From positions 6,283,501-6,347,500 of the forward strand of contig NZ_CP091716.1 of the NCBI RefSeq assembly GCF_022009635.1: a DNA stretch of 64,000 bases, read 5' to 3'. Below are positions 1-64,000 of the stretch, piece after piece. Origin of the DNA: Variovorax paradoxus. Its GTDB lineage: Bacteria; Pseudomonadota; Gammaproteobacteria; Burkholderiales; Burkholderiaceae_C. Numbering within the stretch: position 1 is the stretch's first letter; the number at the start of each line of letters is the position of its first letter. The notes beneath the pieces are model-generated. The model searched no databases. It saw nothing but the letters and a program-made list of their open reading frames with translations, and was not told where the DNA came from. A program made the position numbers and the translations under genes.

Positions 1-1681
1 GCAGCCCGGCGAAACCGCGCGGCTGCATCTCTCGGCGGCCGGCTGGTACGAGTCGCACGACCGGCCGGTGCCCGCCATCGACCATGCGATCGAAGGCGGC
101 GACCATCCGTATGCGCTGGCGCTGCTCGACAGCTACGCAGCGCAGTTCCTCGAGCAGGGCCGCATGCGCATGCTCGCGCGCTGGTTCTCGGCCATTCCTG
201 AACACCAGTTGCGCGAGCACCCGTTCCTGCAGCCCATTGCGCTGTGGGCCACCTGCTTCACGCACGGCCCGTGGGAGGCGATGCGCATGCTCGAACAGTC
301 GGGCTGCCTGGACAGCCCCATCGCCGAGGTGCGCGCGAGCGCCCACACGCTGGTGCCGCTCTTGCTGGCCATGCAGGACCGGCACGATGAGGCTTACGAA
401 ATCGGCCGCCAGAGCCTGGCGCGCCTGCCCACCGGCCTGCCGTTCGCCGACAGCGTGCTGCTCAATGCCATGGCCCACATCCTCGCGGTGCGCGGCGACC
501 AGCACGAGGCGCGCCGCATGCTCGAAGCCGCGCGCGAGCGGGGCAGCAGCACCTTCAACCGCATGTACACCGAGTCGCTGGCCGGCCTGTTCGACCTGCA
601 CGAAGGGCGGCTGCGCCAGGCCACCGCGCGGCTGCGCATGGCGGTCGACTCGACGCATGCCGTGTCCTACAACCACAGCCACGGCAACGCCTGGGCCGGC
701 GTGCTGTACGCGGGCGCGGTGTACGAGACCAACCAGCTGGTGCAGGCCGAGCACCTGCTGAACGTGTACCTGCCGCTGGCGCGCGACGTCGGCCTGCCCG
801 ACCACATGATCCTGAGCCACGTGATGCGCTCGCGGCTGGCGTTCCATGCGGGCGACATCGACGCCGCGTTCCAGGCGCTGACCGAGCTCGAATACCTCGG
901 CCACCACCGGCAGTTGCCGCGCGTGGTGGCGGGCGCCAAGCTGGAGCGCTCGCGCATGCTGCTGCTGCAGGGCAACGGCCCCGCGTCGCGCGACGAACTC
1001 GCCCGCGCCGACGACCCCGCCCTGTGGGACCGCGAGAAGCGCCAGCGCCTGCCGGCGCACGACCTCGACTACATGGCGCTGGCGCGGGCGCGCTGGGACA
1101 TCGCGTTCGGCGACGCGCGCGCCGCGCTGGACGTGCTCGACGCCGAGCTGCACACCGCGCTGGCATCGGCGCACAACCGCCGCGCGCTCAAGCTGCGGGT
1201 GCTGCGCGCGCTGGCGCTGCAGGCCGCGGGCGACACGGCCGCCGCCGTGCGGGAGATCGAGACCGTGCTGCAGGCCGCGAGCCAGGAAGGCTTCGTGCGG
1301 CTGATCCTCGACGAAGGCCCGGCCGTCGGCACGCTGGTGCACCGCTACGCGCTCTCGGCGCAGGATGCCCCCGCCGCGCGCGGCGACCCGATCCTGGCGG
1401 ACTACCTGCAGCGCCTGCTGCAGCTCGCCGGCCCGATGCCGGCGGCCGAGCCGGAATCGCCCGCCACCGGCGCCGACGCGATGAAAGAGCCGCTCACGCG
1501 CAAGGAAATCCGCGTGCTGCAGCTGCTGGCCGAGGGATATTCGAACAGCGCGATGGCGGAAAAACTGTTCGTCTCCGACAGCACGGTGCGCACGCACCTG
1601 CGCAACATCAACATGAAACTCGACGCGAAGAGCCGCACGCAGGCGGTGGCCATCGCGCGCCGGCTGGGCGTGATCCGGTAG
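1..1681 (+). CDS. MalT-like LuxR-family transcriptional regulator, 5' end outside the window
   Basis: This is the C-terminal part of a large MalT/LAL-type regulator. The frame is open from base 2 with no stop and reads residues typical of the segment after the ATPase domain, so the GTG at 68 is not the true start and the P-loop NTPase part lies upstream. What is visible is about 450 residues of TPR-like helical repeats rich in Ala, Leu and Arg, then a linker, then a LuxR helix-turn-helix beginning at EPLTRKEIRVLQLLAEGYSN and including VSDSTVRTHLRNI. Such proteins bind an inducer through the TPR region and activate transcription. The target is not known; the acyl-CoA operon at 4.1-10.5 kb is nearby but on the other strand. 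The family call is firm, the ligand is unknown. Confidence 0.88.
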   Translation, partial: QPGETARLHLSAAGWYESHDRPVPAIDHAIEGGDHPYALALLDSYAAQFLEQGRMRMLARWFSAIPEHQLREHPFLQPIALWATCFTHGPWEAMRMLEQSGCLDSPIAEVRASAHTLVPLLLAMQDRHDEAYEIGRQSLARLPTGLPFADSVLLNAMAHILAVRGDQHEARRMLEAARERGSSTFNRMYTESLAGLFDLHEGRLRQATARLRMAVDSTHAVSYNHSHGNAWAGVLYAGAVYETNQLVQAEHLLNVYLPLARDVGLPDHMILSHVMRSRLAFHAGDIDAAFQALTELEYLGHHRQLPRVVAGAKLERSRMLLLQGNGPASRDELARADDPALWDREKRQRLPAHDLDYMALARARWDIAFGDARAALDVLDAELHTALASAHNRRALKLRVLRALALQAAGDTAAAVREIETVLQAASQEGFVRLILDEGPAVGTLVHRYALSAQDAPAARGDPILADYLQRLLQLAGPMPAAEPESPATGADAMKEPLTRKEIRVLQLLAEGYSNSAMAEKLFVSDSTVRTHLRNINMKLDAKSRTQAVAIARRLGVIR

Positions 1682-1691
1682 CGGGGCCACC

Positions 1692-1730
1692 GGCGGTATT
1701 ACAAATACTACGGATTCCGGTGATACCGCC
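1692..1730. promoter_or_regulatory. Imperfect inverted repeat downstream of the LuxR gene
   Basis: Arms GGCGGTATTAC (1692-1702) and GTGATACCGCC (1720-1730) match at 10 of 11 positions and are separated by 17 AT-richer bases. The repeat starts 10 bases after the LuxR stop and about 160 bases before the first AP2-like gene. It could be a regulator site for the downstream gene or a weak stem-loop. There is no T-tract after it, which argues against a simple intrinsic terminator. Confidence 0.45.
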
Positions 1731-1887
1731 CCCCTCTCGCCGTCCCTAGCATTCCCTCGGAGATCAGAGCCTTCCAACTGCCGCGATTGCCTTGATGCAG
1801 CGCGGCGGCGGAAGAGTGATGCCCAGCCCGATCCCGCAGGCTGCGCAGGGAGCCATAGACACGCGGAGCGTCAGGAGTAGAGCCACC

Positions 1888-2760
1888 ATGCCCAAAGGAA
1901 TACCCAACCCGGCGCCAATGTATGGCATCGCCCCTCGCGCCTGGGGTTTCGAGGTCTCGATCGTGCGCAACGGCAACCGCTTCTACAAGCAGTTCGGTCG
2001 CGCCAGCTACGGCAGCGAAGAACAGGCCCTGCTGCAGGCGCAGGCCTGGCGCGACGAGATCGTGCGCAGCTTTCCGCCGGTCGCGCGGCGCACGCGGGCC
2101 GAGAAGCTGCGCGCCAACAACACCACCGGCGTGTCGGGCGTCTTCTGCCAGGTCGCGTCGGGCGGCAAGGTGCGGGCCTGGGTCGCCAAGACCTACCTCG
2201 GAGAACACGAGATCCTGCGCACCGACTTCCCGGTCGGCACCGCCGGCGGCGACGCGCAGGCGCTGGCCATCCAAGAGCGCGCGCGGCAGCTGGAACACAT
2301 GTCGGGCCTGGCCCGTCTGCATCCGGCCGAGGAATCGATCCGCAAGAGCCAGACCAAACTGCCTGTGGAGCTGTTGTCGCCCAAGCGCTCGAAGTCCGAG
2401 ATCCGGCGCAGCACCAATTCCAGCGGGGTGAGCGGCGTGCATTTCAAGGCACCCAACGTCGGCCACCCGGGCTACTGGCTCGCCATCACCTACACGGCCG
2501 GCAAGGGCAGCGTGAGCAAGGCCTTCTCGATCAAGGAACACGGGCCCGACGAAGCCAAGCGCCTGGCCATCGCGGAGCGCGAGCGCCAGCTCGAGGCCAA
2601 GCTGTCGGGCAGCAGCACCCGCGCCGGCACCGGCGTCCGCACCGACACCGCCATCGCCCCCGTTGCCCCCATCGCACCGATCGCCTACCTGCAGGAAACG
2701 CTGCCGCTCGGCGGCGCGGCACCGGCCGGCGCGCCAGAGGCAAGGCAGGCCCGGCTGTGA
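1888..2760 (+). CDS. AP2-like repeat protein, paralogue 1
   Basis: A 290-residue protein starting MPKGIPNPAPMYG. The ATG at 1888 is preferred over upstream in-frame starts because AGGAG lies 10 bases upstream and the same N-terminus recurs in the next gene. Three units of about 60-70 residues can be seen: an N-terminal one (WGFEVSIVRNGNRFYKQFG), a second around NNTTGVSGVF and a third around TNSSGVSGVHF. Units two and three carry an N-x-[ST]-[ST]-G-V-x-G-V motif followed by W-x-A and an Ala/Glu-rich helix. This pattern resembles AP2-type DNA-binding domains of bacterial and phage proteins. No nuclease or integrase catalytic domain is seen. The C-terminal ~50 residues are Ala/Pro-rich. DNA binding is inferred and the function is unknown. 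Confidence 0.7.
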   Translation: MPKGIPNPAPMYGIAPRAWGFEVSIVRNGNRFYKQFGRASYGSEEQALLQAQAWRDEIVRSFPPVARRTRAEKLRANNTTGVSGVFCQVASGGKVRAWVAKTYLGEHEILRTDFPVGTAGGDAQALAIQERARQLEHMSGLARLHPAEESIRKSQTKLPVELLSPKRSKSEIRRSTNSSGVSGVHFKAPNVGHPGYWLAITYTAGKGSVSKAFSIKEHGPDEAKRLAIAERERQLEAKLSGSSTRAGTGVRTDTAIAPVAPIAPIAYLQETLPLGGAAPAGAPEARQARL

Positions 2761-2918
2761 GGCTTCGGCGGCGGCGACGGCATTCGGGCAGGGCGTGCAT
2801 ATTCGCGGAACCGTCATGCCGCATCGGCCAAAATAGCGGGCAAATGCGTGCGCCGACGAGCGCCGCGCAGTTCGGGGAGCCCGCCATCTGCGGTGCTGAA
2901 AAAAGCAGCACGTCGAGA

Positions 2919-3650
2919 ATGCCCAAAGGTATCCCCAATCCGGCCGCCATGTACGGCATCTGCGTCAGACCCTGGGGTTTCGAAGTCTCCATCGTGCGCA
3001 ACGGCGTGCGCTACTACAGGCAGTTCGGCAAGGCCAGCTACGGCGGCGAGGCGCAGGCACTGCTGCAGGCACAGGACTGGCGCGACGCGGTCGTGCGCAG
3101 CATGCCGCCGCCCACGCGGCGCGAGCGCGCCGAAAAGCTGCGCGCCAACAACAGCACCGGCGTGCCGGGCGTGTTCCACCAGATGTCGGCCGGAGGACGG
3201 GTGCGGGCCTGGATGGCCAAGACCTACATCGGGCAGGGCGAGATTCTTCGCGCCGACTTCATCGTCGATCACCTGGGCGACGCGGCGCAGTCGCTGGCGA
3301 TCCGCGAGCGCGAGCAGCAGCTCGAGCGCATGTCGGGGCTGGCGCGGCCGCATCCGGCCGAGGAAGCCATCCGCATGGGCCTTTCGACCCATTCGCCAGG
3401 GCCGCGCTCGGCCAAGCGCTCGAGGTCCGAGATCACCCGGCGCAACAACACCAGCGGCGTGAGCGGCGTGCACTTCAAGACGCCCAACGCCAGCCACCCC
3501 GGCTACTGGCTGGCCATCACCTACACCACCGGCAAGGGCAGCGTGAGCAAGGCTTTCTCGGTGAAGGAACACGGATACGAAACGGCCAAGCGCCTCGCGA
3601 TCGCCGAACGCGCGAATCAACTCGCCGCGAAGCTGGGCCAGGACCACTGA
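2919..3650 (+). CDS. AP2-like repeat protein, paralogue 2
   Basis: A 243-residue paralogue of the preceding gene, in tandem and separated by 158 bases. The start at 2919 gives MPKGIPNPAAMYG, nearly identical to paralogue 1; the frame is open further upstream but the extension is low-complexity and Arg-rich. The same three units are present (WGFEVSIVRNGVRYYRQFG; NNSTGVPGVF; NNTSGVSGVHF), but the Ala/Pro-rich tail of paralogue 1 is absent. No strong Shine-Dalgarno sequence precedes the ATG. The pair looks like a recent tandem duplication. A role in DNA binding is inferred only from the AP2-like motif. Confidence 0.68.
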   Translation: MPKGIPNPAAMYGICVRPWGFEVSIVRNGVRYYRQFGKASYGGEAQALLQAQDWRDAVVRSMPPPTRRERAEKLRANNSTGVPGVFHQMSAGGRVRAWMAKTYIGQGEILRADFIVDHLGDAAQSLAIREREQQLERMSGLARPHPAEEAIRMGLSTHSPGPRSAKRSRSEITRRNNTSGVSGVHFKTPNASHPGYWLAITYTTGKGSVSKAFSVKEHGYETAKRLAIAERANQLAAKLGQDH

Positions 3651-3668
3651 TGACGCAAGACAGACACG

Positions 3669-3689
3669 GCTTCGCCGTTGCGGCGAAGC
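3669..3689. other. Perfect 9-bp hairpin between genes
   Basis: GCTTCGCCG (3669-3677), loop TTG, CGGCGAAGC (3681-3689). It follows the stop of the second AP2-like gene by 18 bases and could end that transcript, but no U-tract follows. Confidence 0.4.
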
Positions 3690-3750
3690 TCGCCAGCCCT
3701 CGCGCGCCCGCGGCGTTCCGCTGCATCGACTGCAGGCGGGGCGCCCGGCC

Positions 3751-4128
3751 ATGACGCTCAAGTCCATTCACCAGCTGCTGCGCGTGGCGTCGCACCTGCT
3801 GGACCAGGCCGCCACGGAAGTCCATGCGACCGGTCTGGAGCCCGTGCAGGACAACGTCGAGCACATCGGCCGCGCGCTGATCGAGGTGATCGAGGTGCAG
3901 CGCCGCATCTACGACGAGCAGCCCGAGCTCGCGCCCAAGTCTCTGGCCGCCTCGCCGAAGGAGGCCGACGCCAGCCGGCTCTTCACGGAATTCACGATGG
4001 AGGCGCTGGCGCTCGAGGAGGCTGGCCACACCGACGCGGCGCGCGAAAAGTACACCGCCTTCATCGGCATCTCGCCGTCGCACCTGCACCGCGAGATCGC
4101 GCGGGCGGAGATCCGGCGCCTTTCCTGA
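3751..4128 (+). CDS. Small hypothetical protein
   Basis: A 125-residue soluble, largely helical protein without signal peptide or membrane segment. It has an acidic, Ala/Glu-rich middle (EVIEVQRRIYDEQPE) and a C-terminal stretch (EEAGHTDAAREKYTAFIG) that looks like one TPR-type helix pair. I do not recognise the family. It sits alone between the AP2-like genes and the convergent acyl-CoA operon, whose last stop is 13 bases away on the other strand. Coding character is supported by the clean frame and typical codon use. Confidence 0.6.
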   Translation: MTLKSIHQLLRVASHLLDQAATEVHATGLEPVQDNVEHIGRALIEVIEVQRRIYDEQPELAPKSLAASPKEADASRLFTEFTMEALALEEAGHTDAAREKYTAFIGISPSHLHREIARAEIRRLS

Positions 4129-4141
4129 CCGGCGGCGCGGG

Positions 4142-5290
4142 TCAGAGCGCGCGCGAGATCACTTCCTTCATGATCTCGTTGGTGCCGCCGTAGATGCGCT
4201 GCACGCGGGCATCGGCGTACATGCGCGCCACCATGTATTCGTTCATGAAGCCGTAGCCGCCGAACAGCTGCAGGCACTCGTCGATCACGCGTCCCTGCGC
4301 TTCCGAGCCCCAGAGCTTGGCCATCGACGCGGTGGCGGTGTCGAGCTTGCCGGCCACCAGGTCTTCGACGCAGCGGTCGATGAAGGCGCGGCCCACCTTG
4401 ATCTGCGTCGCGATCTCGGCCAGCTTGAACTTGGTGTTCTGGAACTCGGCAACCGGCTTGCCGAAGGCCTTGCGGTCGCGTACGTAGTCGAGCGTGGTTT
4501 CGTAGGCGCCCTCCATGGTGGCCAGCGCGCTCAGGCCGATGATGGTGCGCTCGTACGGCAGGTCGCTCATCAGCTGGAAGAAGCCCTGCCCTTCCACGCC
4601 GCCCAGCAGCGCGTCGGCCGGCACGCGCACGTCGTCGAAGAAAAGCTCCGAGGTGTCCTGCGCCTTCATGCCGATCTTGTCGAGCACCCGGCCCACGCGA
4701 AAGCCCTCGCAGCCCTCGGTCTCGACGATGAGGATGGACGTGCCCTTGGCCCCCTGCGCCGGATCGGTCTTGGCCACCACCAGCACCACGCCCGCGAGGT
4801 AGCCGTTGGTGATGAAGGTCTTGGAACCGTTGATGACATAGCCGCCATCCGCCTTCTCGGCGCGGGTGCGCACGCCCTGCAGGTCGGAGCCGGCGCCGGG
4901 CTCGGTCATGGCGATGGCGCCGACCATCTCGCCGCGCGCCATGCGCGGCAGGTAGCGCAGCTTCTGTTCTTCCGTGCCGTGGTTGAGGAAGTAGTGCGCC
5001 ACGATGGCGTGCACCGAGGTGGCCATGCCGGTGAGCGCGCGGCGCGACATCTCTTCGTAGAACACGGCCTCGTGGCGGAAGTCGCCGCCGGCGCCGCCGT
5101 ACGCTTCGGGAATGTCGGCGCACAACAGGCCGAGCGCGCCGGCCTTGCGCCAGACCTCGTGGCCGACGTGGCCGCGCTTTCGCGCTTCCTCGTCGTGCGG
5201 CAGCACTTCGGTCTCGATGAAGCGCACCACGTTGTCGCGGTACAGCTCGAGGTCTTCGTCGCTCCAGGAGCGGCGGAAATCGATGGGCAT
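4142..5290 (-). CDS. Acyl-CoA dehydrogenase, long-chain (LCAD) type
   Basis: A 382-residue FAD-dependent acyl-CoA dehydrogenase, the last gene of a five-gene minus-strand operon. The flavin/substrate signature AMTEPGAGSDLQGV is at about 128-141 and the C-terminal LFGGYGFMNEY region is intact. Where medium-chain enzymes have the catalytic Glu (IYEGT), this one has IYGGTNEI. The likely base is instead Glu247 in LPYERTIIG, the position used by LCAD and isovaleryl-CoA dehydrogenase. The C-terminal half closely resembles mitochondrial LCAD, which favours long or branched acyl-CoA. It starts 27 bases after the ligase gene. FAD binding and the dehydrogenase reaction are secure; the exact substrate is not. 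Confidence 0.92.
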   Translation of the reverse strand: MPIDFRRSWSDEDLELYRDNVVRFIETEVLPHDEEARKRGHVGHEVWRKAGALGLLCADIPEAYGGAGGDFRHEAVFYEEMSRRALTGMATSVHAIVAHYFLNHGTEEQKLRYLPRMARGEMVGAIAMTEPGAGSDLQGVRTRAEKADGGYVINGSKTFITNGYLAGVVLVVAKTDPAQGAKGTSILIVETEGCEGFRVGRVLDKIGMKAQDTSELFFDDVRVPADALLGGVEGQGFFQLMSDLPYERTIIGLSALATMEGAYETTLDYVRDRKAFGKPVAEFQNTKFKLAEIATQIKVGRAFIDRCVEDLVAGKLDTATASMAKLWGSEAQGRVIDECLQLFGGYGFMNEYMVARMYADARVQRIYGGTNEIMKEVISRAL

Positions 5291-5317
5291 TTTCTTCTTC
5301 CTTGAGTATTTTTTCGG

Positions 5318-6877
5318 TCAGCCGACGCGGCGGCTCCTGCCGGCCCAGAAGGGCTCGCGCAACTGGAACTTCTGCAGCTTGCCGGCGGCCGAGAGCGGCA
5401 GCGCGTCGCGGAACTCCACGCTGCGCGGGCACTTGTAGCCGGCAATCTGCTCGCGGCAATGCGCGATGACGGCCTCGGCCTCCAGCGCCATGCCTTCGCG
5501 CCGCACGATCACCGCGTGCACGCGCTCGCCCCACTTGTCGTCGGGCACGCCGATCACCGCGGACATCAGCACCTGCGGCAGCTGCGCGATGGCGTTCTCG
5601 ACCTCGGCCGAATACACGTTCTCGCCGCCGCTCACGATCATGTCCTTCATGCGGTCGACCACGAAGACGAAGCCCTCCTCGTCCATGTAGCCGCCGTCGC
5701 CGGTGTGCATCCAGCCGCCGCGCAAGGCGGCCTCGGTTTCCTTCGGCTTGTTCCAGTAGCCCTTCATGACCATCGGCCCGCGCGCGACGATTTCGCCGAC
5801 CTGGCCGAAGGGCACTTCGTTGTCGTCGCCGTCCACGATGCGCAGCTCGGCGATCGGGATGGGCGTGCCGGCCGAGCGCAACAGGCGCTCGCGGTCGGGA
5901 CCCGGCGCATGGCAGTGGGACGGCAGCGCGGTGACCACGGGCGACAGCTCCGTCATGCCGTAGACCTGCGCGAACGCGGTGCCCGGAAAGGCGCGCATGG
6001 CCTGGTCGAGCAGCGCCGCGTCGATGGGCGCCGCGCCGTACGACAGCAGGCGCAGGCTCGACAGGTCGAACTCGGCGAATCGCGGATGCTCGATCACGCG
6101 CTTGATCATGGTGGGCACCAGGAACATCTCGGTGATGCGCGCCGACTGCAGCGTGCGCAGCACCGCCAGCTCGTCGAACACCGGCACCACGTGCACCGGC
6201 ACCAGCCGCATGAGGCTCTGCAGCGCCACGCCGCAGCCGGCCACATGGAACATGGGCGCCGCGACGATGGCCGCGGCGTCCTGCGTGTCGCGCGGCAGTG
6301 CGGCCACCGTGCCCAGCGCGTTGATGCACAGGCTGCCGTGCGTGAGCATCACGCCCTTGGGCTGGCCGGTGGTGCCGCCGGTGTACATGACGGCGGCCAG
6401 CTCGTCGCTGTCGTGCGGCGCGTCTTCGGCGGGGTCGGTGGCGGCGAGCAGCGCCTCGTAGCCGACCATGCCTTCGGGCACCGCGCCGTCGCCGCAATAG
6501 ACCACGGTGCGCAGCGAGCTGGAAAGCCCGCGCAGCTCGGCGGCCATGGGCGCGAAGACGTCGTCCACCAGCAGGATGCGGGTGTCGCAGTCGTCGAGCG
6601 AGTACGCCACTTCCTTGGGGTTCCAGCGGATGTTGACCGGGTTGATGACGCCGCCGCCCCACCAGGTGCCGAAGAAGTATTCGACGAAGCGGTGCGAGTT
6701 GAGGCTCATCATGCCGACGCGGTCGCCCGGCCGCATGCCGAGCTGCCGCAGCACCGCGCCGAGGCGCGCGACGCGGTCGGTGAACCCGGCGAAGTCGAGC
6801 CGCGTGTCGCCGCAGACCACGGCGGCGGCCTTGCCTTTTTCGCGCCGGCCCTTGTGCAGGGGTTGGGTGAGGAACAT
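5318..6877 (-). CDS. AMP-forming acyl-CoA ligase
   Basis: A 519-residue member of the acyl-adenylate-forming (ANL) family that activates a carboxylic acid with ATP and CoA. The P-loop-like motif MYTGGTTGQPKGVMLTHGS is present, as are the hinge and C-terminal elements VVDRMKDMIVSGGENVYSAE and the catalytic lysine region GKLQKFQL. The frame stays open far upstream, but that part is the wrong frame of the racemase gene. The start at 6877 (MFLTQPLHKG) is preferred because GGAG lies about 10 bases upstream. The gene is 44 bases downstream of the racemase-like gene and 27 bases upstream of the LCAD-type gene. It probably supplies the CoA ester used by the dehydrogenases. Confidence 0.92.
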   Translation of the reverse strand: MFLTQPLHKGRREKGKAAAVVCGDTRLDFAGFTDRVARLGAVLRQLGMRPGDRVGMMSLNSHRFVEYFFGTWWGGGVINPVNIRWNPKEVAYSLDDCDTRILLVDDVFAPMAAELRGLSSSLRTVVYCGDGAVPEGMVGYEALLAATDPAEDAPHDSDELAAVMYTGGTTGQPKGVMLTHGSLCINALGTVAALPRDTQDAAAIVAAPMFHVAGCGVALQSLMRLVPVHVVPVFDELAVLRTLQSARITEMFLVPTMIKRVIEHPRFAEFDLSSLRLLSYGAAPIDAALLDQAMRAFPGTAFAQVYGMTELSPVVTALPSHCHAPGPDRERLLRSAGTPIPIAELRIVDGDDNEVPFGQVGEIVARGPMVMKGYWNKPKETEAALRGGWMHTGDGGYMDEEGFVFVVDRMKDMIVSGGENVYSAEVENAIAQLPQVLMSAVIGVPDDKWGERVHAVIVRREGMALEAEAVIAHCREQIAGYKCPRSVEFRDALPLSAAGKLQKFQLREPFWAGRSRRVG

Positions 6878-6921
6878 GGGGTCTTGTCTCCGTTCTTCGT
6901 TGTTCTGCTCTTCCTGTCTTC

Positions 6922-8034
6922 TCAGGAAGCGCCCGGCGGCGCGACGGCCTCCGCCGCCGCGCCCCAGCGGCGCAGCAGCGCGGGGCCGTCGTCGTGCGCG
7001 GCGGCCGGCGGCATCACCGGCGCGGTGCGGCTGAAGCGCGGCGCGGGCGCGGGCTGCACCACGCCGCCCACGCTGGCGAAGGTGCCGCGCGCCACGTTGT
7101 GCGGGTGGGCCGGCGCCTCGTCCCAGTCGAGCACGGGGGCGAAGCAGGCGTCGCTGCCCTCGAGCAGCACGCACCACTCGTCGCGCGTGCGGGTGCGGAA
7201 GATGTCGGCCATGCGCAGCTTCAGCACCGGCCAGCGGTCGGCGTCCATCTGCGCGTCGAAGGCCGGGTCGTCGGCGATGCCGCAGCGCTCGCGCATCAGC
7301 GCATAGAACTGCGGCTCGATGGCGCCCACGGCCACATGCTTGCCGTCGGCGCAGGCGTAGGTGTCGTAGAAGTGCGCGCCGCCGTCGAGCATGTTCTCGC
7401 CGCGCTGGTTGCTCCACTGGCCGGCCGACTTGAAGCCGTACATCATGGCCGACAGCAGCGCCGCGCCGTCGGTCATGGCGGCGTCGACCACCTGGCCGCG
7501 CCCCGACTGCTTCGCCTCGTGCAGCGCGGCCAGGATGCCGAAGGCCAGCAGCATCGCGCCGCCGCCGAAGTCGCCCACGTAGTTCAGCGGCGGCACCGGC
7601 GGCTCGCCGGCGCGGCCGATGGCGTGCAGCGCGCCGCTGATCGCGATGTAGTTGATGTCGTGCCCCGCCGCGTGCGCCAGCGGACCGTGCTGGCCCCAGC
7701 CGGTCATGCGGCCGTAGACGAGGCGTGGGTTCCGCTCGTGGCAAGGCGCGGGGCCCAGGCCCAGCCGCTCCATCACGCCGGGGCGAAAGCCTTCGATCAG
7801 CACGTCGGCCTTGTCGATGGCGTCCAGCACCTGTTGCGCCGCGCCCGCCGCGCGCAGGTCGACCTGCAGCGTGCTGCGGCCGCGCGCGAGGATGTCGTGC
7901 GGCGCGGTGCGCGTGCCGGGGCGCTCGATGCGCAGCACCTCGGCGCCCATGTCGGCGAACAGCATCGCGCAGAACGGCCCGGGGCCGATGCCCGCCATCT
8001 CGATCACCCGTAGTCCCTGCAATGGGCCTGCCAT
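6922..8034 (-). CDS. CaiB/BaiF family protein, alpha-methylacyl-CoA racemase-like
   Basis: A 370-residue class III CoA-transferase-fold protein. Residues that define alpha-methylacyl-CoA racemase are seen: His125 in [18 protein letters not shown] and Asp155 in NYVGDFGGG, matching the His/Asp pair of the mycobacterial enzyme. Racemase activity on 2-methyl acyl-CoA is therefore more likely than CoA transfer. The start at 8034 ([15 protein letters not shown]) has AGGAG 7 bases upstream; longer in-frame starts lack support. In the operon it would convert (2R)- to (2S)-methylacyl-CoA so that the dehydrogenases can act, pointing to branched-chain, isoprenoid or sterol side-chain substrates. Confidence 0.88.
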
Positions 8035-8084
8035 GGCTAGTCTCCTGTTGCGAGCGGCCATCTTGGCGCGCGGGCGGCGGCGCT

Positions 8085-8104
8085 GCATCGTCCAAAACGA
8101 CGAA
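8085..8104. promoter_or_regulatory. Palindromic operator-like motif, copy 2
   Basis: GCATCGTC-N6-GACGAA in the 86-base gap upstream of the racemase-like gene. The core TCGTC-N6-GACGA is a perfect inverted repeat. The same motif with the same spacing lies upstream of the first operon gene (10533-10552). The two copies share arms but not the 6-base spacer, as expected for a regulator binding site. Confidence 0.55.
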
Positions 8105-8120
8105 TGCGGCGCCCGGTGCA

Positions 8121-9272
8121 TCAAGTCGGGCCGCGCAGCCGCGCCACGCGGCGCAGATGCCATGCGGGCGGGCCGAACTGGCTTTCGACGAGCGTGGCGC
8201 GCCGGAAGTAGTGGCCCACGGCCAGTTCCTCGGTCATGCCCATGCCGCCGTGCATCTGCACCGCGCCCTGGCCCACGGCCCGGCAGGCCTTGGCGACCGC
8301 CACCTTGGCGGACGACACGGCGCGCGCCCGCTCGTGCGGCGTGGCGTTGTCGATCGATTCGCCCACGCTCGCGGTGAGCGCATCGGCCTGCTCCAGCGCC
8401 ATGTGCATGTCGGCCAGCCGATGCTGCAGCACCTGGAAGCTGGCGATGGGCACGCCGAACTGCTTGCGCTGGCGAACGTAGTCGAGCGTGTCGCGCATCA
8501 GGCGGCGCATGACGCCGATGGATTCGGCGCAGACCGCGAGCGTGGCTTCATCGAGCGCGCGCTCGATCTGCGGCAGCGCCTCGCCTTCGATGCCGAGCAG
8601 GGCACCGGCGGGCAAGCGCACGTTGTCGAGAACGATGTCGGCGGCACGACCGCCGTCGCGCGTGAGGTAGGCGCGCATGCGCAGGCCCGGCGCGTCCTTC
8701 GGCACCACGACCAGCGAGAGGCCGTCCGCGTCGCCAGGAGCGCCCCGGCTGCGCGCCGTGACGATCAGGTGGCTGGCCCAGGGCGCGGCCTGCACCACCG
8801 CCTTGTGGCCGTCGAGCCGGAAGCCGTCGCCTTCGCGCACGAGGCGCGCCTGAACGTCGGCGGGGTCGTGGCGGCTTTGCGGCTCGCTGTGCGCGAAGGC
8901 CAGCACGGCCTGCCCCGCGACGACGCGCGCGAGCAATGCATCGGACGGCGCGCCAGGATGGCGTTGCAGCAGGCCCGCGCCGATGACCATCGTGGACAGG
9001 TACGGCTCGCCCGCGAGCGCGCCGCCCAGCGTTTCCATCAGCGCGAGGTGCGCGGCCATGCCGAGGCCCATGCCGCCTTGAGGCTCGGGCAGGGCTGCGC
9101 CCAGCAGGTCGAGTTCGCGCGACAGGCCCTGCCAGAACGGCGGCGGCGCGGCGTCGGCACCGGCCAGCGCATGCAGGCGCTGCTCGAAGCCATGCTGGTT
9201 GTCGAGGTAGCGCGCGAGGCTGTCGCGCAGCATCGCGAGGGTGTCTTCCTGTTCGGTTCGCGTGTCGTTCAT
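8121..9272 (-). CDS. Acyl-CoA dehydrogenase, PimD-like small subunit
   Basis: A 383-residue acyl-CoA dehydrogenase-family protein of the divergent small-subunit type (annotated as PimD or FadE28-like in related genomes). The start at 9272 ([10 protein letters not shown]) is 10 bases downstream of the preceding dehydrogenase gene. The usual substrate signature is degenerate ([13 protein letters not shown]), and the C-terminal region reads [20 protein letters not shown] with no IYEGT-type motif. Such subunits usually pair with a large subunit to make an alpha2-beta2 enzyme, and the adjacent gene fits that role. The dehydrogenase fold is secure; heteromer formation is inferred. Confidence 0.88.
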
Positions 9273-9282
9273 GGCGGCGGCC

Positions 9283-10479
9283 TCAGCGGGCGAGCAGGTG
9301 GCTGGCGACGATGTTGCGCTGCACCTCGTTGGAGCCGGCATAGATGGAAGCGGCGCGGTCGTTGAGGTAGGCCGACATCGAGAACACGGCCTCTTCCGGA
9401 ATCGGCAGTTCGCCTCCGAGGCCGTCGTCCAGCGGCAGGCTGGCGGCGGCGTAGTGGCCTGCGATCTCCACGCCCAGCTCGGTCAGCCGCTGGCGCAGCT
9501 CGGAGCCGAGCACCTTGCCCATCGACGGGCGAATGCCGTGCGGCTCGCCGCGTGCCTGCGCGCGCAGCGACTGCAGCTCGGTGGCTTCGAGGGCGTCGAT
9601 GGCGCAATCCATTTCGGCCAGGCGCAGGGCCATGTCGCCGGCTTCGTCATGGTTGCGGGTGCCTGCCGCGAACGCCGCATCGGCCGCAGCGCCCAGGCGG
9701 CGCAGGCGCGCGCGCAGCATCGGCGCCCATGCGCCGCCGCGCTCGTGCTGCAGCAGGTACTTGGCGATGGTCCAGCCCTGGTTTTCCTCGCCGATCAGCC
9801 CTTCGGCCGGCACGCGCACGTCGTCGAAGAACACCTGGTTGAGCTCGTGGTCGCCCGAGATGCTGATGATCGGCCGGATGGTGATGCCCGGCGTCGGAAT
9901 GTCGAAGCACAGGAAGCTGATGCCCTGCTGCGGCTTTCCGCCCGAGGCGGTGCGCACTAGGCAGAACATGCGGTTGGCGTACTGCGCGTGCGTGGTCCAG
10001 ATCTTGGTGCCGTTGATGACGTAGTCGTTGCCGTCGCGCACAGCTTTGCATTGCAGCGAAGCCAGGTCGGAGCCCGATTGCGGCTCGGAGTAGCCCTGGC
10101 ACCAGTAGTCCTCGCCCGAGCGGATGCCGGGCAGCCATGCGCGCTTCTGCGCCTCGGTGCCGAAGGCGATGATCACCGGCGCGACCATGCCGGGGCCCAT
10201 GGGCGCGCGCGGCGGTGCGTCGGCCGCCGCCAGCTCGCTCGCGAACAGGTAGTGCTGCATCGGCGTCCAGCCGGTGCCGCCGTGCTCCACGGGCCAGTGC
10301 GGCACGCTCCAGCCGCGCGCCGCGAGGATGCGGTGCCAGCGGTTGCCGTATTCGTAGTCGCTGAAGATGCCGCTGCAGCGGCGGCCCGCCGCGCGCAGCT
10401 CGGGCGTCAGCTCGCGCGCGAGGAAGTCGCGCACCTCGTCTCGGAATGCGGTCTCCGCCGCGCTGAGGGTCCAGGCCAT
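9283..10479 (-). CDS. Acyl-CoA dehydrogenase, PimC-like large subunit
   Basis: A 398-residue acyl-CoA dehydrogenase, the first gene of the five-gene operon. The flavin/substrate segment GYSEPQSGSDLASL is at about 129-142, then INGTKIWTTHAQYA, and the C-terminus carries SIYAGSNEVQRNIV. Glu246 in LLQHERGGAW is at the helix-G position that acts as base in IVD/LCAD-type enzymes. The start MAWTLSAAET at 10479 is chosen because it begins the conserved N-terminal domain; a longer frame adds only non-conserved residues. It is followed after 10 bases by the small-subunit-like gene. Together they resemble PimC/PimD or the mycobacterial sterol side-chain pairs. Confidence 0.9.
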   Translation of the reverse strand: MAWTLSAAETAFRDEVRDFLARELTPELRAAGRRCSGIFSDYEYGNRWHRILAARGWSVPHWPVEHGGTGWTPMQHYLFASELAAADAPPRAPMGPGMVAPVIIAFGTEAQKRAWLPGIRSGEDYWCQGYSEPQSGSDLASLQCKAVRDGNDYVINGTKIWTTHAQYANRMFCLVRTASGGKPQQGISFLCFDIPTPGITIRPIISISGDHELNQVFFDDVRVPAEGLIGEENQGWTIAKYLLQHERGGAWAPMLRARLRRLGAAADAAFAAGTRNHDEAGDMALRLAEMDCAIDALEATELQSLRAQARGEPHGIRPSMGKVLGSELRQRLTELGVEIAGHYAAASLPLDDGLGGELPIPEEAVFSMSAYLNDRAASIYAGSNEVQRNIVASHLLAR

Positions 10480-10532
10480 GGTGTCGTCCCGTTGGAATGC
10501 ACCACGCAGTGTGCGCCCGGAATGGCCGGGCG

Positions 10533-10552
10533 GCATCGTCGGATCGGACGAA
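10533..10552. promoter_or_regulatory. Palindromic operator-like motif, copy 1
   Basis: GCATCGTC-N6-GACGAA located 54 bases upstream of the first operon gene on the minus strand. It has the same arms and spacing as the site at 8085-8104. The position suits control of the operon promoter by a dimeric regulator. Which regulator binds is unknown. Confidence 0.55.
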
Positions 10553-10575
10553 GATCGGGCGGGGCCCTTCGCCCC

Positions 10576-11445
10576 TCAGGCGACGATGGCTTCGCGCGGC
10601 GCCTGCGCCTTCGACGGCACGGGCATGTGCTTGGCCCAGTCGATGATCTCGAGCCTGCCGTCGGCGTGCTCGGCCAGTGCGGTGAGGCTCTCGACCCAGT
10701 CGCCGTCGTTGCAGTAGAGGATGCCGTCGATGTCGCGCATCTCGGCATGGTGGATGTGGCCGCAGACCACGCCCTGGGCGCCGCGGTTGCGGGCCTCGCG
10801 GGCCACGGCGGCCTCGAAGTCGCCCACGTAGCTCACGGCGCGCTTGACCTTGCCCTTGAGGTACTTGGACAGCGACCAGTACGGCAGCCCCATGCGCGCG
10901 CGCAGCGAGTTGAGGTGGCGGTTGAGCTTGAGCGTGAATTCGTAGAGCGAGTCGCCCACGTAGGCGAGCCACTTGGCGCACTGGATCACGCCGTCGAACA
11001 GGTCGCCGTGGATGATCCAGAGCTTGCGGCCGTCGGCCGTTTCGTGAATCCATTCCTCGGCCACGTCGATGCCGCCGAAGTTGTGGTGCAGGTATTTGCG
11101 GGCGAACTCGTCGTGGTTGCCCGGGATGAAGATCACGCGGGTGCCCTTGCGCGCCTTGCGCAGCAGCTTCTGGATGACGTCGTTGTGCGCCTGCGGCCAG
11201 TACCAGTGGCGCTTGAGCTGCCAGCCGTCGATGATGTCGCCGACCAGGAACAGGGTCTCGCACTCGGTGTGCTTGAGGAAATCGAGCAGGGCGCGGGCCT
11301 GGCAGCCGGGCGTGCCCAGGTGCAGGTCGGAGATCCAGAGGGTGCGGAATTGCAGGGGTGGACGTGCGCGATCTTCGTCCTCTGGGTCGAGGGCCCGGGT
11401 CGCGGTGTCGCGCCATGCGCGAAGGAAAGCGTCGTCGCGTTGCAT
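10576..11445 (-). CDS. LpxH-like UDP-2,3-diacylglucosamine diphosphatase family phosphohydrolase
   Basis: A 289-residue calcineurin-like metallophosphoesterase. The metal-binding motifs are in order: SDLHLG, GDIIDGW, IPGNHDE, HGDLFDG and GHIHHAE. The family includes LpxH, which hydrolyses UDP-2,3-diacylglucosamine to lipid X in lipid A synthesis, and related proteins annotated as LpxH2 or generic phosphohydrolases. At 289 residues it is longer than classical LpxH (about 240), so the lipid A role is not certain. The start at 11445 (MQRDDAFLRAW) is the first ATG before the domain; upstream sequence in frame is non-conserved. It diverges from the ether-lipid fusion gene, 94 bases apart. Confidence 0.85.
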   Translation of the reverse strand: MQRDDAFLRAWRDTATRALDPEDEDRARPPLQFRTLWISDLHLGTPGCQARALLDFLKHTECETLFLVGDIIDGWQLKRHWYWPQAHNDVIQKLLRKARKGTRVIFIPGNHDEFARKYLHHNFGGIDVAEEWIHETADGRKLWIIHGDLFDGVIQCAKWLAYVGDSLYEFTLKLNRHLNSLRARMGLPYWSLSKYLKGKVKRAVSYVGDFEAAVAREARNRGAQGVVCGHIHHAEMRDIDGILYCNDGDWVESLTALAEHADGRLEIIDWAKHMPVPSKAQAPREAIVA

Positions 11446-11508
11446 GGACGGGTAGGCTCCCACTGCCCGATGACCACGCGATGGCACACCCGTGACATCC
11501 CGGTGACG

Positions 11509-11526
11509 CGTTGCCGCCCGGCAACG
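11509..11526. promoter_or_regulatory. Perfect inverted repeat in the divergent promoter region
   Basis: CGTTGCC (11509-11515), GCCC, GGCAACG (11520-11526). It lies between the two divergent genes and 13 bases before the ATG at 11540. It could be an operator shared by both genes or a hairpin covering the ribosome binding region of the downstream gene, which has no clear Shine-Dalgarno sequence. Confidence 0.4.
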
Positions 11527-11539
11527 CCACAATCCCGCG

Positions 11540-13282
11540 ATGCGCCCTGGCCAGATCATCGTTCTTGCAACGCCTGTCTTCTTTCTTCTTATCGCGATCG
11601 AATTCGCGGTAGGGCGCGCGCGGGCCCGCCGGGGCACGGGACAGGACACCTACCGCCTCGCCGATGCGGTGAACAGCGTCGGCCTGGGCATGCTGAGCCA
11701 GATCAGCGCGGTGCTCACCGGCCTCTTGCGCATCGGCATCTACACGGCGGTGTATTCGGCCGTGGCGCTGTTTCCGCTGGAGGCGGCGCGCGACTTCTGG
11801 ACCACCTGGTACGGCTGGCTGCTGGCGCTGCTGTTCTACGACTTCTGCTACTACTGGCTGCACCGCATGGGCCACGAGTCGGCCGTGTTGTGGGCGGCGC
11901 ACGTGGTGCACCACCAGAGCCAGCACTACAACCTGTCGACCGCCCTGCGGCAGACCTCCAGCGGCGCACTGTTCGGCTGGATCTTCTACCTGCCGATGGC
12001 GGTGGCGGGCGTGCCGCCGCTGGTGTTCGGCGTGGTGGCGCTCATCGATCTGCTGTACCAGTTCTGGGTGCACACCGAGCAGGTGGGCAAGCTGGGCTGG
12101 TTCGACCGCTGGTTCTGCTCGCCGTCGAACCACCGGGTGCACCACGCGGTGAACGACCCATATCTGGACCGCAACTACGGCGGCATCCTGATCGTGTGGG
12201 ACCGCATGTTCGGCACCTTCCGCGAGGAAGGCGAGCGCTGCGTGTACGGCACGCGCGGCGAGTTGCGCAGCTGGGACCCGCTGTGGGCCAACGCCGAGGT
12301 GTACTGGGCGCTGGCCAAGGACTCATGGCACGCGAAGAGCTGGGCCGACAAGCTGCGCGTGTGGCTCAAGCCGCCGGGATGGCGGCCGGCGGACGTGGCG
12401 GCGCGCTTTCCGAAGCCGGCCTTCGACATCGCCAGGGTGACGCGGTACGAACCCGAGGTGAGCCGCGGCGTGCAGTGGTTCGCGGGGCTGCAGTTCCTGC
12501 TGCTGGTCGGCTGCGCCATGGTCTTCCTGTGGTTCTCCGATGTCACCGCGCTGCCGCGCGCTGCCGTCTGGCTGGCCGCGCTGACAGCGAGCCTGTGGGC
12601 CATCGGCGGCGCGCTGCAGGGGCGCCTGACGGTGACCGAAGTACTGCTGGTCGAGGCCGCCGCCCTGGCCACGGCCAGCTCGGCGCTGGGCATCGGCTGG
12701 CTGCACTACATCTTCAAGCCGCTGGCCCTGGCCATCGCGATCTTCTTCGCGGCGCGGCGGGCAATGGCGTCCGGCGCGGTGACGGGCTTCGACGGCCTGC
12801 TGCTGACCGGGCTGGTGGCCTCGCTCGCGGGCGACGTACTGCTCATGGGCCCGCAGACGCTGTTCGTGCCCGGACTCGTGGGCTTCCTGCTGGCGCACCT
12901 GGCGTACATCGCGCTGTTCAGCATCGGGGTCGGCATGTTTCCGCGCCGCGGGGTGCTGGCGGCGACGCTGCTGATCGGCGCGGGCATGTATGCCTTCCTC
13001 TGGCAGGGCGGCCTGCCCGCGGCCTTGCGGATTCCGGTCGGCGCCTACGTGGTGGTGATCGCCTGCATGGCGGCGCAGGCCATCGGGCGCGCGGCCGTGC
13101 TGCGCGACGCGGACCCGTCCGCGCGGTGGGTGGCGGTGGGTGCGTGCTTCTTCATGCTGAGCGATTCGCTGCTGGCGACGAACCGTTTCGTCACGCCGCT
13201 GCCGCTGGCGGCGCTGTGGGTGCTGGGCACCTACTACACCGCGCAGATGTTGATCGTGCGGAACGCGCGGCCCAGGGGCTGA
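11540..13282 (+). CDS. Fusion of a fatty acid hydroxylase/alkylglycerol monooxygenase-like domain and a YhhN lysoplasmalogenase-like domain
   Basis: A 580-residue membrane protein. Residues about 1-290 form a sterol desaturase/fatty acid hydroxylase superfamily domain with all three histidine clusters: WLHRMGHES, HVVHHQSQHYN and SPSNHRVHHAVN, plus TMEM195-type features (YQFWVHTEQVG). The second half (about 345-575) is a multi-pass YhhN/TMEM86 domain, with FKPLALAIAIFFAAR, SLAGDVLLMG, GFLLAHLAYI, FFMLSDSLLA and GTYYTAQMLI. TMEM195 is alkylglycerol monooxygenase, which cleaves O-alkyl ether lipids; TMEM86B/YhhN hydrolyses the vinyl-ether bond of lysoplasmalogens. One polypeptide thus seems to combine two ether-bond-cleaving activities. 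The domains are clear from motifs; the activities here are inferred. Confidence 0.88.
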   Translation: MRPGQIIVLATPVFFLLIAIEFAVGRARARRGTGQDTYRLADAVNSVGLGMLSQISAVLTGLLRIGIYTAVYSAVALFPLEAARDFWTTWYGWLLALLFYDFCYYWLHRMGHESAVLWAAHVVHHQSQHYNLSTALRQTSSGALFGWIFYLPMAVAGVPPLVFGVVALIDLLYQFWVHTEQVGKLGWFDRWFCSPSNHRVHHAVNDPYLDRNYGGILIVWDRMFGTFREEGERCVYGTRGELRSWDPLWANAEVYWALAKDSWHAKSWADKLRVWLKPPGWRPADVAARFPKPAFDIARVTRYEPEVSRGVQWFAGLQFLLLVGCAMVFLWFSDVTALPRAAVWLAALTASLWAIGGALQGRLTVTEVLLVEAAALATASSALGIGWLHYIFKPLALAIAIFFAARRAMASGAVTGFDGLLLTGLVASLAGDVLLMGPQTLFVPGLVGFLLAHLAYIALFSIGVGMFPRRGVLAATLLIGAGMYAFLWQGGLPAALRIPVGAYVVVIACMAAQAIGRAAVLRDADPSARWVAVGACFFMLSDSLLATNRFVTPLPLAALWVLGTYYTAQMLIVRNARPRG

Positions 13283-13292
13283 CTTTGTATTT

Positions 13293-13393
13293 CTCCCTCC
13301 CCTCCCGGGGGAGGGCAGGGGTGGGGGCAAGCGGCGCTCGCGATGAACGCCCTGCCCGCCCCCATCCCAGCCTTCCCCCAGCGGGGGAAGGAG
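13293..13393. repeat. REP-like imperfect palindrome
   Basis: Two G/C-run arms of about 37-41 bases (13293-13329 and 13353-13393) are imperfect inverted copies of each other around a short centre. They fill the 118-base gap between the fusion gene and the convergent dmeF gene. Short intergenic palindromes of this pyrimidine/purine-run type are common in Comamonadaceae genomes. It may also end transcription from both sides. Confidence 0.65.
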
Positions 13394-13400
13394 CCAAGAC

Positions 13401-14354
13401 CTAATCGACGCAGCGCTGGATTTCCACCGTCGAGTGGCGGATCTCCTCGTGCATCGAGAAGCAGGCGCGCACCTGGTCGGCCGTGAGCGTCGCCGAGTGG
13501 GTCACCACGGTGAGCGCGCAGGCATAGGCCTCGCGGCCCACGCGCCACACGTGCAGGTCGGCCACGCGGGTTTCCGAATCGGCCAGCAGGGTCTCGACGC
13601 CTTCGCGGATTTCTTCGGTCACCGGATGGTCCATCTCGCGGTCGAGCAGCACCTTGCCGGTTTCCTTCAGCAGCCCCTTGGCCCAGGCCGCCACCAGCAC
13701 CGCGCCGACGATGCCCATCGCGGGGTCGAGCCAGGCCCAGCCGTAGAACCAGCCGCCCAGCAGCGCGGCGATGGCCAGCACCGAGGTGGCGGCGTCGGCC
13801 ACCACATGGATGTAGGCGGAACGCAGGTTCAGGTCATGCCCGTGGCCGTCGTGCGCATGGTGATGCCCATGGTCGTGCCCGTGATCATGGCCGTGGTGGT
13901 GCGCCCCGCCCAGCAGCCGCGCGCAGACCAGGTTGACCACCAGCCCCAGCACCGCCACCGAGATCGCTTCGGGGTAGTGGATGGCCGCGGGCGACCACAG
14001 CCGCTCCAGCGAGCCCACCATCATCAGCACCGCGATGCCCAGCAACGCCAGCGCGCTGGCGAAGCCGGCGAGCACCTCGATCTTCCAGGTGCCGAAGGCG
14101 AAGCGCGGGTCTCGCGCATAGCGCCGCGAGGCGGCATAGGCGAAGGCGCTCAGGCCGATGGCCAGCGCGTGCGAACTCATGTGCCAGCCGTCGGCCAGCA
14201 GCGCCATCGAGTTGAACCACCAGCCGGCGCCGATCTCGACCACCATCATCACGGCGGTGATCCACATCACGAGACGCGTGCTGCGCTCGGCGGAGGTGTT
14301 GTCCGCGCCGAAGTGGTGGTCGTGCCGCCAGGCGCTCAGGTCATGGGTGTGCAT
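13401..14354 (-). CDS. dmeF: Cation diffusion facilitator DmeF (Co/Ni efflux)
   Basis: A 317-residue inner-membrane metal/proton antiporter of the CDF family. The DmeF-type N-terminus MHTHDLSAWRHDHHFG is present. The transport site is visible in MALLADGWHMSSHA and AYIHVVADAATSV, and the cytoplasmic loop holds a His/Asp-rich stretch (GHDHGHDHGHHHAHDGHGHD). These features match transporters annotated for Co2+/Ni2+ efflux. The start at 14354 is 7 bases after the ruvB stop, so it is probably co-transcribed with ruvB. No DmeR-type repressor gene is adjacent, unlike many dmeRF pairs. Confidence 0.9.
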   Translation of the reverse strand: MHTHDLSAWRHDHHFGADNTSAERSTRLVMWITAVMMVVEIGAGWWFNSMALLADGWHMSSHALAIGLSAFAYAASRRYARDPRFAFGTWKIEVLAGFASALALLGIAVLMMVGSLERLWSPAAIHYPEAISVAVLGLVVNLVCARLLGGAHHHGHDHGHDHGHHHAHDGHGHDLNLRSAYIHVVADAATSVLAIAALLGGWFYGWAWLDPAMGIVGAVLVAAWAKGLLKETGKVLLDREMDHPVTEEIREGVETLLADSETRVADLHVWRVGREAYACALTVVTHSATLTADQVRACFSMHEEIRHSTVEIQRCVD

Positions 14355-14361
14355 GGGATGC

Positions 14362-15426
14362 TCAGGCTCCGAAGAGGTCGGGAACGTCGCCGCGGCCCGA
14401 CGGGGGTGCCACGCCAAGGTGGCGGTAGGCCGCCAGCGTGGCGATGCGCCCGCGCGGCGTGCGCTGCAAATAGCCCTGCTGGATGAGATAGGGCTCGATC
14501 ACGTCCTCGATGGTGTCGCGCTCCTCGCCGATGCTGGCCGCCACGTTGTCCAGCCCGACCGGACCGCCGTCGAAGCGGTGGATCACGGCCTCCAGCAGCT
14601 TGCGGTCCATCAGGTCGAAGCCCTGCGGATCGACGTCGAGCATGGCCAGCGCCTTGTGCGCGATGTCTTCGGTGATGCGGCCGTTGCCCTTGACCTCGGC
14701 ATAGTCGCGCACGCGGCGCAGCAGGCGGTTGGCGATGCGGGGCGTGCCGCGCGAGCGACGGGCGATCTCGAAGCCGCCGGCGGCGTCGGTCTCCACCTTG
14801 AGCAGGCCGGCGCTGCGGCGCACGATGAGCGCCAGTTCCTCGGGCGTGTAGAACTCCAGCCGCGCCACGATGCCGAAGCGGTCGCGCAGCGGGTTGGTCA
14901 GCATGCCGGCGCGGGTGGTGGCGCCCACCAGCGTGAAGGGCTGCAGGTCGAGCTTGATGCTGCGCGCCGCGGGGCCTTCGCCGATCATGATGTCGATCTG
15001 GTAGTCCTCCAGCGCGGGGTACAGGATTTCCTCGACGACCGGGCTCAGGCGGTGGATCTCGTCGATGAAGAGCACGTCGTTCGGCTCCAGGTTGGTCAGG
15101 AGCGCCGCCAGGTCCTTGGGCTTCTCGAGCACGGGGCCGGAGGTCTGGCGCAGGTTCACGCCCAGTTCGGCCGCGATGATGTGCGACAGCGTGGTCTTGC
15201 CCAGGCCGGGCGGGCCGAACAGCAGCACGTGGTCGAGCGCCTCTTTGCGCTTGCGCGCGGCGCCGATGAAGATCTCGAGCTGCTCGCGCACCTTGGCCTG
15301 GCCGACGTACTCGTCCAGCAGCTTGGGTCGCAAGGCCCGCTCTATCGCCTCTTCGTTGGGCGAAGCAGGTGCCGCGGACACCACGCGTTGGGGAACGGGC
15401 GCGAAATCGTCTGTCTGGATAGTCAT
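14362..15426 (-). CDS. ruvB: Holliday junction branch migration ATPase RuvB
   Basis: A 354-residue hexameric AAA+ motor that drives branch migration with RuvA. Walker A is [12 protein letters not shown], Walker B is [10 protein letters not shown], sensor 1 is [11 protein letters not shown], and the arginine-finger region is [12 protein letters not shown]. The C-terminal winged-helix domain ends in [13 protein letters not shown]. Length matches the family. The start at 15426 (MTIQTDDF) is preferred over a longer open frame that is not conserved. ruvA is about 18 kb away at 33.1 kb; no ruvC is seen in the window. Confidence 0.97.
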
Positions 15427-15511
15427 GAGAGAGGGTTTTTCGCCTACGAGTTTAGTACCTGCACACTGGCAGAATGCTCCGGCCACATAACGAACGAGGG
15501 GAAGCCAGCAC

Positions 15512-16135
15512 GTGTCGATCTACGAACTGAAGCCGCGTTTCCAGGCCCTGCTGCGGCCGCTGGTGGTCCGCCTGCATGCGATGGGCGTCACCGCCAACCA
15601 GGTCACGCTGGCGGCATGTGTCGTGTCGGTGGTGCTCGGGCTCTGGCTCTTCTTCGCCGCGCCCTCGCTGGCCGCCTTCGGGCTCATTCCGCTGTGGATG
15701 TTCCTGCGCATGGCCTTCAATGCCATCGACGGCATGCTGGCACGCGAGCACAACCAGCAGAGCAAGCTGGGCGCCTTCCTCAACGAACTGACCGACGTGG
15801 TGTCCGACGCCGCGCTCTACCTGCCCTTCGCGCTGGTGGCGCCCTTCAGCGGCTTCTGGGTCGGCACGGTGATCGTGCTGGCAGGCCTGAGCGAATTCGC
15901 CGGCGCGCTCGGTCCCACGGTGGGCGCCTCGCGCCGCTACGACGGCCCGCTGGGCAAGAGCGACCGGGCCTTCGTGTTCGGCGCGCTCGGCCTCTACGTG
16001 GCGCTGGGCTGGCCGCTGCCGGGCTGGACGGCATGGCTGATGCCGCTGCTGGCGGCATTGGTGGCCTGGACTACCGCCAACCGCATCCGCCGCGCGCTGG
16101 CCGAGGCCGAGGCAGGCATCCCCGCCCGCCACTGA
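15512..16135 (+). CDS. ynbA: CDP-alcohol phosphatidyltransferase, YnbA-like
   Basis: A 207-residue membrane enzyme of the CDP-alcohol phosphatidyltransferase family, which moves a phosphatidyl group from a CDP-lipid to an alcohol. The family motif D-x2-DG-x2-AR-x8-G-x3-D-x3-D appears as [18 protein letters not shown] followed by AFLNELTD: the first and third Asp are both replaced by Asn. The same pattern is, from memory, found in E. coli YnbA, to which the N-terminus ([18 protein letters not shown]) is also similar. The start is GTG at 15512 with AGGGG upstream. It is the first gene of a closely packed lipid operon. Substrate and product are unknown. Confidence 0.85.
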
Positions 16136-16162
16136 CATAAAACAAAGACTCACAGGGATTCA

Positions 16163-17929
16163 ATGACCGACATCACGCAACGCGTTCCGCACGAACACCA
16201 TTTCCAGACGCACGACGGCGAATCGCTGTTCTACCGCCACTGGCCCGCCACCGGCGGCGCACGGCGCGGCGCCATCCTGCTGTTCCACCGCGGCCACGAG
16301 CACGGCGCGCGCATGGCGCACCTGGTCGACGAACTGGACCTGCCCGACTTCGACTTCTTCGCCTGGGACGCGCGCGGCCACGGCCGCTCTCCGGGCCAGC
16401 GCGGCTACAGCCCCAGCTTCGGCACCTCGGTGCGCGACGTGCAGACCTTCGTGCAGCACATCGGCGCCGCGCACGGCGTGCCCGAACAAGACATCCACGT
16501 GGTCGCGCAGAGCGTGGGCGCGGTGCTGATCGCCACCTGGGCGCACGACTACGCGCCCAAGGTGCGCGGCCTCACGCTCGCCTCGCCGGCCTTCAAGGTC
16601 AAGCTCTACGTGCCCTTCGCGCGGCCCGGCCTCGCGCTGATGCACAAGCTGCGCGGGCTGTTCTTCGTCAACAGCTACGTGAAGGCCAAGTTCCTCACGC
16701 ACGACCCCGAGCGCATCGCCAGCTACGAGAGCGATCCGCTCATCAGCCGGCCCATCGCCGTGAACATCCTGCTCGGCCTGTACGAGGCGGCCGACCGCGT
16801 GGTGGCCGACGCCAACGCGATCACGCTGCCGGTGCAGCTGCTCATCTCGGGCGCCGACTGGGTGGTGCACCACAAGCCGCAGCACCGGTTCTTCGACCGG
16901 CTGGGCAGCGCGGTGAAGACCAAGACCGAACTGCCGGGCTTCTTCCACGACACGCTGGGCGAGAAAGACCGCGCGCCGGCCGTGGCGCAGATCCGCGAAT
17001 TCATCCTGCAGCGCTTCGACGAGCCGGCCGTGCCGGTGGACCGCCGCGAGGCGCACCTGAGCGGCGACACGGCCGACGAGTCGCGCGCGCTGGCCGAGCC
17101 GCTCTCTCCCCTGTCGCCGCGCGGCGCCTACTGGGCCATGACCCGCGCCGGGCTGAAGCTGGGCGGCAAGATGTCCGAGGGCATCAAGCTGGGTCACGAC
17201 ACCGGCTTCGACTCCGGCAGCACGCTCGACTACGTGTACCGCAACCAGCCCAGGGGCAGCTCGTTCATCGGCCGCTCGATCGACAAGACCTACCTGGAGT
17301 CGATCGGCTGGCGCGGCATCCGCCAGCGCAAGATCCACGTCGAGGAGCTACTTCGCATCGCGATGGAGCGGCTGGCCGAGATGCACCGCGAGGTGCGCGT
17401 GATGGACATCGCCGCCGGCCACGGCCGCTACGTGCTCGACGCGGTGCTGGCGAGCCCGGTCAAGGCCAGCTCGATCCTGCTGCGCGACTACAGCGACATC
17501 AACGTGCGCGACGGCCGCGCGCTCATCGCCGAGAAGGGCCTGGAAGATGTCGCGCAGTTCGTGCAGGCCGACGCCTTCGACCGCATGAGCCTCGCCAGCG
17601 TCACGCCGCGGCCCACGCTGGCGGTGGTGTCGGGCCTGTACGAGCTCTTCCCCGACAACGAGATGGTGCGCCGCTCGCTCGCGGGCGTGGGCGACGCGGT
17701 GGAAGACCGCGGCTACCTGGTCTACACCGGCCAACCCTGGCATCCGCAGCTCGAGATGATCGCGCGCGCTCTCACCAGCCACCGCCAGGGCGAGGCCTGG
17801 GTGATGCGCCGCCGCACCCAGTTCGAGATGGACCAGTTGGTGGAGGAAGCGGGCTTTCGCAAGATCGACCAGCGGGTCGACGAGTGGGGCATCTTCACGG
17901 TGTCGCTGGCGGTGCGCACCGAGCGATGA
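16163..17929 (+). CDS. ynbC: Alpha/beta hydrolase-methyltransferase fusion, YnbC-like
   Basis: A 588-residue two-domain protein. Residues about 1-285 are a lysophospholipase-type alpha/beta hydrolase: WDARGHGRSPG, nucleophile Ser117 in VVAQSVGAV (first Gly of GxSxG replaced by Ala), an acid in LLISGADWVVHH and His in FFHDTLGE. Residues about 340-585 form a Rossmann-like methyltransferase with SAM motif I VMDIAAGHGRYVLDA at about 412. Length and order match E. coli YnbC. The stop overlaps the next start by four bases (ATGA). A combined acyl-ester hydrolase and methyltransferase acting on a lipid made by this operon is inferred; no substrate is known. Confidence 0.85.
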   Translation: MTDITQRVPHEHHFQTHDGESLFYRHWPATGGARRGAILLFHRGHEHGARMAHLVDELDLPDFDFFAWDARGHGRSPGQRGYSPSFGTSVRDVQTFVQHIGAAHGVPEQDIHVVAQSVGAVLIATWAHDYAPKVRGLTLASPAFKVKLYVPFARPGLALMHKLRGLFFVNSYVKAKFLTHDPERIASYESDPLISRPIAVNILLGLYEAADRVVADANAITLPVQLLISGADWVVHHKPQHRFFDRLGSAVKTKTELPGFFHDTLGEKDRAPAVAQIREFILQRFDEPAVPVDRREAHLSGDTADESRALAEPLSPLSPRGAYWAMTRAGLKLGGKMSEGIKLGHDTGFDSGSTLDYVYRNQPRGSSFIGRSIDKTYLESIGWRGIRQRKIHVEELLRIAMERLAEMHREVRVMDIAAGHGRYVLDAVLASPVKASSILLRDYSDINVRDGRALIAEKGLEDVAQFVQADAFDRMSLASVTPRPTLAVVSGLYELFPDNEMVRRSLAGVGDAVEDRGYLVYTGQPWHPQLEMIARALTSHRQGEAWVMRRRTQFEMDQLVEEAGFRKIDQRVDEWGIFTVSLAVRTER

Positions 17930-19275
17930 GCGCCCGGCTGGCACGACGGCCCTGGAAGCGCGCCGCCGCATGGCTGGTCTTCCTCGGGCCGTTGTTCTAT
18001 GCGACCTACGGCTTCGCCAACTGGTGGGCCACCACGCGGGCCCACGTGCCGTCGATGGCCTTCGACTGGGAGCGGCAGATACCGTTCTGGCCGTGGACGA
18101 TCTTCCCGTACTGGACGATCAACGCCTTCTACGCGCTGTCGCTCTTCCTCGCGCGCGGCAAGCACACGCTCGACCGGCATGCGCTGCGGCTGGTGACGGC
18201 CACGCTGGTCGCCTGCACCTGCTTCATCCTCTGGCCGCTCCACTTCAGCTTCGGGCAGCCGCCGGTCGATGGCGCTCCGGCCTTCCTCTTCAACGCGCTG
18301 CGCGGCTTCGACCAGCCCTTCAACCAGGCGCCGTCGCTGCATATCGCGCTGGCGGTGATCCTGTGGGACTGGTATCGGCAGTTCATCCGTCCGCTGTGGG
18401 CGCGGCTGGTGCTGCATGCGTGGGCCTTCGCCATCTGCGCGTCGGTGCTGACGACATGGCAGCACCACTTCATCGACATCCCGACCGGCGCGCTGCTCGG
18501 CCTGTTCTGCGTTTGGCTGTGGCCGCTGGAGCGCAAGGTGTCGATGCCGCGCGCATGGCGCTGTACGCGCGATCCGCAGCGCTGGAAGCTGGCGGGCTTC
18601 TACGCCGTGGGCGCGGCGCTGTTCCTGGCGGCCGCGCTCCACGGCGGCGGCATCGCGCTGTGGCTGGCGTGGCCGGCCGCGTCGCTCGCGCTGGTGGCGC
18701 TCAACTACGCGGGTTTCGGCGCGCGCGGCTTCCAGATGAACGCGCATGGCCGCATGGGCTGGGCCGCGCGCTGGCTGTTCGCGCCCTATCGCCTGGGCGC
18801 CGCCCTCAACGCCTGGCTCTGGACGCGCAAGCTGCCGGCGTCGGTCGAGGTGGTGCCCGGCCTGCGGCTCGGCCGCCGGCCGACGCACGCCGAATGGCTG
18901 GCCGCCGGCAAGCCCCGGTTGGTGAGCCTGTGCGCCGAGCTGCAATTGCCGCCCGGCGTGCCGCATGCGCGCTGCGTGCCGCTGCTCGACCTGACGGTGC
19001 CGCCCACCGTTCGCCTGCGGCGCGCGGCGGCCGTCATCGAAGGCCAGCGCGGGAGCGCGGACGGTGCCACAGTGTGGGTCTGCTGCGCGCTCGGCTTCTC
19101 GCGCAGCGCGGCCGCGGTGATCGCCTGGCTGGGCCGCTACGGCCGGGCCGGCGGCATCGCCCGGGCCGAGGACACGGTGCGCCGGGCACGGCCGCAGATC
19201 GTGCTGCGGGACGCCTGGCGCATGTCGCTGGAGCCGCTCACGCCCTTGCAGGAGGTGCCGCCCCATGACCGATGA
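17926..19275 (+). CDS. ynbD: PAP2 phosphatase-dual-specificity phosphatase fusion, YnbD-like
   Basis: A 449-residue membrane protein with two phosphatase modules. The N-terminal half is a multi-pass PAP2-like domain with NQAPSLHIALAV (PSxH motif, about residue 135) and TWQHHFIDIPTGALLG (H-x3-D). The Ser-Arg usually before that His is not intact. The C-terminal 130 residues are a dual-specificity/tyrosine phosphatase fold with the loop CALGFSRS (C-x5-R-S, about residue 387). It matches the YnbD layout. PAP2 enzymes (PgpB) and a DSP enzyme (PTPMT1) both dephosphorylate phosphatidylglycerophosphate, so a lipid-phosphate substrate is plausible. The start at 17926 overlaps ynbC by four bases. Confidence 0.85.
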   Translation: MSARLARRPWKRAAAWLVFLGPLFYATYGFANWWATTRAHVPSMAFDWERQIPFWPWTIFPYWTINAFYALSLFLARGKHTLDRHALRLVTATLVACTCFILWPLHFSFGQPPVDGAPAFLFNALRGFDQPFNQAPSLHIALAVILWDWYRQFIRPLWARLVLHAWAFAICASVLTTWQHHFIDIPTGALLGLFCVWLWPLERKVSMPRAWRCTRDPQRWKLAGFYAVGAALFLAAALHGGGIALWLAWPAASLALVALNYAGFGARGFQMNAHGRMGWAARWLFAPYRLGAALNAWLWTRKLPASVEVVPGLRLGRRPTHAEWLAAGKPRLVSLCAELQLPPGVPHARCVPLLDLTVPPTVRLRRAAAVIEGQRGSADGATVWVCCALGFSRSAAAVIAWLGRYGRAGGIARAEDTVRRARPQIVLRDAWRMSLEPLTPLQEVPPHDR

Positions 19276-19714
19276 CAACGACAGAACCACCTGCGCCGCG
19301 CTCGCGGCGCTGCTGCGCGCCATGACGGTGCTGGCCCTCTGGGGCTTCGCGCTCACCTGCATCTCGGCGCTGGTGCTGGCGCTCACGCTGCGTTCGCTCT
19401 CGACCACCTCGACCATGGGCTTCGGCGCGGTGGTGATCCTCGGCGCGCTGGAGCGCTACTTCGCGTTCCGGCTGCGCTTCGACGAGGCGCTGTTCGACGG
19501 CCTGGCGCGCAACACCGTCGCCTCGCTCGACGCGCTCGACCGCGCGCTCGCGTCCCTCGGACTGCGCGAGCCGCCGCCGTCCTCGCAGCACGCCGCCCGC
19601 CCGCTCGACGACCGCGTGGCCGGCACCCGCCAGCTCATGCAGCGCCATGCCATCGTGGTGGCCTGCCAGAGCGCCATGTTCCTCCTTGCCTTGATGACAC
19701 AGGACATCTCTTGA
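19265..19714 (+). CDS. Small membrane protein of the ynb-like operon
   Basis: A 149-residue protein that overlaps the upstream gene by 11 bases and the downstream gene by 4, so it is almost certainly co-translated. Two hydrophobic helices lie near residues 14-65 (MTVLALWGFALTCISALVLA; GFGAVVILGALERYF) and one near the C-terminus (HAIVVACQSAMFLLALM). The middle is soluble and Arg/Asp-rich. I do not recognise the family. The context suggests a membrane partner for the phosphatase or the acyltransferase. Confidence 0.75.
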   Translation: MTDDNDRTTCAALAALLRAMTVLALWGFALTCISALVLALTLRSLSTTSTMGFGAVVILGALERYFAFRLRFDEALFDGLARNTVASLDALDRALASLGLREPPPSSQHAARPLDDRVAGTRQLMQRHAIVVACQSAMFLLALMTQDIS

Positions 19715-20439
19715 CCGAAGCAGACGACAACAACAAGAACGACACGCCGCCGTCCGAAAGCACGGTGCTGCGGCGCGGGCTCGCCGTGGTGGCGGGCAAG
19801 CTCATCATCGGCGTGGCCGGCCTGCTGACCGGCGTGCGCGCCATCTGGTCGGGCACCAGCCCCAAGGCCGAGCAGACGCTGTACTTCGCCAACCACACCA
19901 GCCACGGCGACTTCGTGCTGCTCTGGGCGACGCTTCCGCCCGACCTTCGCGCGCTCACGCGGCCGGTGGCGGGGCAGGACTACTGGGAGGCCTCGAAGCT
20001 GCGCAACTTCATCGGCCGCGACGTGTTCAACGCGCTCATGATCCGGCGCGACGGCTCAGGCCAGGGCGGCAACCCGGTCGACCAGATGAAGAAGGCGCTG
20101 GAAGGCGGCGACTCGCTCATCATGTTCCCCGAAGGCACGCGCAACACCGGCGACGAGATCCTGCTGCCGCTCAAGAGCGGCCTCTTCCACCTGGCGCGCG
20201 CCTGCCCCAACGTGCGGCTGGTGCCGGTGTGGATCGAGAACCTGAAGCGCGTGCTGCCCAAGGGCGTGCTGCTGCCGATTCCGCTGGCCTGCACGGTGCG
20301 CTTCGGCACGCCCATCACGCTGGGCGAAGGCGAGGACAAGGTGTCGTTCCTGGCGCGGGCGCGCGCCGCCATGCTCGACATGCGCCCCGAATACGACCGC
20401 GTGCCCGAACAAGAAAAAACGAAGACGACGACGCCATGA
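19711..20439 (+). CDS. PlsC-type 1-acyl-sn-glycerol-3-phosphate acyltransferase
   Basis: A 242-residue acyltransferase with the catalytic NHTSHGD motif (N-H-x4-D) near residue 60 and the substrate motif FPEGTRN near 139. It has one N-terminal membrane segment (VVAGKLIIGVAGLLTGVRAI). It would acylate a lysophospholipid or glycerol-3-phosphate derivative at the inner membrane. The start is TTG, overlapping the upstream stop as TTGA, with AGGA about 7 bases before it. It sits between the small membrane protein and the CdsA-like gene, so its product probably feeds the CDP-activation step. Confidence 0.9.
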   Translation: MTEADDNNKNDTPPSESTVLRRGLAVVAGKLIIGVAGLLTGVRAIWSGTSPKAEQTLYFANHTSHGDFVLLWATLPPDLRALTRPVAGQDYWEASKLRNFIGRDVFNALMIRRDGSGQGGNPVDQMKKALEGGDSLIMFPEGTRNTGDEILLPLKSGLFHLARACPNVRLVPVWIENLKRVLPKGVLLPIPLACTVRFGTPITLGEGEDKVSFLARARAAMLDMRPEYDRVPEQEKTKTTTP

Positions 20440-21389
20440 ACATCTCCGCTTCCACCCAGACCACGCTGGAGCTGTTCGGCGGCGTCGCGGGCGTGCTGAT
20501 CCTGGCCTCGGCCATCGGCGCGCTGCTCAAGTGGCGCGTGGCGCACGGCCAGCCCAACTCGGTGATCGACAACCTCAACGCCCGCGTCAACGCGTGGTGG
20601 GTGATGGTGGCGGTGATCGGCATCGCCTTCGCCTTCGGCAAGGGCGGCGTGATCGTGCTGTTCTACCTGATCTCGTTCTATGCGCTGCGCGAGTTCATCA
20701 GCCTGGCCTACACCCGGCGCGGCGACCACGGCGCCATCGCGCTGGCCTTCTACCTCGCGCTGCCGGGGCAGTACTTCCTGATCTGGATCGACTGGTACGG
20801 GCTCTACGCCATCTACATCCCGGTCTATGCCTTCCTGCTGCTGCCCATTCTGGCGGCGGTGGGCGGCGACACGCAGCGCTTCCTGGAGCGCACCTCGAAG
20901 ATCCAATGGGGCCTGATGGTGTGCGTGTTCTGCATCAGCCACGTGCCCGCGCTGCTGACGCTGCAGATCCCCGGCTTCGAGGGCCGCAACCTGCTGCTGA
21001 TCGCCTTCCTCGTGATCGTGGTGCAGGGCAGCGACGTGCTGCAGTACGTGTGGGGCAAGCTCTTCGGCAAGCGCAAGGTGGCGCCCGAGCTGTCGCCTTC
21101 CAAAACCTGGGAAGGCCTGGTCGGCGGCGTGGCGAGCGCCACCGCGCTGGGCGCGGCGCTGTACTGGGCCACGCCCTTCAACCCGTGGCAGGCGGCGCTG
21201 ATGGCGTTGACCATCTGCCTCATGGGCTTCTTCGGCGGCCTGGTGATGTCGGCCATCAAGCGCGACCGCGGCGTGAAGGACTGGGGTTCGATGATCGAAG
21301 GCCACGGCGGCATGCTCGACCGGCTCGACTCGGTGATCTTCGCGGCGCCCATCTACTTCCACGCGCTGCGCTACTGGTGGGTGCCGTGA
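20436..21389 (+). CDS. ynbB: CdsA-family phosphatidate cytidylyltransferase, YnbB-like
   Basis: A 317-residue polytopic membrane enzyme that makes a CDP-activated lipid from a phosphatidate-like substrate and CTP. The CdsA signature is complete near residues 270-297 (SAIKRDRGVKDWG, then SMIEGHGGMLDRLD), preceded by SPSKTWEGLVGG. The start ATG at 20436 overlaps the plsC stop (ATGA). As a second CdsA-type enzyme in a dedicated operon it corresponds to E. coli YnbB. It would provide the activated donor for the YnbA-like transferase encoded at the start of the operon. Confidence 0.9.
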   Translation: MNISASTQTTLELFGGVAGVLILASAIGALLKWRVAHGQPNSVIDNLNARVNAWWVMVAVIGIAFAFGKGGVIVLFYLISFYALREFISLAYTRRGDHGAIALAFYLALPGQYFLIWIDWYGLYAIYIPVYAFLLLPILAAVGGDTQRFLERTSKIQWGLMVCVFCISHVPALLTLQIPGFEGRNLLLIAFLVIVVQGSDVLQYVWGKLFGKRKVAPELSPSKTWEGLVGGVASATALGAALYWATPFNPWQAALMALTICLMGFFGGLVMSAIKRDRGVKDWGSMIEGHGGMLDRLDSVIFAAPIYFHALRYWWVP

Positions 21390-21988
21390 GCAAGGCGGCC
21401 AAAGACGCGGAGCGCGTCGCGCACGACATGCCCGTCGAGTGCGCCGACGCGGCCTCGTGGGCGCGCTGGCTCGAGCGCCACCATGGCAACGCCGCCGGCG
21501 TGTGGCTGCGCATCGCAAAAAAAGACAGCGGCATCGCCTCCATCGACCACCCGGCCGCGCTGGAAGAAGCGCTGTGCTGGGGCTGGATCGACGGCCAGCG
21601 CAAGAGCGACGACGCGCAATACTTCCTGCAGCGCTTCACGCCGCGCACCAAGCGCAGCACCTGGTCGCAGATCAACCGCGCCAAGGTGCTGAAGCTCATC
21701 GAGGAAGGCCGCATGCAGCCGGCCGGCCATGCCGAGATCGAACGCGCGAAGGCCGACGGCCGCTGGGACGCGGCCTACGAGGGCGTCGCCGCGGCCACCG
21801 TGCCGCCCGACCTGCAGGCCGCGCTGGACGCCAACAAGAAGGCCGCGAAGTTCTTCGCCACGCTCGACTCGCGCAACCGCTTCGCCGTGCTGTTCCGCAC
21901 CCAGGGCGCGAAGAAGCCCGAGACCCGCGCGCGCCGCATCGCGCAGTTCGTCGAGATGCTGGCCAAGGGCGAGAAGATCCACCCCTGA
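21386..21988 (+). CDS. YdeI/OmpD-associated family protein
   Basis: A 200-residue soluble protein of the YdeI family (annotated as bacteriocin-protection or OmpD-associated). Features seen are SWARWLERHHGNAAGVWLRI, EEALCWGWIDGQRKSDD, FTPRTKRSTWSQINRAKV and a C-terminal NRFAVLFRTQGAKKPETRAR region. The GTG at 21386 overlaps the ynbB-like stop (GTGA) and is preferred; an ATG at 21428 would give 186 residues. The biochemical role of the family is not established. It probably belongs to the lipid operon by translational coupling. Confidence 0.82.
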   Translation: MSKAAKDAERVAHDMPVECADAASWARWLERHHGNAAGVWLRIAKKDSGIASIDHPAALEEALCWGWIDGQRKSDDAQYFLQRFTPRTKRSTWSQINRAKVLKLIEEGRMQPAGHAEIERAKADGRWDAAYEGVAAATVPPDLQAALDANKKAAKFFATLDSRNRFAVLFRTQGAKKPETRARRIAQFVEMLAKGEKIHP

Positions 21989-21997
21989 GCGTCCGGC

Positions 21998-22750
21998 TCA
22001 GGTGCCCGCGGCAATGCGGGCCAGCCGCTCGGCGTTAACGATGCGGATGCGCTTGTAGCGCATGTCGATGGCGCCTTCTTCCACCAGGCGTCCCAGTTCC
22101 TTGTTGATGGTCTGGCGCGAGAGCCCGAGCATGGAGGCCAGGTCGTTCTGCGACAGGCGCAGCAGCGGGCCGGCGTCGTCTTCCGCCGCCGCCTGCCCCG
22201 GACCCTGCCCGCTGTAGAAGTGGACCAGGCTCATCAGCGTGGCCGCCACGCGGCCGTGGATCGAGTTGAGCATCTGGTTCTGCAGCAGCACGATGCTCAG
22301 CCGCTGGCGCTGCAGGCCCAGCTTGGCCACGTCGCGCCACAGCACCGGCTCGGCGTCGAGCACCGCGATCACCGCATCGCTGGGCAAGTGGACGATCACC
22401 GAGTCTTCGTGCGCGTGGTAGTCGTAGGGCAGCGGCACGTCTTCCAGCAGGCGCACCAGCGGCGCCACCTGGCCGGGGCCCAGCAGCGCGTTGACGTACT
22501 TGCGGCCGTTGCTGCTCATGCTGCTGATCTCGAGGCAGCCGGACACCACCACCAGCAGCTCGCGCCGGTGGCGGTCGTGCGCCAGCACCTGCGTGCGCCG
22601 GCTGTAGCGCTCCATGCGCGCCGACTTCATGAGCTCCGCGCGGCGCGCGTCGGGCCAGCGCGAGAACAGTTCGTTCCAGCGCAGCGCGCGTTCCAGGAGC
22701 GCGGCGCTCTCCTCTGCGTTGCGGGGGGTGGAAGGGGTCGATCGGGTCAG
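21998..22750 (-). CDS. Crp/Fnr-family regulator with probable CTG start
   Basis: A cyclic-nucleotide-binding-fold regulator with a C-terminal winged helix (LSQNDLASMLGLSRQTINKE). The first ATG, at 22630, would give 210 residues and cut off the start of the sensor domain. The upstream frame still reads family-like residues (LRWNELFSRWPDARRAEL) back to a stop, with no ATG, GTG or TTG. A CTG at 22750 has AGGGAG 6 bases upstream and gives 250 residues, the normal length, so it is chosen. No FNR-type Cys cluster is seen. It diverges from the porin gene, and a perfect palindrome lies in between. It probably controls the 22.9-32.2 kb unit. Confidence 0.82.
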   Translation of the reverse strand: MTRSTPSTPRNAEESAALLERALRWNELFSRWPDARRAELMKSARMERYSRRTQVLAHDRHRRELLVVVSGCLEISSMSSNGRKYVNALLGPGQVAPLVRLLEDVPLPYDYHAHEDSVIVHLPSDAVIAVLDAEPVLWRDVAKLGLQRQRLSIVLLQNQMLNSIHGRVAATLMSLVHFYSGQGPGQAAAEDDAGPLLRLSQNDLASMLGLSRQTINKELGRLVEEGAIDMRYKRIRIVNAERLARIAAGT

Positions 22751-22776
22751 CGGGTTCTCCCTGCCGTGATGTTCAT

Positions 22777-22802
22777 GAATCTGTCAAAGCGTTGACAGAT
22801 TC
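22777..22802. promoter_or_regulatory. Perfect 26-bp palindromic operator
   Basis: GAATCTGTCAA-AGCG-TTGACAGATTC, with 11-base arms and no mismatch. It lies between the Crp/Fnr-type gene and the porin gene. The half-site TGTCAA around a 4-base centre has the geometry of Crp/Fnr-family sites. The right arm contains TTGACA, a consensus -35 box for the porin side, so binding could block or recruit polymerase. Confidence 0.75.
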
Positions 22803-22821
22803 GGGAGGCTGTCGTTTCTAT
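22792..22821 (+). promoter_or_regulatory. Predicted promoter of the porin unit
   Basis: A consensus -35 TTGACA (22792-22797) lies inside the right arm of the palindrome. The best -10 candidates at 17-18 base spacing are weak (TTTCTA or TTCTAT, 22815-22821), as expected for a regulated promoter. It would give a leader of roughly 75 bases before the porin ATG. Confidence 0.45.
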
Positions 22822-22903
22822 CGTAAGCACCGGACATCGACAAGCACACAAGCGGCACCGGCATGCAAGCGCATGCGGCAAGCCTCACCGGAGACAACAA
22901 CAC

Positions 22904-23968
22904 ATGAAGAAGACAGTCGCCGCCGGCCTCGTGCTGGCGGCCTACTCCTCGCTCACGCCGGCGCAGAGCAGCGTGACCATCTACGGCACGGTCGACCTGT
23001 ACATGGCCTTCGCCAAGTCGGGCATCACCTCGTCGAAGCGGCTCGAGGACGGCGGCCAGACCGCCTCGCGCCTGGGCTTTCGCGGCACCGAAGACCTCGG
23101 CGGCGGGCTCAGCGCGCATTTCACGCTGGAAAGCGGCTTCGCGCCCGACACCGGCAACGGCACCCTGCCCGGGCCCGCCATGTCGTTCAGCCGGCAGTCC
23201 TTCGTCGGCCTTTCCGGGCCGTGGGGGCAGATCGACGCGGGCCGCATGTACACGCCGATGTTCTACACGCTGTTCAAGGCCGACCCGTACGGCGTGAACT
23301 CGGTGTTCTCTCCGATCAACCTGGTGGCCGCCACCGACGCGCAGCCGGGGCTCACGCCCTTCGCGGCCCGCGCCAGCAACATGATTCGCTACCGCACGCC
23401 GGCCAGCAGCGACTTCTTCGCGGACATCGCCTACGCGCCGGGCGAATCGAGCGCGCCCAGCCACCAGAGCGGCAACTTCTACGGCGGCAGCCTGGGCTGG
23501 TCGCGCAAGCCCTACTACATCGCCTATGCGTTCCAGCGCGCGCGCTCCGGCTCGGCGTCCGCGCCCGTGGCCGACCCGGCCGCCACCACCTACCAGGCGC
23601 TGAGCGGCGCCTACGAGTTGCCGGACATCGGGCTGCAGTTCTATGGCAACTACGTGCGCAACAGCTCCAACCTGCCGCGCGTGCCGACGGCGAAGCTGGC
23701 GAGCCTGGGCGTCACCTACAACGTGACGCCCGTCTCGAACCTCATGTTCGAGGCCATGCAGCGCAAGGTGGACGACACCGGCCGCTCGCAGCTGGCCTGG
23801 ACGCTGGGCTACGACTACTACCTGAGCAAGCGCACGGTGCTCTACGCGCGCTGGCTTCGCCTGCTCAACCGCAACGGCGCATCGGCCTCGCTCGCGACCA
23901 TCGCGGTCGCGACCGACAGCGGCAACGGCGTGCGCGTGCTCGCCACCGGCATCCGCCACAACTTCTGA
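22904..23968 (+). CDS. Gram-negative porin (trimeric, OmpC/Omp32-like)
   Basis: A 354-residue outer-membrane porin. It has a signal peptide (MKKTVAAGLVLAAYSSLTPAQS) and then the betaproteobacterial porin start SSVTIYGTVDLYMAF. The segments SRLGFRGTEDLGGGLSAHF and FSRQSFVGLSGPWGQIDAGR follow, and the protein ends in a C-terminal Phe (IRHNF), the usual BAM signal. GGAG lies about 13 bases before the ATG. It is the first gene of a seven-gene unit and probably admits the substrate handled by that unit. Confidence 0.92.
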   Translation: MKKTVAAGLVLAAYSSLTPAQSSVTIYGTVDLYMAFAKSGITSSKRLEDGGQTASRLGFRGTEDLGGGLSAHFTLESGFAPDTGNGTLPGPAMSFSRQSFVGLSGPWGQIDAGRMYTPMFYTLFKADPYGVNSVFSPINLVAATDAQPGLTPFAARASNMIRYRTPASSDFFADIAYAPGESSAPSHQSGNFYGGSLGWSRKPYYIAYAFQRARSGSASAPVADPAATTYQALSGAYELPDIGLQFYGNYVRNSSNLPRVPTAKLASLGVTYNVTPVSNLMFEAMQRKVDDTGRSQLAWTLGYDYYLSKRTVLYARWLRLLNRNGASASLATIAVATDSGNGVRVLATGIRHNF

Positions 23969-23987
23969 AACCTCTACGCCACACTCC

Positions 23988-26099
23988 ATGGATTTCTTCA
24001 GTTCCCAGGCCGAGTCGCTCTCGGCCCTGTTCGCGCCGCGCGCCATCGCGGTGGTCGGCGCCTCTTCCAACCCGCAGAAGATCGGCGGCATTCCGGTCGA
24101 CTACCAGCGCCGCTTCGGCTTCGACGGCGCGCTCTACCCGGTCAACCCCAACGCCGACCGCATCCAGGAGCTGCAGGCATGGCCCAGCCTGCGCGCCATC
24201 GGCCAGCCGGTGGACCTGGCCATCCTCGCCGTGCCTGCCGCCCTGGTCGACAGCGCACTCGACGATGCCATCGCCGCGAAGGTGAAGGGCGTGGTGCTGT
24301 TCTCGTCGGGTTTCGCAGAAATCGGCGCCGAGGGCACGGCCGCGCAGGCACGGCTGGGCGACAAGGCGCGCGCGGCCGGCGTGCGGCTCATCGGGCCCAA
24401 CTGCCTGGGCTTCATGAACATCGCGCGCAACGTCTACGCAACCTTCTCGCCCGCGCCCGGCGTGGGCCGCGTGACGGCGGGGCGCATCGGGCTGGTGAGC
24501 CAGTCGGGCGCGTTCGGCGCGTATGCGTACTCGATGGCGCGGGCGCGCGGCGTGGGCCTGTCGCTGTGGGCCACCACCGGCAACGAGGCCGACGTGCAGT
24601 TCGCCGACTGCCTGGCCTGGCTCGCGCAGGACCCGGCCACCGACGTGATCATGGGCTACATGGAAGGCTGCCGCGACGGCCCCCGCCTGCGCGCGGCGCT
24701 GGCCCTCGCGCAGGCGAACGGCAAGCCGGTGGTGATGGTCAAGGTCGGCAGCACGGCGCTGGGCGCGCAGGCCGCCGCCTCGCACACCGCCGCGCTGGCG
24801 GGCGACGACGCGGTGTACGACGCGGTGTTCCGCCAATACGGGGTGCTGCGCGCGCGCAACCTCACCGAGTTCTTCGACCTGGCGCACAGCGCGGCCGTGG
24901 CCGGCAGGCCACGCGACCGCTCGATCGGCCTGTTCACGCTCTCGGGCGGCGTGGGCGCGCTGATGGCCGACGAGGCCTCGGCGCAGGGCCTGGACGTACA
25001 GCCGCTCAGCGATGCAGCGCAGGACACGCTGCGCGGCTGGGTGCCCTTCGCCGCGCCGCGCAACCCGGTCGACATCACCGGGCAGGTGACCAACGACATG
25101 AGCCTGCTGGAGCGCAGCGCGCGCGTGATGCTCGACGACCGCGGCTTCGCGTCGTGGATGGGCTTCCTGGCGGCCGCGGGCGCGTCGGATGCGTTCTGGC
25201 CGGTGCTGCGCGAGCTGGTGGGCTCGCTGCGCAAGGCCTACCCCGACACGCTGCTCGCCATCAGCACGCTGCTGGCGCCCGAGCGCCGCGCCGAGCTGGA
25301 AGCGATGCGCTGCCTGGTGTTCGCCGATCCGTCGGACGGCATCCGCACGATTGCCGCGCTGGCCGGGTTGAAGACCGGCGCGGCGCGCTCGGCGGATTCG
25401 ACGCCCCCATCGAATCCGCTGAAGCTCGCGCCCGGCACCATGTCCGAGCCCGACGCGCTGTCGCTGCTCGCCGAAGCCGGCGTGCCCGTGGTCGAGCACC
25501 GCGTGGTGCGCAGCGCCGACGAGGCGGCAGCCGCCGCCGAAGCCATCGGCGACGCGGTGGTGGTGAAGATCGTGAGCGCGGACATTCCGCACAAGTCGGA
25601 TGTCGGCGGCGTGGCGCTCGGCCTGCGCGGCGCGGCGCAGGCGCGCGCGGCCTTCGAGCGCACGCGCGACCACGCGCTCACCGCGCGGCCCGATGCGCGG
25701 CTCGATGGCGCGCTGGTGGCGCGCATGCTGGGCGGCGGCGTCGAATGCATCGCGGGCGTGCACCGCGACCCGGTGTTCGGCCCGGTGCTGATGTTCGGCC
25801 TGGGCGGCATCCACGTCGAGACGCTGCGCGACGTGTCGCTGCGCGCGCTGCCGATCGCGCGCGACGACGCGCTGGCCATGGTGCGCGAACTGCGCGCCTT
25901 CGCGATTCTCGACGGCGCGCGCGGCCGTGCGCCGGTCGACCTCGAATCGATCGCCGATGCGCTGTGCGCGCTGGCCGGCTTCGCGCTGCGCGCCGGTGAC
26001 TCGCTGGACAGCGCCGAGATCAACCCGCTGATCGCGCGGCCGCTGGCCGACGGCGGCTGCGTGGCGGTCGATGCATTGGTCGTCGGACGTGGCGAATGA
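23988..26099 (+). CDS. ADP-forming acyl-CoA synthetase (NDP-forming, acetate--CoA ligase family)
   Basis: A 703-residue single-chain enzyme with a CoA-binding domain (FAPRAIAVVGASSNPQKIGG) and succinyl-CoA ligase-like domains (GPNCLGFMNI, GLVSQSGAFG). The probable phosphohistidine is in AASHTAALAGDD, and a C-terminal ATP-grasp domain carries VVVKIVSADIPHKSDVGGV and LGGIHVETLRD. Enzymes of this type form an acyl-CoA from a free acid with ATP to ADP plus phosphate. Members include acetate, pimelate and aryl-acid ligases, so the substrate cannot be assigned. It starts 19 bases after the porin stop. Confidence 0.9.
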   Translation: MDFFSSQAESLSALFAPRAIAVVGASSNPQKIGGIPVDYQRRFGFDGALYPVNPNADRIQELQAWPSLRAIGQPVDLAILAVPAALVDSALDDAIAAKVKGVVLFSSGFAEIGAEGTAAQARLGDKARAAGVRLIGPNCLGFMNIARNVYATFSPAPGVGRVTAGRIGLVSQSGAFGAYAYSMARARGVGLSLWATTGNEADVQFADCLAWLAQDPATDVIMGYMEGCRDGPRLRAALALAQANGKPVVMVKVGSTALGAQAAASHTAALAGDDAVYDAVFRQYGVLRARNLTEFFDLAHSAAVAGRPRDRSIGLFTLSGGVGALMADEASAQGLDVQPLSDAAQDTLRGWVPFAAPRNPVDITGQVTNDMSLLERSARVMLDDRGFASWMGFLAAAGASDAFWPVLRELVGSLRKAYPDTLLAISTLLAPERRAELEAMRCLVFADPSDGIRTIAALAGLKTGAARSADSTPPSNPLKLAPGTMSEPDALSLLAEAGVPVVEHRVVRSADEAAAAAEAIGDAVVVKIVSADIPHKSDVGGVALGLRGAAQARAAFERTRDHALTARPDARLDGALVARMLGGGVECIAGVHRDPVFGPVLMFGLGGIHVETLRDVSLRALPIARDDALAMVRELRAFAILDGARGRAPVDLESIADALCALAGFALRAGDSLDSAEINPLIARPLADGGCVAVDALVVGRGE

Positions 26100-26121
26100 A
26101 CAAGCACTGGAGACAGATCGC

Positions 26122-27114
26122 ATGACGACATCGAAAAGACAACGCGCCGTGCTCGGCAGCATCGGCGCCGCCATCGCGCTCGCAGCAAGCAGCGCGCAGG
26201 CCGAGGCGCCCTTTCCGTCGAAGCCGCTGCGCATCATCGTGCAGTACCAGGCGGGCGGATCCACCGACATCCTGGCGCGCATCGTGGCGGAAGGGCTGTC
26301 GAAGCGGCTGGGCCAGCCGGTAGTGGTCGAGAACCGCAGCGGCGCGGGCGGGATCATCGGCACCGACTACGTCGCCAAGAGCGCGCCCGACGGCTACACG
26401 CTGCTGCTGACGGTGCCGGGCCCAGTCACCGCGAACATGGTGCTCTACAGCAAGCTGCCCTACGACCCGCGCACCGACCTGCGCATGGTCTCGGACATCG
26501 CCACCACGCGCACCGTGCTGGCTGTACACCCCTCGGTGCCCGCGAAGGACTTCAAGAGCCTGATCGCCGCCGTGAAGGCCGCGCCCGGCAAGTACACGAT
26601 GGGGTCGTGGGGGCCGGGCACGCAGCCGCACCAGATCCAGGTCTACATGGACAAGACCTACGGCCTGCAGACGCTGCACGTGCCCTACAAGGGCGAAAGC
26701 CCGATGGCGGTCGACCTGATCAGCGGCGTCATCAACATGACCGTGGGCTCCGTCACCACGCTGCAGCCGTACATCGCGGCCGGCAAGCTGCGTCCGCTGG
26801 CGGTGGCCGGCCCGCGCCGCGCCAAGGCGCTGCCCGAGGTGCCGACCTTCGCCGAGCAGGGTTACGCCGACGAGGTCTATGCGCTCACCGGCCCGACCTC
26901 GCTGATGGCGCCGGCGAAGACGCCCGACGCGGTGATCGAACGGCTCGGGCGCGAAGTCAGCGCGGTGGTCCGCCAGCCCGAGGTGAGCCGGCGCATCGAG
27001 GAGCTGGGCGCCGAGCCGGTCGGCAACCTGCCGGCCGAGGCCACCGCTGCCTACAAGGCATTCCTTCCCGTGACGCTGCGGCTCACGCAGGCCACGGGCG
27101 TGAAGCTCGATTGA
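26122..27114 (+). CDS. Bug-family tripartite tricarboxylate transporter substrate-binding protein
   Basis: A 330-residue periplasmic binding protein. The start at 26122 gives a signal peptide ending SSAQA, then EAPFPSKPLRIIVQYQAGGSTDILAR, the usual Bug opening. GGAG lies about 9 bases upstream. PDGYTLLLT and VPYKGESPMAVDLISG are further family hallmarks. These receptors bind small carboxylates; most bacterial copies lack adjacent TctAB membrane genes, as here. It is the first of two Bug genes in the unit. Confidence 0.92.
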   Translation: MTTSKRQRAVLGSIGAAIALAASSAQAEAPFPSKPLRIIVQYQAGGSTDILARIVAEGLSKRLGQPVVVENRSGAGGIIGTDYVAKSAPDGYTLLLTVPGPVTANMVLYSKLPYDPRTDLRMVSDIATTRTVLAVHPSVPAKDFKSLIAAVKAAPGKYTMGSWGPGTQPHQIQVYMDKTYGLQTLHVPYKGESPMAVDLISGVINMTVGSVTTLQPYIAAGKLRPLAVAGPRRAKALPEVPTFAEQGYADEVYALTGPTSLMAPAKTPDAVIERLGREVSAVVRQPEVSRRIEELGAEPVGNLPAEATAAYKAFLPVTLRLTQATGVKLD

Positions 27115-27162
27115 GCGCCGCCCACCCGCATCCCCATGAACTCAAGCAAAGAGAACTCCGAC

Positions 27163-28551
27163 ATGAACGCTCCCGAACCCCAACTCGCCGTAACCCTCGC
27201 GCGCAAGGCGCTCGCCCGCTCGATCGGCCTGGCCGCCTTCGTCTACGGCTACCCGCTCACCGAAACCTACCGCACCTGCGCCATGCAGACAGCGCCGCAG
27301 GGCGAGCGCCGCGCCGGCGCCTCGCACGGCTCCGACGTGCGCGCGCCGCTGAACACGCTGCACCATTCCCCGCGCCCCTCCACCCATGAAGACCGCGACG
27401 TGGTGACGCCGGCCAACGACCTGCTCTACACGATGGCGTGGGTGCACCTGGCCCATGGGCCGATGCTGCTGACCGTGCCCGCGTCGTCGCGCCATCCGGG
27501 GCGCTACTTCGTGCTGCCGCTGTACGACGCCTACACCGAGAACTTCGAGAACCTGGGGCCGCGCAACTGCAACCCCGAGGGCGAGACCGTGGTGCTCGTC
27601 GGGCCGAACGGCACGGTGCCGGAATCGCTCGCGGGCCACCGCGTGGTGCGTTGCCCGACCGATCTCGTCTGGCTGATCGGCCGCATCCTGGTGGGCGACG
27701 AGAGCGACTGGCCGGCGGCACGCGCGCTGCAAGCGGAGATCAAGCTCGCACCCGCGCCCGGCACGGCACTGCAGGGCCGCCCGGCCGCCATCGAGCACTG
27801 GGAAGGCCCGCTGGTGGATGCGATGGCCGCCGCCTTCGAACACGACGAGCCGGCCGCGCAGGTGGCGCCGCGCTTCTTCACCAACATGTGCCGGGAGCTC
27901 GCCGAGGCGCCGGGCCGCGTGGAAGACCGCGTGCTGGTGGCCTGGTTCGGCCAGGCCGGGCTTCGGCCGGACACCGCATTCTCGTGGGACACGCTGGACG
28001 AAGCCGCGCGCGAAGGACTGATCGAGGGCTTCGCGGAAGGCGTGCAGCTGGTCGGCGCGGCGGGCCGCAACCGCCGCCCCAAGCCCTGGTCGATGGCGCC
28101 GGCCACCGGCCGCTACGGCAACGAGTTCCTCGGCCGCGCCCGCACCGCCTACCTGGGCCTGGGCGCACTGGCCACCAGCGAAGCCGTATACGCCGCCGCG
28201 CATCACGACGCGAAGCAGGAGCCGCTTGACGGCCAGCGCGGCTACACGATGCGCTTCGAGGCCGACGACCTGCCGCCGGCCGACGCCTTCTGGTCGGTGA
28301 CGCTCTACGACGCCGACCGCTTCCTCTACCCCAACGAGATCAGGCGCCATGCGATCGGCGACCGCACGCCCGGCCTGAAGCGCGGCACCGACGGCAGCCT
28401 GGAGATCAGCATGAGCCACGTGCGTCCGGCCGACACCGCCAACTGGCTGCCCGCGCCGGCCGGGCGCTTCTACCTGATCCTTCGCATGTACTACCCGCGC
28501 GAAGGCGTGCAGAGCTGGCGCGTTCCCGCCCTGCAGGCACGGGAGGGCTGA
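27163..28551 (+). CDS. DUF1254/DUF1214 protein, copy 1
   Basis: A 462-residue protein with an N-terminal DUF1254 region (AAFVYGYPLTETYRTC; VVTPANDLLYTMAWVHLAHG; GRYFVLPLYDAYTENFENLG) and a C-terminal DUF1214 region (LPPADAFWSVTLYDADRFLY; NWLPAPAGRFYLILRMYYPR). No signal peptide is seen, although many family members are exported. The ATG at 27163 follows a purine-rich stretch and is preferred; an in-frame ATG at 27136 would add 9 residues. The catalytic role of the family is not established. Confidence 0.85.
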   Translation: MNAPEPQLAVTLARKALARSIGLAAFVYGYPLTETYRTCAMQTAPQGERRAGASHGSDVRAPLNTLHHSPRPSTHEDRDVVTPANDLLYTMAWVHLAHGPMLLTVPASSRHPGRYFVLPLYDAYTENFENLGPRNCNPEGETVVLVGPNGTVPESLAGHRVVRCPTDLVWLIGRILVGDESDWPAARALQAEIKLAPAPGTALQGRPAAIEHWEGPLVDAMAAAFEHDEPAAQVAPRFFTNMCRELAEAPGRVEDRVLVAWFGQAGLRPDTAFSWDTLDEAAREGLIEGFAEGVQLVGAAGRNRRPKPWSMAPATGRYGNEFLGRARTAYLGLGALATSEAVYAAAHHDAKQEPLDGQRGYTMRFEADDLPPADAFWSVTLYDADRFLYPNEIRRHAIGDRTPGLKRGTDGSLEISMSHVRPADTANWLPAPAGRFYLILRMYYPREGVQSWRVPALQAREG

Positions 28552-28554
28552 GCC

Positions 28555-29895
28555 ATGCCAGCGACCATCGACAACGAACTGCGCACGCTGGCCGAAGAGG
28601 CCGTCGTCTATGCCTTTCCGCTCCACGAGATGAGCCGCATGCGCGCGGCCACCTCGCCGCAGCGCACCGACATCGCCGGAGAAGCGCCGAAGCCCCATCG
28701 CTGGTGCAACGTGTTCACGCATGCGCGGCAGCTCTTGGGCGCGGGCAAGAGCCGCGTGGTGACGCCGAACAACGACACGCTCTACACCAACGCCTGGCTC
28801 GACCTGGGCGACGGCCCGCTCGTGATCGACGTGCCGGACACGGCCGGGCGCTACTACGTGCTGGGCCTGCTCGACTTCTACACGAACCCCTTCGCGCACA
28901 TCGGCCAGCGCCTCACGGGCACGGCCGCGCGCTCCTTCCTCGTCACGCCGCCGGGCTGGCGCGGTGAAGTGCCGGCAGCGTTCCGCGAGGCCGGCGCGCA
29001 CATCGAGGCGCCGACGCGCTGGCTGTGGGTCATCGGGCGCATCCTGGTCGACGGGCCGGACGACGTGCCCGCCGTCAATGCGCTGCAGGAGGGATTCGTC
29101 GTTCGCACGCTCGGCGACTGGCAGGCGGGCAAGACGTCTTCGATGCCGAAGCCCTTCGATCCGGCCTGCGATCCGAAGGCGCCGCTGAGCGCCGAGCACT
29201 TCGCGGCGCAGGTGAACCGCGCGCTGCGCGAGAACCCGCCGCCCGCGCGCGATGCGGCCTTGCTCGCGCGCTTCGCGCCGCTCGGGCTGGGCCCGGATGC
29301 CGATGCACTCGACGAAGCGCAACGCACGGTGCTGCAAGACGCGCTCGACACCGTGCTGCCGCGCCTGCGCAAGGCGCAGTCCGGCGCCACGACTTCCAGC
29401 GGCTGGGTGCAAATGCCGCTGGTCGAGGGCAGCTTCGGCGACGACCACCTGGCGCGCGCGCTGGTGGCGCTCAAGTACATCGGCATGCTCGAAAGCCGCG
29501 AGGCGACCTATCCGCTGGCATGGCACGACGCCTCGGGCCGCAAGCTCGACGGAAGCGGCTGCTACACGCTTCGCTTCGCGCCCGGCAATCTGCCGCCAGT
29601 CGATGCCTTCTGGTCGCTCACCATGTACGACAGCCGCGACTACATGCTGGTGGGCAACCCGATCGACCGCTACGCCATCGGCGACCGCACGCCGGCGCTG
29701 CGCCACGATGCCGACGGCGGCCTCACGCTGTACATCCAGCATGCACGGCCCGAAGGCGAAGCTGCGCAGGCCAACTGGCTGCCGGCGCCGGAAGGCGATT
29801 TCTATCTCTGCCTGCGCGCCTACGTGCCGCGCGCCGAAATGCTGGACGGCCGCTATGCGCTGCCGGCGCTGGTCCGCACCGGGGAGGCCGCATGA
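28555..29895 (+). CDS. DUF1254/DUF1214 protein, copy 2
   Basis: A 446-residue paralogue of the previous gene, starting 3 bases after its stop with GGGAGG 8 bases upstream of the ATG. The same elements are present (EEAVVYAFPLHEMSRMR; VVTPNNDTLYTNAWLDLGDG; NLPPVDAFWSLTMYDSRDYM; NWLPAPEGDFYLCLRAYVPR), but overall identity to copy 1 looks moderate, so the duplication is old. The tandem arrangement suggests two subunits of one complex or two related steps. The stop overlaps the next start by four bases. Confidence 0.85.
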   Translation: MPATIDNELRTLAEEAVVYAFPLHEMSRMRAATSPQRTDIAGEAPKPHRWCNVFTHARQLLGAGKSRVVTPNNDTLYTNAWLDLGDGPLVIDVPDTAGRYYVLGLLDFYTNPFAHIGQRLTGTAARSFLVTPPGWRGEVPAAFREAGAHIEAPTRWLWVIGRILVDGPDDVPAVNALQEGFVVRTLGDWQAGKTSSMPKPFDPACDPKAPLSAEHFAAQVNRALRENPPPARDAALLARFAPLGLGPDADALDEAQRTVLQDALDTVLPRLRKAQSGATTSSGWVQMPLVEGSFGDDHLARALVALKYIGMLESREATYPLAWHDASGRKLDGSGCYTLRFAPGNLPPVDAFWSLTMYDSRDYMLVGNPIDRYAIGDRTPALRHDADGGLTLYIQHARPEGEAAQANWLPAPEGDFYLCLRAYVPRAEMLDGRYALPALVRTGEAA

Positions 29896-31163
29896 GCACG
29901 AACGACAGCACGAACACCGTGGAACAGGAAAAGCCTTTCCTCATCGTCGGCACGGGCACCGAGACGGTCGCGCCGGGCCTGCACATCCTGCGCGGACAAG
30001 GGCAGTCCTTCGTGGCCGAGACGGATGCCGGCCTGGTGGTGATCGACGCCGGGCCGGGCGGCCCGGTGACGCAGGGGATGATCGACGCGGTGCGCCAGCT
30101 CAGCAATGCGCCGCTGCATGCGCTGTGCTACAGCCACGGGCACGTGGGCTACAACTCCGGCGTGCCGATGTGGCTCGAACACGCCGCGCAGCGCGGCGAT
30201 GCGCCGCCGCGCGTCATCGCGCACCGCAACGTGCTTCGGCGCCAGGCCCGCTACAGGGAAACCGAGACGCTGCAGCACCGCATGGCCGAGATCCAGTTCA
30301 ACCGGCCCGCCGGCTTCTTCGACCGCCGGCTCGCCATGCACGCGCCGACCGAGACCTTCGACGACCGGCTGCAGATAGGCCAGGGCGACAGCCACATCGA
30401 GCTGCGCTGGGCGCCCTCGGAGACCGACGACGCGATCGCGCTGTGGAGCCCGTCGCAGCGGGTGCTGTACGGCGGCGCGGCGCTGATCGACTCGATCCCC
30501 AACATCGGCACGCCCTTTCGCACGATGCGCGACACGGTGCGCTGGGCCGACACGCTCGATGCGCTCGCGGCGCTCGGCGCGCGCAAGGCGGTGCGCGAGT
30601 TCGGCGCGACGCTGGAGGGCGAGGAGCAGGTGCGGCACGTGCTCACGCACACCGCGCGTGCGCTGCGCTGGCTGCGCGCGGAGGTGGTGCGGCTCATGAA
30701 CGAAGGACTGAACGAGCGCGGCATCCTGGCGCGCATCCGCTTTCCCGACGAGCTGTTCGGCGTCGAGTGGATGAAGCCCACCTATGGCGACCCCGGCTAC
30801 ATCGTGCGCGACATCTACCGCTCCGAGAACGGCTGGTGGGACCGCAACCCCACCTCGCTGCATCCCGAGGCGCCCGAAGCCATCGGCCGTGCCGTGGCCG
30901 ACGCCATCAGCGACAAGCGCGGCGTGATCACGCATGCGCGCTCGCTGGCGCAAGGCGGCCAGTGGCAGCTCGCGCTCCACGTGATCGACCTGCTGGCCAC
31001 CGCCGACGGCGATGCGCCGGAGATCGCGGAGGCGCGTTCGCTCAAGGCCGAATGGCTGCGCGAGCGCGCGCGGCAGGTGCCCAGTTACGTGTCGCGCAAC
31101 CTGTATCGCGTGGGCGCGGACATGATCGAGCAGGGAACCCAGGCGCGCTTCGGCATCCACTGA
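29892..31163 (+). CDS. Metallo-beta-lactamase-fold hydrolase, alkyl sulfatase-like
   Basis: A 423-residue protein with an N-terminal metallo-beta-lactamase fold (VAPGLHILRGQG; GLVVIDAGPGGPV) and a helical C-terminal part like the dimerisation domain of alkyl sulfatases (LNERGILARIRFPDEL; NGWWDRNPTSLHP). Where active family members have H-x-H-x-D-H, it reads YSHGHVGYNSG, so the Asp-His pair is missing and metal binding may be altered. The start overlaps the second DUF1254 stop (ATGA). A hydrolase role on a sulfate or other ester in this pathway is possible but unproven. Confidence 0.8.
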   Translation: MSTNDSTNTVEQEKPFLIVGTGTETVAPGLHILRGQGQSFVAETDAGLVVIDAGPGGPVTQGMIDAVRQLSNAPLHALCYSHGHVGYNSGVPMWLEHAAQRGDAPPRVIAHRNVLRRQARYRETETLQHRMAEIQFNRPAGFFDRRLAMHAPTETFDDRLQIGQGDSHIELRWAPSETDDAIALWSPSQRVLYGGAALIDSIPNIGTPFRTMRDTVRWADTLDALAALGARKAVREFGATLEGEEQVRHVLTHTARALRWLRAEVVRLMNEGLNERGILARIRFPDELFGVEWMKPTYGDPGYIVRDIYRSENGWWDRNPTSLHPEAPEAIGRAVADAISDKRGVITHARSLAQGGQWQLALHVIDLLATADGDAPEIAEARSLKAEWLRERARQVPSYVSRNLYRVGADMIEQGTQARFGIH

Positions 31164-31187
31164 CCCCCACATCCCAGGAGACAAGAC

Positions 31188-32183
31188 ATGACAACCACAT
31201 TCCTCGGACACCGCCTGCGCACGCTGGCCCTCGGCGTGCTCGCCGCATTCGCCGCGGCCGCCGGCCACGCGCAGGGCGCCGACACCTACCCCGACAAGCC
31301 GGTGACGCTGGTCGTGCCCACGGCGGCGGCGGGCGGCACCGACACCATCTCGCGGCTGATCGCGGACGCGCTCTCCAAGGCGCTGAAGCAGCCCTTCATC
31401 ATCGACAACCGCCCCGGCGCCAACGGCATCCTCGGCACCGACCTGGTGGCGCGCGGCACGCCCGATGGCTACCGGCTGCTGTTCACCTATGCGGCGGCGA
31501 TGGTGGTGAACCCCAGCCTCTACAAGAAGCTGCCCTACGACCCGGTGAAGGACTTCGCGCCCGTGGCGCAGATCGGGCGCGGCGGCAACCTGCTGCTGGT
31601 GCGCCAGGACCTGCCGGTGAAGACGCTCAAGGAATTCATCGCCTACGCCAAGGCGCGGCCCGACAAGCTCAGCTACTGCTCGTGGGGCAACGGCTCCGGC
31701 GGCCACTTGGCGATGGAAAGCCTCAAGAAGCAGGCCGGCCTCGTGATGACGCACGTGCCCTACAAAGGCAGCGGCCCCTGCGTGCAGGACCTGATGGGCG
31801 GCCAGGTGGACGCGGCCTTCGCCGACATGTCGTCCACGGTGGAACTGGTGCGCGCCGGGCGCCTGAAGGCGCTGGCCAACAGCGGCCCCTCGCGCATTCC
31901 GATGCTGCCCGACGTGCCGACGATGACCGAGGCCGGCTACCCCTTCACCAACTACTCGTGGTACGGGCTGCTGGCGCCCGCGAAGACGCCGCCGGCCATC
32001 GTGAAGAAGCTCAACATTGCCGTGAACCAGGTGCTGAAGGACCCCGCCGTGGTGCAGCGCCTGCGCGAACTCAACTTCACCGACCTGCCGCAGAACACGC
32101 CCGAGCAGTTCGCCGCGACCATCCAGAAAGACCTGCACGACTGGAGCGTGCTGATCAAGGACATCGGGTTGACGATCGAATGA
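31188..32183 (+). CDS. Bug-family tripartite tricarboxylate transporter substrate-binding protein, second copy
   Basis: A 331-residue periplasmic receptor with a signal peptide ending around AAGHAQG, followed by TYPDKPVTLVVPTAAAGGTD. Family motifs include IIDNRPGANGILGTD, GTPDGYRLLFTYAA and VPYKGSGPCVQDLMGGQVD. It shares the fold with the Bug protein at 26.1 kb but the ligand loop differs. It is the last gene of the porin-led unit and converges with the membrane protein gene at 32188. AGGAG lies upstream of the ATG. Confidence 0.92.
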   Translation: MTTTFLGHRLRTLALGVLAAFAAAAGHAQGADTYPDKPVTLVVPTAAAGGTDTISRLIADALSKALKQPFIIDNRPGANGILGTDLVARGTPDGYRLLFTYAAAMVVNPSLYKKLPYDPVKDFAPVAQIGRGGNLLLVRQDLPVKTLKEFIAYAKARPDKLSYCSWGNGSGGHLAMESLKKQAGLVMTHVPYKGSGPCVQDLMGGQVDAAFADMSSTVELVRAGRLKALANSGPSRIPMLPDVPTMTEAGYPFTNYSWYGLLAPAKTPPAIVKKLNIAVNQVLKDPAVVQRLRELNFTDLPQNTPEQFAATIQKDLHDWSVLIKDIGLTIE

Positions 32184-32187
32184 GCGC

Positions 32188-33075
32188 TCAGGCGTCGTCC
32201 ATGGACCGCGACCGGCCGAACCAGAAGCCCACGATCAGGCCGACCGTGCCGAAGCCGATGGCGATCCAGAGGCTCAGGAAGGTGAAGACGTTGTAACGCC
32301 CGGGCTGCTGCGCCAGCGCGCTCGCCAGGTCGGGCTCGTTCAGGCCGCCGAGCCCGCGGGCCGCGGCGAAGTCGAAGCCCGCCGAGCCGAGGAAGTTGAG
32401 CGTCAGCAGCAGCGGCAGGATGGCGAACAGTGGAAACCACGCGCCGCGCAACTTGCGCCACGACATCAGTTGCGCCGCCACGAACAACGCCGCGCCGACA
32501 ACGAACAACCCGAGCACGAAGCGGTCGCGGGCCAACGGCAGCAGCCATGGCCAGACCCACTGCAGCGGGTAGAGCGGCCATTCCGCCTGCGGCGCCAGGC
32601 CGCCGGGGCGGGCGAAGGCCTGCCAGCCCAGCGCGAGCGTGGCGCGCCCCACCAGCGCGGACGCACAGGCCACGGCCGCGACGCTCAGGCAGCCGATGCG
32701 CAAGGGAGACGAACGCGGCTGTGGAAACACATGCGACGGCAGCACCGGCAACGGAAATTGCCCCGGCTGCCAGATCCGCTTCACCACAGTGACCGGCGGC
32801 GGCGCCACCGACAGTTCGCCGCGCACCAGCCAGTCGATGGCGAAGATCGCGAGCGCGAAGGCCATCGCGGCCGTCAGCCAGGCACAGGCGCCCGGCATGT
32901 CGACGAAGCCGACCGGCGTGAACATCGGCAGGTTGCCGTACACGAGGCCCGCGCAGCCGTAGGCCAGCAGGATCGGCACGCAGCCGATATGGGCCGCCTG
33001 CATCAGCAGCTCGTCGCTGCGGACCGACTCCTGGCGCAGCGCCTGGACGCGTGACCAAGCGCCGCGCAGGCTCAC
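32188..33075 (-). CDS. Hypothetical polytopic membrane protein
   Basis: A 295-residue protein with about five or six hydrophobic segments (near 33-55, 63-85, 126-150, 185-205, 215-240 and 260-285). The GTG start at 33075 overlaps the ruvA stop (GTGA), so it is translated with ruvA. I do not recognise the family and no catalytic motif is visible. Linkage to ruvA may be only chromosomal convenience. Confidence 0.7.
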
Positions 33076-33644
33076 TTGGCCAGCGACTTCAGCGCGAGCT
33101 TGATGCCCTCGCTCACCGTCGCGTCCTTCGGCAGCGCCTTCAATGCGAGTGCTGCTTCCTTGTCGCTGTAGCCCAGCGCGATCAGCGCCTGAAGGATGTC
33201 GGCCTGCGCGTCGGACGCCGTATGCGCGGGCAGGCCGATGTCGGCGCCCAGCTTGCCCTTGAGCTCAAGCAGCAGCCGCTCGGCGGTCTTCTTGCCGATG
33301 CCGGGGATCTTCACGAGCCGGCCCAGCTCCTGGGTGGTGATTGCCTGCGCCAGCTCGCCCACGCTCATGCCCGACAGCAGGCCGAGCGCGGTGCGCGGCC
33401 CCACGCCGGTGATCTTGATGAGCTGGCGGAAAGCCGCCCGTTCCTCGGCGGTGCCGAAGCCGTAGAGAATCTGCGCGTCCTCGCGCACGACGAAGTGCGT
33501 GAGCAGCGACACCTTCGCGCCGACGTTCGGCAGGTTGTAGAACGTGCTCATCGGCACATCGACCTCGTAGCCGACGCCGTTGCAGTCCACCACCACCTGC
33601 GGTGGATTGCGTTCGGCCAGCGTGCCGGTGAGTTTGCCTATCAT
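33072..33644 (-). CDS. ruvA: Holliday junction branch migration protein RuvA
   Basis: A 190-residue junction-binding subunit that loads RuvB. The N-terminal OB fold begins [11 protein letters not shown]. Two helix-hairpin-helix motifs are visible ([18 protein letters not shown] and [19 protein letters not shown]), and the C-terminal RuvB-binding three-helix domain follows ([16 protein letters not shown]). Length is typical. It diverges from phoH, and the 3' end overlaps the start of the membrane protein gene by four bases. Confidence 0.97.
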
Positions 33645-33664
33645 GGGTGCCCTTTTTCCTTGAA

Positions 33665-34621
33665 ATGTCCGGCGTGATTCTGCGACACACCTTTACCCCA
33701 CTGAACAATTCGCGCCTCGGCCACCTGTGCGGACCTCTGGACGCCCACCTGCGCCGCATCGAGGAAGCGCTGGGCGTGAAGATCGCGCACCGCCACGAGC
33801 AGTTCAAGGTCGACGGCCCCAAGGCCGCCGCCCAGCGCGCGATGGACGTGCTGCAGGCGCTGTATGAAATCGCCCAGCGCACGATCGACCCGGCCGTGGT
33901 GCAGCTCACGCTGGCCGGCGACGGCTCGATGCTCGAGGGCGACGACGACATCGCGATGCTGGTCACCCGCCGCACCGACCTGCGCGCGCGCACGCCCACG
34001 CAGGCGGTGTACCTGGACAACATCGCCAAGCACGACATCACCTTCGGCATCGGCCCGGCCGGCACCGGCAAGACCTACCTGGCGGTGGCCTGCGCGGTCG
34101 ATGCGCTGGAACGCGCGGCGGTGCAGCGCATCGTGCTCACGCGCCCGGCGGTGGAAGCGGGCGAGCGGCTCGGCTTCCTGCCCGGCGACCTGACGCAAAA
34201 GGTCGACCCCTACCTGCGCCCGCTGTACGACGCGCTCTACGACCTGATGGGCTACGAGAAGGTGCAGAAGGCCTTCGAGCGCAACGCGCTGGAGATCGCG
34301 CCGCTGGCCTTCATGCGCGGCCGCACGCTGAACAACGCCTTCGTGATCCTCGACGAGGCGCAGAACACCACGCCCGAGCAGATGAAAATGTTCCTCACGC
34401 GCATCGGCTTCGGCGCGCGCGCGGTGGTGACGGGCGACGTGAGCCAGATCGACCTGCCCAAGCAGCAGCTCAGCGGCCTGATCGACGCCGAGCGCGTTCT
34501 CAAGCGCGTGAGCGGCATCGCCATGACGCACTTCACCAGCGCCGACGTGGTGCGCCACCCGCTGGTGGCGAAGATCGTCGATGCCTATGACGGCCAGCGC
34601 AAGCGTGCGGGAGGCCACTGA
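33665..34621 (+). CDS. PhoH-family ATPase
   Basis: A 318-residue PhoH/YbeZ-type protein. It has an N-terminal KH-like region ([18 protein letters not shown]), Walker [14 protein letters not shown], Walker [12 protein letters not shown] and [14 protein letters not shown]. The ATG at 33665 is used; an in-frame GTG at 33647 would add 6 residues. YbeZ works with the rRNA endonuclease YbeY, whose gene follows after one base, so the pair probably acts in 16S rRNA maturation or quality control. Confidence 0.93.
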
Positions 34622-34622
34622 G

Positions 34623-35090
34623 ATGGCCGCATCGAAGCTCCCGGCGCTTTCGCTGTCGCTGCAGTTCGGCCGCTTCAAGGGCGTGGAGCGCCATCGCGCC
34701 GCGCTGCCGCGCCACAGCGTGACACGCTGGGTTCGCCATGCGCTCGACATCGACGGCGAGATCACCGTGCGCATCGTCGACGCCGAGGAAGGCCAGCGCC
34801 TGAACCGCGAGTTCCGCGGCAAGGACTACGCCACCAACGTGCTGACCTTCGACTATGCGCAAAGCCCGCTGGTGATGGCCGACCTGGTGCTGTGCGCGCC
34901 GGTGGTGGCGCGCGAGGCCAAGGAAAACCGCAAGACGCTGGCCGACCATTACGCGCACCTGCTGGTGCACGGCACGCTGCATGCGCAGGGCTGGGACCAC
35001 GAGACCAGCGAAGCCGACGCCGACGAGATGGAGGCCTACGAGATCGAGATCCTCGCGGGCCTGGGCATTCGCAGCCCTTACGGCAAGTGA
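34623..35090 (+). CDS. ybeY: Endoribonuclease YbeY
   Basis: A 155-residue zinc-dependent endoribonuclease for 16S rRNA 3'-end processing. The metal site [12 protein letters not shown] (H-G-x-L-H-x2-G-x2-D-H) is intact, and [18 protein letters not shown] is the usual upstream motif. The start at 34623 begins one base after the phoH stop. No ybeX or lnt follows, unlike the E. coli order. Confidence 0.95.
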
Positions 35091-35104
35091 CCGGATAGCG
35101 GCGG

Positions 35105-35544
<440 letters not shown>

Positions 35545-35548
<4 letters not shown>

Positions 35549-36462
35549 AGGGGGTGATGTTCGCCGGCCTGGGTGGCGCGGGCTTCCATGGTCAGGGGCA
35601 GGAGCTGGATGGTGACGCGCAGGCCCGGCACGGCGTCCATCAGGGACTGCTCGAGCTGGTCGCGCATGGCGGCGGCGTGCTGCAGCGTCCAGTCGCCGGG
35701 CACGTGCATGTGGAGGTCGGCAAAGCGGCGCTGGCCGGCGCTGCGCGTGACCATGTCGTCGAAGCGCAGCCGGGTGCCTTCGGGCATGCGGGCTGCGAAG
35801 GCGTCGAGCGTGGCGCGCACGGTGGCCAGCGTCTCGGGGTCGAGCGCCTGGTCCATGAGCCCCTGCGACGAACGCCACACCAGCTTGGCGCCCTCGCGCA
35901 CGATGTTGAGCGCCACGCCGATGGCCAGCACCGGGTCGAGCCAGAGCCAGCCGCTCAGTTGCACGCCGATGATGCCGATCACCACGGCGGCCGAGGTCCA
36001 GACGTCTGTCATCAGGTGGCGGCCGTCGGCCTCCAGGGCAATGGAGCGGTGCGTGCGGGCCGCGCGGAACAGCACCACGGCCAGCGCGGCGTTGAAACCC
36101 GAGCTCACCACCGACAGCGCCAGGCCCCAACCCAATTGCTCCAGCGGCTGCGGCGACAGCAGGCGCTGCACCGACACCCAGAGGATGGCGATGGCCGCGC
36201 CGACGATCAGGATGCCCTCGAAACCGGAGGAGAAGTACTCGGCCTTGTGGTGGCCGTAGGGGTGCTCGTCGTCGGCCGGCCGTTCGGCGATGGTCACCAT
36301 GGCCAGCGCGAACATGGCGCTCGCCAGGTTGACGAAGGACTCCATCGCGTCCGAGATCAGCCCCATCGAATTGGTGATGTAGCCGGCTGTTCCCTTGAGC
36401 ACGATGGTGATCAGGGCGACTGCGACGGAAACGCGAAGCAGGGTCTTGGGGGTCAGCGTCAT
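35545..36462 (-). CDS. Cation diffusion facilitator (FieF-like)
   Basis: A 305-residue CDF-family divalent cation/proton antiporter. The transport site motifs are [17 protein letters not shown] and [18 protein letters not shown] (H-x3-D), and the C-terminal cytoplasmic domain contains [19 protein letters not shown]. Fe2+ or Zn2+ would be usual substrates, but metal choice cannot be read from the sequence. It is the second CDF gene in the window and lacks the His-rich loop of DmeF. It is translationally coupled to dtd. Confidence 0.88.
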
Positions 36463-36614
36463 GCGGGATCTGCGGTGAATTTGGACGAATGACCACGCGA
36501 AAAGCGGTAATAGGCCGCAAGATCCGACTGAATTTTCGGCCTCGTGTCCATATGTAACGCCTTCGCCTTAATATTTGTGACCATTGCGAAACAATCTCTC
36601 GCAGAAAAGTCAGG

Positions 36615-37079
36615 ATGATGAAAAAAACCGTGATCGCCTTGTGCGGCCTCGCCATTGTGGGCTCGGCCGCGCTGGCCCAGACGCCCGCCGCTGAACCGAA
36701 GGCGGGCTTCGTGAAGTCCGTGCGCGGCAGCGTGCAGTTGCTCGACGCCGGCGGCGCAGTTCGCAACGCCAAGCCCGGCGATGCGCTGGGCGCGGTGGAC
36801 CGCATCGTCACCGGGCCGGACTCGTCGGCGGCCGTGGTGATGCGCGACGACACGACGCTGGTGGTCGGCCCGCTGTCGCGGCTCGACCTGAAGGAATTCC
36901 ATTTCGACGGCACCACGCACGAAGGCGGCATGCTGCTGTCGCTGCTGCGCGGCTCGATGCGCATGATCACCGGCCTGATCGGCAAGACCAACCCCGACGC
37001 CGTGCGCGTCGAGACCCAGACGGCCACCATCGGCATCCGTGGCACCGATTTCATCGTTCAAGCAGACGGCCGCCCATGA
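36615..37079 (+). CDS. FecR-domain exported protein
   Basis: A 154-residue periplasmic protein with a signal peptide ([22 protein letters not shown]) and a FecR domain ([54 protein letters not shown]). It is not the sigma-regulator type because there is no cytoplasmic region. Its stop overlaps the OmpA-type lipoprotein gene. The 150 bases upstream are clearly more AT-rich than the surroundings and hold a TAATAT at 36569, probably part of its promoter. Confidence 0.88.
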
Positions 37080-37699
37080 AAACCCGTTTCGCCTTTTTCC
37101 CCACCCTCGTTCTTGGCATGGCCGCGCTGACGGCAATGCTGCTCGGCGCATGCTCGACCCCCGGCACCCGCGTGGTGCTGCTGCCTCAAGACGACGGCAA
37201 GCCTTCCGCCGTGGTGGTGCGCGCCAAGGACGGTGAAGAAGTCCTGTCCAAGCCTTACCAGCGCGCCACCGCCGCGGTGGGCGCCAGCGGCGCCCCGGTC
37301 GTCGACCAGGCCGATGCGGCCAAGGTGCAGGCGGAGAACAAGCAGCTGTTCGACATGCGCCCGCCGCCGCCCAAGCGCTACACGGTGTACTTCGAACTCG
37401 GCGGCACCACGCTCACGCCGTCTTCGCAGCTGACCTTGTCCGAGGCGCTGGCCGAAGCGCAGGCGCGCAGCGGCAGCGACATCGTCGTCACCGGCCACAC
37501 CGACACCAAGGGCACGATCGAGCAGAACGACGAGCTCTCGCGCCGGCGCGCGCAGGAAGTGGTCCAGTTGCTGGTGGAACGCCAGTTCCCGTCCGCCCGC
37601 ATCGAGGCCGTGGGGCGCGGCGAGCGCGAACTGGCGGTGCAGACCGCGGACGACGTGGACGAGCCGCGCAACCGGCGCGTCACCATCGAAGTCCGCTAG
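37076..37699 (+). CDS. OmpA-family lipoprotein
   Basis: A 207-residue outer-membrane lipoprotein with a lipobox LLGAC after about 24 residues and a C-terminal OmpA peptidoglycan-binding domain (YTVYFELGGTTLTPSSQ; IVVTGHTDTKGTIEQNDELS; RRAQEVVQLL; NRRVTIEVR). The ATG overlaps the FecR stop (ATGA). In related genomes such FecR-OmpA pairs often stand beside a CHASE2-domain signalling gene; here tyrS follows on the other strand, so that partner is missing. Confidence 0.9.
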   Translation: MKTRFAFFPTLVLGMAALTAMLLGACSTPGTRVVLLPQDDGKPSAVVVRAKDGEEVLSKPYQRATAAVGASGAPVVDQADAAKVQAENKQLFDMRPPPPKRYTVYFELGGTTLTPSSQLTLSEALAEAQARSGSDIVVTGHTDTKGTIEQNDELSRRRAQEVVQLLVERQFPSARIEAVGRGERELAVQTADDVDEPRNRRVTIEVR

Positions 37700-37706
37700 C
37701 CCAAGG

Positions 37707-38915
37707 TCAGCTCAGGGTCACGCGCGCGAACTTGCGCTTGCCGACCTGCACCACGTAGCTGCCCGCGGGCAGCTTCAGCGCCTTGTCGCTGACCACGACG
37801 GAGTCGATCCGCACGCCGCCGCCGTCGATCAGGCGGTTGCCCTCCGAAGTCGACGGTGCCAGGTTCGCCTGCTTGAGCAGTTGGGCGATGCCCAGCGGGG
37901 CGCCGCTCAGTGCCACCTCGGGAATCTCGTCCGGCACGCCGCCCTTGCTGCGGTTGATGAAATCCTGCTCGGCCGTGTCGGCCGCCGCCGCGCTGTGGAA
38001 GCGCGTGGTGATTTCCTTGGCCAGCGCGACCTTGGCGTCCTTCGGGTTGCGCCCGCCTTCGATCTCGGCCTTCAGCGCCGCGATCTGCTCTAGCGACTGG
38101 AAGCTCAGCAGCGTGTACCAGCGCCACATCAGGTCGTCGGAAATCGACAGCACCTTGGCGAACATGGTGTTGGCGTCTTCGCTGATGCCGATGTAGTTGT
38201 TCTTGCTCTTGGACATCTTTTCGACGCCATCGAGCCCTTCCAGCAGCGGCATAGTGAGGATGCACTGCGGTTCCTGGCCGTATTCCTGCTGGAGATGACG
38301 GCCGACGAGCAGGTTGAACTTCTGGTCGGTGCCGCCCAGTTCGAGGTCGCTCTTGAGCGCCACCGAGTCGTAGCCCTGCATCAGCGGGTAGAGGAATTCG
38401 TGCACCGAGATCGACTGGCCGGCCTTGAAGCGCTTGTTGAAGTCGTCGCGCTCCATCATCCGGGCGACCGTGTACTTGGCGGCCAGCTGGATCATGCCGC
38501 GGGCGCCCAAGGGGTCGCTCCACTCGGAGTTGTAGCGGATCTCGGTCTTGTCGGGGTCCAGCACCAGGCTGGCCTGCTTGTAATAAGTCTGGGCGTTGGC
38601 CTCGATCTGCTCGCGGGTGAGCGGCGGGCGGGTGTTGTTCCGGCCCGAGGGGTCGCCGATGGTGCTGGTGAAGTCGCCGATCAGGAAGATCACCCGGTGG
38701 CCCAGGTCCTGAAGCTGGCGCATCTTGTTGAGCACCACCGTGTGGCCGATGTGGATGTCCGGCGCGGTCGGGTCCAGGCCCAGCTTGATGCGCAGCGGCG
38801 TTCCGGTGGCTTCGGAGCGCTGCAGCTTGCGCACCCATTCGTCCTGCGGCAGCAGTTCGTCAGCGCCTCGGAGGGAGATTTCGAGCGCGCGTCCTACACT
38901 ATTTGAGAGGCTCAT
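37707..38915 (-). CDS. tyrS: Tyrosyl-tRNA synthetase
   Basis: A 402-residue class I synthetase. The HIGH motif is [11 protein letters not shown] near residue 55, KMSKS is in [11 protein letters not shown], and the tyrosine pocket region [20 protein letters not shown] is present. The C-terminal S4-like domain ([18 protein letters not shown]) is intact. The family length is about 400-420. It converges with the ompA-type gene, 7 bases apart. Confidence 0.97.
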
Positions 38916-38951
38916 GGATGTAACAGATTCGGCCTTTACGGGCCTTTTTGG

Positions 38952-38979
38952 CTGATTTTCAAGGTGCCGAAGCTATACT
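38952..38979 (+). promoter_or_regulatory. Predicted promoter of the M23 peptidase gene
   Basis: TATACT at 38974-38979 with CTGATT at 38952-38957, spacing 16. It lies in the 157-base gap between divergent tyrS and the peptidase gene. The -10 box is good and the -35 box is weak. Confidence 0.4.
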
Positions 38980-39072
38980 CAGCCCGACTTTTCGAGCGCC
39001 GAATTCTAAGCGGCGCTTTTTTCCGCACCGTCTCCTGCCGCCCTGAACGTTACTGGGCCTTGCAGCACGGAT

Positions 39073-40446
39073 TTGCAGAACCTGAGCTGGAATTCAAGTT
39101 TGATCAACGGCATTCTTGCCGCCGAGGAGCTTCTCGCTTCCCGCGTGGCTTATACATTCCGGACGTACCCCAAGCAGATCACCGCGGTCATCGCGGCCGC
39201 CCTGCTGAGCGCCGGCACCCTCGCGGTGGCATCGCTCGGTCCGGACGCATCCGACCTCCCCGTTCGCCAGATCCTGGAAGCCACGGCCCCCATTTCGGTG
39301 GCCGACCAGAGCGAATCGCTGGAAAGCTTCAGCTTCACGCTGTTCCGCACCGACGTCACGCGCTCGAGCGACACGGCCGAGGCGCTGCTCAAGCGCCTGG
39401 GCATTTCCGACCCCGCGGCCACCGCCTTCGTGCGCGGCAGCGTCGAGGCCCGCAACGCGCTGTTCTCGCGCGCCGGCCGCACCGTGACGGCCGAGGCCAC
39501 GCAGGAAAACCAGCTCAAGAAGCTCAGCGCCCGCTGGATTCCGGACGGCGACGGCGGCTTCAAGCGCTACGTCATCGAACGCACGCCCACCGGCTTTGCC
39601 GGCGTGACCGAGCGCGACGCGCTCACGGCGGGCACGCGCCTGGCGAGCGGCACCATCCGTACCTCGCTGTTCGCCGCCACCGACGACTCGCGCATTCCCG
39701 ACGCGGTGGCGAGCCAGTTGGCCGACATCTTCGCGGGCGACGTCGACGTGCGCAACCTGCGCAAGGGCGACCGCTTCGCCGTGGTCTACGAGACCCTGGA
39801 AGCCGACGGCCAGGCGCTGCGCAGCGGCCGCGTGCTCTCGGCCGAGTTCGAGAACAACGGCAAGATCCACCAGGCCGTGTGGTTCCAGCCGCCCGGCGCG
39901 GGCCAGAAGGGCAGCTACTACCGCCCGAACGGCGACAGCCTGCGCAAGGCCTACCTGGCGACGCCGGTCGAGTTCTCGCGCGTGTCCAGCGGTTTCGCGA
40001 TGCGCATGCACCCGATCCTGAACAGCTGGCGCCAGCACAACGGCATCGACTACGCGGCGCCCACGGGCACCTCGGTGCGCACGGTCGGCGACGGCACGGT
40101 CGATTTCGCGGGCACGCAGAACGGCTACGGCAACATCGTCATCATCAACCACCGCAACAACCAGCAGACGGCGTACGCCCACCTGAGCCGCATCGACGTC
40201 AAGGCCGGCCAGAGCGTGAGCCAGGGCCAGACGATCGGCGCCGTGGGCATGACCGGCTGGGCCACCGGCCCGCACCTGCACTTCGAATTCCGCGTGGGCG
40301 GGGTCTACCAGAACCCGACCTCCATCGCCCAGGAAGGCGGCGCGCCGATCACCGCGGCGATGCGCCCGGCCTTCGAGCGCATCGCCGTCGGTGCCCGCAC
40401 CGAACTGGCAGCGGCCTTCTCCGTCATCCAGGCCAGCGCGGACTGA
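39073..40446 (+). CDS. M23-family cell wall metalloendopeptidase
   Basis: A 457-residue peptidase with one N-terminal membrane anchor (QITAVIAAALLSAGTLAVAS) and a periplasmic C-terminal M23 domain. The zinc site is RMHPILNSWRQHNGIDYAAP (H-x3-D) and GWATGPHLHFEFRVGG (HxH). The middle contains a LysM/OapA-like segment (VRNLRKGDRFAVVYETLEAD). It resembles MepM-type DD-endopeptidases that cut peptidoglycan crosslinks. The start is uncertain: TTG at 39073 or TTG at 39100, both without a strong ribosome binding site. anmK follows after 42 bases, which links wall cleavage and muropeptide recycling. Confidence 0.9.
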   Translation: MQNLSWNSSLINGILAAEELLASRVAYTFRTYPKQITAVIAAALLSAGTLAVASLGPDASDLPVRQILEATAPISVADQSESLESFSFTLFRTDVTRSSDTAEALLKRLGISDPAATAFVRGSVEARNALFSRAGRTVTAEATQENQLKKLSARWIPDGDGGFKRYVIERTPTGFAGVTERDALTAGTRLASGTIRTSLFAATDDSRIPDAVASQLADIFAGDVDVRNLRKGDRFAVVYETLEADGQALRSGRVLSAEFENNGKIHQAVWFQPPGAGQKGSYYRPNGDSLRKAYLATPVEFSRVSSGFAMRMHPILNSWRQHNGIDYAAPTGTSVRTVGDGTVDFAGTQNGYGNIVIINHRNNQQTAYAHLSRIDVKAGQSVSQGQTIGAVGMTGWATGPHLHFEFRVGGVYQNPTSIAQEGGAPITAAMRPAFERIAVGARTELAAAFSVIQASAD

Positions 40447-40488
40447 GCACGCGCGGCGGCGGCCCTCTTTTCCCGACCTGACGCCAGG

Positions 40489-41613
40489 ATGGCCGCCGAA
40501 CTTTTCATCGGCCTGATGTCGGGCACATCGCTCGACGGCGTCGACGGCGTGCTCGCCGACCTTTCAGACGGCCGCATCGCGGTGCGGTCCTACGCCACGG
40601 CCGGCTTTCCCGTGGCACTGCGCGCGGAACTGCTCGCGCTCAACACCACCGGCGACAACGAACTGCACCGCGCGGCACTGGCCGGCAACGGGCTTGCGCG
40701 GGCCTATGCCGGCGTGGTCCGGCAGCTGCTGGCGGACAGCGGCACCGATGCCCGCGCCGTCACCGCCATCGGCGCGCATGGGCAGACCGTGCGCCACCGC
40801 CCGCTGGAGTTCGACGAGGTCGGCTACACGCTCCAGATCAACAACCCCTCGCTGCTGGCCGAGCTGACCGGCATCGACGTGGTCGGCGACTTCCGCAGCC
40901 GCGATCTGGCCGCCGGCGGCCAGGGCGCGCCGCTGGTGCCTGCCTTTCACCGCGCGCTGTTCGCCCGCCCCGGCGAGCCGGTCGCGGTGCTGAACATCGG
41001 CGGCATTTCGAACCTGAGCCTGCTGCCGGCCGCGGACGCCCCCGAAGGCGCGATCGTGCTCGGCTTCGACTGCGGCCCCGGCAATGCGCTGATGGACCAC
41101 TGGTGCCAGTCCCACCAGGGTCAACCCTTCGATCGCGATGGACAGTGGGCCGCCAGCGGGCAGGTGCTGCCTGGCCTGCTCGCGCAACTGCTGGCCGATC
41201 CTTACTTCGCCAAGGCCCCGCCCAAGAGCACGGGGCGCGACCTTTTCAACCCGGACTGGCTGGCCGCGCAAATCGGCACCACGGCCATGGCGCCCGCCGA
41301 CGTGCAGGCGACGCTGACCGAGCTGACCGCCAGCGCCTGCGCGGCGGATCTGCGCAGCCACGGCAAAGACGCGAAGTTGCTGATCGTCTGCGGCGGCGGC
41401 GCGCTGAACGGCCACCTGCTGGCCCGCCTGCGCGCTCTGCTGCCCGGCGTCAGCGTGGAGGCATCGACCGACCACGGCCTGCCGCCGCAGCAGGTCGAGG
41501 CGGCCGCCTTTGCCTGGCTGGCCCGCGCCACCGTGCGGCGCGAACCCGGCAACCTCGCCAGCGTGACCGGCGCGCGCGGAGCGCGGGTGCTGGGCGCCAT
41601 CTACCCCGCCTGA
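40489..41613 (+). CDS. anmK: Anhydro-N-acetylmuramic acid kinase
   Basis: A 374-residue kinase of peptidoglycan recycling that converts 1,6-anhydroMurNAc to MurNAc-6-phosphate. The family opening FIGLMSGTSLDGVDGVLAD and IGAHGQTVRHRP are present, with the nucleotide and sugar motifs VLNIGGISNLSLLP, GFDCGPGNALMDHW and LIVCGGGALNGHLL. Length is typical. It lies just downstream of the M23 peptidase gene. Confidence 0.96.
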   Translation: MAAELFIGLMSGTSLDGVDGVLADLSDGRIAVRSYATAGFPVALRAELLALNTTGDNELHRAALAGNGLARAYAGVVRQLLADSGTDARAVTAIGAHGQTVRHRPLEFDEVGYTLQINNPSLLAELTGIDVVGDFRSRDLAAGGQGAPLVPAFHRALFARPGEPVAVLNIGGISNLSLLPAADAPEGAIVLGFDCGPGNALMDHWCQSHQGQPFDRDGQWAASGQVLPGLLAQLLADPYFAKAPPKSTGRDLFNPDWLAAQIGTTAMAPADVQATLTELTASACAADLRSHGKDAKLLIVCGGGALNGHLLARLRALLPGVSVEASTDHGLPPQQVEAAAFAWLARATVRREPGNLASVTGARGARVLGAIYPA

Positions 41614-41626
41614 AGGCGGCCGGCCG

Positions 41627-43051
41627 TCAGCCCTGGCCGGATACCTCCGGCTGCGCGGGATGCGCCGCGCGCACCTCCGACGGCAGGTGCCAGAAGATCA
41701 GCGCGGACGCCACGGTGATCAGCCCCATGGTCGCAAAGGTCGCCTGGAAGGCATCCAGCGTGTGGGCGGCCGTCTCGGTGCCGAAGATGCCGTTGTAGCC
41801 CGCCAGCACCGCGCCGGCGGCGGCCACGCCCATGCTCATGGCCAGCATCTGCACCATCGACAGCAGGCTGTTGCCGCTGCTGGCCATGCTGCCGTCCAGG
41901 TCCTTCAGGGTGATGGTGTTCATGGCGGTGAACTGCAGCGAATTGACCGCGCCGAAAGCCAACAACTGCAGCACGTGCAGCACCATCGGCTGGCCCGGCG
42001 CCGTGAGGCCGAAGCTGGCCATGGTGCAACCCACCAGAGCCGTGTTGACCACCAGCACCCGGCGGTAGCCGTGCCGCGTGATCAGCGGCGTGGCGAAGCG
42101 CTTCATGGCCATGCCGGCCAGCGCGATCGGCAGCATCATCAGTCCGGCGCGCACCGGCGAGTAGCCCATCGACACCTGCAGCAGCAGCGGCACCAGAAAA
42201 GGCATGCAGCTGCTGCCGAGCCGCGAGAACAGGTTGCCGATCAGGCCGATGCTGAGCGTCGGCACATGGAAGAGCGAGGGCGCGAACAGCGGCTCGGGCG
42301 TTCGCGAGGCGCGCAGCCAGTAGGCCGCGATGCTGGCAAAGCCGAAGATCAGCACGACCATCACGCCGCCCTGTCGCAGGCCCACGCCGTCGAGCGAAAG
42401 CGAAATAGCCACCATGCCGAAGGCCAGCATCGCGTAGCCGACGCTGTCGAAGCGCTTTTGCACCACGCCGCGCAGGTCGGGCATGTACTTGAGCGTGGCG
42501 AGGCAGCCGGCCAGCCCCACGGGCACGTTGATCAGGAAAATCCAGTGCCAGGAGGCGTACTGCACCAGCCACCCGCCCAGCGTGGGGCCCAGCAAGGGCC
42601 CTATGAGCCCCGGGATGGCCACGAAACTCATCGCCTGGAGGAACTCCCCACGCGGCACCGTTCGCAGCAGCGACAGCCGCCCCACGGGCAGCAGCAGCGC
42701 CCCGCCGAGCCCCTGCACCACGCGCGCCGCCACAAGTTGCCCCAGGCTGTGCGACAGCGCGCACAGCACCGAGCCGAGCGCGAACAGCACGATGGCCGAG
42801 AAAAAGATGCGGCGCGTGCCGAAGCGGTCGGCGATCCAGCCCGAGGCCGGGATCAGCATCGCCATGGTCAGCGCATAGGCCACAACCACCGACTGCATGC
42901 GCAGCGGGCTTTCGCCGAGGCTGGCTGCCATTGCCGGCAACGCCGTGTTGATGATGGTGGCGTCGAGCGTCTGCATGAAGAAGCCGACGGCGACGAGCCA
43001 CAGCAGGCTCTTGCGAACGGGTTGGACGGCGGTTTCAGCCTCGGAAGTCAT
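41627..43051 (-). CDS. DHA2-family MFS multidrug transporter (EmrB/QacA or MdtD-like)
   Basis: A 474-residue polytopic transporter. The DHA2 motifs are visible: FFMQTLDATIINTALPAMA in the first helix, WIADRFGTRRIFF in the first cytoplasmic loop (motif A) and SFVAIPGLIGPLLGPTLGGW (motif C). It is a drug/proton antiporter by family; MdtD-type proteins in this group have no proven drug phenotype. It is separated from erpA by an intrinsic terminator and converges with anmK. Confidence 0.88.
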   Translation of the reverse strand: MTSEAETAVQPVRKSLLWLVAVGFFMQTLDATIINTALPAMAASLGESPLRMQSVVVAYALTMAMLIPASGWIADRFGTRRIFFSAIVLFALGSVLCALSHSLGQLVAARVVQGLGGALLLPVGRLSLLRTVPRGEFLQAMSFVAIPGLIGPLLGPTLGGWLVQYASWHWIFLINVPVGLAGCLATLKYMPDLRGVVQKRFDSVGYAMLAFGMVAISLSLDGVGLRQGGVMVVLIFGFASIAAYWLRASRTPEPLFAPSLFHVPTLSIGLIGNLFSRLGSSCMPFLVPLLLQVSMGYSPVRAGLMMLPIALAGMAMKRFATPLITRHGYRRVLVVNTALVGCTMASFGLTAPGQPMVLHVLQLLAFGAVNSLQFTAMNTITLKDLDGSMASSGNSLLSMVQMLAMSMGVAAAGAVLAGYNGIFGTETAAHTLDAFQATFATMGLITVASALIFWHLPSEVRAAHPAQPEVSGQG

Positions 43052-43076
43052 AGGCGGCGGGAAAGGAGCAGGAACG

Positions 43077-43102
43077 AAAAAGCCGCCCGAAGGCGGCTTT
43101 TT
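43077..43102 (-). terminator. Intrinsic terminator after erpA
   Basis: A-tract, AGCCGCC, loop CGAA, GGCGGCT, T-tract. It is symmetric and could act in both directions. On the minus strand it follows the erpA stop by about 30 bases. Confidence 0.88.
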
Positions 43103-43131
43103 GGGGAGGCTTGGTCAGCAGCATCCGGGCA

Positions 43132-43497
43132 TCAGGCCGAAAAGCTCGATCCGCAGCCGCAGGTGCTGGTGGCGTTCGGGTTCTTGATCACGAACTGGGC
43201 GCCTTGCAGGTCTTCCTTGTAGTCGATCTCGGCGCCGACCAGGTACTGGTAGCTCATGGCGTCGATCAGCAGCGACACACCGTTCTTGGTCATGGTGGTG
43301 TCGTCTTCGTTCGTGATTTCGTCGAAGGTGAAGCCATACTGGAAACCGGAGCAACCGCCACCTTGCACGAACACGCGCAGTTTCAGGTCGGGGTTGCCTT
43401 CTTCGGCGATCAGGTCTGCAACCTTGGCTGCCGCACTGTCGGTGAAGACGATCGGCTCGGGCATCTGGGTCTGGATGTTTTCGGCTACGGCGCTCAT
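43132..43497 (-). CDS. erpA: Iron-sulfur cluster insertion protein ErpA
   Basis: A 121-residue A-type Fe-S carrier that delivers clusters to apoproteins. The three conserved cysteines are in [11 protein letters not shown] and [10 protein letters not shown]. The body matches ErpA ([40 protein letters not shown]). It stands alone between two nearly identical terminators. Confidence 0.96.
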
Positions 43498-43636
43498 GGG
43501 GTGATAACTCCTGGTGGGCCGAACAGGCGGCCAATGGAACGAATGCTACTGCAATGCCGCAATTTCGGCAGGCGGACTGTGGCGTGCACCCCTACGCAAG
43601 TGGGGTCGGGCGGCCATGTGCCAAGACGCCGCAACG

Positions 43637-43662
43637 AAAAAGCCGCCCGGAGGCGGCTTTCT
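43637..43662 (-). terminator. Intrinsic terminator after rplM-rpsI
   Basis: A-tract, AGCCGCC, loop CGGA, GGCGGCT, then TTTCTT. On the minus strand the hairpin follows the rpsI stop by about 20 bases and ends in five T residues. It is almost identical to the hairpin at 43077-43102. Confidence 0.88.
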
Positions 43663-43680
43663 TGTTCGAAGCGAACAGGA

Positions 43681-44073
43681 TCAGCGCTTGCTGAACTGCT
43701 TGCGACGACGGGCGGAGTGCAGACCGACCTTCTTACGCTCGACTTCACGTGCATCGCGCGTCACGAAGCCGGCTTGGCTCAGGACGGGCTTCAGGCTCGC
43801 GTCGTAGTCGATCAGCGCGCGGGTGATGCCGTGGCGGGTGGCGCCGGCTTGACCCGATTCGCCGCCGCCGTTCACGTTGACCATCACGTCGAAAGCTTCG
43901 AGGTTGTTGGTCAGCGCCAGGGGTTGCTTCGCGATCATGATCGAGGTTTCGCGGCCGAAGAACGCTTGGATGTCCTTGCCGTTGACCGTGATCTTGCCGG
44001 TGCCCTTTTTCAGAAACACGCGGGCGACGCTGGATTTGCGACGGCCGGTGCCATTGTTCCATTCACCAATCAT
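43681..44073 (-). CDS. rpsI: 30S ribosomal protein S9
   Basis: A 130-residue S9. It starts [20 protein letters not shown] and ends in the basic tail [14 protein letters not shown] that contacts P-site tRNA. The ATG at 44073 is used, since two extra upstream residues in frame are not conserved. It is the second gene of the rplM-rpsI operon, 12 bases after rplM. Confidence 0.98.
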
Positions 44074-44085
44074 TCTCAAGGCTCC

Positions 44086-44517
44086 TTACAGTTCCAGCAC
44101 TTTGGGCTGTTGGGCGGTATGCGGGTGCTCAGCGCCACCGTACACCTTGAGTTTCTTGATCATTGCGTAACCGAGCGGGCCCTTGGGCAGCATGCCCTTG
44201 ACAGCCTTTTCCAGGGCGCGGCCCGGGTGCTTGTTCTGCATGTCGCGGAAGTTCGTCGCGGTGATGCCGCCCGGGTAGCCCGAGTGACGGTAGTACACCT
44301 TGTCGATCGACTTGGCGCCAGTGACGCGCAGGTGCGATGCGTTGATGATGACGATGAAGTCACCGGTATCGACGTGAGGCGTGTAAATGGCCTTGTGTTT
44401 GCCGCGCAAACGGAGAGCAACTTCGCTGGCTACTCGTCCGAGGACCTTGTCGGTCGCGTCAATCACAAACCACTCGTGCGTCACGTCAGCGGGCTTGGCG
44501 CTGAACGTTTTGGTCAT
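44086..44517 (-). CDS. rplM: 50S ribosomal protein L13
   Basis: A 143-residue L13, with [31 protein letters not shown] and [17 protein letters not shown]. Length is as expected. It heads the rplM-rpsI operon, with a strong promoter 126 bases upstream and an untranslated leader of about 115-120 bases. Confidence 0.98.
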
Positions 44518-44642
44518 GAGTTTTTCTCTTGAAAAGAGGGTTTGGCGAGCCCTTTTCCACGGTCGGCGTTCCTCTGGTGGGAATCTCTTAGGTGGGCTTG
44601 AAGTCTTCGCCGCGGGGCTACAAAAACGCTGCGAAGCCCGCG

Positions 44643-44671
44643 ATTATATGAAGAAACGGCCAAATGGCCAA
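44643..44671 (-). promoter_or_regulatory. Predicted sigma-70 promoter of rplM-rpsI
   Basis: On the minus strand: TTGGCC (44671-44666), 17-base spacer, TATAAT (44648-44643). The -10 is a perfect consensus, which is rare in this GC-rich window and fits a ribosomal protein operon. Confidence 0.75.
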
Positions 44672-44692
44672 TTTCCGGGATTCGGGCCGGTT

Positions 44693-45973
44693 TCAGCGCT
44701 GGATGCGAACGAGTTCCAGGGCTTCGTTCGTTGCGCTGGAATTGCCGCGCCGGTGTTCGCCTTCGAACCTGACGATGCGCCCCAGTTCAGGACTGTAGAG
44801 AGCGGAGCCCACGAAACGCGTGCCGACGAGGGAGGGGCTCGTGCCATAGGAGGGGGCATAGATCCATCCCTCGTACGCGACGCGCAACACGTTGAGCTCC
44901 ACGCCCCCCACCCGGAACGGGCGTTCGCCGCCGACGGTTGCGTCCAATTCGTGCCGCAGCCTGTCCCCGCTCGAGGCGATGTAGTCGAGGTGCCAGCGCA
45001 TGCCGGGCTGCACGCCCTTGCGGACCCAGCCCCCTGGCGGCGACGAGGTGTCGAACATGCCGCCAGCCGGCGACGCGACCGACACGACTTCGCCGCCGGC
45101 CTTCTCGACGCGCCCGCCCATGTTGAACGAGAGCTCGTCGCCGTCGACCTTGTCGAGCCGATAGATCACCGGCGTCCGGTTGCCCGTCAGCTTGTCGATG
45201 CGCACATATTCGAGGGCGTCTCCGGGGCGCAGCGGCTCGTTCAGCGGCACTTCGACGCCAGGCACCCGCCGTCCCGATGACCCGGCGGGCTCCCTGGCCC
45301 GCGCCTCCAGCATCGCCTTGGCCCGCGCCGGCAACTCCGCAAGGAACTCGACCGGCATCGCGAAATTGAGGCTGCCGCCGTCGCGCGCGCCAAAGCTGGT
45401 GATGCCCAGCAGGCGTCCTTCGCTGTCGAACAGCCCGCCGCCGCTCGAGCCCGGCGAGATGGCCGCGGTGGTCTGCAGCAGCCGGGCCTCCGGCTCGCCG
45501 GCGCCACCACCGCCGCCGCGCAGGCCCGACAGGATGCCCTCGCTGAGCGTGTTCTCCAGGCCGCGCGGGTTGCCGATGGCATACACCCGCTGTCCCACGC
45601 GCGCGCTGCCCGCGGGCGCCAGGACGACCGGGGGCGCCGTGAAATTGGCCACCTTGATCTGACACAGGTCGCGCGCCGGGTCCGGAAACTCCAGCGTCGC
45701 GCCGTAGGTGACGTTGTCCTGCTTGATGACGAAGCTGCTCGCCTTGGCCAGCACATGGCAGTTGGTGACGAGCCGGCCGGCCGCGATCACCACCGCGCTG
45801 CCGGCACGCAAGGGGCGCTCCTGTGCGTCGAAGGTGCGAACTGCCCAGACGCTGCCCGACACCTTGCTGAACAGCGCCTCCGGCTCCAGCGCGGCGGCCG
45901 CCCCCGCCGCCAGGGCCAAGCCCAGGAACGCGGGTGCCGCGCGCAGCGGCAGTGCCCTCGCCGAGCCGCTCAT
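44693..45973 (-). CDS. Exported trypsin-like serine protease
   Basis: A 426-residue S1-type protease with a signal peptide (FLGLALAAGAAAALEPEALF). The triad is seen as His in RLVTNCHVLA, Asp in DPARDLCQIKV and Ser in AISPGSSGGGLFDSEG, and AIGNPRGLENTLSEGILSG is as in Deg/HtrA proteases. There is no PDZ domain; instead about 200 C-terminal residues of unknown beta-rich sequence follow. The start overlaps the stop of the upstream lipoprotein gene (ATGA). It is likely a periplasmic protease or a binder that retains the fold. Confidence 0.87.
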   Translation of the reverse strand: MSGSARALPLRAAPAFLGLALAAGAAAALEPEALFSKVSGSVWAVRTFDAQERPLRAGSAVVIAAGRLVTNCHVLAKASSFVIKQDNVTYGATLEFPDPARDLCQIKVANFTAPPVVLAPAGSARVGQRVYAIGNPRGLENTLSEGILSGLRGGGGGAGEPEARLLQTTAAISPGSSGGGLFDSEGRLLGITSFGARDGGSLNFAMPVEFLAELPARAKAMLEARAREPAGSSGRRVPGVEVPLNEPLRPGDALEYVRIDKLTGNRTPVIYRLDKVDGDELSFNMGGRVEKAGGEVVSVASPAGGMFDTSSPPGGWVRKGVQPGMRWHLDYIASSGDRLRHELDATVGGERPFRVGGVELNVLRVAYEGWIYAPSYGTSPSLVGTRFVGSALYSPELGRIVRFEGEHRRGNSSATNEALELVRIQR

Positions 45974-46686
45974 GGCTTGGCCGGCAGCAAGCCGCTCAGG
46001 TCATCCATCGAAACCCGCGTTTCGGGCTTGGACTGAGGCTGCGGTGCAGCCGGCGCCAGGGCCTGGCTCGGCGGCGGAGTCACGGGCGCGGGCGCCACCA
46101 CCTTGACCGGCGGCGGCTCCGGTGCCGGCGCCACGGGAGCCGGACGCGCCTCCTCGGGTGGCTTCACCGCCACCGTCTTGGGCGCCGCCGGCGGTGCCGC
46201 GGCCATCTCGGTCGTGCCGATGCGGATGCCCGCCGTCGGCCCTTCGCCCGTCTGCGCGCTGCGATCGATGCTTCGCACTTCGCCGAAAATCAGCTGGATC
46301 CAGCTCGGATAGTTGTAGCCCGCCGCCGTGCCGGCATCGACCGCCGCGCCGATCAAGCCGCCGATCAGGATGTTCCCGGCCATGCCCACGTTGGCGCGCG
46401 ACACGGCCTGTCCGTTGGCCGGCGCGAAGCCGGGCTGGCTGCATTCGATGTTGAGATTGGCGCTCGAGCGCCTGATCGGCACCGTGTCGCCCGAGCGCAT
46501 CACGGTGTCGTTGCGGTCGTTGGTGACCTGGCATTTGGCGCCGTCGACCACCTTGCCCGCGGCCGTCATGGTCTCGATCTTCACGTTCTGCGTGGTGCCG
46601 TGCGTCACCGACGCGCAGCCCGTCAGAATAGACAGAACACCCGCGCCGACGCACAGGCCCCAAAATCGCCATCCAGCTCCTCGCAT
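45970..46686 (-). CDS. Lipoprotein with glycine-zipper-like segment
   Basis: A 238-residue lipoprotein. The start at 46686 gives a signal sequence with lipobox LTGCAS. The N-terminal half contains KVVDGAKCQVTNDRNDTVMR and a Gly/Ala-rich stretch (NILIGGLIGAAVDAGTAAGY), seen also in small lipoproteins of Gram-negative bacteria. The C-terminal third is a low-complexity Pro/Ala linker ending MDDLSGLLPAKP. It is translationally coupled to the trypsin-like protease gene, so the two probably act together at the envelope. Confidence 0.8.
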   Translation of the reverse strand: MRGAGWRFWGLCVGAGVLSILTGCASVTHGTTQNVKIETMTAAGKVVDGAKCQVTNDRNDTVMRSGDTVPIRRSSANLNIECSQPGFAPANGQAVSRANVGMAGNILIGGLIGAAVDAGTAAGYNYPSWIQLIFGEVRSIDRSAQTGEGPTAGIRIGTTEMAAAPPAAPKTVAVKPPEEARPAPVAPAPEPPPVKVVAPAPVTPPPSQALAPAAPQPQSKPETRVSMDDLSGLLPAKP

Positions 46687-46770
46687 CTGCAACGCCCTCT
46701 TTTTTTGTAAACCGATGTTTCGGCGCGAGAGTCTAGCGTCGTCCATCCCATTTTTTCAGGCCCATTCCCC

Positions 46771-47736
46771 ATGTTCAGTTACCGCCACGCCTTCCATGCC
46801 GGCAACCACGCCGACGTGCTCAAGCACACGGTGCTGATTGCCACGCTCGACCACCTGCTCGAAAAAGACGCGGCCCTCACGGTCGTCGACACCCACGCCG
46901 GCGCCGGCCTGTACCGCCTCGACGGCGACTATGCCGGCACCAGCGGCGAAGCGGCCGAAGGCATCCTGCGCCTTCTTTCGGGCAAGAAGGAGCCGGCCGC
47001 GCCCGCATCGGCTCCTGCACCCGCGGCGAAATCCGCCGCGAAGAAAGCGGCACCCGAGGCCGAAGCCCCGCTGGCCGATGCCATCGCCCGCTATCTCGGC
47101 GTGATCAGCGACTTCAATTCCAAGGGCGGCGCGCGCGTCTACCCCGGCTCGCCGTTCATCATCCAGCACCTGCTGCGCGACCACGACAAGCTCAAGCTGT
47201 TCGAGCTGCATCCCACCGACTCCCGCACGCTGAGTGCCAACATCGCGCAGCTCGAAGCCGGCAGGCAGATCGCCGTGCTGCTCGAGGACGGCTTCGGCAG
47301 CGCCACCAAGTTCCTGCCGCCGCCCTCGCGGCGCGCGCTGGTGCTGATGGACCCGAGCTACGAGATGAAGACCGACTACGGCCGCGTGCTCGACTTCGCG
47401 GCCGAGGCGCTCAAGCGCTTTGCCACGGGCACCTACGCGATCTGGTATCCGATCATTCCGCGCCCCGAGGCGCACGACCTGCCGCGCCGCCTCAAGACGA
47501 TGGCGACCAAGGCCGGCAAGTCGTGGCTGCACGCCACGCTGACGGTCAAGTCGAGCAAGATCACGAAAGACGCCGCCTCGGGCGAAACGCAGCGCCCGGG
47601 CCTGCCGGCCAGCGGCATGTTCCTGATCAATCCGCCCTACACGCTGAAGCCGCTGCTCGCGGAAGCGTTGCCGCAACTGGTGGAACGCCTGGGGCAGGAC
47701 CGCAACGCCACCTTCTCGCTCGAATCGGGCGGCTGA
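46771..47736 (+). CDS. rlmJ: 23S rRNA (adenine(2030)-N6)-methyltransferase RlmJ
   Basis: A 321-residue SAM-dependent enzyme. The family start FSYRHAFHAGNHADVLKHTV and the motif VVDTHAGAGLYRLD are present. The catalytic DPSYEMKTDY (DPPY-type) and the segment FLINPPYTLKPLL follow. An Ala/Pro/Lys-rich insertion of about 25 residues (near 72-96) is not in E. coli RlmJ and explains the extra length; it probably forms a surface loop. It converges with rlpA. Confidence 0.94.
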   Translation: MFSYRHAFHAGNHADVLKHTVLIATLDHLLEKDAALTVVDTHAGAGLYRLDGDYAGTSGEAAEGILRLLSGKKEPAAPASAPAPAAKSAAKKAAPEAEAPLADAIARYLGVISDFNSKGGARVYPGSPFIIQHLLRDHDKLKLFELHPTDSRTLSANIAQLEAGRQIAVLLEDGFGSATKFLPPPSRRALVLMDPSYEMKTDYGRVLDFAAEALKRFATGTYAIWYPIIPRPEAHDLPRRLKTMATKAGKSWLHATLTVKSSKITKDAASGETQRPGLPASGMFLINPPYTLKPLLAEALPQLVERLGQDRNATFSLESGG

Positions 47737-47766
47737 GCAAGCCGGTCGGGCGGCGAGCCCTTCCCT

Positions 47767-48477
47767 TTATTTGCGGCGGCGCTGCGGCACGATCACCTTG
47801 CGCCGCGCCGGCACCTTCACCTGGGCGCGCTGCTGCGGCTCGGCCGACGCCACGGGCGCCTGTGCGTCGCCCGGCTCCACCGGCAGGCCGCCGCAGCGCA
47901 TGCCGTCGTGGTCCACCACCGTCAGCGCCACCTGCTTGATGCCCAGGCCGGTCAGGCCGATGCGGTCGGCCGCGGCGCGGCTCAGGTCGATCACGCGGCC
48001 CAGCGAATAGGGGCCGCGGTCGTTGATGCGCACCAGCACTTCGCTGCCGTTGACGAGGCTGCGCACGCACACGCGCGTGTTGAAGGGCAGAGTCTTGTGG
48101 GCCGCCGTCATGGCGGTCATGTCGAAGCGCTCGCCGCTGGCGGTCTTGCGCTGATGGAACTGGATGCCGTACCAGGAAGCGCCGCCGCGCTCGAAGATCT
48201 CGCGCGGTCCGTCGTCGGGCACGCCGTCGTCAGGTGTCAGCTCGCCCGTGCCGGACACGGCCAGGTCGTAGCGCACCGAAGGCACGCTCGAGCGCGCGGC
48301 AGCGCCGGGCGGCACCGCCAAGGCCCGCGGCAGGGGTTTCAGGTTGCCGCCGCCCTCGGCATCGGTGGCGGGCGGCATGGCGCAGCCCACGAGCGCGCAG
48401 GTCGCGGCCACGAGGGCCGCATGCAGCGCACCTCGCAGCGACGCCGCTACCGTCGCTCCGGCCGCGCGCCCTCTCAA
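47767..48477 (-). CDS. rlpA: RlpA-like septal lytic transglycosylase lipoprotein
   Basis: A 236-residue lipoprotein with lipobox LVGCAM and a double-psi beta-barrel domain (GGASWYGIQFHQRKTASGER; MTAAHKTLPFNTRVCVRSL; VRINDRGPYSLGRVIDLS). RlpA cuts peptide-free glycan strands at the septum. No C-terminal SPOR domain is seen, only a basic tail (PARRKVIVPQRRRK). The TTG at 48477 overlaps the metF stop as TTGA with GGAG about 8 bases upstream; the longer frame lies inside metF. Confidence 0.85.
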   Translation of the reverse strand: MRGRAAGATVAASLRGALHAALVAATCALVGCAMPPATDAEGGGNLKPLPRALAVPPGAAARSSVPSVRYDLAVSGTGELTPDDGVPDDGPREIFERGGASWYGIQFHQRKTASGERFDMTAMTAAHKTLPFNTRVCVRSLVNGSEVLVRINDRGPYSLGRVIDLSRAAADRIGLTGLGIKQVALTVVDHDGMRCGGLPVEPGDAQAPVASAEPQQRAQVKVPARRKVIVPQRRRK

Positions 48478-49298
48478 TCGAGGCGCTCCAGCAGCGCCAG
48501 CGTCGCGGCCGACTGGTTCATCGTGTAGAAGTGCATCGCCGGCGCGCCGCCCTCGGCCAGCCGCGCGCACAGGTCCGTGACCACATCGAGACCGAAGGAC
48601 TTGATCGATGCCGTGTCGTCTCCAAAGCCCTGCAGCCGCAGGCGGATCCAGCGCGGAATCTCGGCGCCGCAGGCATCCGAGAAACGCATGAGCTGCGTCG
48701 AACTCGTGATCGGCATGATGCCCGGCACGATGGGCGTGTCGAGCCCCAGCTTGCGCGCGTCGTCGACGAAGCGGAAGTACGCCTCGGGGCTGAAGAAATA
48801 CTGCGTGATCGCCGAATCGGCGCCCGCCTTCACCTTGGCGGCAAAGGCCTGCAGGTCGGCTTCGGGCGAGCGGGCCTGCGGATGGATCTCGGGGTAGCAG
48901 GCCACCTCGATGTGGAAGTCGCGGCCCGTCTCCTCACGGATGAAGGCGACCAGGTCGCTCGCGTACTGGAACTCGCCGCCGATGCCGTAGCCGCTCGGCA
49001 GGTCGCCGCGCAGGGCCACGAGGCGCTTGACGCCCATGGCCTTCAGCTCGGCGAGTTGCTCGCGCACCGTGGCGCGGGTGGCGCCGATGCACGAGAAATG
49101 GCTCGCCGCGTCCACGCCCTCGGACAGGATCTCCTGCACCGCACCGAAGGTGCCCTGGTGCGTGGAGCCGCCCGCGCCGTAGGTGACCGAGCAGAACTGC
49201 GGCTTGCGCGCATACAGTTGCTGGCGCACCGCGCGCAGCTTGACCGCGCCTTCGGGCGTCTTGGTCGGGAAGAATTCGAAACTCAGCGGAAGGCGCAC
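48474..49298 (-). CDS. metF: Methylenetetrahydrofolate reductase
   Basis: A 274-residue flavoenzyme that makes 5-methyl-THF for methionine synthesis. SFEFFPTKTPEG is the N-terminal motif with the catalytic Glu, followed by SVTYGAGGSTHQGTF and LVALRGDLPSGYG. The segment IVPGIMPITSSTQLMRFSD is also typical. It is the third gene of the unit behind the SAH riboswitch, which fits a methionine-cycle role, and is followed by rlpA with a four-base overlap. Confidence 0.96.
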   Translation of the reverse strand: MRLPLSFEFFPTKTPEGAVKLRAVRQQLYARKPQFCSVTYGAGGSTHQGTFGAVQEILSEGVDAASHFSCIGATRATVREQLAELKAMGVKRLVALRGDLPSGYGIGGEFQYASDLVAFIREETGRDFHIEVACYPEIHPQARSPEADLQAFAAKVKAGADSAITQYFFSPEAYFRFVDDARKLGLDTPIVPGIMPITSSTQLMRFSDACGAEIPRWIRLRLQGFGDDTASIKSFGLDVVTDLCARLAEGGAPAMHFYTMNQSAATLALLERLD

Positions 49299-49308
49299 CT
49301 GCGTCTCC

Positions 49309-50085
49309 TTAGGAACCGTTCGCGTGAACAGCGCGCACGGCGTGAATGAAAAACTCGCGGTTGCCGTCGCCGCCGGCGATCGGGCTGTCGAACCACTGCA
49401 GCACCTTCAGTCCGAGCGCCTCGCAGGCGTCGTACAGGCGCTTCTCGACCACCGCATACATGGACTCGTCGCGCACGATGCCGCCCTTGCCGACCTGGCC
49501 CGGCTGCAGTTCGAACTGCGGCTTGACCAGCATCAGCAGGCGGCCGTCGTCCGCCAGGAACTCGACCACCGCCGGCAGCACCAGCGTGAGCGAGATGAAC
49601 GACAGGTCGCCCACGATCAGGTCGAAGCGCGACTCGCCTTCATCGCCCAGGTCGTCGGGCGACAGCGCGCGCGCATTGACGCCCTCGATGGGCACCACGC
49701 GCTCGTCTTCGCGCAGCTTCGCATGCAGCTGCCCGTGGCCGACGTCGACGCCCACCACCTTCGCGGCGCCGCGCTGCAGCAGGCAGTCGGTGAAACCGCC
49801 GGTCGACTGGCCGACGTCGAGGCACAGCTTGCCGGCCGGGTCGACACCGCTCGCGGCCAGCGCGCCTTCGAGCTTGAGGCCGCCGCGCGACACGTAGCGC
49901 GCCTCGGCCGCGTCGACCAGTTCGAGCTCGGCCGACTCGGGCACTTCGTCCTTGTTCTTGGCGACGTTGCGCCACGCGTCGCTCGTGCCCGCGTCGCGCC
50001 AGCGCATGCCGCCGGCGATGAGCCGCACGGCCTGCGAACGCGACGCGGCCAGGCCGCGCTCCACCAGCAATTGATCTGCGCGCAT
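49309..50085 (-). CDS. tlyA: TlyA-family rRNA 2'-O-methyltransferase
   Basis: A 258-residue protein with an N-terminal S4 RNA-binding domain (MRADQLLVERGLAASRSQAV) and an FtsJ-type methyltransferase domain (LCLDVGQSTGGFTDCLLQRG; DLIVGDLSFISL; MLVKPQFELQPG). Mycobacterial TlyA methylates 16S and 23S rRNA; older annotations call this family hemolysin A. It sits 10 bases after ahcY and 10 bases before metF. Its SAM use yields SAH, the substrate of AhcY. Confidence 0.93.
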   Translation of the reverse strand: MRADQLLVERGLAASRSQAVRLIAGGMRWRDAGTSDAWRNVAKNKDEVPESAELELVDAAEARYVSRGGLKLEGALAASGVDPAGKLCLDVGQSTGGFTDCLLQRGAAKVVGVDVGHGQLHAKLREDERVVPIEGVNARALSPDDLGDEGESRFDLIVGDLSFISLTLVLPAVVEFLADDGRLLMLVKPQFELQPGQVGKGGIVRDESMYAVVEKRLYDACEALGLKVLQWFDSPIAGGDGNREFFIHAVRAVHANGS

Positions 50086-50095
50086 GCGCTGTCGA

Positions 50096-51535
<1,440 letters not shown>

Positions 51536-51606
51536 GAGAACTCCAACAAAACTGGTTTGAAAGATGCCACTGCGTTCGGGGAAAAGGACTCACCGCGAGA
51601 ACAGCG

Positions 51607-51668
51607 GGTGAGCGTGGTTGCGATGTGATCCGAGCCTCACGCCTGGCGGCGCTGCAACGCTCCTCGGG
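51607..51668 (-). ncRNA. SAH riboswitch upstream of ahcY
   Basis: On the minus strand the sequence opens CCCGAGGAGCGTTGCAGC and contains AGGCTCGGATCACATCGCAA, which matches the conserved core of the SAH riboswitch. P1 forms between CCGAG (51667-51663) and CTCGG (51634-51630). The 3' part GCAACCACGCTC can pair with GAGCGTTGC for the pseudoknot. A 6-bp hairpin at 51590-51613 follows and may be part of the expression platform. SAH riboswitches turn on ahcY when SAH accumulates. The ahcY-to-lipoprotein gap (51536-51854) otherwise holds only the ahcY promoter; nothing else is evident. Confidence 0.92.
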
Positions 51669-51675
51669 ACGGGGC

Positions 51676-51704
51676 ATTGTAGACGGGGCGGACGACCGAG
51701 CCAA
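51676..51704 (-). promoter_or_regulatory. Predicted promoter of the ahcY unit
   Basis: Minus strand: TTGGCT (51704-51699), 17-base spacer, TACAAT (51681-51676). The riboswitch core begins about 7 bases after the -10 box, so the transcript would start at the edge of the aptamer. Confidence 0.65.
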
Positions 51705-51854
51705 CCTCGGGGATTTGCACCGATTCGGGCCGTATCGGCTGACATCTGCCAGCCCCGGCGTTAAAGCCCCCTCTTTTTACGATTTGCCCGGGTTCGGTTC
51801 AGCAGCCAGCCGGCTCGCTGCCGGGCCCATCAGACAATGAAGAGGGCTCAACAC

Positions 51855-53972
51855 ATGAAGATGACGAGATATCTCGCGGGTTGTGGGCTGGTCGCCTTGC
51901 TGGCGGCTTGCGGGGGCGGAGGCAGCGGCGGTGGCGGCGCGGGCGGTGGCGTGCCGCTGACGGGCCTGGGCGCCGGGCCACAGGCGGAAGCTCCGGCGGC
52001 AACGCCCGAGTCCGCGCCGGCGGCCAGGGCGGGCAAGGCCACGCTGGCCGGCGCCGACGCGCGCAGCGGCACCTACCGCGTCTATGCGTCCAACGGCACG
52101 CAGCAGCAACTGGCGCTCGACTTCGACGCCGGCAGCTACACGATGACGGACAACCTCGGCGCGGCCGAGTCCGGCACCTTCGCCGAAGACTTCACCGAAC
52201 CGGGCACCTACGTCTTCGCCAGCAGCCGCATCACCACGGCCGCCAACACGGCGCGCTTTCGCGTGGCGGCCGACGTGGTCGTCGGCGCGTTCCCGTTCCA
52301 GACGGCGTATTCGAGCCCCGCGGCCTACGCCGCGCAGCCCTTCGTGGCGGCGCGCGACTTCGTCACCACGGCGGCGCTGCTCGACGGCACCTACAACCGC
52401 TTCAGCGTCACGCGCAGCCCGGGCGGCGCGCAGGACTCGTCGATGCTGGCCATGCGCCTCTCGAGCAGCGGCACCGTGCTGGAAGTCTGCAACGACGCGA
52501 TCATCTACAAGATCGATCTCTGCCCCGCAGCCTCGAAGCGCACCTATTCGGTAGCGGCCGGCGCCGACGACACCTGGGTCGGCACCAACGTGAGCAACAG
52601 CAGCGACATCGCCAACTTCCGCATCGCGCGCGTCGGCGGCCAGAACGTCTATCTCGCCGGGGGCGTCAACCTGGCGCCGGCCGTGCAGTTCTTGCGCATC
52701 GGCCTGCCGGAGTCGTCCAGCTGGCCGGCCACCCGCGGCCTCGGCGCGTCGACCACGGGCAGCTGGGGCAGCAACCTGATCGACACCGCGAACTCGGTGC
52801 GTACGGCCACCAGCCCGGACGGCACCTACGGCGTCCTGACTCTGCCGGTGGGAGGCACGTTCCCGTTGCAGCCCGAGGGCATCCGCGGCGTCAACACCAA
52901 CGGCACGAGCAAGTACTTCGCGATGCAGAACGGCCTGCTGTCGGTGCTGGTCGGCTCTCGCAATCCGAACACGCAGGGCTACCTGCAACTCAACCTGATC
53001 GACACCGGCACCGCGCCCGATGCGCGCAACGGCCGCTACAAGGTCTACGCAGCCAACGGCTCGCGGCAGACGCTGGCGCTGAACCTGGACAGCAAGCGCT
53101 ACGAGATGACCGATGCCGCCGGCACCGTCGACTCGGGCAGCTTCACCGCCGACACGTCGGAGGCCGGCAGCTTCGTGTTCGACAGCAGCCGCATCGCGAG
53201 CCCGGTGAACACGGCACGCTTCCGGCTGGCCACGGACACCGTGGTCGGGTCGTTCCCGTTCGCGGTCGCTCAGGTCACGCCGGCGAGCTACGCGGTGCGG
53301 CCCTTTGTGGCATCGCGCGCGCTGGTGAAGACGCAGGCGGCGCTCGACGGCGTCTACAACCGGCTGGGCATCAACATGACGGCCACCGCCGCCGATTCGT
53401 CGATCACGCAGATCCAGGTCGCCAACGGCGGCACCGTGCTCTACCTGTGCAACGACAACACGATCTACCGCATCGACAACTGCCCGTCGCCCTCGGTGCG
53501 CACCTACACCGTGTCGCCCGGCTCGAGCGTCGACACCTGGCAGATCGTGAACGTGGCCAACCCGTCGGACAACGGCAGCTTCGGCATCGCGCGCATCGGC
53601 GACGAGAACGTGTACCTCTCGGCCGGCATCCTGCCCTCGACGCCCACCACGTCGGTGTTCCGCATCGGCCTGCCCGAGCGCGCGGCGTGGCCCACCGTCA
53701 CCGCGCGCGGCGGCGCCACCAACGGCGGCTGGGGCAGCACGGCCATCGACGCATCGAGCTATGCGCGCACCCGGGTGCTCCCCGACGGCACGGCGGGCAC
53801 GCTGAATGCCTCACTGGGCTCCATGGGCACCATCGGCCCGCTCAACATGCGCGCGGTGGGGTTCCCCAACTCGACCTTGCACTTCTCGAGCCAGAGCAGC
53901 AAGCTGTTCGCGATGGTCGGCGCGCGCAGCCCGGCCACCGCCGGCGCGCTTGAAATCGGCCTGATCGACTGA
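51855..53972 (+). CDS. Large lipoprotein with two tandem domains of unknown function
   Basis: A 705-residue exported lipoprotein, with lipobox LLAAC (Cys19) followed by a Gly-rich linker. Two homologous domains of about 320 residues follow (about 68-388 and 390-705). Each starts with G-x-Y-[RK]-V-Y-A-[SA]-N-G, contains TARFR, V-G-[AS]-FPF and DG-x-YNR, and has a Cys pair (VCNDAIIYKIDLCP; LCNDNTIYRIDNCP), then W-x-x-x-N-V and FRIGLPE. The paired cysteines probably form a disulfide. The start at 51855 is chosen because GAGGG lies 8 bases upstream; an ATG at 51837 adds 6 residues. I do not recognise the family. Confidence 0.82.
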   Translation: MKMTRYLAGCGLVALLAACGGGGSGGGGAGGGVPLTGLGAGPQAEAPAATPESAPAARAGKATLAGADARSGTYRVYASNGTQQQLALDFDAGSYTMTDNLGAAESGTFAEDFTEPGTYVFASSRITTAANTARFRVAADVVVGAFPFQTAYSSPAAYAAQPFVAARDFVTTAALLDGTYNRFSVTRSPGGAQDSSMLAMRLSSSGTVLEVCNDAIIYKIDLCPAASKRTYSVAAGADDTWVGTNVSNSSDIANFRIARVGGQNVYLAGGVNLAPAVQFLRIGLPESSSWPATRGLGASTTGSWGSNLIDTANSVRTATSPDGTYGVLTLPVGGTFPLQPEGIRGVNTNGTSKYFAMQNGLLSVLVGSRNPNTQGYLQLNLIDTGTAPDARNGRYKVYAANGSRQTLALNLDSKRYEMTDAAGTVDSGSFTADTSEAGSFVFDSSRIASPVNTARFRLATDTVVGSFPFAVAQVTPASYAVRPFVASRALVKTQAALDGVYNRLGINMTATAADSSITQIQVANGGTVLYLCNDNTIYRIDNCPSPSVRTYTVSPGSSVDTWQIVNVANPSDNGSFGIARIGDENVYLSAGILPSTPTTSVFRIGLPERAAWPTVTARGGATNGGWGSTAIDASSYARTRVLPDGTAGTLNASLGSMGTIGPLNMRAVGFPNSTLHFSSQSSKLFAMVGARSPATAGALEIGLID

Positions 53973-53996
53973 CGCGCCAGCGCACAGCCCGTCCCG

Positions 53997-54031
53997 GGGC
54001 CGCATGCCGCAAGACCGGCATGCGGCCCTTG
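53997..54031 (+). terminator. Strong hairpin terminator after the lipoprotein gene
   Basis: GGGCCGCATGCC (53997-54008), 8-base loop, GGCATGCGGCCC (54017-54028), then TT. The 12-bp stem is perfect and starts 25 bases after the stop. The T-tract is poor, so termination may need help. Confidence 0.65.
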
Positions 54032-54114
54032 CTCATTCAGGCCTAAGTCGGCCGCCAGCAGATTCGGGCGCCGCGGCGTACATTGCCCCGACCCCCACTC
54101 CGCCGAAAGCCGCC

Positions 54115-54762
54115 ATGCCGATCCTCCTGCCCCACAACCGCCGGGCGCTGCTCGCCGCCACCGTCATCAGCCTGGGCTTCGCCGCGCTGCCGAACGGCGC
54201 ATCCGCGCAGCCCGCGCCCGAGACCGTCCGCATCCGCGGCACCATCGTGCGCGTCGACGCCAAGACCCTCGTCGTGCAGGACCGCGGCGGTGAAGTCGTC
54301 AGCCTCGCGCGGCCGGCCGACATGCCGGTGTCCGAGGTCTACCGCATCAAGCTCTCCGACATCAAGCGCGGCAGCTTCGTCGGCACGGCCGCTATGCCGC
54401 AGGCCGACGGCACGCAAAAAGCGATCGAAGTGGTGGTGTTCCCCGAGGCCGCGCGCGGCACCGGCGAGGGCCATCGCCCCTGGGACCTGCTGCCCGAGAG
54501 CACCATGACCAACGCCACCGTGGCCGACCTGGCCGCCGCGCCGAAGTCGGTGCGCGGCGGCCAGCAGATGCGGCTGACCTACAAGGGCGGCGAGAAGATC
54601 GTCGTCGTGCCGCCCGACGCGCCGGTGGTCACCTTCCGGCCCGGCACCGAGGCGCTGCTGGTGCCCGGCGCCAAGGTGATGGTGAACGCGCAGGAAAAGA
54701 ACGGCACGCCCACGGCATTGCGCGTGACCGCGGGCCGCAACGGCTTCGCGCCGCCGATGTAA
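54115..54762 (+). CDS. Exported hypothetical protein, DUF5666-like
   Basis: A 215-residue periplasmic protein with a signal peptide (RRALLAATVISLGFAALPNG, cleavage near ASA-QP). It has small beta-rich repeats typical of OB-fold metal- or polymer-binding proteins: RIRGTIVRVDAKTLVVQDRG, KLSDIKRGSFVGTAAM and TYKGGEKIVVVPPDAPVV. The ATG at 54115 is the first that precedes a proper signal peptide. The family assignment is tentative and the function unknown. Confidence 0.75.
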   Translation: MPILLPHNRRALLAATVISLGFAALPNGASAQPAPETVRIRGTIVRVDAKTLVVQDRGGEVVSLARPADMPVSEVYRIKLSDIKRGSFVGTAAMPQADGTQKAIEVVVFPEAARGTGEGHRPWDLLPESTMTNATVADLAAAPKSVRGGQQMRLTYKGGEKIVVVPPDAPVVTFRPGTEALLVPGAKVMVNAQEKNGTPTALRVTAGRNGFAPPM

Positions 54763-54918
54763 TCCATCGGTACGAGCACGCGCGCGGGAACCCAAGGGAA
54801 ATCCCGCAGGCATTTTTTTCGCGGCGACATGCCGGTGCGGCGTATCGTGGCGATGGACTTTTGCCGACCGGCCGGTCCTCGCCATCCACCCGTTCACCGT
54901 CACAGGAGATTCCGCACC

Positions 54919-55419
54919 ATGGCCACTGCCAAGAAAGCCGCCGCCAAGAAGACCACTGCCAGCAGCAGTGGCAGCAGCAAGGCGGCTGCCCCCAGCGCCG
55001 CCGAGATGCTCAACCCGCTGAAGAACCTCAAGAACATGACCGACCGCCTGCAGGAGCTCAACTTGACCGGCGGCGCGGGCAAGCTGCTCGAAAGCGGCCG
55101 CAAGGACCTGCAGGCGCTGATGCAGGCCAACGAGAAGTCCTACCAGGGCCTGCAGACGGTGGTGCAGCGGCAGACCGAGATGATCAAGAGCGCCATCACC
55201 GAATGGCAGACCGCCGCCAAGGAAATGCCCGGCAAGGACCCGAAGGAAAACCTCGCCAAGCTCGACGAGCTCGGCCGCCAATCGTTCCAGCGCGCCATCG
55301 ACGACATCAAGGAGCTGGCCAACCTTGCCGCCAAGTCGCAGGCCGACGCCTTCGACGTGGTGCGCCAGCGCATCCAGTCCAACGTGGACGAAGTCACCAA
55401 GCTGCTGCAGCGCAAGTAA
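54919..55419 (+). CDS. Phasin family protein
   Basis: A 166-residue amphipathic helical protein. It opens with a Lys/Ala-rich tail (MATAKKAAAKKTTASSSG), then a phasin region (SYQGLQTVVQRQTEMIKSAI; IDDIKELANLAAKSQADAFD). Phasins coat polyhydroxyalkanoate granules and control their size. AGGAG is 11 bases before the ATG. It is the first gene of a PHA operon that ends with PhaC and a GNAT enzyme. Confidence 0.9.
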   Translation: MATAKKAAAKKTTASSSGSSKAAAPSAAEMLNPLKNLKNMTDRLQELNLTGGAGKLLESGRKDLQALMQANEKSYQGLQTVVQRQTEMIKSAITEWQTAAKEMPGKDPKENLAKLDELGRQSFQRAIDDIKELANLAAKSQADAFDVVRQRIQSNVDEVTKLLQRK

Positions 55420-55445
55420 GAGAAGAACAAAAGCCCGGCCGGCCC

Positions 55446-56366
55446 ATGACCACCGCAGCGCCCCCCATCGAGCGGCGCACGCCCGCCAACCACGTCGAAC
55501 TGGCCTGGAACAGCTTCGGCGACCCCGGCGCGCCGCCGCTGCTGCTGGTGATGGGCCTCGGCGCCCAGATGGTGGCGTGGGACGACGCCTTCTGCACGCG
55601 CCTGGCCGAGACCGGCGGGCACCGGGTGATCCGCTTCGACAACCGCGACATCGGCCACTCCACGCACCTGTCCCACCTGGGCGTGCCCGACATCCAGGCG
55701 CTGATGGCGCAGGCCATGACCGGCCAGCCGCTGCGGGTGCCCTACACGCTGCGCGACATGGCCCAGGACTGCATCGGCCTGCTCGACGCGCTCGGCATCG
55801 AGCGGGCGCACATCGTCGGCGCCTCGATGGGCGGCGCCATCGGGCAGGAGCTGGCCATTCACCATCCGCGGCGGATGCGCTCGTTCACCAGCATCATGTC
55901 GACCACCGGCAACCCGGCGCTGCCGCCGCCCACGGCGGAAGCGATGGCGGTGCTGTTCTCGCCCGCGCCGACCACCTTCGACGCTTACGTGGCGCACCAC
56001 GCGAAGGTGTGGCGCGTGCTGCGCGGGCCGTCGGCTTTTCCGCTCGACGAGGCCCGCGATGCCGAACGCGCCCAGCTGGTCTTCCTGCGCGGGCTCAACC
56101 CTCCCGGCGTGGCGCGCCAGCTCGCGGCCATCCTCGCGTCGGGCAATCGCAAGCCGGCGCTGCGCGACGTGCGCGTGCCGACGCTGGTGATCCACGGCGA
56201 CGCCGATCCGCTCGTGCCGGTGGCCTGCGGCGTCGACGTGGCCGACGCGATCGCGGGCGCCGCCCTGCTGCGCATACCGCGCATGGGCCATGCGCTGCCG
56301 ATCGAGATGTGGCCGCAGATCGTCGACGCCATCGCGGCGCACACGGCCCGTCACTCGCACGACTGA
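55446..56366 (+). CDS. Alpha/beta hydrolase
   Basis: A 306-residue hydrolase with the complete triad: Ser in HIVGASMGGAIGQE, Asp in VIHGDADPLVP and His in RMGHALPIEMW. The oxyanion region is LLLVMGLGAQMVAWDD. It lies between the phasin and the PhaE-like gene, so a substrate linked to PHA, such as an oligomer or acyl ester, is possible. No lipase lid or PHA depolymerase feature is visible, and the true substrate is unknown. Confidence 0.85.
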   Translation: MTTAAPPIERRTPANHVELAWNSFGDPGAPPLLLVMGLGAQMVAWDDAFCTRLAETGGHRVIRFDNRDIGHSTHLSHLGVPDIQALMAQAMTGQPLRVPYTLRDMAQDCIGLLDALGIERAHIVGASMGGAIGQELAIHHPRRMRSFTSIMSTTGNPALPPPTAEAMAVLFSPAPTTFDAYVAHHAKVWRVLRGPSAFPLDEARDAERAQLVFLRGLNPPGVARQLAAILASGNRKPALRDVRVPTLVIHGDADPLVPVACGVDVADAIAGAALLRIPRMGHALPIEMWPQIVDAIAAHTARHSHD

Positions 56367-56398
56367 AGACGATCCACTCGCACCCAGGGAGCGCACGA

Positions 56399-56806
56399 AT
56401 GACCAAGTTCTCCCCGCTCGACCCCATGGCCATGTGGCGCGAGCTCACGGCCCAGTGGGAAAAAAGCACCAACGAGTTCGCCAACGAGACCATGGCCTCG
56501 GACCCGTTCCGCCAGGGCATGCACGGCGGCATGAACGCCTCGCTCTCCGCGCAGAAGGCGCTGGGCGACTTGATGGCGCGCTACCTCACGATGCTGAACC
56601 TGCCCACGCGCGCCGACATCCAGGCGCTGGGCGATCAGCTGCAGCGCATCGACGACCACCTGGCGCGCATCGCCCGCGCGGCCGAAGGCGCGCGGAGCCC
56701 GGCGCCCAAGGCCGATGCGGCGCCCCCGCCGCGTCCGCGCCGCACCAGGCAGCCGTCGGCCAAGCCCACGCCGCCCAAAGCCGCGACCGGAAAACGCGCG
56801 CCATGA
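56399..56806 (+). CDS. Short PhaE/PhaM-like PHA synthase partner
   Basis: A 135-residue protein. The first 100 residues resemble the C-terminal part of PhaE (LSAQKALGDLMARYLTMLNL; PTRADIQALGDQLQRIDDHL), and a Pro/Ala/Lys tail (PPPRPRRTRQPSAKP) follows. Class III synthases need PhaE, and Ralstonia PhaM is a PhaC activator with a similar basic DNA-binding tail. It is much shorter than PhaE (over 300 residues), so it may be a minimal subunit. It overlaps phaC by four bases (ATGA) and has GGGAG upstream. Confidence 0.78.
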   Translation: MTKFSPLDPMAMWRELTAQWEKSTNEFANETMASDPFRQGMHGGMNASLSAQKALGDLMARYLTMLNLPTRADIQALGDQLQRIDDHLARIARAAEGARSPAPKADAAPPPRPRRTRQPSAKPTPPKAATGKRAP

Positions 56807-57876
56807 TGCCCACCGCCGAGGCGTTCGCCCTGCCCGACATCCGCGCCGAGATCGAGCGCGCGATCCAGCGCAACATCAAGGGCCTGGAGTTCCTCACGTC
56901 GGCCGCGCCCGCCGTCGGCCAGACGCCGAAGGACGAGATCCACCGGCGCGGCACGCTGAGCCTCTACCACTACCGCCCGCTGGTCGACGAGCTCTACCGC
57001 GTGCCGGTGCTGATGGTCATGGCCACCACCAACCGCGCCTACATCTTCGACCTCGCGCCGGGCCAGAGCATGGTCGAGTACCTGCTGCTGAAGGGCTACG
57101 ACGTCTACGTGATGGACTGGAACGCGCCGCGCCCCGACGAGAAGCGCCTGCGCATCGAGGACTACGTGCTCGACTTCATTCCCGATTCCATCCGCCGCGT
57201 GCAGGAGGACTCGGGCGAGGAAGACGTCACCGTCGCCGGCTACTGCATGGGCGGCGTGCTCTCCACCCTCTACGCCGCGCTGCATCCCGGCGGGCCGATG
57301 AAGAACCTGGCGCTCTTCACCACGCCCGTCGATTTCAGCCGCATGAAGCTGTTCCATGCCTGGTCGGACCGCCGCTACTTCGACGTCGACCGGCTGATCG
57401 ACACCGTCGGCAACGTGCCGCCCGAGATGCTGTTCGCCTCCTTCGACATGCTGCGCCCCGCGGGCCGCGGCGCGGGCGTGGTGCAGTTGTGGGACAACAT
57501 GGACAACGACGAATTCGTCAAGTCGTACCGCATGTTCGACCGCTGGGGCGCAGAGATGCTGCCGCTGGCCGGCGAGTACTTCCGCCAGACCGTGAAAGAG
57601 CTCATGTGGGACAACAAGCTCCACAAGGGCGAGCTGGAGCTGGGCGGGCGCCCGGTGCGGCTGCAGAACATCAAGGTGCCGGTGCTGCACGCGCTCGCGC
57701 AGCACGACCACATCGTGCCGTACGAGGCCGGCCAGCCGCTGATTGCCGGCATCGGCTCGGCCGACAAGGAAGAAGTGGTGCTCAAGGGCGGACACGTGAG
57801 CCTTGCCGCCGGCCCCAACGCGGTCCGCAGGCTGTGGCCCAAACTCGACGACTGGCTGGGGGTGCGATCGACATGA
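56803..57876 (+). CDS. phaC: Class III-type poly(3-hydroxyalkanoate) synthase subunit PhaC
   Basis: A 357-residue synthase, the length of class III PhaC (class I enzymes have about 590). The lipase-like box with the catalytic cysteine is AGYCMGG near residue 147. Asp is in ALAQHDHIVPYE and His in LKGGHVSLAAGP. The N-terminus lacks the extra domain of class I. It overlaps the PhaE/PhaM-like gene before it and the GNAT gene after it, so the three are one translational unit. It polymerises hydroxyacyl-CoA on PHA granules. Confidence 0.92.
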   Translation: MMPTAEAFALPDIRAEIERAIQRNIKGLEFLTSAAPAVGQTPKDEIHRRGTLSLYHYRPLVDELYRVPVLMVMATTNRAYIFDLAPGQSMVEYLLLKGYDVYVMDWNAPRPDEKRLRIEDYVLDFIPDSIRRVQEDSGEEDVTVAGYCMGGVLSTLYAALHPGGPMKNLALFTTPVDFSRMKLFHAWSDRRYFDVDRLIDTVGNVPPEMLFASFDMLRPAGRGAGVVQLWDNMDNDEFVKSYRMFDRWGAEMLPLAGEYFRQTVKELMWDNKLHKGELELGGRPVRLQNIKVPVLHALAQHDHIVPYEAGQPLIAGIGSADKEEVVLKGGHVSLAAGPNAVRRLWPKLDDWLGVRST

Positions 57877-58481
57877 CCATGACATCCGTTTCCTCCTCGC
57901 GCAGCTACCCGCGCATCGTGCCCAACCCGCAGGGCGAGATCGCGCTGCGCCTCATGACCGCGGACGACGCCGACGCGGTGCTCGACTTCGCGCGCGCCCT
58001 GCCCGCGCACGACCTGCTCTTTCTGCCGCGCGACATCACCCAGCCCCGGGTGATGGACGCCTGGGTGCGCGCCATCGAGCGCGGCGACATCGACAGCGTG
58101 CTAGCGGTGCGCGGCGGCATCGTGCTCGGATGCGCGGCCGTCATCCGCGATCCGCACTCCTGGTCGGGCCACGTGGCCGAGCTGCGGGTGCTGGCGGCGC
58201 CCGCGCTGCGCGGCAGCGGCCTGGGCCAGCAACTGGCGCGCGAGGCCTGCGCGCTGGCCATCGAACGCGGGCAGGAAAAGCTCGTCGCCCAGATGACCGT
58301 CGACCAGCGCGGCGCCATCGCCGTGTTCCAGGCGCTGGGCTTCCGGCCCGAGGCGCTCTTGGGCAAGCACGTCAGGGACCATAAGGGGCAGGCCCACGAC
58401 ATCGTGGTGCTGAGCCACGACGTGGCGCAGTTCGAGGCCCAGATGCGGGCCTACGGAATGGCCGAGGCGCTGGGCGCCTGA
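57873..58481 (+). CDS. GNAT-family acetyltransferase
   Basis: A 202-residue GNAT protein. The acetyl-CoA site is ELRVLAAPALRGSGLGQQLA (R/Q-x2-G-x-G/A type), and VDQRGAIAVFQALGFRPE forms the C-terminal motif. The start overlaps the phaC stop (ATGA). Its substrate is unknown; translational coupling to PHA synthase suggests it modifies a protein or small molecule linked to PHA metabolism. Confidence 0.87.
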   Translation: MTMTSVSSSRSYPRIVPNPQGEIALRLMTADDADAVLDFARALPAHDLLFLPRDITQPRVMDAWVRAIERGDIDSVLAVRGGIVLGCAAVIRDPHSWSGHVAELRVLAAPALRGSGLGQQLAREACALAIERGQEKLVAQMTVDQRGAIAVFQALGFRPEALLGKHVRDHKGQAHDIVVLSHDVAQFEAQMRAYGMAEALGA

Positions 58482-58571
58482 AACCGCCGCCGCGGGTGCT
58501 TTGCGCCGGGCCGGCGGGCGGAAATCCCCGGCCTTCTAAAATCGCGGCATTCCCCTGCCCGATTGCCCACC

Positions 58572-60200
58572 TTGTCTTTTGTTGCCGAAACCCGCCGCCG
58601 TCGCACCTTCGCGATCATTTCCCACCCTGACGCCGGCAAGACCACGCTGACCGAAAAGCTGCTGCTTTTCTCGGGCGCGATCCAGATCGCCGGCTCGGTG
58701 AAGGCGCGCAAGGCCTCGCGCCATGCCACGTCCGACTGGATGGAAATCGAAAAGCAGCGCGGCATCTCGGTGGCCTCGTCGGTCATGCAGATGCTGTACC
58801 GCGACCACGTGATCAACCTGCTCGACACACCCGGCCACAAGGACTTCTCGGAAGACACCTACCGCGTGCTCACCGCCGTCGACTCGGCGCTGATGGTGAT
58901 CGACGCGGCCAACGGCGTGGAAGCGCAGACGCGCCGGCTGATCGAGGTCTGCCGCCAGCGCGACACGCCCATCATCACTTTCGTCAACAAGATGGACCGC
59001 GAAGTGCGCGAGCCGCTGGACATCCTCGACGAGGTGGAGCGCGAGCTGGGCATGCCCTGCGTGCCCATGACCTGGCCCGTAGGCCAGGGCAAGACCTTCC
59101 GCGGGATCATGAACCTGCGCACGCAGGCCATGACGGTGTTCGAGTCAGGCAGCGAGCGGCTGCCGCAAGACTTCGAGACCATTCCGCTGAGCGAGCGCGA
59201 AACGCTCACCAAGCGCTTCGGCGCCGACTTCGAGACCGCCATGGAAAGCATGGAGCTGGCCACCGGCGCCTCGCCCGCCTGGGACCGCGAGGCCTTCCTG
59301 GCCGGCAAGCAGACGCCCGTGTTCTTCGGCTCCGGCGTGAACAACTTCGGCGTGATGGAAGTGCTGGACGCGCTGGTCGACCTGGCGCCTTCGCCGCAGT
59401 CGCGCACCAGCACCACGCTGGTCAACCGCCAGCCGGTGGTCAAGGAGATCCAGCCCGAGGACAAGGACTTCGCGGGCGTGGTCTTCAAGGTGCAGGCCAA
59501 CATGGACGCCAACCACCGCGACCGCATCGCCTTCGTGCGCATGGCCTCGGGCAAGTACACGCCCGGCATGAAGCTCAAGGTGCAGCGCACGTCGAAGGAG
59601 CTGCGCCCCACCAGCGTCGTGACCTTCATGAGCCAGCGCCGCGAGGCCGTGGAAGAGGCCTACGCCGGCGACATCGTGGGCTTCACCACCCACGGCGGGG
59701 TGCAGCTGGGCGACACCATCACCGACGGCGCGAGCCTGCAGTTCACCGGCCTGCCCTTCTTCGCGCCCGAGCTGTTCATGACGGTGATCCTGAAGAACCC
59801 GTTGCGCACCAAGCAGCTGCAGCAGGGCCTGGCCCAGCTCGGCGAAGAAGGCGCCATCCAGGTGTTCCGCCCCGAAGTCGGCGGCCCGATGCTGCTCGGC
59901 GCGGTCGGCCAGCTGCAGTTCGAAGTGGTGCAACACCGCCTGAAGGCCGAGTACGACGCCGACGTGCGGCTCGAAGGCTGCCAATACACCGGCGCGCGCT
60001 GGATCACGGCCGACACCCCGGCCGAACTGCGCGAGTTCGTGAACGCCTATCCGGTGCGCATGGCCAAGGACGCGGCAGACACGCTGGCCTTTCTGTGCAC
60101 ATCGCCTTACGACGTGCGGCTGGCGCAGGAGCGCTTTCCGAAGATCCACTTCCATCCGCTGCGGGAGCATGCGGGGTTGGCTCTGCAGAGCGCGGGCTGA
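58572..60200 (+). CDS. prfC: Peptide chain release factor 3
   Basis: A 542-residue GTPase that recycles RF1/RF2. The G-motifs are FAIISHPDAGKTTLTE (G1), LLDTPGHKDFSEDTYR (G3) and ITFVNKMDREV (G4). The RF3-specific segment RHATSDWMEIEKQRGISVAS follows G1. The TTG at 58572 (MSFVAETRRRRTF) fits the conserved start; a TTG at 58563 would add three residues. Neither has a strong ribosome binding site. Confidence 0.95.
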   Translation: MSFVAETRRRRTFAIISHPDAGKTTLTEKLLLFSGAIQIAGSVKARKASRHATSDWMEIEKQRGISVASSVMQMLYRDHVINLLDTPGHKDFSEDTYRVLTAVDSALMVIDAANGVEAQTRRLIEVCRQRDTPIITFVNKMDREVREPLDILDEVERELGMPCVPMTWPVGQGKTFRGIMNLRTQAMTVFESGSERLPQDFETIPLSERETLTKRFGADFETAMESMELATGASPAWDREAFLAGKQTPVFFGSGVNNFGVMEVLDALVDLAPSPQSRTSTTLVNRQPVVKEIQPEDKDFAGVVFKVQANMDANHRDRIAFVRMASGKYTPGMKLKVQRTSKELRPTSVVTFMSQRREAVEEAYAGDIVGFTTHGGVQLGDTITDGASLQFTGLPFFAPELFMTVILKNPLRTKQLQQGLAQLGEEGAIQVFRPEVGGPMLLGAVGQLQFEVVQHRLKAEYDADVRLEGCQYTGARWITADTPAELREFVNAYPVRMAKDAADTLAFLCTSPYDVRLAQERFPKIHFHPLREHAGLALQSAG

Positions 60201-60215
60201 GAAAGCCGGGCCGGA

Positions 60216-61019
60216 TCAGCTCCCGGTCGACGCATAGTGGCGCAACCCGAAGCGCCACACCCCGAAAGCCGCCGCGAGGAACACGAAACCCGCGAGCGGC
60301 GACACCAACCCCATCCATGCGGGCGCGCCGAGCGGATCGGGCTTGCCCAGGATCGCCAGCGCCGGGTAGTACGCCACGCAGGCCAGCGGCACGATGAAGG
60401 TCAGCACGCGCCGGAACCACTGCGCGTACAACGCCAGCGGGTATTGCGCCGCCTGCACGCCGCCGTAGGTCAGCACATTGGCGATCTCAAGGCTCTCGAC
60501 GGTCCAGAACGACAGCGTGCCCTGCAGCACCAGGATGCCGAGGAACAGCGCCGCGCCGCCGGCCAGCGCGAAGAGCGCGATGCCGATGGCTGCCGGCGTC
60601 CAGGCGATGTTGGCCTGCACCGTCGCGAACACCAGCACCAGCGCGCCTTGCAGCAGGCGGCCCGCGCGGCTGATGCGGAAGTCGTGCCCCATCAGTTGCA
60701 ACGCGACGGGGCGCGGGCGCAGCAGCAGCCGGTCGAAGGCGCCGGTGCGAAGGAACTCGGTGCCTAACGTGTCGAACCCGCGGCCCAGCGCGTCGGCGAC
60801 GGCGAACATGCAGTTCACGAGCCCGTAGAACAGCGCCACTTCGCCAAGCTGCCAGCCCTGCACTTCGCCGAAGCGATGGAACAGCGCCCAGACGGCGATG
60901 ACCTCGATGCCTGTGCCGAGGAACTGGCCCGTCGTCAGCATCAGTGCCGAAGCGGGGTAACGCGCCTGGCCGCTGAGGGAGGCGGCGACGAGTCTCATGA
61001 GTAGGCGGAGCGATCCCAT
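60216..61019 (-). CDS. ABC-2 family transporter permease (second permease of the operon)
   Basis: A 267-residue integral membrane protein with about six hydrophobic helices, of the ABC-2-type group that Pfam lists as ABC2_membrane_6 (DUF990). Typical stretches are FYGLVNCMFAVADALGRGFD and LLLRPRPVALQLMGHDFR. The start at 61019 (MGSLRLLMRLVAASLS) is preferred; the frame is open to 61103. It is the last gene of a three-gene ATPase-permease-permease operon like the cyanobacterial slr0610/slr1174/slr1910 type. The exported substrate is unknown. Confidence 0.85.
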   Translation of the reverse strand: MGSLRLLMRLVAASLSGQARYPASALMLTTGQFLGTGIEVIAVWALFHRFGEVQGWQLGEVALFYGLVNCMFAVADALGRGFDTLGTEFLRTGAFDRLLLRPRPVALQLMGHDFRISRAGRLLQGALVLVFATVQANIAWTPAAIGIALFALAGGAALFLGILVLQGTLSFWTVESLEIANVLTYGGVQAAQYPLALYAQWFRRVLTFIVPLACVAYYPALAILGKPDPLGAPAWMGLVSPLAGFVFLAAAFGVWRFGLRHYASTGS

Positions 61020-61106
61020 TTGTTTCAGTGGCTCCGGTTCTTGCGGCTTGCGCCGTGGGCGCCGATCAACCAGTGCTCTGAACGACCAGAAGACGAAGAC
61101 CACACT

Positions 61107-61946
61107 TCAACCACCCTGCACCTCCAGCCGCCGCATCGTCCGCTGCATCGCCATGCGGCCGAACACGACCAGCACCACGATCCAGAACGACTGCAGGCCC
61201 AGCCCCGCCATGGCCTGCCAGCCGCTCATCAACCCGAAATAGATCCGCGCCGGGATGTCGACCACGCCCGCGAAGGGCTGCAGCAGCAGCGCCGTCTGCC
61301 ATGCATTCGGCAACAGCATCAGCGGCAGCAGGTTTCCCGAAAAGACGATGACCACGGGCCCCGCCAGCGCGTTGATTCCGCGTTCGTTGAGCGCGGCGGT
61401 CGCGGCGATGTTAAGCAGCATCACCATCGACGTGGACAACAGCAGCGCCAGCACGGAAGACGCGAGAAACGCGATCGCGGCCGCAAAACTCGCCGGCGGC
61501 TTCCAGGCCCAATCGCCCAGCCCGACCAGCGGCAACGCGACAGCCGCGAAGGCCGCCATCAACGCCACGCGCGGCAACACGCGCGCCGCGATCCAGCCCG
61601 CGCTGCGCGCGAACCACAGCGCATAAGCATCGACCGGCCTCAGCCGGTCATAGGCCACCGCGCCGGTGCGCACGGCCTGGGCCACCTCCGGGTCGCCGAG
61701 CCACGGCACCAGCACCAGCAGGCCCTGCGAGAGCCAGCTGTAGGTGATGGCCTGCGTCAACGACATCGGCGTGCCGGCCATCGACGCGCCGCCGTAGAAG
61801 GCGGCCAGCACCATCACCTTGATGCCGCCCCACCAGCACTGCGTGCCGAAACCCGCGAGCGCGGCCGTGCGGTACTGCAGCATCTGCAGGAAACGCGAGG
61901 CGAATGCCGCGATGTAGGGGCGCGCCAGTTCGCGCAAGGCCGTCAC
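61107..61946 (-). CDS. ABC-2 family transporter permease (first permease of the operon)
   Basis: A 279-residue membrane protein with about six hydrophobic segments. Family features include RTAALAGFGTQCWWGGIKVM, AVAYDRLRPVDAYALWFARS and FSGNLLPLMLLPNAWQTAL. The GTG at 61946 overlaps the ATPase stop (GTGA). Upstream frame is the wrong phase of the ATPase gene. It would form the membrane channel with the second permease. Confidence 0.86.
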   Translation of the reverse strand: MTALRELARPYIAAFASRFLQMLQYRTAALAGFGTQCWWGGIKVMVLAAFYGGASMAGTPMSLTQAITYSWLSQGLLVLVPWLGDPEVAQAVRTGAVAYDRLRPVDAYALWFARSAGWIAARVLPRVALMAAFAAVALPLVGLGDWAWKPPASFAAAIAFLASSVLALLLSTSMVMLLNIAATAALNERGINALAGPVVIVFSGNLLPLMLLPNAWQTALLLQPFAGVVDIPARIYFGLMSGWQAMAGLGLQSFWIVVLVVFGRMAMQRTMRRLEVQGG

Positions 61947-62938
61947 GCTTCGGCCGCTCCGTGCATCGCGTAGAAGCGCGCGATGACGGCCTCGATGGCC
62001 AGGCCCTCGAGGCGGATGTCTTCCACCGCATGGCCGGCCGCGATGCGCGCGATCAGCGCGGGCGCGGTCGTCACCGCGGGATCGAAGTCCAGCACCAGCG
62101 TCTGGCCGTCGCGCGAATGCACCCTGGCGCCCTCCACCTGCGCGGGCAGCGCCGCGTCCTGCGCGAAGTCGACCACCAGGCGGCGCTCGGCCATCACCTG
62201 CGCGCGCAGCGCCTCCACCGGGCTGTCGGCCAGCACGCGGCCGTGGCCGATGATGATCACGCGCTGCGCCAGCGCCTCGATGTCGTGCATGTCGTGCGTG
62301 GTCAGCAGCACGGTGGTGCCGCGCTCCCGGTTGGCGCGGCGCACGAAGTCGCGCACGGCCAGTTTCGACGGTGCGTCGAGGCCGATGGTCGGCTCGTCCA
62401 GGAACAAGATGTCGGGCTCGTGCAGCAGCGCCGCGGCGATTTCCGCGCGCATGCGCTGGCCCAGCGAGAGTTGCCGCACCGGCTGGCCGAGCACGCGCTC
62501 CAGGCTCAGCAGCGCCACCAGTTCGTCGCGTGTGCGGCGGTAGCGCGCGGGGTCCACGCGGTAGATGTCGCGCAGCAGGTCGAAGCCGTCGCCAACCGGG
62601 AGGTCCCACCACAGCTGCGTGCGCTGGCCGAAGACCACGCCGATGCGCCCCACGTGCCGCTCGCGGTCGGCGAAGGGGTCGCGTCCATCGACTTCCACGC
62701 GCCCGCCGTCGGCGCGCAGGATGCCGGCGAGGATCTTGATGGTGGTCGACTTGCCCGCGCCGTTGGGGCCTATGAAGCCCAGCAGCTCGCCGCGCTCGAG
62801 CGAGAACGACACGCCCGACAGCGCCTCCACCGTGCGATGGCGGCGGTGCACGAGCCCGCGCAGCGCGCCCATCACGCCGGGGTCGCGCTCGGAGATGCGG
62901 TAGGTCTTGAGGAGGTTGTCGACGAGGATGTGAGGCAT
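61943..62938 (-). CDS. ABC transporter ATP-binding protein (ABC-2 exporter)
   Basis: A 331-residue ATPase. Walker A is GFIGPNGAGKSTTIKIL, the signature is QLSLGQRMRAEIAAALL, Walker B is PDILFLDEPTIGLD and the H-loop is LLTTHDMHDIEAL. The segment GVVFGQRTQLWWDLP is characteristic of the DUF990-associated exporters. The ABC signature LSLGQ is a variant of LSGGQ. It is the first gene of the operon and overlaps the next gene by four bases. Confidence 0.93.
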   Translation of the reverse strand: MPHILVDNLLKTYRISERDPGVMGALRGLVHRRHRTVEALSGVSFSLERGELLGFIGPNGAGKSTTIKILAGILRADGGRVEVDGRDPFADRERHVGRIGVVFGQRTQLWWDLPVGDGFDLLRDIYRVDPARYRRTRDELVALLSLERVLGQPVRQLSLGQRMRAEIAAALLHEPDILFLDEPTIGLDAPSKLAVRDFVRRANRERGTTVLLTTHDMHDIEALAQRVIIIGHGRVLADSPVEALRAQVMAERRLVVDFAQDAALPAQVEGARVHSRDGQTLVLDFDPAVTTAPALIARIAAGHAVEDIRLEGLAIEAVIARFYAMHGAAEA

Positions 62939-63037
62939 GAAGGGCGCCGCGCCGGGCTCGATGCGCGGCGGGGGCGGGATGCTACACGAAAAGCGCCGCT
63001 ACGATCACGCCTCTTTTTCTTCTCTTTCCAGCACGCC

Positions 63038-63871
63038 ATGTCCGCGCCGTCTTCCCTGCCCGCTTCGCCGAACCACCTGCTGCCGCTGACCCGTTGGGAG
63101 GCATCGGCGCGCGGCGCGCTGGTCGGCGTCTTCACGGACATCGACGACACGCTGACCAGCGAGGGCGCGATCACGCCGGACGCCTTGCAGGCGCTGGCGG
63201 ACCTCAAGGCCGCGGGCCTCGCGGTGGTTGCGATCACGGGCCGGCCCGTGGGTTGGAGCCTGCCGTTCGTCACCACCTGGCCGGTCGATGCCATCGTGGC
63301 CGAGAACGGCGCGGTGGCGCTGCTGCCCGCCGCCAGCGGACAGGTCGAGAAGCGCTACCAGCAGGATGCCGCGACACGCGCCGCCAACCTCGCGCGCATG
63401 CAGGCGGTGCTGGCGCGCATCGAACGCGAGATTCCGGGCGCCGCGCGCGCCACCGACTCGCCGGGCCGCGAGACCGACATCGCCATCGACCACAGCGAGT
63501 TCGTGCAACTCGACGACGCCACCGTCGCGCGGGTGGTGGCGCTGATGCGCGGCGAAGGCATGCACGCCACCGTGAGCAGCATCCACATCAACGGCTGGTA
63601 CGGCGACAACGACAAGCTCGAGGGCGCGCGCTGGATCGTGCGCGAGCTGTGGGACCGCATGCTCGACGACGAAATGAACCGCTGGGCCTACGTGGGCGAC
63701 TCCACCAACGACCAGCTGATGTTCCGCAGCTTCGCGCACAGCATCGGCGTGGCGAATGTGGCGCGCTTCGTGCCGCAGCTCGAACACCTGCCGCGCTACG
63801 TGACGCAGGGCGAGCGCGGCGCGGGGTTCGCCGAAGCTGCACGCGCGGTGCTGGCCGCGCGGCGCGCATAG
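63038..63871 (+). CDS. HAD-superfamily (type IIB) phosphatase
   Basis: A 277-residue HAD hydrolase. Motif I is VFTDIDDTLTSEG (nucleophile Asp and acid Asp), motif II is VAITGRPVGW and motif IV is YVGDSTNDQLMF. The C2-type cap (INGWYGDNDKLEGARWIV) fits sugar-phosphate phosphatases such as mannosyl-3-phosphoglycerate or sucrose phosphatase. The start at 63038 is the first ATG before the domain. The real substrate is unknown; neither neighbour suggests one. Confidence 0.88.
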   Translation: MSAPSSLPASPNHLLPLTRWEASARGALVGVFTDIDDTLTSEGAITPDALQALADLKAAGLAVVAITGRPVGWSLPFVTTWPVDAIVAENGAVALLPAASGQVEKRYQQDAATRAANLARMQAVLARIEREIPGAARATDSPGRETDIAIDHSEFVQLDDATVARVVALMRGEGMHATVSSIHINGWYGDNDKLEGARWIVRELWDRMLDDEMNRWAYVGDSTNDQLMFRSFAHSIGVANVARFVPQLEHLPRYVTQGERGAGFAEAARAVLAARRA

Positions 63872-63872
63872 C

Positions 63873-64000
63873 TCAGGCCCCGGGCGCTTTCCGCAGCGCC
63901 GCCCACTGGTTCCACACGCCGTAGACCGCAATCAGGAGCAGCACGGCGGCATAGCCTTCGACCGTTGCCAGAAGACCGAGCGGCTTGACAAGGAACCCCG
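63873..64000 (-). CDS. C-terminal end of a small membrane protein, 5' end outside the window
   Basis: The last 41 codons of a minus-strand gene reading into the window edge, ending WNQWAALRKAPGA then TGA. It contains one clear hydrophobic helix (YAAVLLLIAVYGVW) followed by a short basic tail. The frame uses codons typical of the window and ends one base after the HAD phosphatase stop on the opposite strand. The family cannot be named from this part. Confidence 0.65.
   Translation of the reverse strand, partial: GFLVKPLGLLATVEGYAAVLLLIAVYGVWNQWAALRKAPGA

Follow-up and report, generated by a model that had tools for sequence, protein, structure and literature searches.

What does a cluster of lipid-type genes in Variovorax paradoxus make, and does its CDP-alcohol phosphotransferase (CDP-AP) still act when two of the four aspartates of the family signature are replaced? 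The cluster lies in a 64,000-nucleotide stretch of the genome (the window; contig NZ_CP091716.1, positions 6,283,501 to 6,347,500) and contains six open reading frames (ORFs), all on the + strand and in the order A-C-D-X-PlsC-B, adjoined by a gene of the OmdA family:

15512..16135, + strand: ynbA homologue, a YnbA-type CDP-alcohol phosphotransferase (207 aa, GTG start; PF01066, 40.5 bits, cut-off 22)
16163..17929, + strand: ynbC homologue, a fusion of a monoacylglycerol-lipase-like hydrolase (about 13–281) and a PF12147 methyltransferase (277–585)
17926..19275, + strand: ynbD homologue, a fusion of a PAP2-like membrane half and a C-terminal dual-specificity-phosphatase (DSP) half
19265..19714, + strand: gene X, a 149 aa membrane protein between D and PlsC, with no Pfam family
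19711..20439, + strand: PlsC-type acyltransferase (TTG start; PF01553, 64.9 bits)
20436..21389, + strand: ynbB homologue, a YnbB-type CDP-diacylglycerol (CDP-DAG) synthase (PF01148, 238 bits)
21386–21988: OmdA family gene, overlapping the YnbB gene by 4 nt

A and C are separated by a 27 nt gap and the ORFs overlap by 4 to 11 nt at the remaining four junctions, in agreement with a first-pass annotation of six overlapping or closely spaced genes, and the overlaps suggest that all six are transcribed as a single message; a sigma-70 consensus scan of 15200–21700 revealed no promoter-like site. Five enzymes listed in that annotation are borne out, and the sixth gene, X, proved to be a membrane protein of no known family. 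The OmdA gene was considered as a seventh operon member and dropped, because among loci L001–L128 it is found in 27, all of them titled Variovorax.

Orthologues of all four E. coli K-12 ynbABCD genes (NC_000913 1477621–1482201) are present, with BLASTP identities of 47% for A (4e-49), 58% for C, 38% for D (3e-81) and 39% for B (8e-59), and they are clustered in both genomes. The layout had been described as that of ynbABCD, which holds for the four clustered orthologues and fails for gene order and content, since the E. coli operon is arranged A-B-C-D and has neither PlsC nor X, whereas the window has both in an A-C-D-X-P-B order. The function of ynbABCD had also been taken to be undescribed, and no account of it as an operon with a product was found among the papers listed from the open-licence PMC literature; this does not extend to YnbB, for which work on CDP-DAG and MPIase exists in papers cited below. 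PMC10134817, PMC13031359, PMC12871917 and PMC10652928 also name ynbA.

The A-C-D-X-P-B order is kept in 71 of 80 related loci, and since seven of the nine exceptions end at contig edges, the six-gene grouping is far beyond chance; a named Shinella plasmid carries the same six genes. Conserved co-occurrence, for which the first-pass annotation had proposed a search, is also seen in a sample of 299 genomes of the phylum, in which PF12147 (YnbC) is present in 22, YnbA in all 22 of these and full-length YnbD in 21, and no full-length YnbD was found without YnbC. The YnbA clade itself is found in 46 of the 299, E. coli K-12 also being a carrier. YnbA is matched in 31 genomes, of which 30 encode YnbB (over 150 bits) and 29 of the 31 have in addition a second, weaker CdsA-type match. 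In a distant YnbA subfamily (subfamily 2) YnbB lies within 1.6 kb of A in all 19 loci, in four arrangements, and PlsC is present in 18, and five loci (L109–L113) have A, B and PlsC without C, D or X. Two layers are thus visible, a core of YnbA, YnbB and PlsC, and an add-on of C, D and X that is absent from many core genomes and is accessory to the core.

Neighbouring genes gave no usable hint of the head group, as a scan of 40 proteins (two being a YnbA and a YnbB at L117, 38 lying near core loci or YnbB/YnbD copies, and some being ORFs chosen by length alone that may not be genes) gave mixed families or nothing, with no recurring pattern. Those of a lipid or phosphatase character, each occurring once, are a T6SS Tle1-like phospholipase domain (L116), a HAD hydrolase (L189) and a protein of the Polyketide_cyc2 lipid-transport family (L200).

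In YnbA the signature D1xxD2GxxAR...GxxxD3xxxD4 is broken, with Asn at both D1 and D3. The codons concerned, with the conservation of their residues in the aligned family rows, are:

15707..15709, + strand: Arg66, a new conserved Arg four residues before Asn70
15719..15721, + strand: Asn70, at the D1 place; N in 223/223 rows with a residue there
15728..15730, + strand: Asp73, D2, kept; D in 223/223
15782..15787, + strand: Asn91 and Glu92, the D3 place and a new adjoining acid; N and E each in 223/224
15794..15796, + strand: Asp95, D4, kept, the catalytic base in relatives; 224/224
15965..15967, + strand: Arg152, counterpart of the PIP-synthase Arg for the acceptor phosphate; 222/222 covered rows
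16082..16084, + strand: Arg191, counterpart of MtPIPS R195 and RsPIPS R191; 222/222 covered rows

The Asn/Asn/Arg/acid pattern is present in 120/120, 120/120 (subfamily 2) and 103/104 family rows against 0/42 other CDP-APs, where the two 120-protein lists are picks by similarity from 7999 candidates each and the family rows cannot be counted as independent (of the 224, 221 are distinct, and the window appears twice). D1 and D3 are both Asp in all 32 PgsA/PssA controls and in 10/10 other divergent CDP-APs, and the position equivalent to Arg66 is A or F in 32/32 PgsA/PssA. E. coli YnbA aligns with the same Arg66/Asn70/Asn91/Glu92 pattern. Subfamily 2 has E or D at position 92 in 120/120, also lacks the Arg of the AR in the signature, and shows no clear conservation of Arg191 in a region where its alignment is uncertain. 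The two subfamilies are deeply split and yet both have R66 and the acid at 92; their joint grouping has a support of 94/95, just below the mark, in a tree from which controls L213 and L214 fell out and PIP and AIP synthases were left out. Helix spacing suggests that R66 and E92 face the active site. Asn29 and Thr32 in TM1 are invariant or nearly so, and with dN/dS values of 0.19–0.30 in four comparisons A is, by this measure, under purifying selection. The sole odd row of the 224 (L006) comes from an ORF in which the motif is out of frame. An exception to the Asn rule is L114, the lone YnbA relative of genome G218, which has no Asn at D1 and no B or PlsC nearby; G218 has no YnbB.

The Asn/Asn/Arg change was absent from the first-pass annotation, as were the YnbA-YnbB-PlsC core and the accessory character of C, D and X; no Asn variant of the signature was found in the open-licence PMC literature. 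PMC4634129 describes the signature as eight absolutely conserved residues, and PMC6506517 has D1, D2 and D3 of M. tuberculosis PgsA1 binding Mg-1, and D3 and D4 binding Mg-2. In MjPSS every motif change lowered or abolished activity, with D41S (D1) and D62S (D3) restored in part by Mg and D62N (D3 to N) rescued negligibly or not at all (PMC8633023).

YnbA is predicted to have the CDP-AP fold of phosphatidylinositol-phosphate synthases and, by model and fold, is nearer to PIP than to PGP synthases, scoring below cut-off against NCBIfam PIPS (51 bits, cut-off 170), NCBIfam AIPS (73.3 bits, cut-off 180) and TIGR00560 (PgsA; 26.7 bits, cut-off 109.1). PIP synthases (RsPIPS 5d91/5d92, MtPgsA1 6h53/6h59) have Asp at D1 and D3 where YnbA has Asn, and the Arg at D1-4 and the Glu at D3+1 are features of YnbA. 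The two acceptor-phosphate arginines are shared: Arg191 aligns with MtPIPS R195 in the HMM alignment, Arg152 corresponds to MtPIPS R155 only with a one-residue shift of that alignment, and PMC4634129 proposes RsPIPS R153 and R191 as binders of the acceptor phosphate. Cell-made myo-inositol phosphate is unsupported as the acceptor, because the genome has no match to inositol-1-phosphate synthase (PF01658), a family matched in 6 of 14 control genomes (E. coli is not one of these).

YnbB is alignable end to end with E. coli YnbB and CdsA, and K275, R276, K281, D282, H290–G292, D295, R296 and D298 are invariant in covered rows (91), so that the KR-KD-HGG-DR-D signature of CDP-DAG synthases is intact; it differs from its E. 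coli counterparts in its setting, next to PlsC in a cluster with YnbA, C, D and X. A degenerate YnbB paralogue that has lost this signature adjoins a PlsC gene elsewhere in the genome, and likewise in one relative, indicating that the family can retain dead-looking copies. YnbB was rejected as the only CDP-DAG synthase, since PF01148 searches of three genomes did not bear this out: a CdsA-type protein is present in G000 (176 bits), G218 has only a CdsA-type protein, and the CdsA-type match of G161 is split in two pieces. In PMC6362211 and PMC7018664 (the latter citing a 2019 BBRC paper on YnbB), E. coli YnbB makes CDP-DAG in vitro and its overproduction raises MPIase, a ynbB deletion has no phospholipid defect (PMC7018664), and the deletion leaves MPIase unchanged (PMC6362211).

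The N-terminal half of YnbC resembles monoacylglycerol lipases (best E 3e-18; PF12146, 232 bits) and, unlike these, is fused to the PF12147 methyltransferase (503 bits); S117, D232, H262, D415, G419 and G421 are invariant in 116 aligned rows. Both Pfam matches of YnbD are below cut-off, DSPc at E 4e-6 (27 bits, cut-off 33.5) and PAP2 at E 1e-5 (25.5 bits, cut-off 27.2), and P136, S137, H139, H180, H181, D184, C387 and R393 are invariant where covered (111 rows). Its fold-match rows were all taken by the DSP half, which shares its fold and C-x5-R loop with PTPMT1, one of the tied matches, and other dual-specificity phosphatases; YnbD differs from PTPMT1 in that this half is fused to a PAP2-like membrane half. 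The PlsC protein contains NHxxxxD and FPEGTR, presumably its acyltransferase motifs, and X was aligned with 19 relatives.

The explanation that we tentatively prefer, at a little short of an even chance, is that a modified glycerophospholipid of low abundance is the product of the operon, formed through a perhaps Arg-assisted YnbA using a phosphorylated acceptor. The genes themselves, their homologies, the predicted fold and the patterns of conservation and co-occurrence were computed here and CDP-DAG formation by E. coli YnbB is taken from print; from these we infer all else, including step order, topology, acceptor and product. Synthesis would take place on the cytosolic side of the inner membrane, where PlsC would complete phosphatidic acid, YnbB would activate it to CDP-DAG, and YnbA would transfer the phosphatidyl group to a small phosphate-bearing acceptor such as a polyol or sugar phosphate. 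The two Asn would stand in for the D1 and D3 carboxylates, which hold two metal ions in relatives, and R66, one helix turn away, and E92 would share in the work of these carboxylates, so that at the diphosphate YnbA should require a single metal ion at most. C, D and X would form a finishing module, in which the DSP half of YnbD, taken as cytosolic, would remove the head-group phosphate as in PIP-to-PI and PGP-to-PG conversion, and the two halves of YnbC would trim an acyl chain and methylate the lipid. Against this explanation, core-only genomes, which lack C and D, show that dephosphorylation by YnbD is not obligatory; the absence of a phospholipid defect in the E. coli ynbB deletion, the doubtful conservation of Arg191 in subfamily 2 and the dead-looking YnbB paralogue also count against it.

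The best reading of YnbA is as an unusual, perhaps Arg-assisted, phosphatidyltransferase on a phosphorylated acceptor, and retention of D2, D4, Asn29/Thr32 and R152/R191, together with the dN/dS values, argues that it is still an enzyme. The partial restoration of MjPSS D41S and D62S by Mg indicates that an Arg is not necessarily required once these positions change. The stronger proposition, a YnbA-type clade in which Arg replaces a metal ion and which, with a CDP-DAG synthase and an acyltransferase of its own, makes an undescribed class of phospholipid, is rather doubtful.

Given the severe effect of the D3-to-N change in MjPSS, YnbA might lack transferase activity altogether. It could be a non-catalytic descendant that binds CDP-DAG or a nucleotide as a carrier, regulator or product sink for YnbB, consistent with its loss of the D1 and D3 used by MjPSS and MtPgsA1 and with retention of the degenerate YnbB-like paralogue beside PlsC. 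We consider this unlikely, as the remaining site residues show tight conservation, A evolves under purifying selection, the catalytic base D4 is invariant, and R66 and E92 occur together in both deeply split subfamilies.

A pyrophosphate lipid is another candidate, in which a sugar-1-phosphate (e.g. GlcNAc-1-P) would attack CDP-DAG through its phosphate to give a sugar-PP-DAG, as the first step towards glycolipids like MPIase; the observed double D-to-N change with an added Arg would make the site less negative and suit an anionic nucleophile that requires no deprotonation. PMC6362211 and PMC7018664 link CdsA/YnbB to GlcNAc-PP-DAG and YnbB overproduction to raised MPIase, and in PMC8609368 an ECA-PG-only transposon screen found five genes to be depleted, ynbB among them. 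However, the authors assign the GlcNAc-PP-DAG step to CdsA/YnbB themselves, the ynbB deletion does not alter MPIase, ynbB is dispensable for ECA-PG (PMC8609368), and PMC6362211 does not mention ynbA. The base D95 is also fully retained, and such a product is quite unlikely.

Turnover or remodelling, with YnbA hydrolysing or exchanging CDP-DAG, YnbC deacylating, YnbD dephosphorylating, and PlsC and YnbB rebuilding, would suit a lipase-like protein and two phosphatase-type domains as well as synthesis does, but it is very unlikely given that the core found without C and D is synthetic and that a methyltransferase is hard to fit into it. Co-occurrence supports the dedicated phospholipid-type pathway of the first-pass annotation, but its analogy of a second PGP-synthase/PGP-phosphatase route to phosphatidylglycerol is most improbable and was rejected as the main reading, for despite the same broad enzyme families and the tied PTPMT1 match, YnbA is PIP-like in fold and far below the TIGR00560 cut-off, the genome encodes three further CDP-APs whose signatures are all canonical, and complementation of a PGP-phosphatase strain by E. 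coli YnbD was negative (PMC7413402), which weakens the analogy.

CDP-DAG formation by E. coli YnbB is known from the literature, and the YnbA of this operon combines membership of a known family, the CDP-APs, with an altered signature. No described product of E. coli K-12 YnbA was found in the open-licence literature, and since K-12 carries a member of the clade the idea is testable there. If true, a clade in which two of the four CDP-AP aspartates are replaced and an Arg is gained would require the metal chemistry of the family to be rethought; that this clade has also stayed linked to an acyltransferase and to a CDP-DAG synthase of the YnbB type would suggest a phospholipid yet to be recognised.

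The six genes are transcribed rightwards in the order ynbA, ynbC, ynbD, X (a 149 aa membrane protein), plsC and ynbB (A-C-D-X-P-B). ynbA and ynbC are separated by 27 nt, and the genes overlap by 4 to 11 nt at the remaining junctions. The operon recognized in the first-pass annotation is sound, and is placed as follows:

Six-gene operon: + strand, between ruvB (opposite strand) and an OmdA-family gene
OmdA/YdeI-family gene: 21386-21988, its start overlapping the ynbB stop by 4 nt

The OmdA/YdeI-family gene is present in 27 of the loci L001-L128, all titled Variovorax; the closest relatives of the YnbC protein are also from Variovorax (96% identical). The genome is 7.95 Mb in 2 contigs. Homologues of E. 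coli YnbA, YnbC, YnbD and YnbB are present at 47, 58, 38 and 39% identity, respectively, such that the match to ynbABCD originally noted holds for gene content but not for layout, the E. coli order being A-B-C-D, with PlsC and X absent there.

One genome per species was scanned, giving 431 YnbC relatives. Among the best 80 of these, mostly from Variovorax and other Comamonadaceae but including Rhodocyclales, Pseudomonas, a MAG of Chromatiaceae and a small number of further taxa, 71 loci have the order A-C-D-X-P-B, one is A-C-D-X-B-P, one is P-A-C-D with a weak B match, and in seven the contig ends before P and B are reached. Across 299 genomes sampled evenly from the phylum, PF12147 (YnbC) is found in 22, all of which are among the 31 with YnbA profile matches (29 of them >150 bits). 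Full-length YnbD matches (>350 bits) occur in 21 genomes, every one within the same 22, and in 18 other listed genomes YnbD matches cover about one half only (≤127 bits). The conserved co-occurrence for which a search had been suggested is thus present. Of the 31 genomes with a YnbA match, 30 have YnbB above 150 bits, and YnbB-like proteins (240-262 bits) are present in three of five added genomes lacking YnbA; the only one of these aligned, from genome G019, is of a degenerate type. The Variovorax genome contains a similar paralogue at about 1.557 Mb (locus L129):

8390-9379 and 9395-10528 of L129, both - strand: second YnbB-like protein and adjoining PlsC-type gene

The YnbB-like protein has lost the synthase signature (KD to PN; GHGG to TGANG). 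A second genome of the family (L130) has the same pair with a like loss, there adjoining a Transgly-family gene; in G019 the paralogue is retained next to a PlsC-type gene. From its sequence, the second YnbB-like protein is possibly a dead CDP-DAG synthase that is kept and, because signature-less paralogues persist in both this genome and G019, conservation does not mean catalysis.

In E. coli, PMC6362211 reports that MPIase rises on YnbB overproduction and is unchanged by ynbB deletion, and that YnbB cannot replace CdsA; PMC7018664 describes CDP-DAG formation by YnbB in vitro. According to PMC8609368, ynbB is among five conditionally depleted genes in an ECA-PG-only screen, and ECA-PG synthesis does not require it. 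PMC7413402 reports no complementation of PGP-phosphatase or C55-PP-phosphatase strains by YnbD, and growth of a strain without all four PAP2 proteins. Among the matches listed in the open-licence literature, we found no described product and no study or biochemistry of YnbA.

YnbA has Asn70 and Asn91 in place of the first and third signature aspartates (D1 and D3) of the CDP-alcohol phosphotransferases. D2 and D4 are retained. Of the P(D/N)xx(T/S) motif that relatives carry in TM1, Asn29 and Thr32 are each kept in 222 of 223 YnbA rows (Pro is replaced by Ala); the nucleotide end therefore looks intact by sequence. Our guess from helix spacing is that Arg66, four residues before Asn70, and Glu92, immediately after Asn91, replace a metal or carboxylate. 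Arg152 and Arg191, each present in 222 of 222 YnbA rows, are counterparts of two PIP-synthase arginines proposed to hold the acceptor's phosphate, the Arg152 equivalence depending on a shift of the printed alignment by one residue. These counterparts suggest that the YnbA acceptor would be a phosphorylated molecule, with the DSP half of YnbD perhaps acting in a later dephosphorylation. A PF01658 search of the genome gave no match, and an inositol phosphate made by that family is not supported as the acceptor. The dN/dS of ynbA is 0.19-0.30 in four comparisons, indicating purifying selection and thus not a decaying gene, although this is not proof of catalysis. Against this reading of YnbA stand the retained signature-less YnbB-like paralogues and a solitary YnbA relative (G218, L114) that lacks Asn70, with YnbB absent.

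Two weak YnbA-profile matches (L116 and L117) are distantly related proteins that share the Asn, Arg and acid residues but have Ile or Val replacing the Arg of the 'AR' signature; the status of Arg191 in this second subfamily is uncertain, a further point against the reading. Of the proteins matched in a database search seeded with these two, the 120 listed (from Vibrio, Photobacterium, Enterovibrio and Methylopila, among others) all have both Asn residues and the Arg at -4; they were picked by similarity and are therefore not independent. Subfamily 2 is present in 19 of the 299 genomes (one as a fragment only), with YnbB within 1.6 kb in 19/19 and PlsC in 18/19, arranged as A-B-P, A-P-B, P-B-A or divergently. 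Asn/Asn YnbA proteins thus occur in 46 of the 299 genomes: 28 have subfamily 1 (the 29 strong matches minus G218, and including G107, in which a stop interrupts the gene) and 19 have subfamily 2, one genome being counted in both groups. In a tree whose sample leaves out PIP synthases, the subfamilies group together (support 94/95) and part from each other (98/100). At L194, L196 and L197 a membrane-type protein of roughly 130 aa, perhaps a counterpart of X, lies between YnbB and the subfamily 2 YnbA; a Pfam scan of the L196 copy gave no match. Upstream of the subfamily 2 YnbA in L116 are a T6SS Tle1-like phospholipase-domain protein (9751-11826, - strand) and a DUF2931 protein.

The gene set divides in several arrangements. 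Five loci (L109-L113) lack C, D and X but have A, B and PlsC; in two others (L118 and L119) A and C-D-X are divergently oriented and neither B nor PlsC is close by, and a PlsC-YnbB pair lies elsewhere in the L119 genome or, in the L118 genome (G043), adjoins a second, distant YnbA (L190). G043 has both subfamilies, subfamily 1 with C-D-X and subfamily 2 with PlsC and YnbB. L124 lacks D within the operon, L125 has A and C only, and a 620 kb Shinella (Rhizobiaceae) plasmid (NZ_CP015737.1, L164) has C-D-X-P-B with A divergent beside them. Of 31 plasmid records matching YnbA, 13 are from Shinella, such that the six-gene set may move. The 2.0 Mb genome G161 has a CdsA-type match in two pieces (contig 1, 79322-80145) and YnbD about 42-45 kb from the operon.

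We judge the lipid chemistry first proposed for the operon to be borne out in part. From these arrangements, YnbA, YnbB and PlsC are the core, and C, D and X a finishing set; the centre of the operon is a CDP-alcohol phosphotransferase homologue of the Asn/Asn/Arg type, linked to a CDP-DAG synthase and an acyltransferase of its own.
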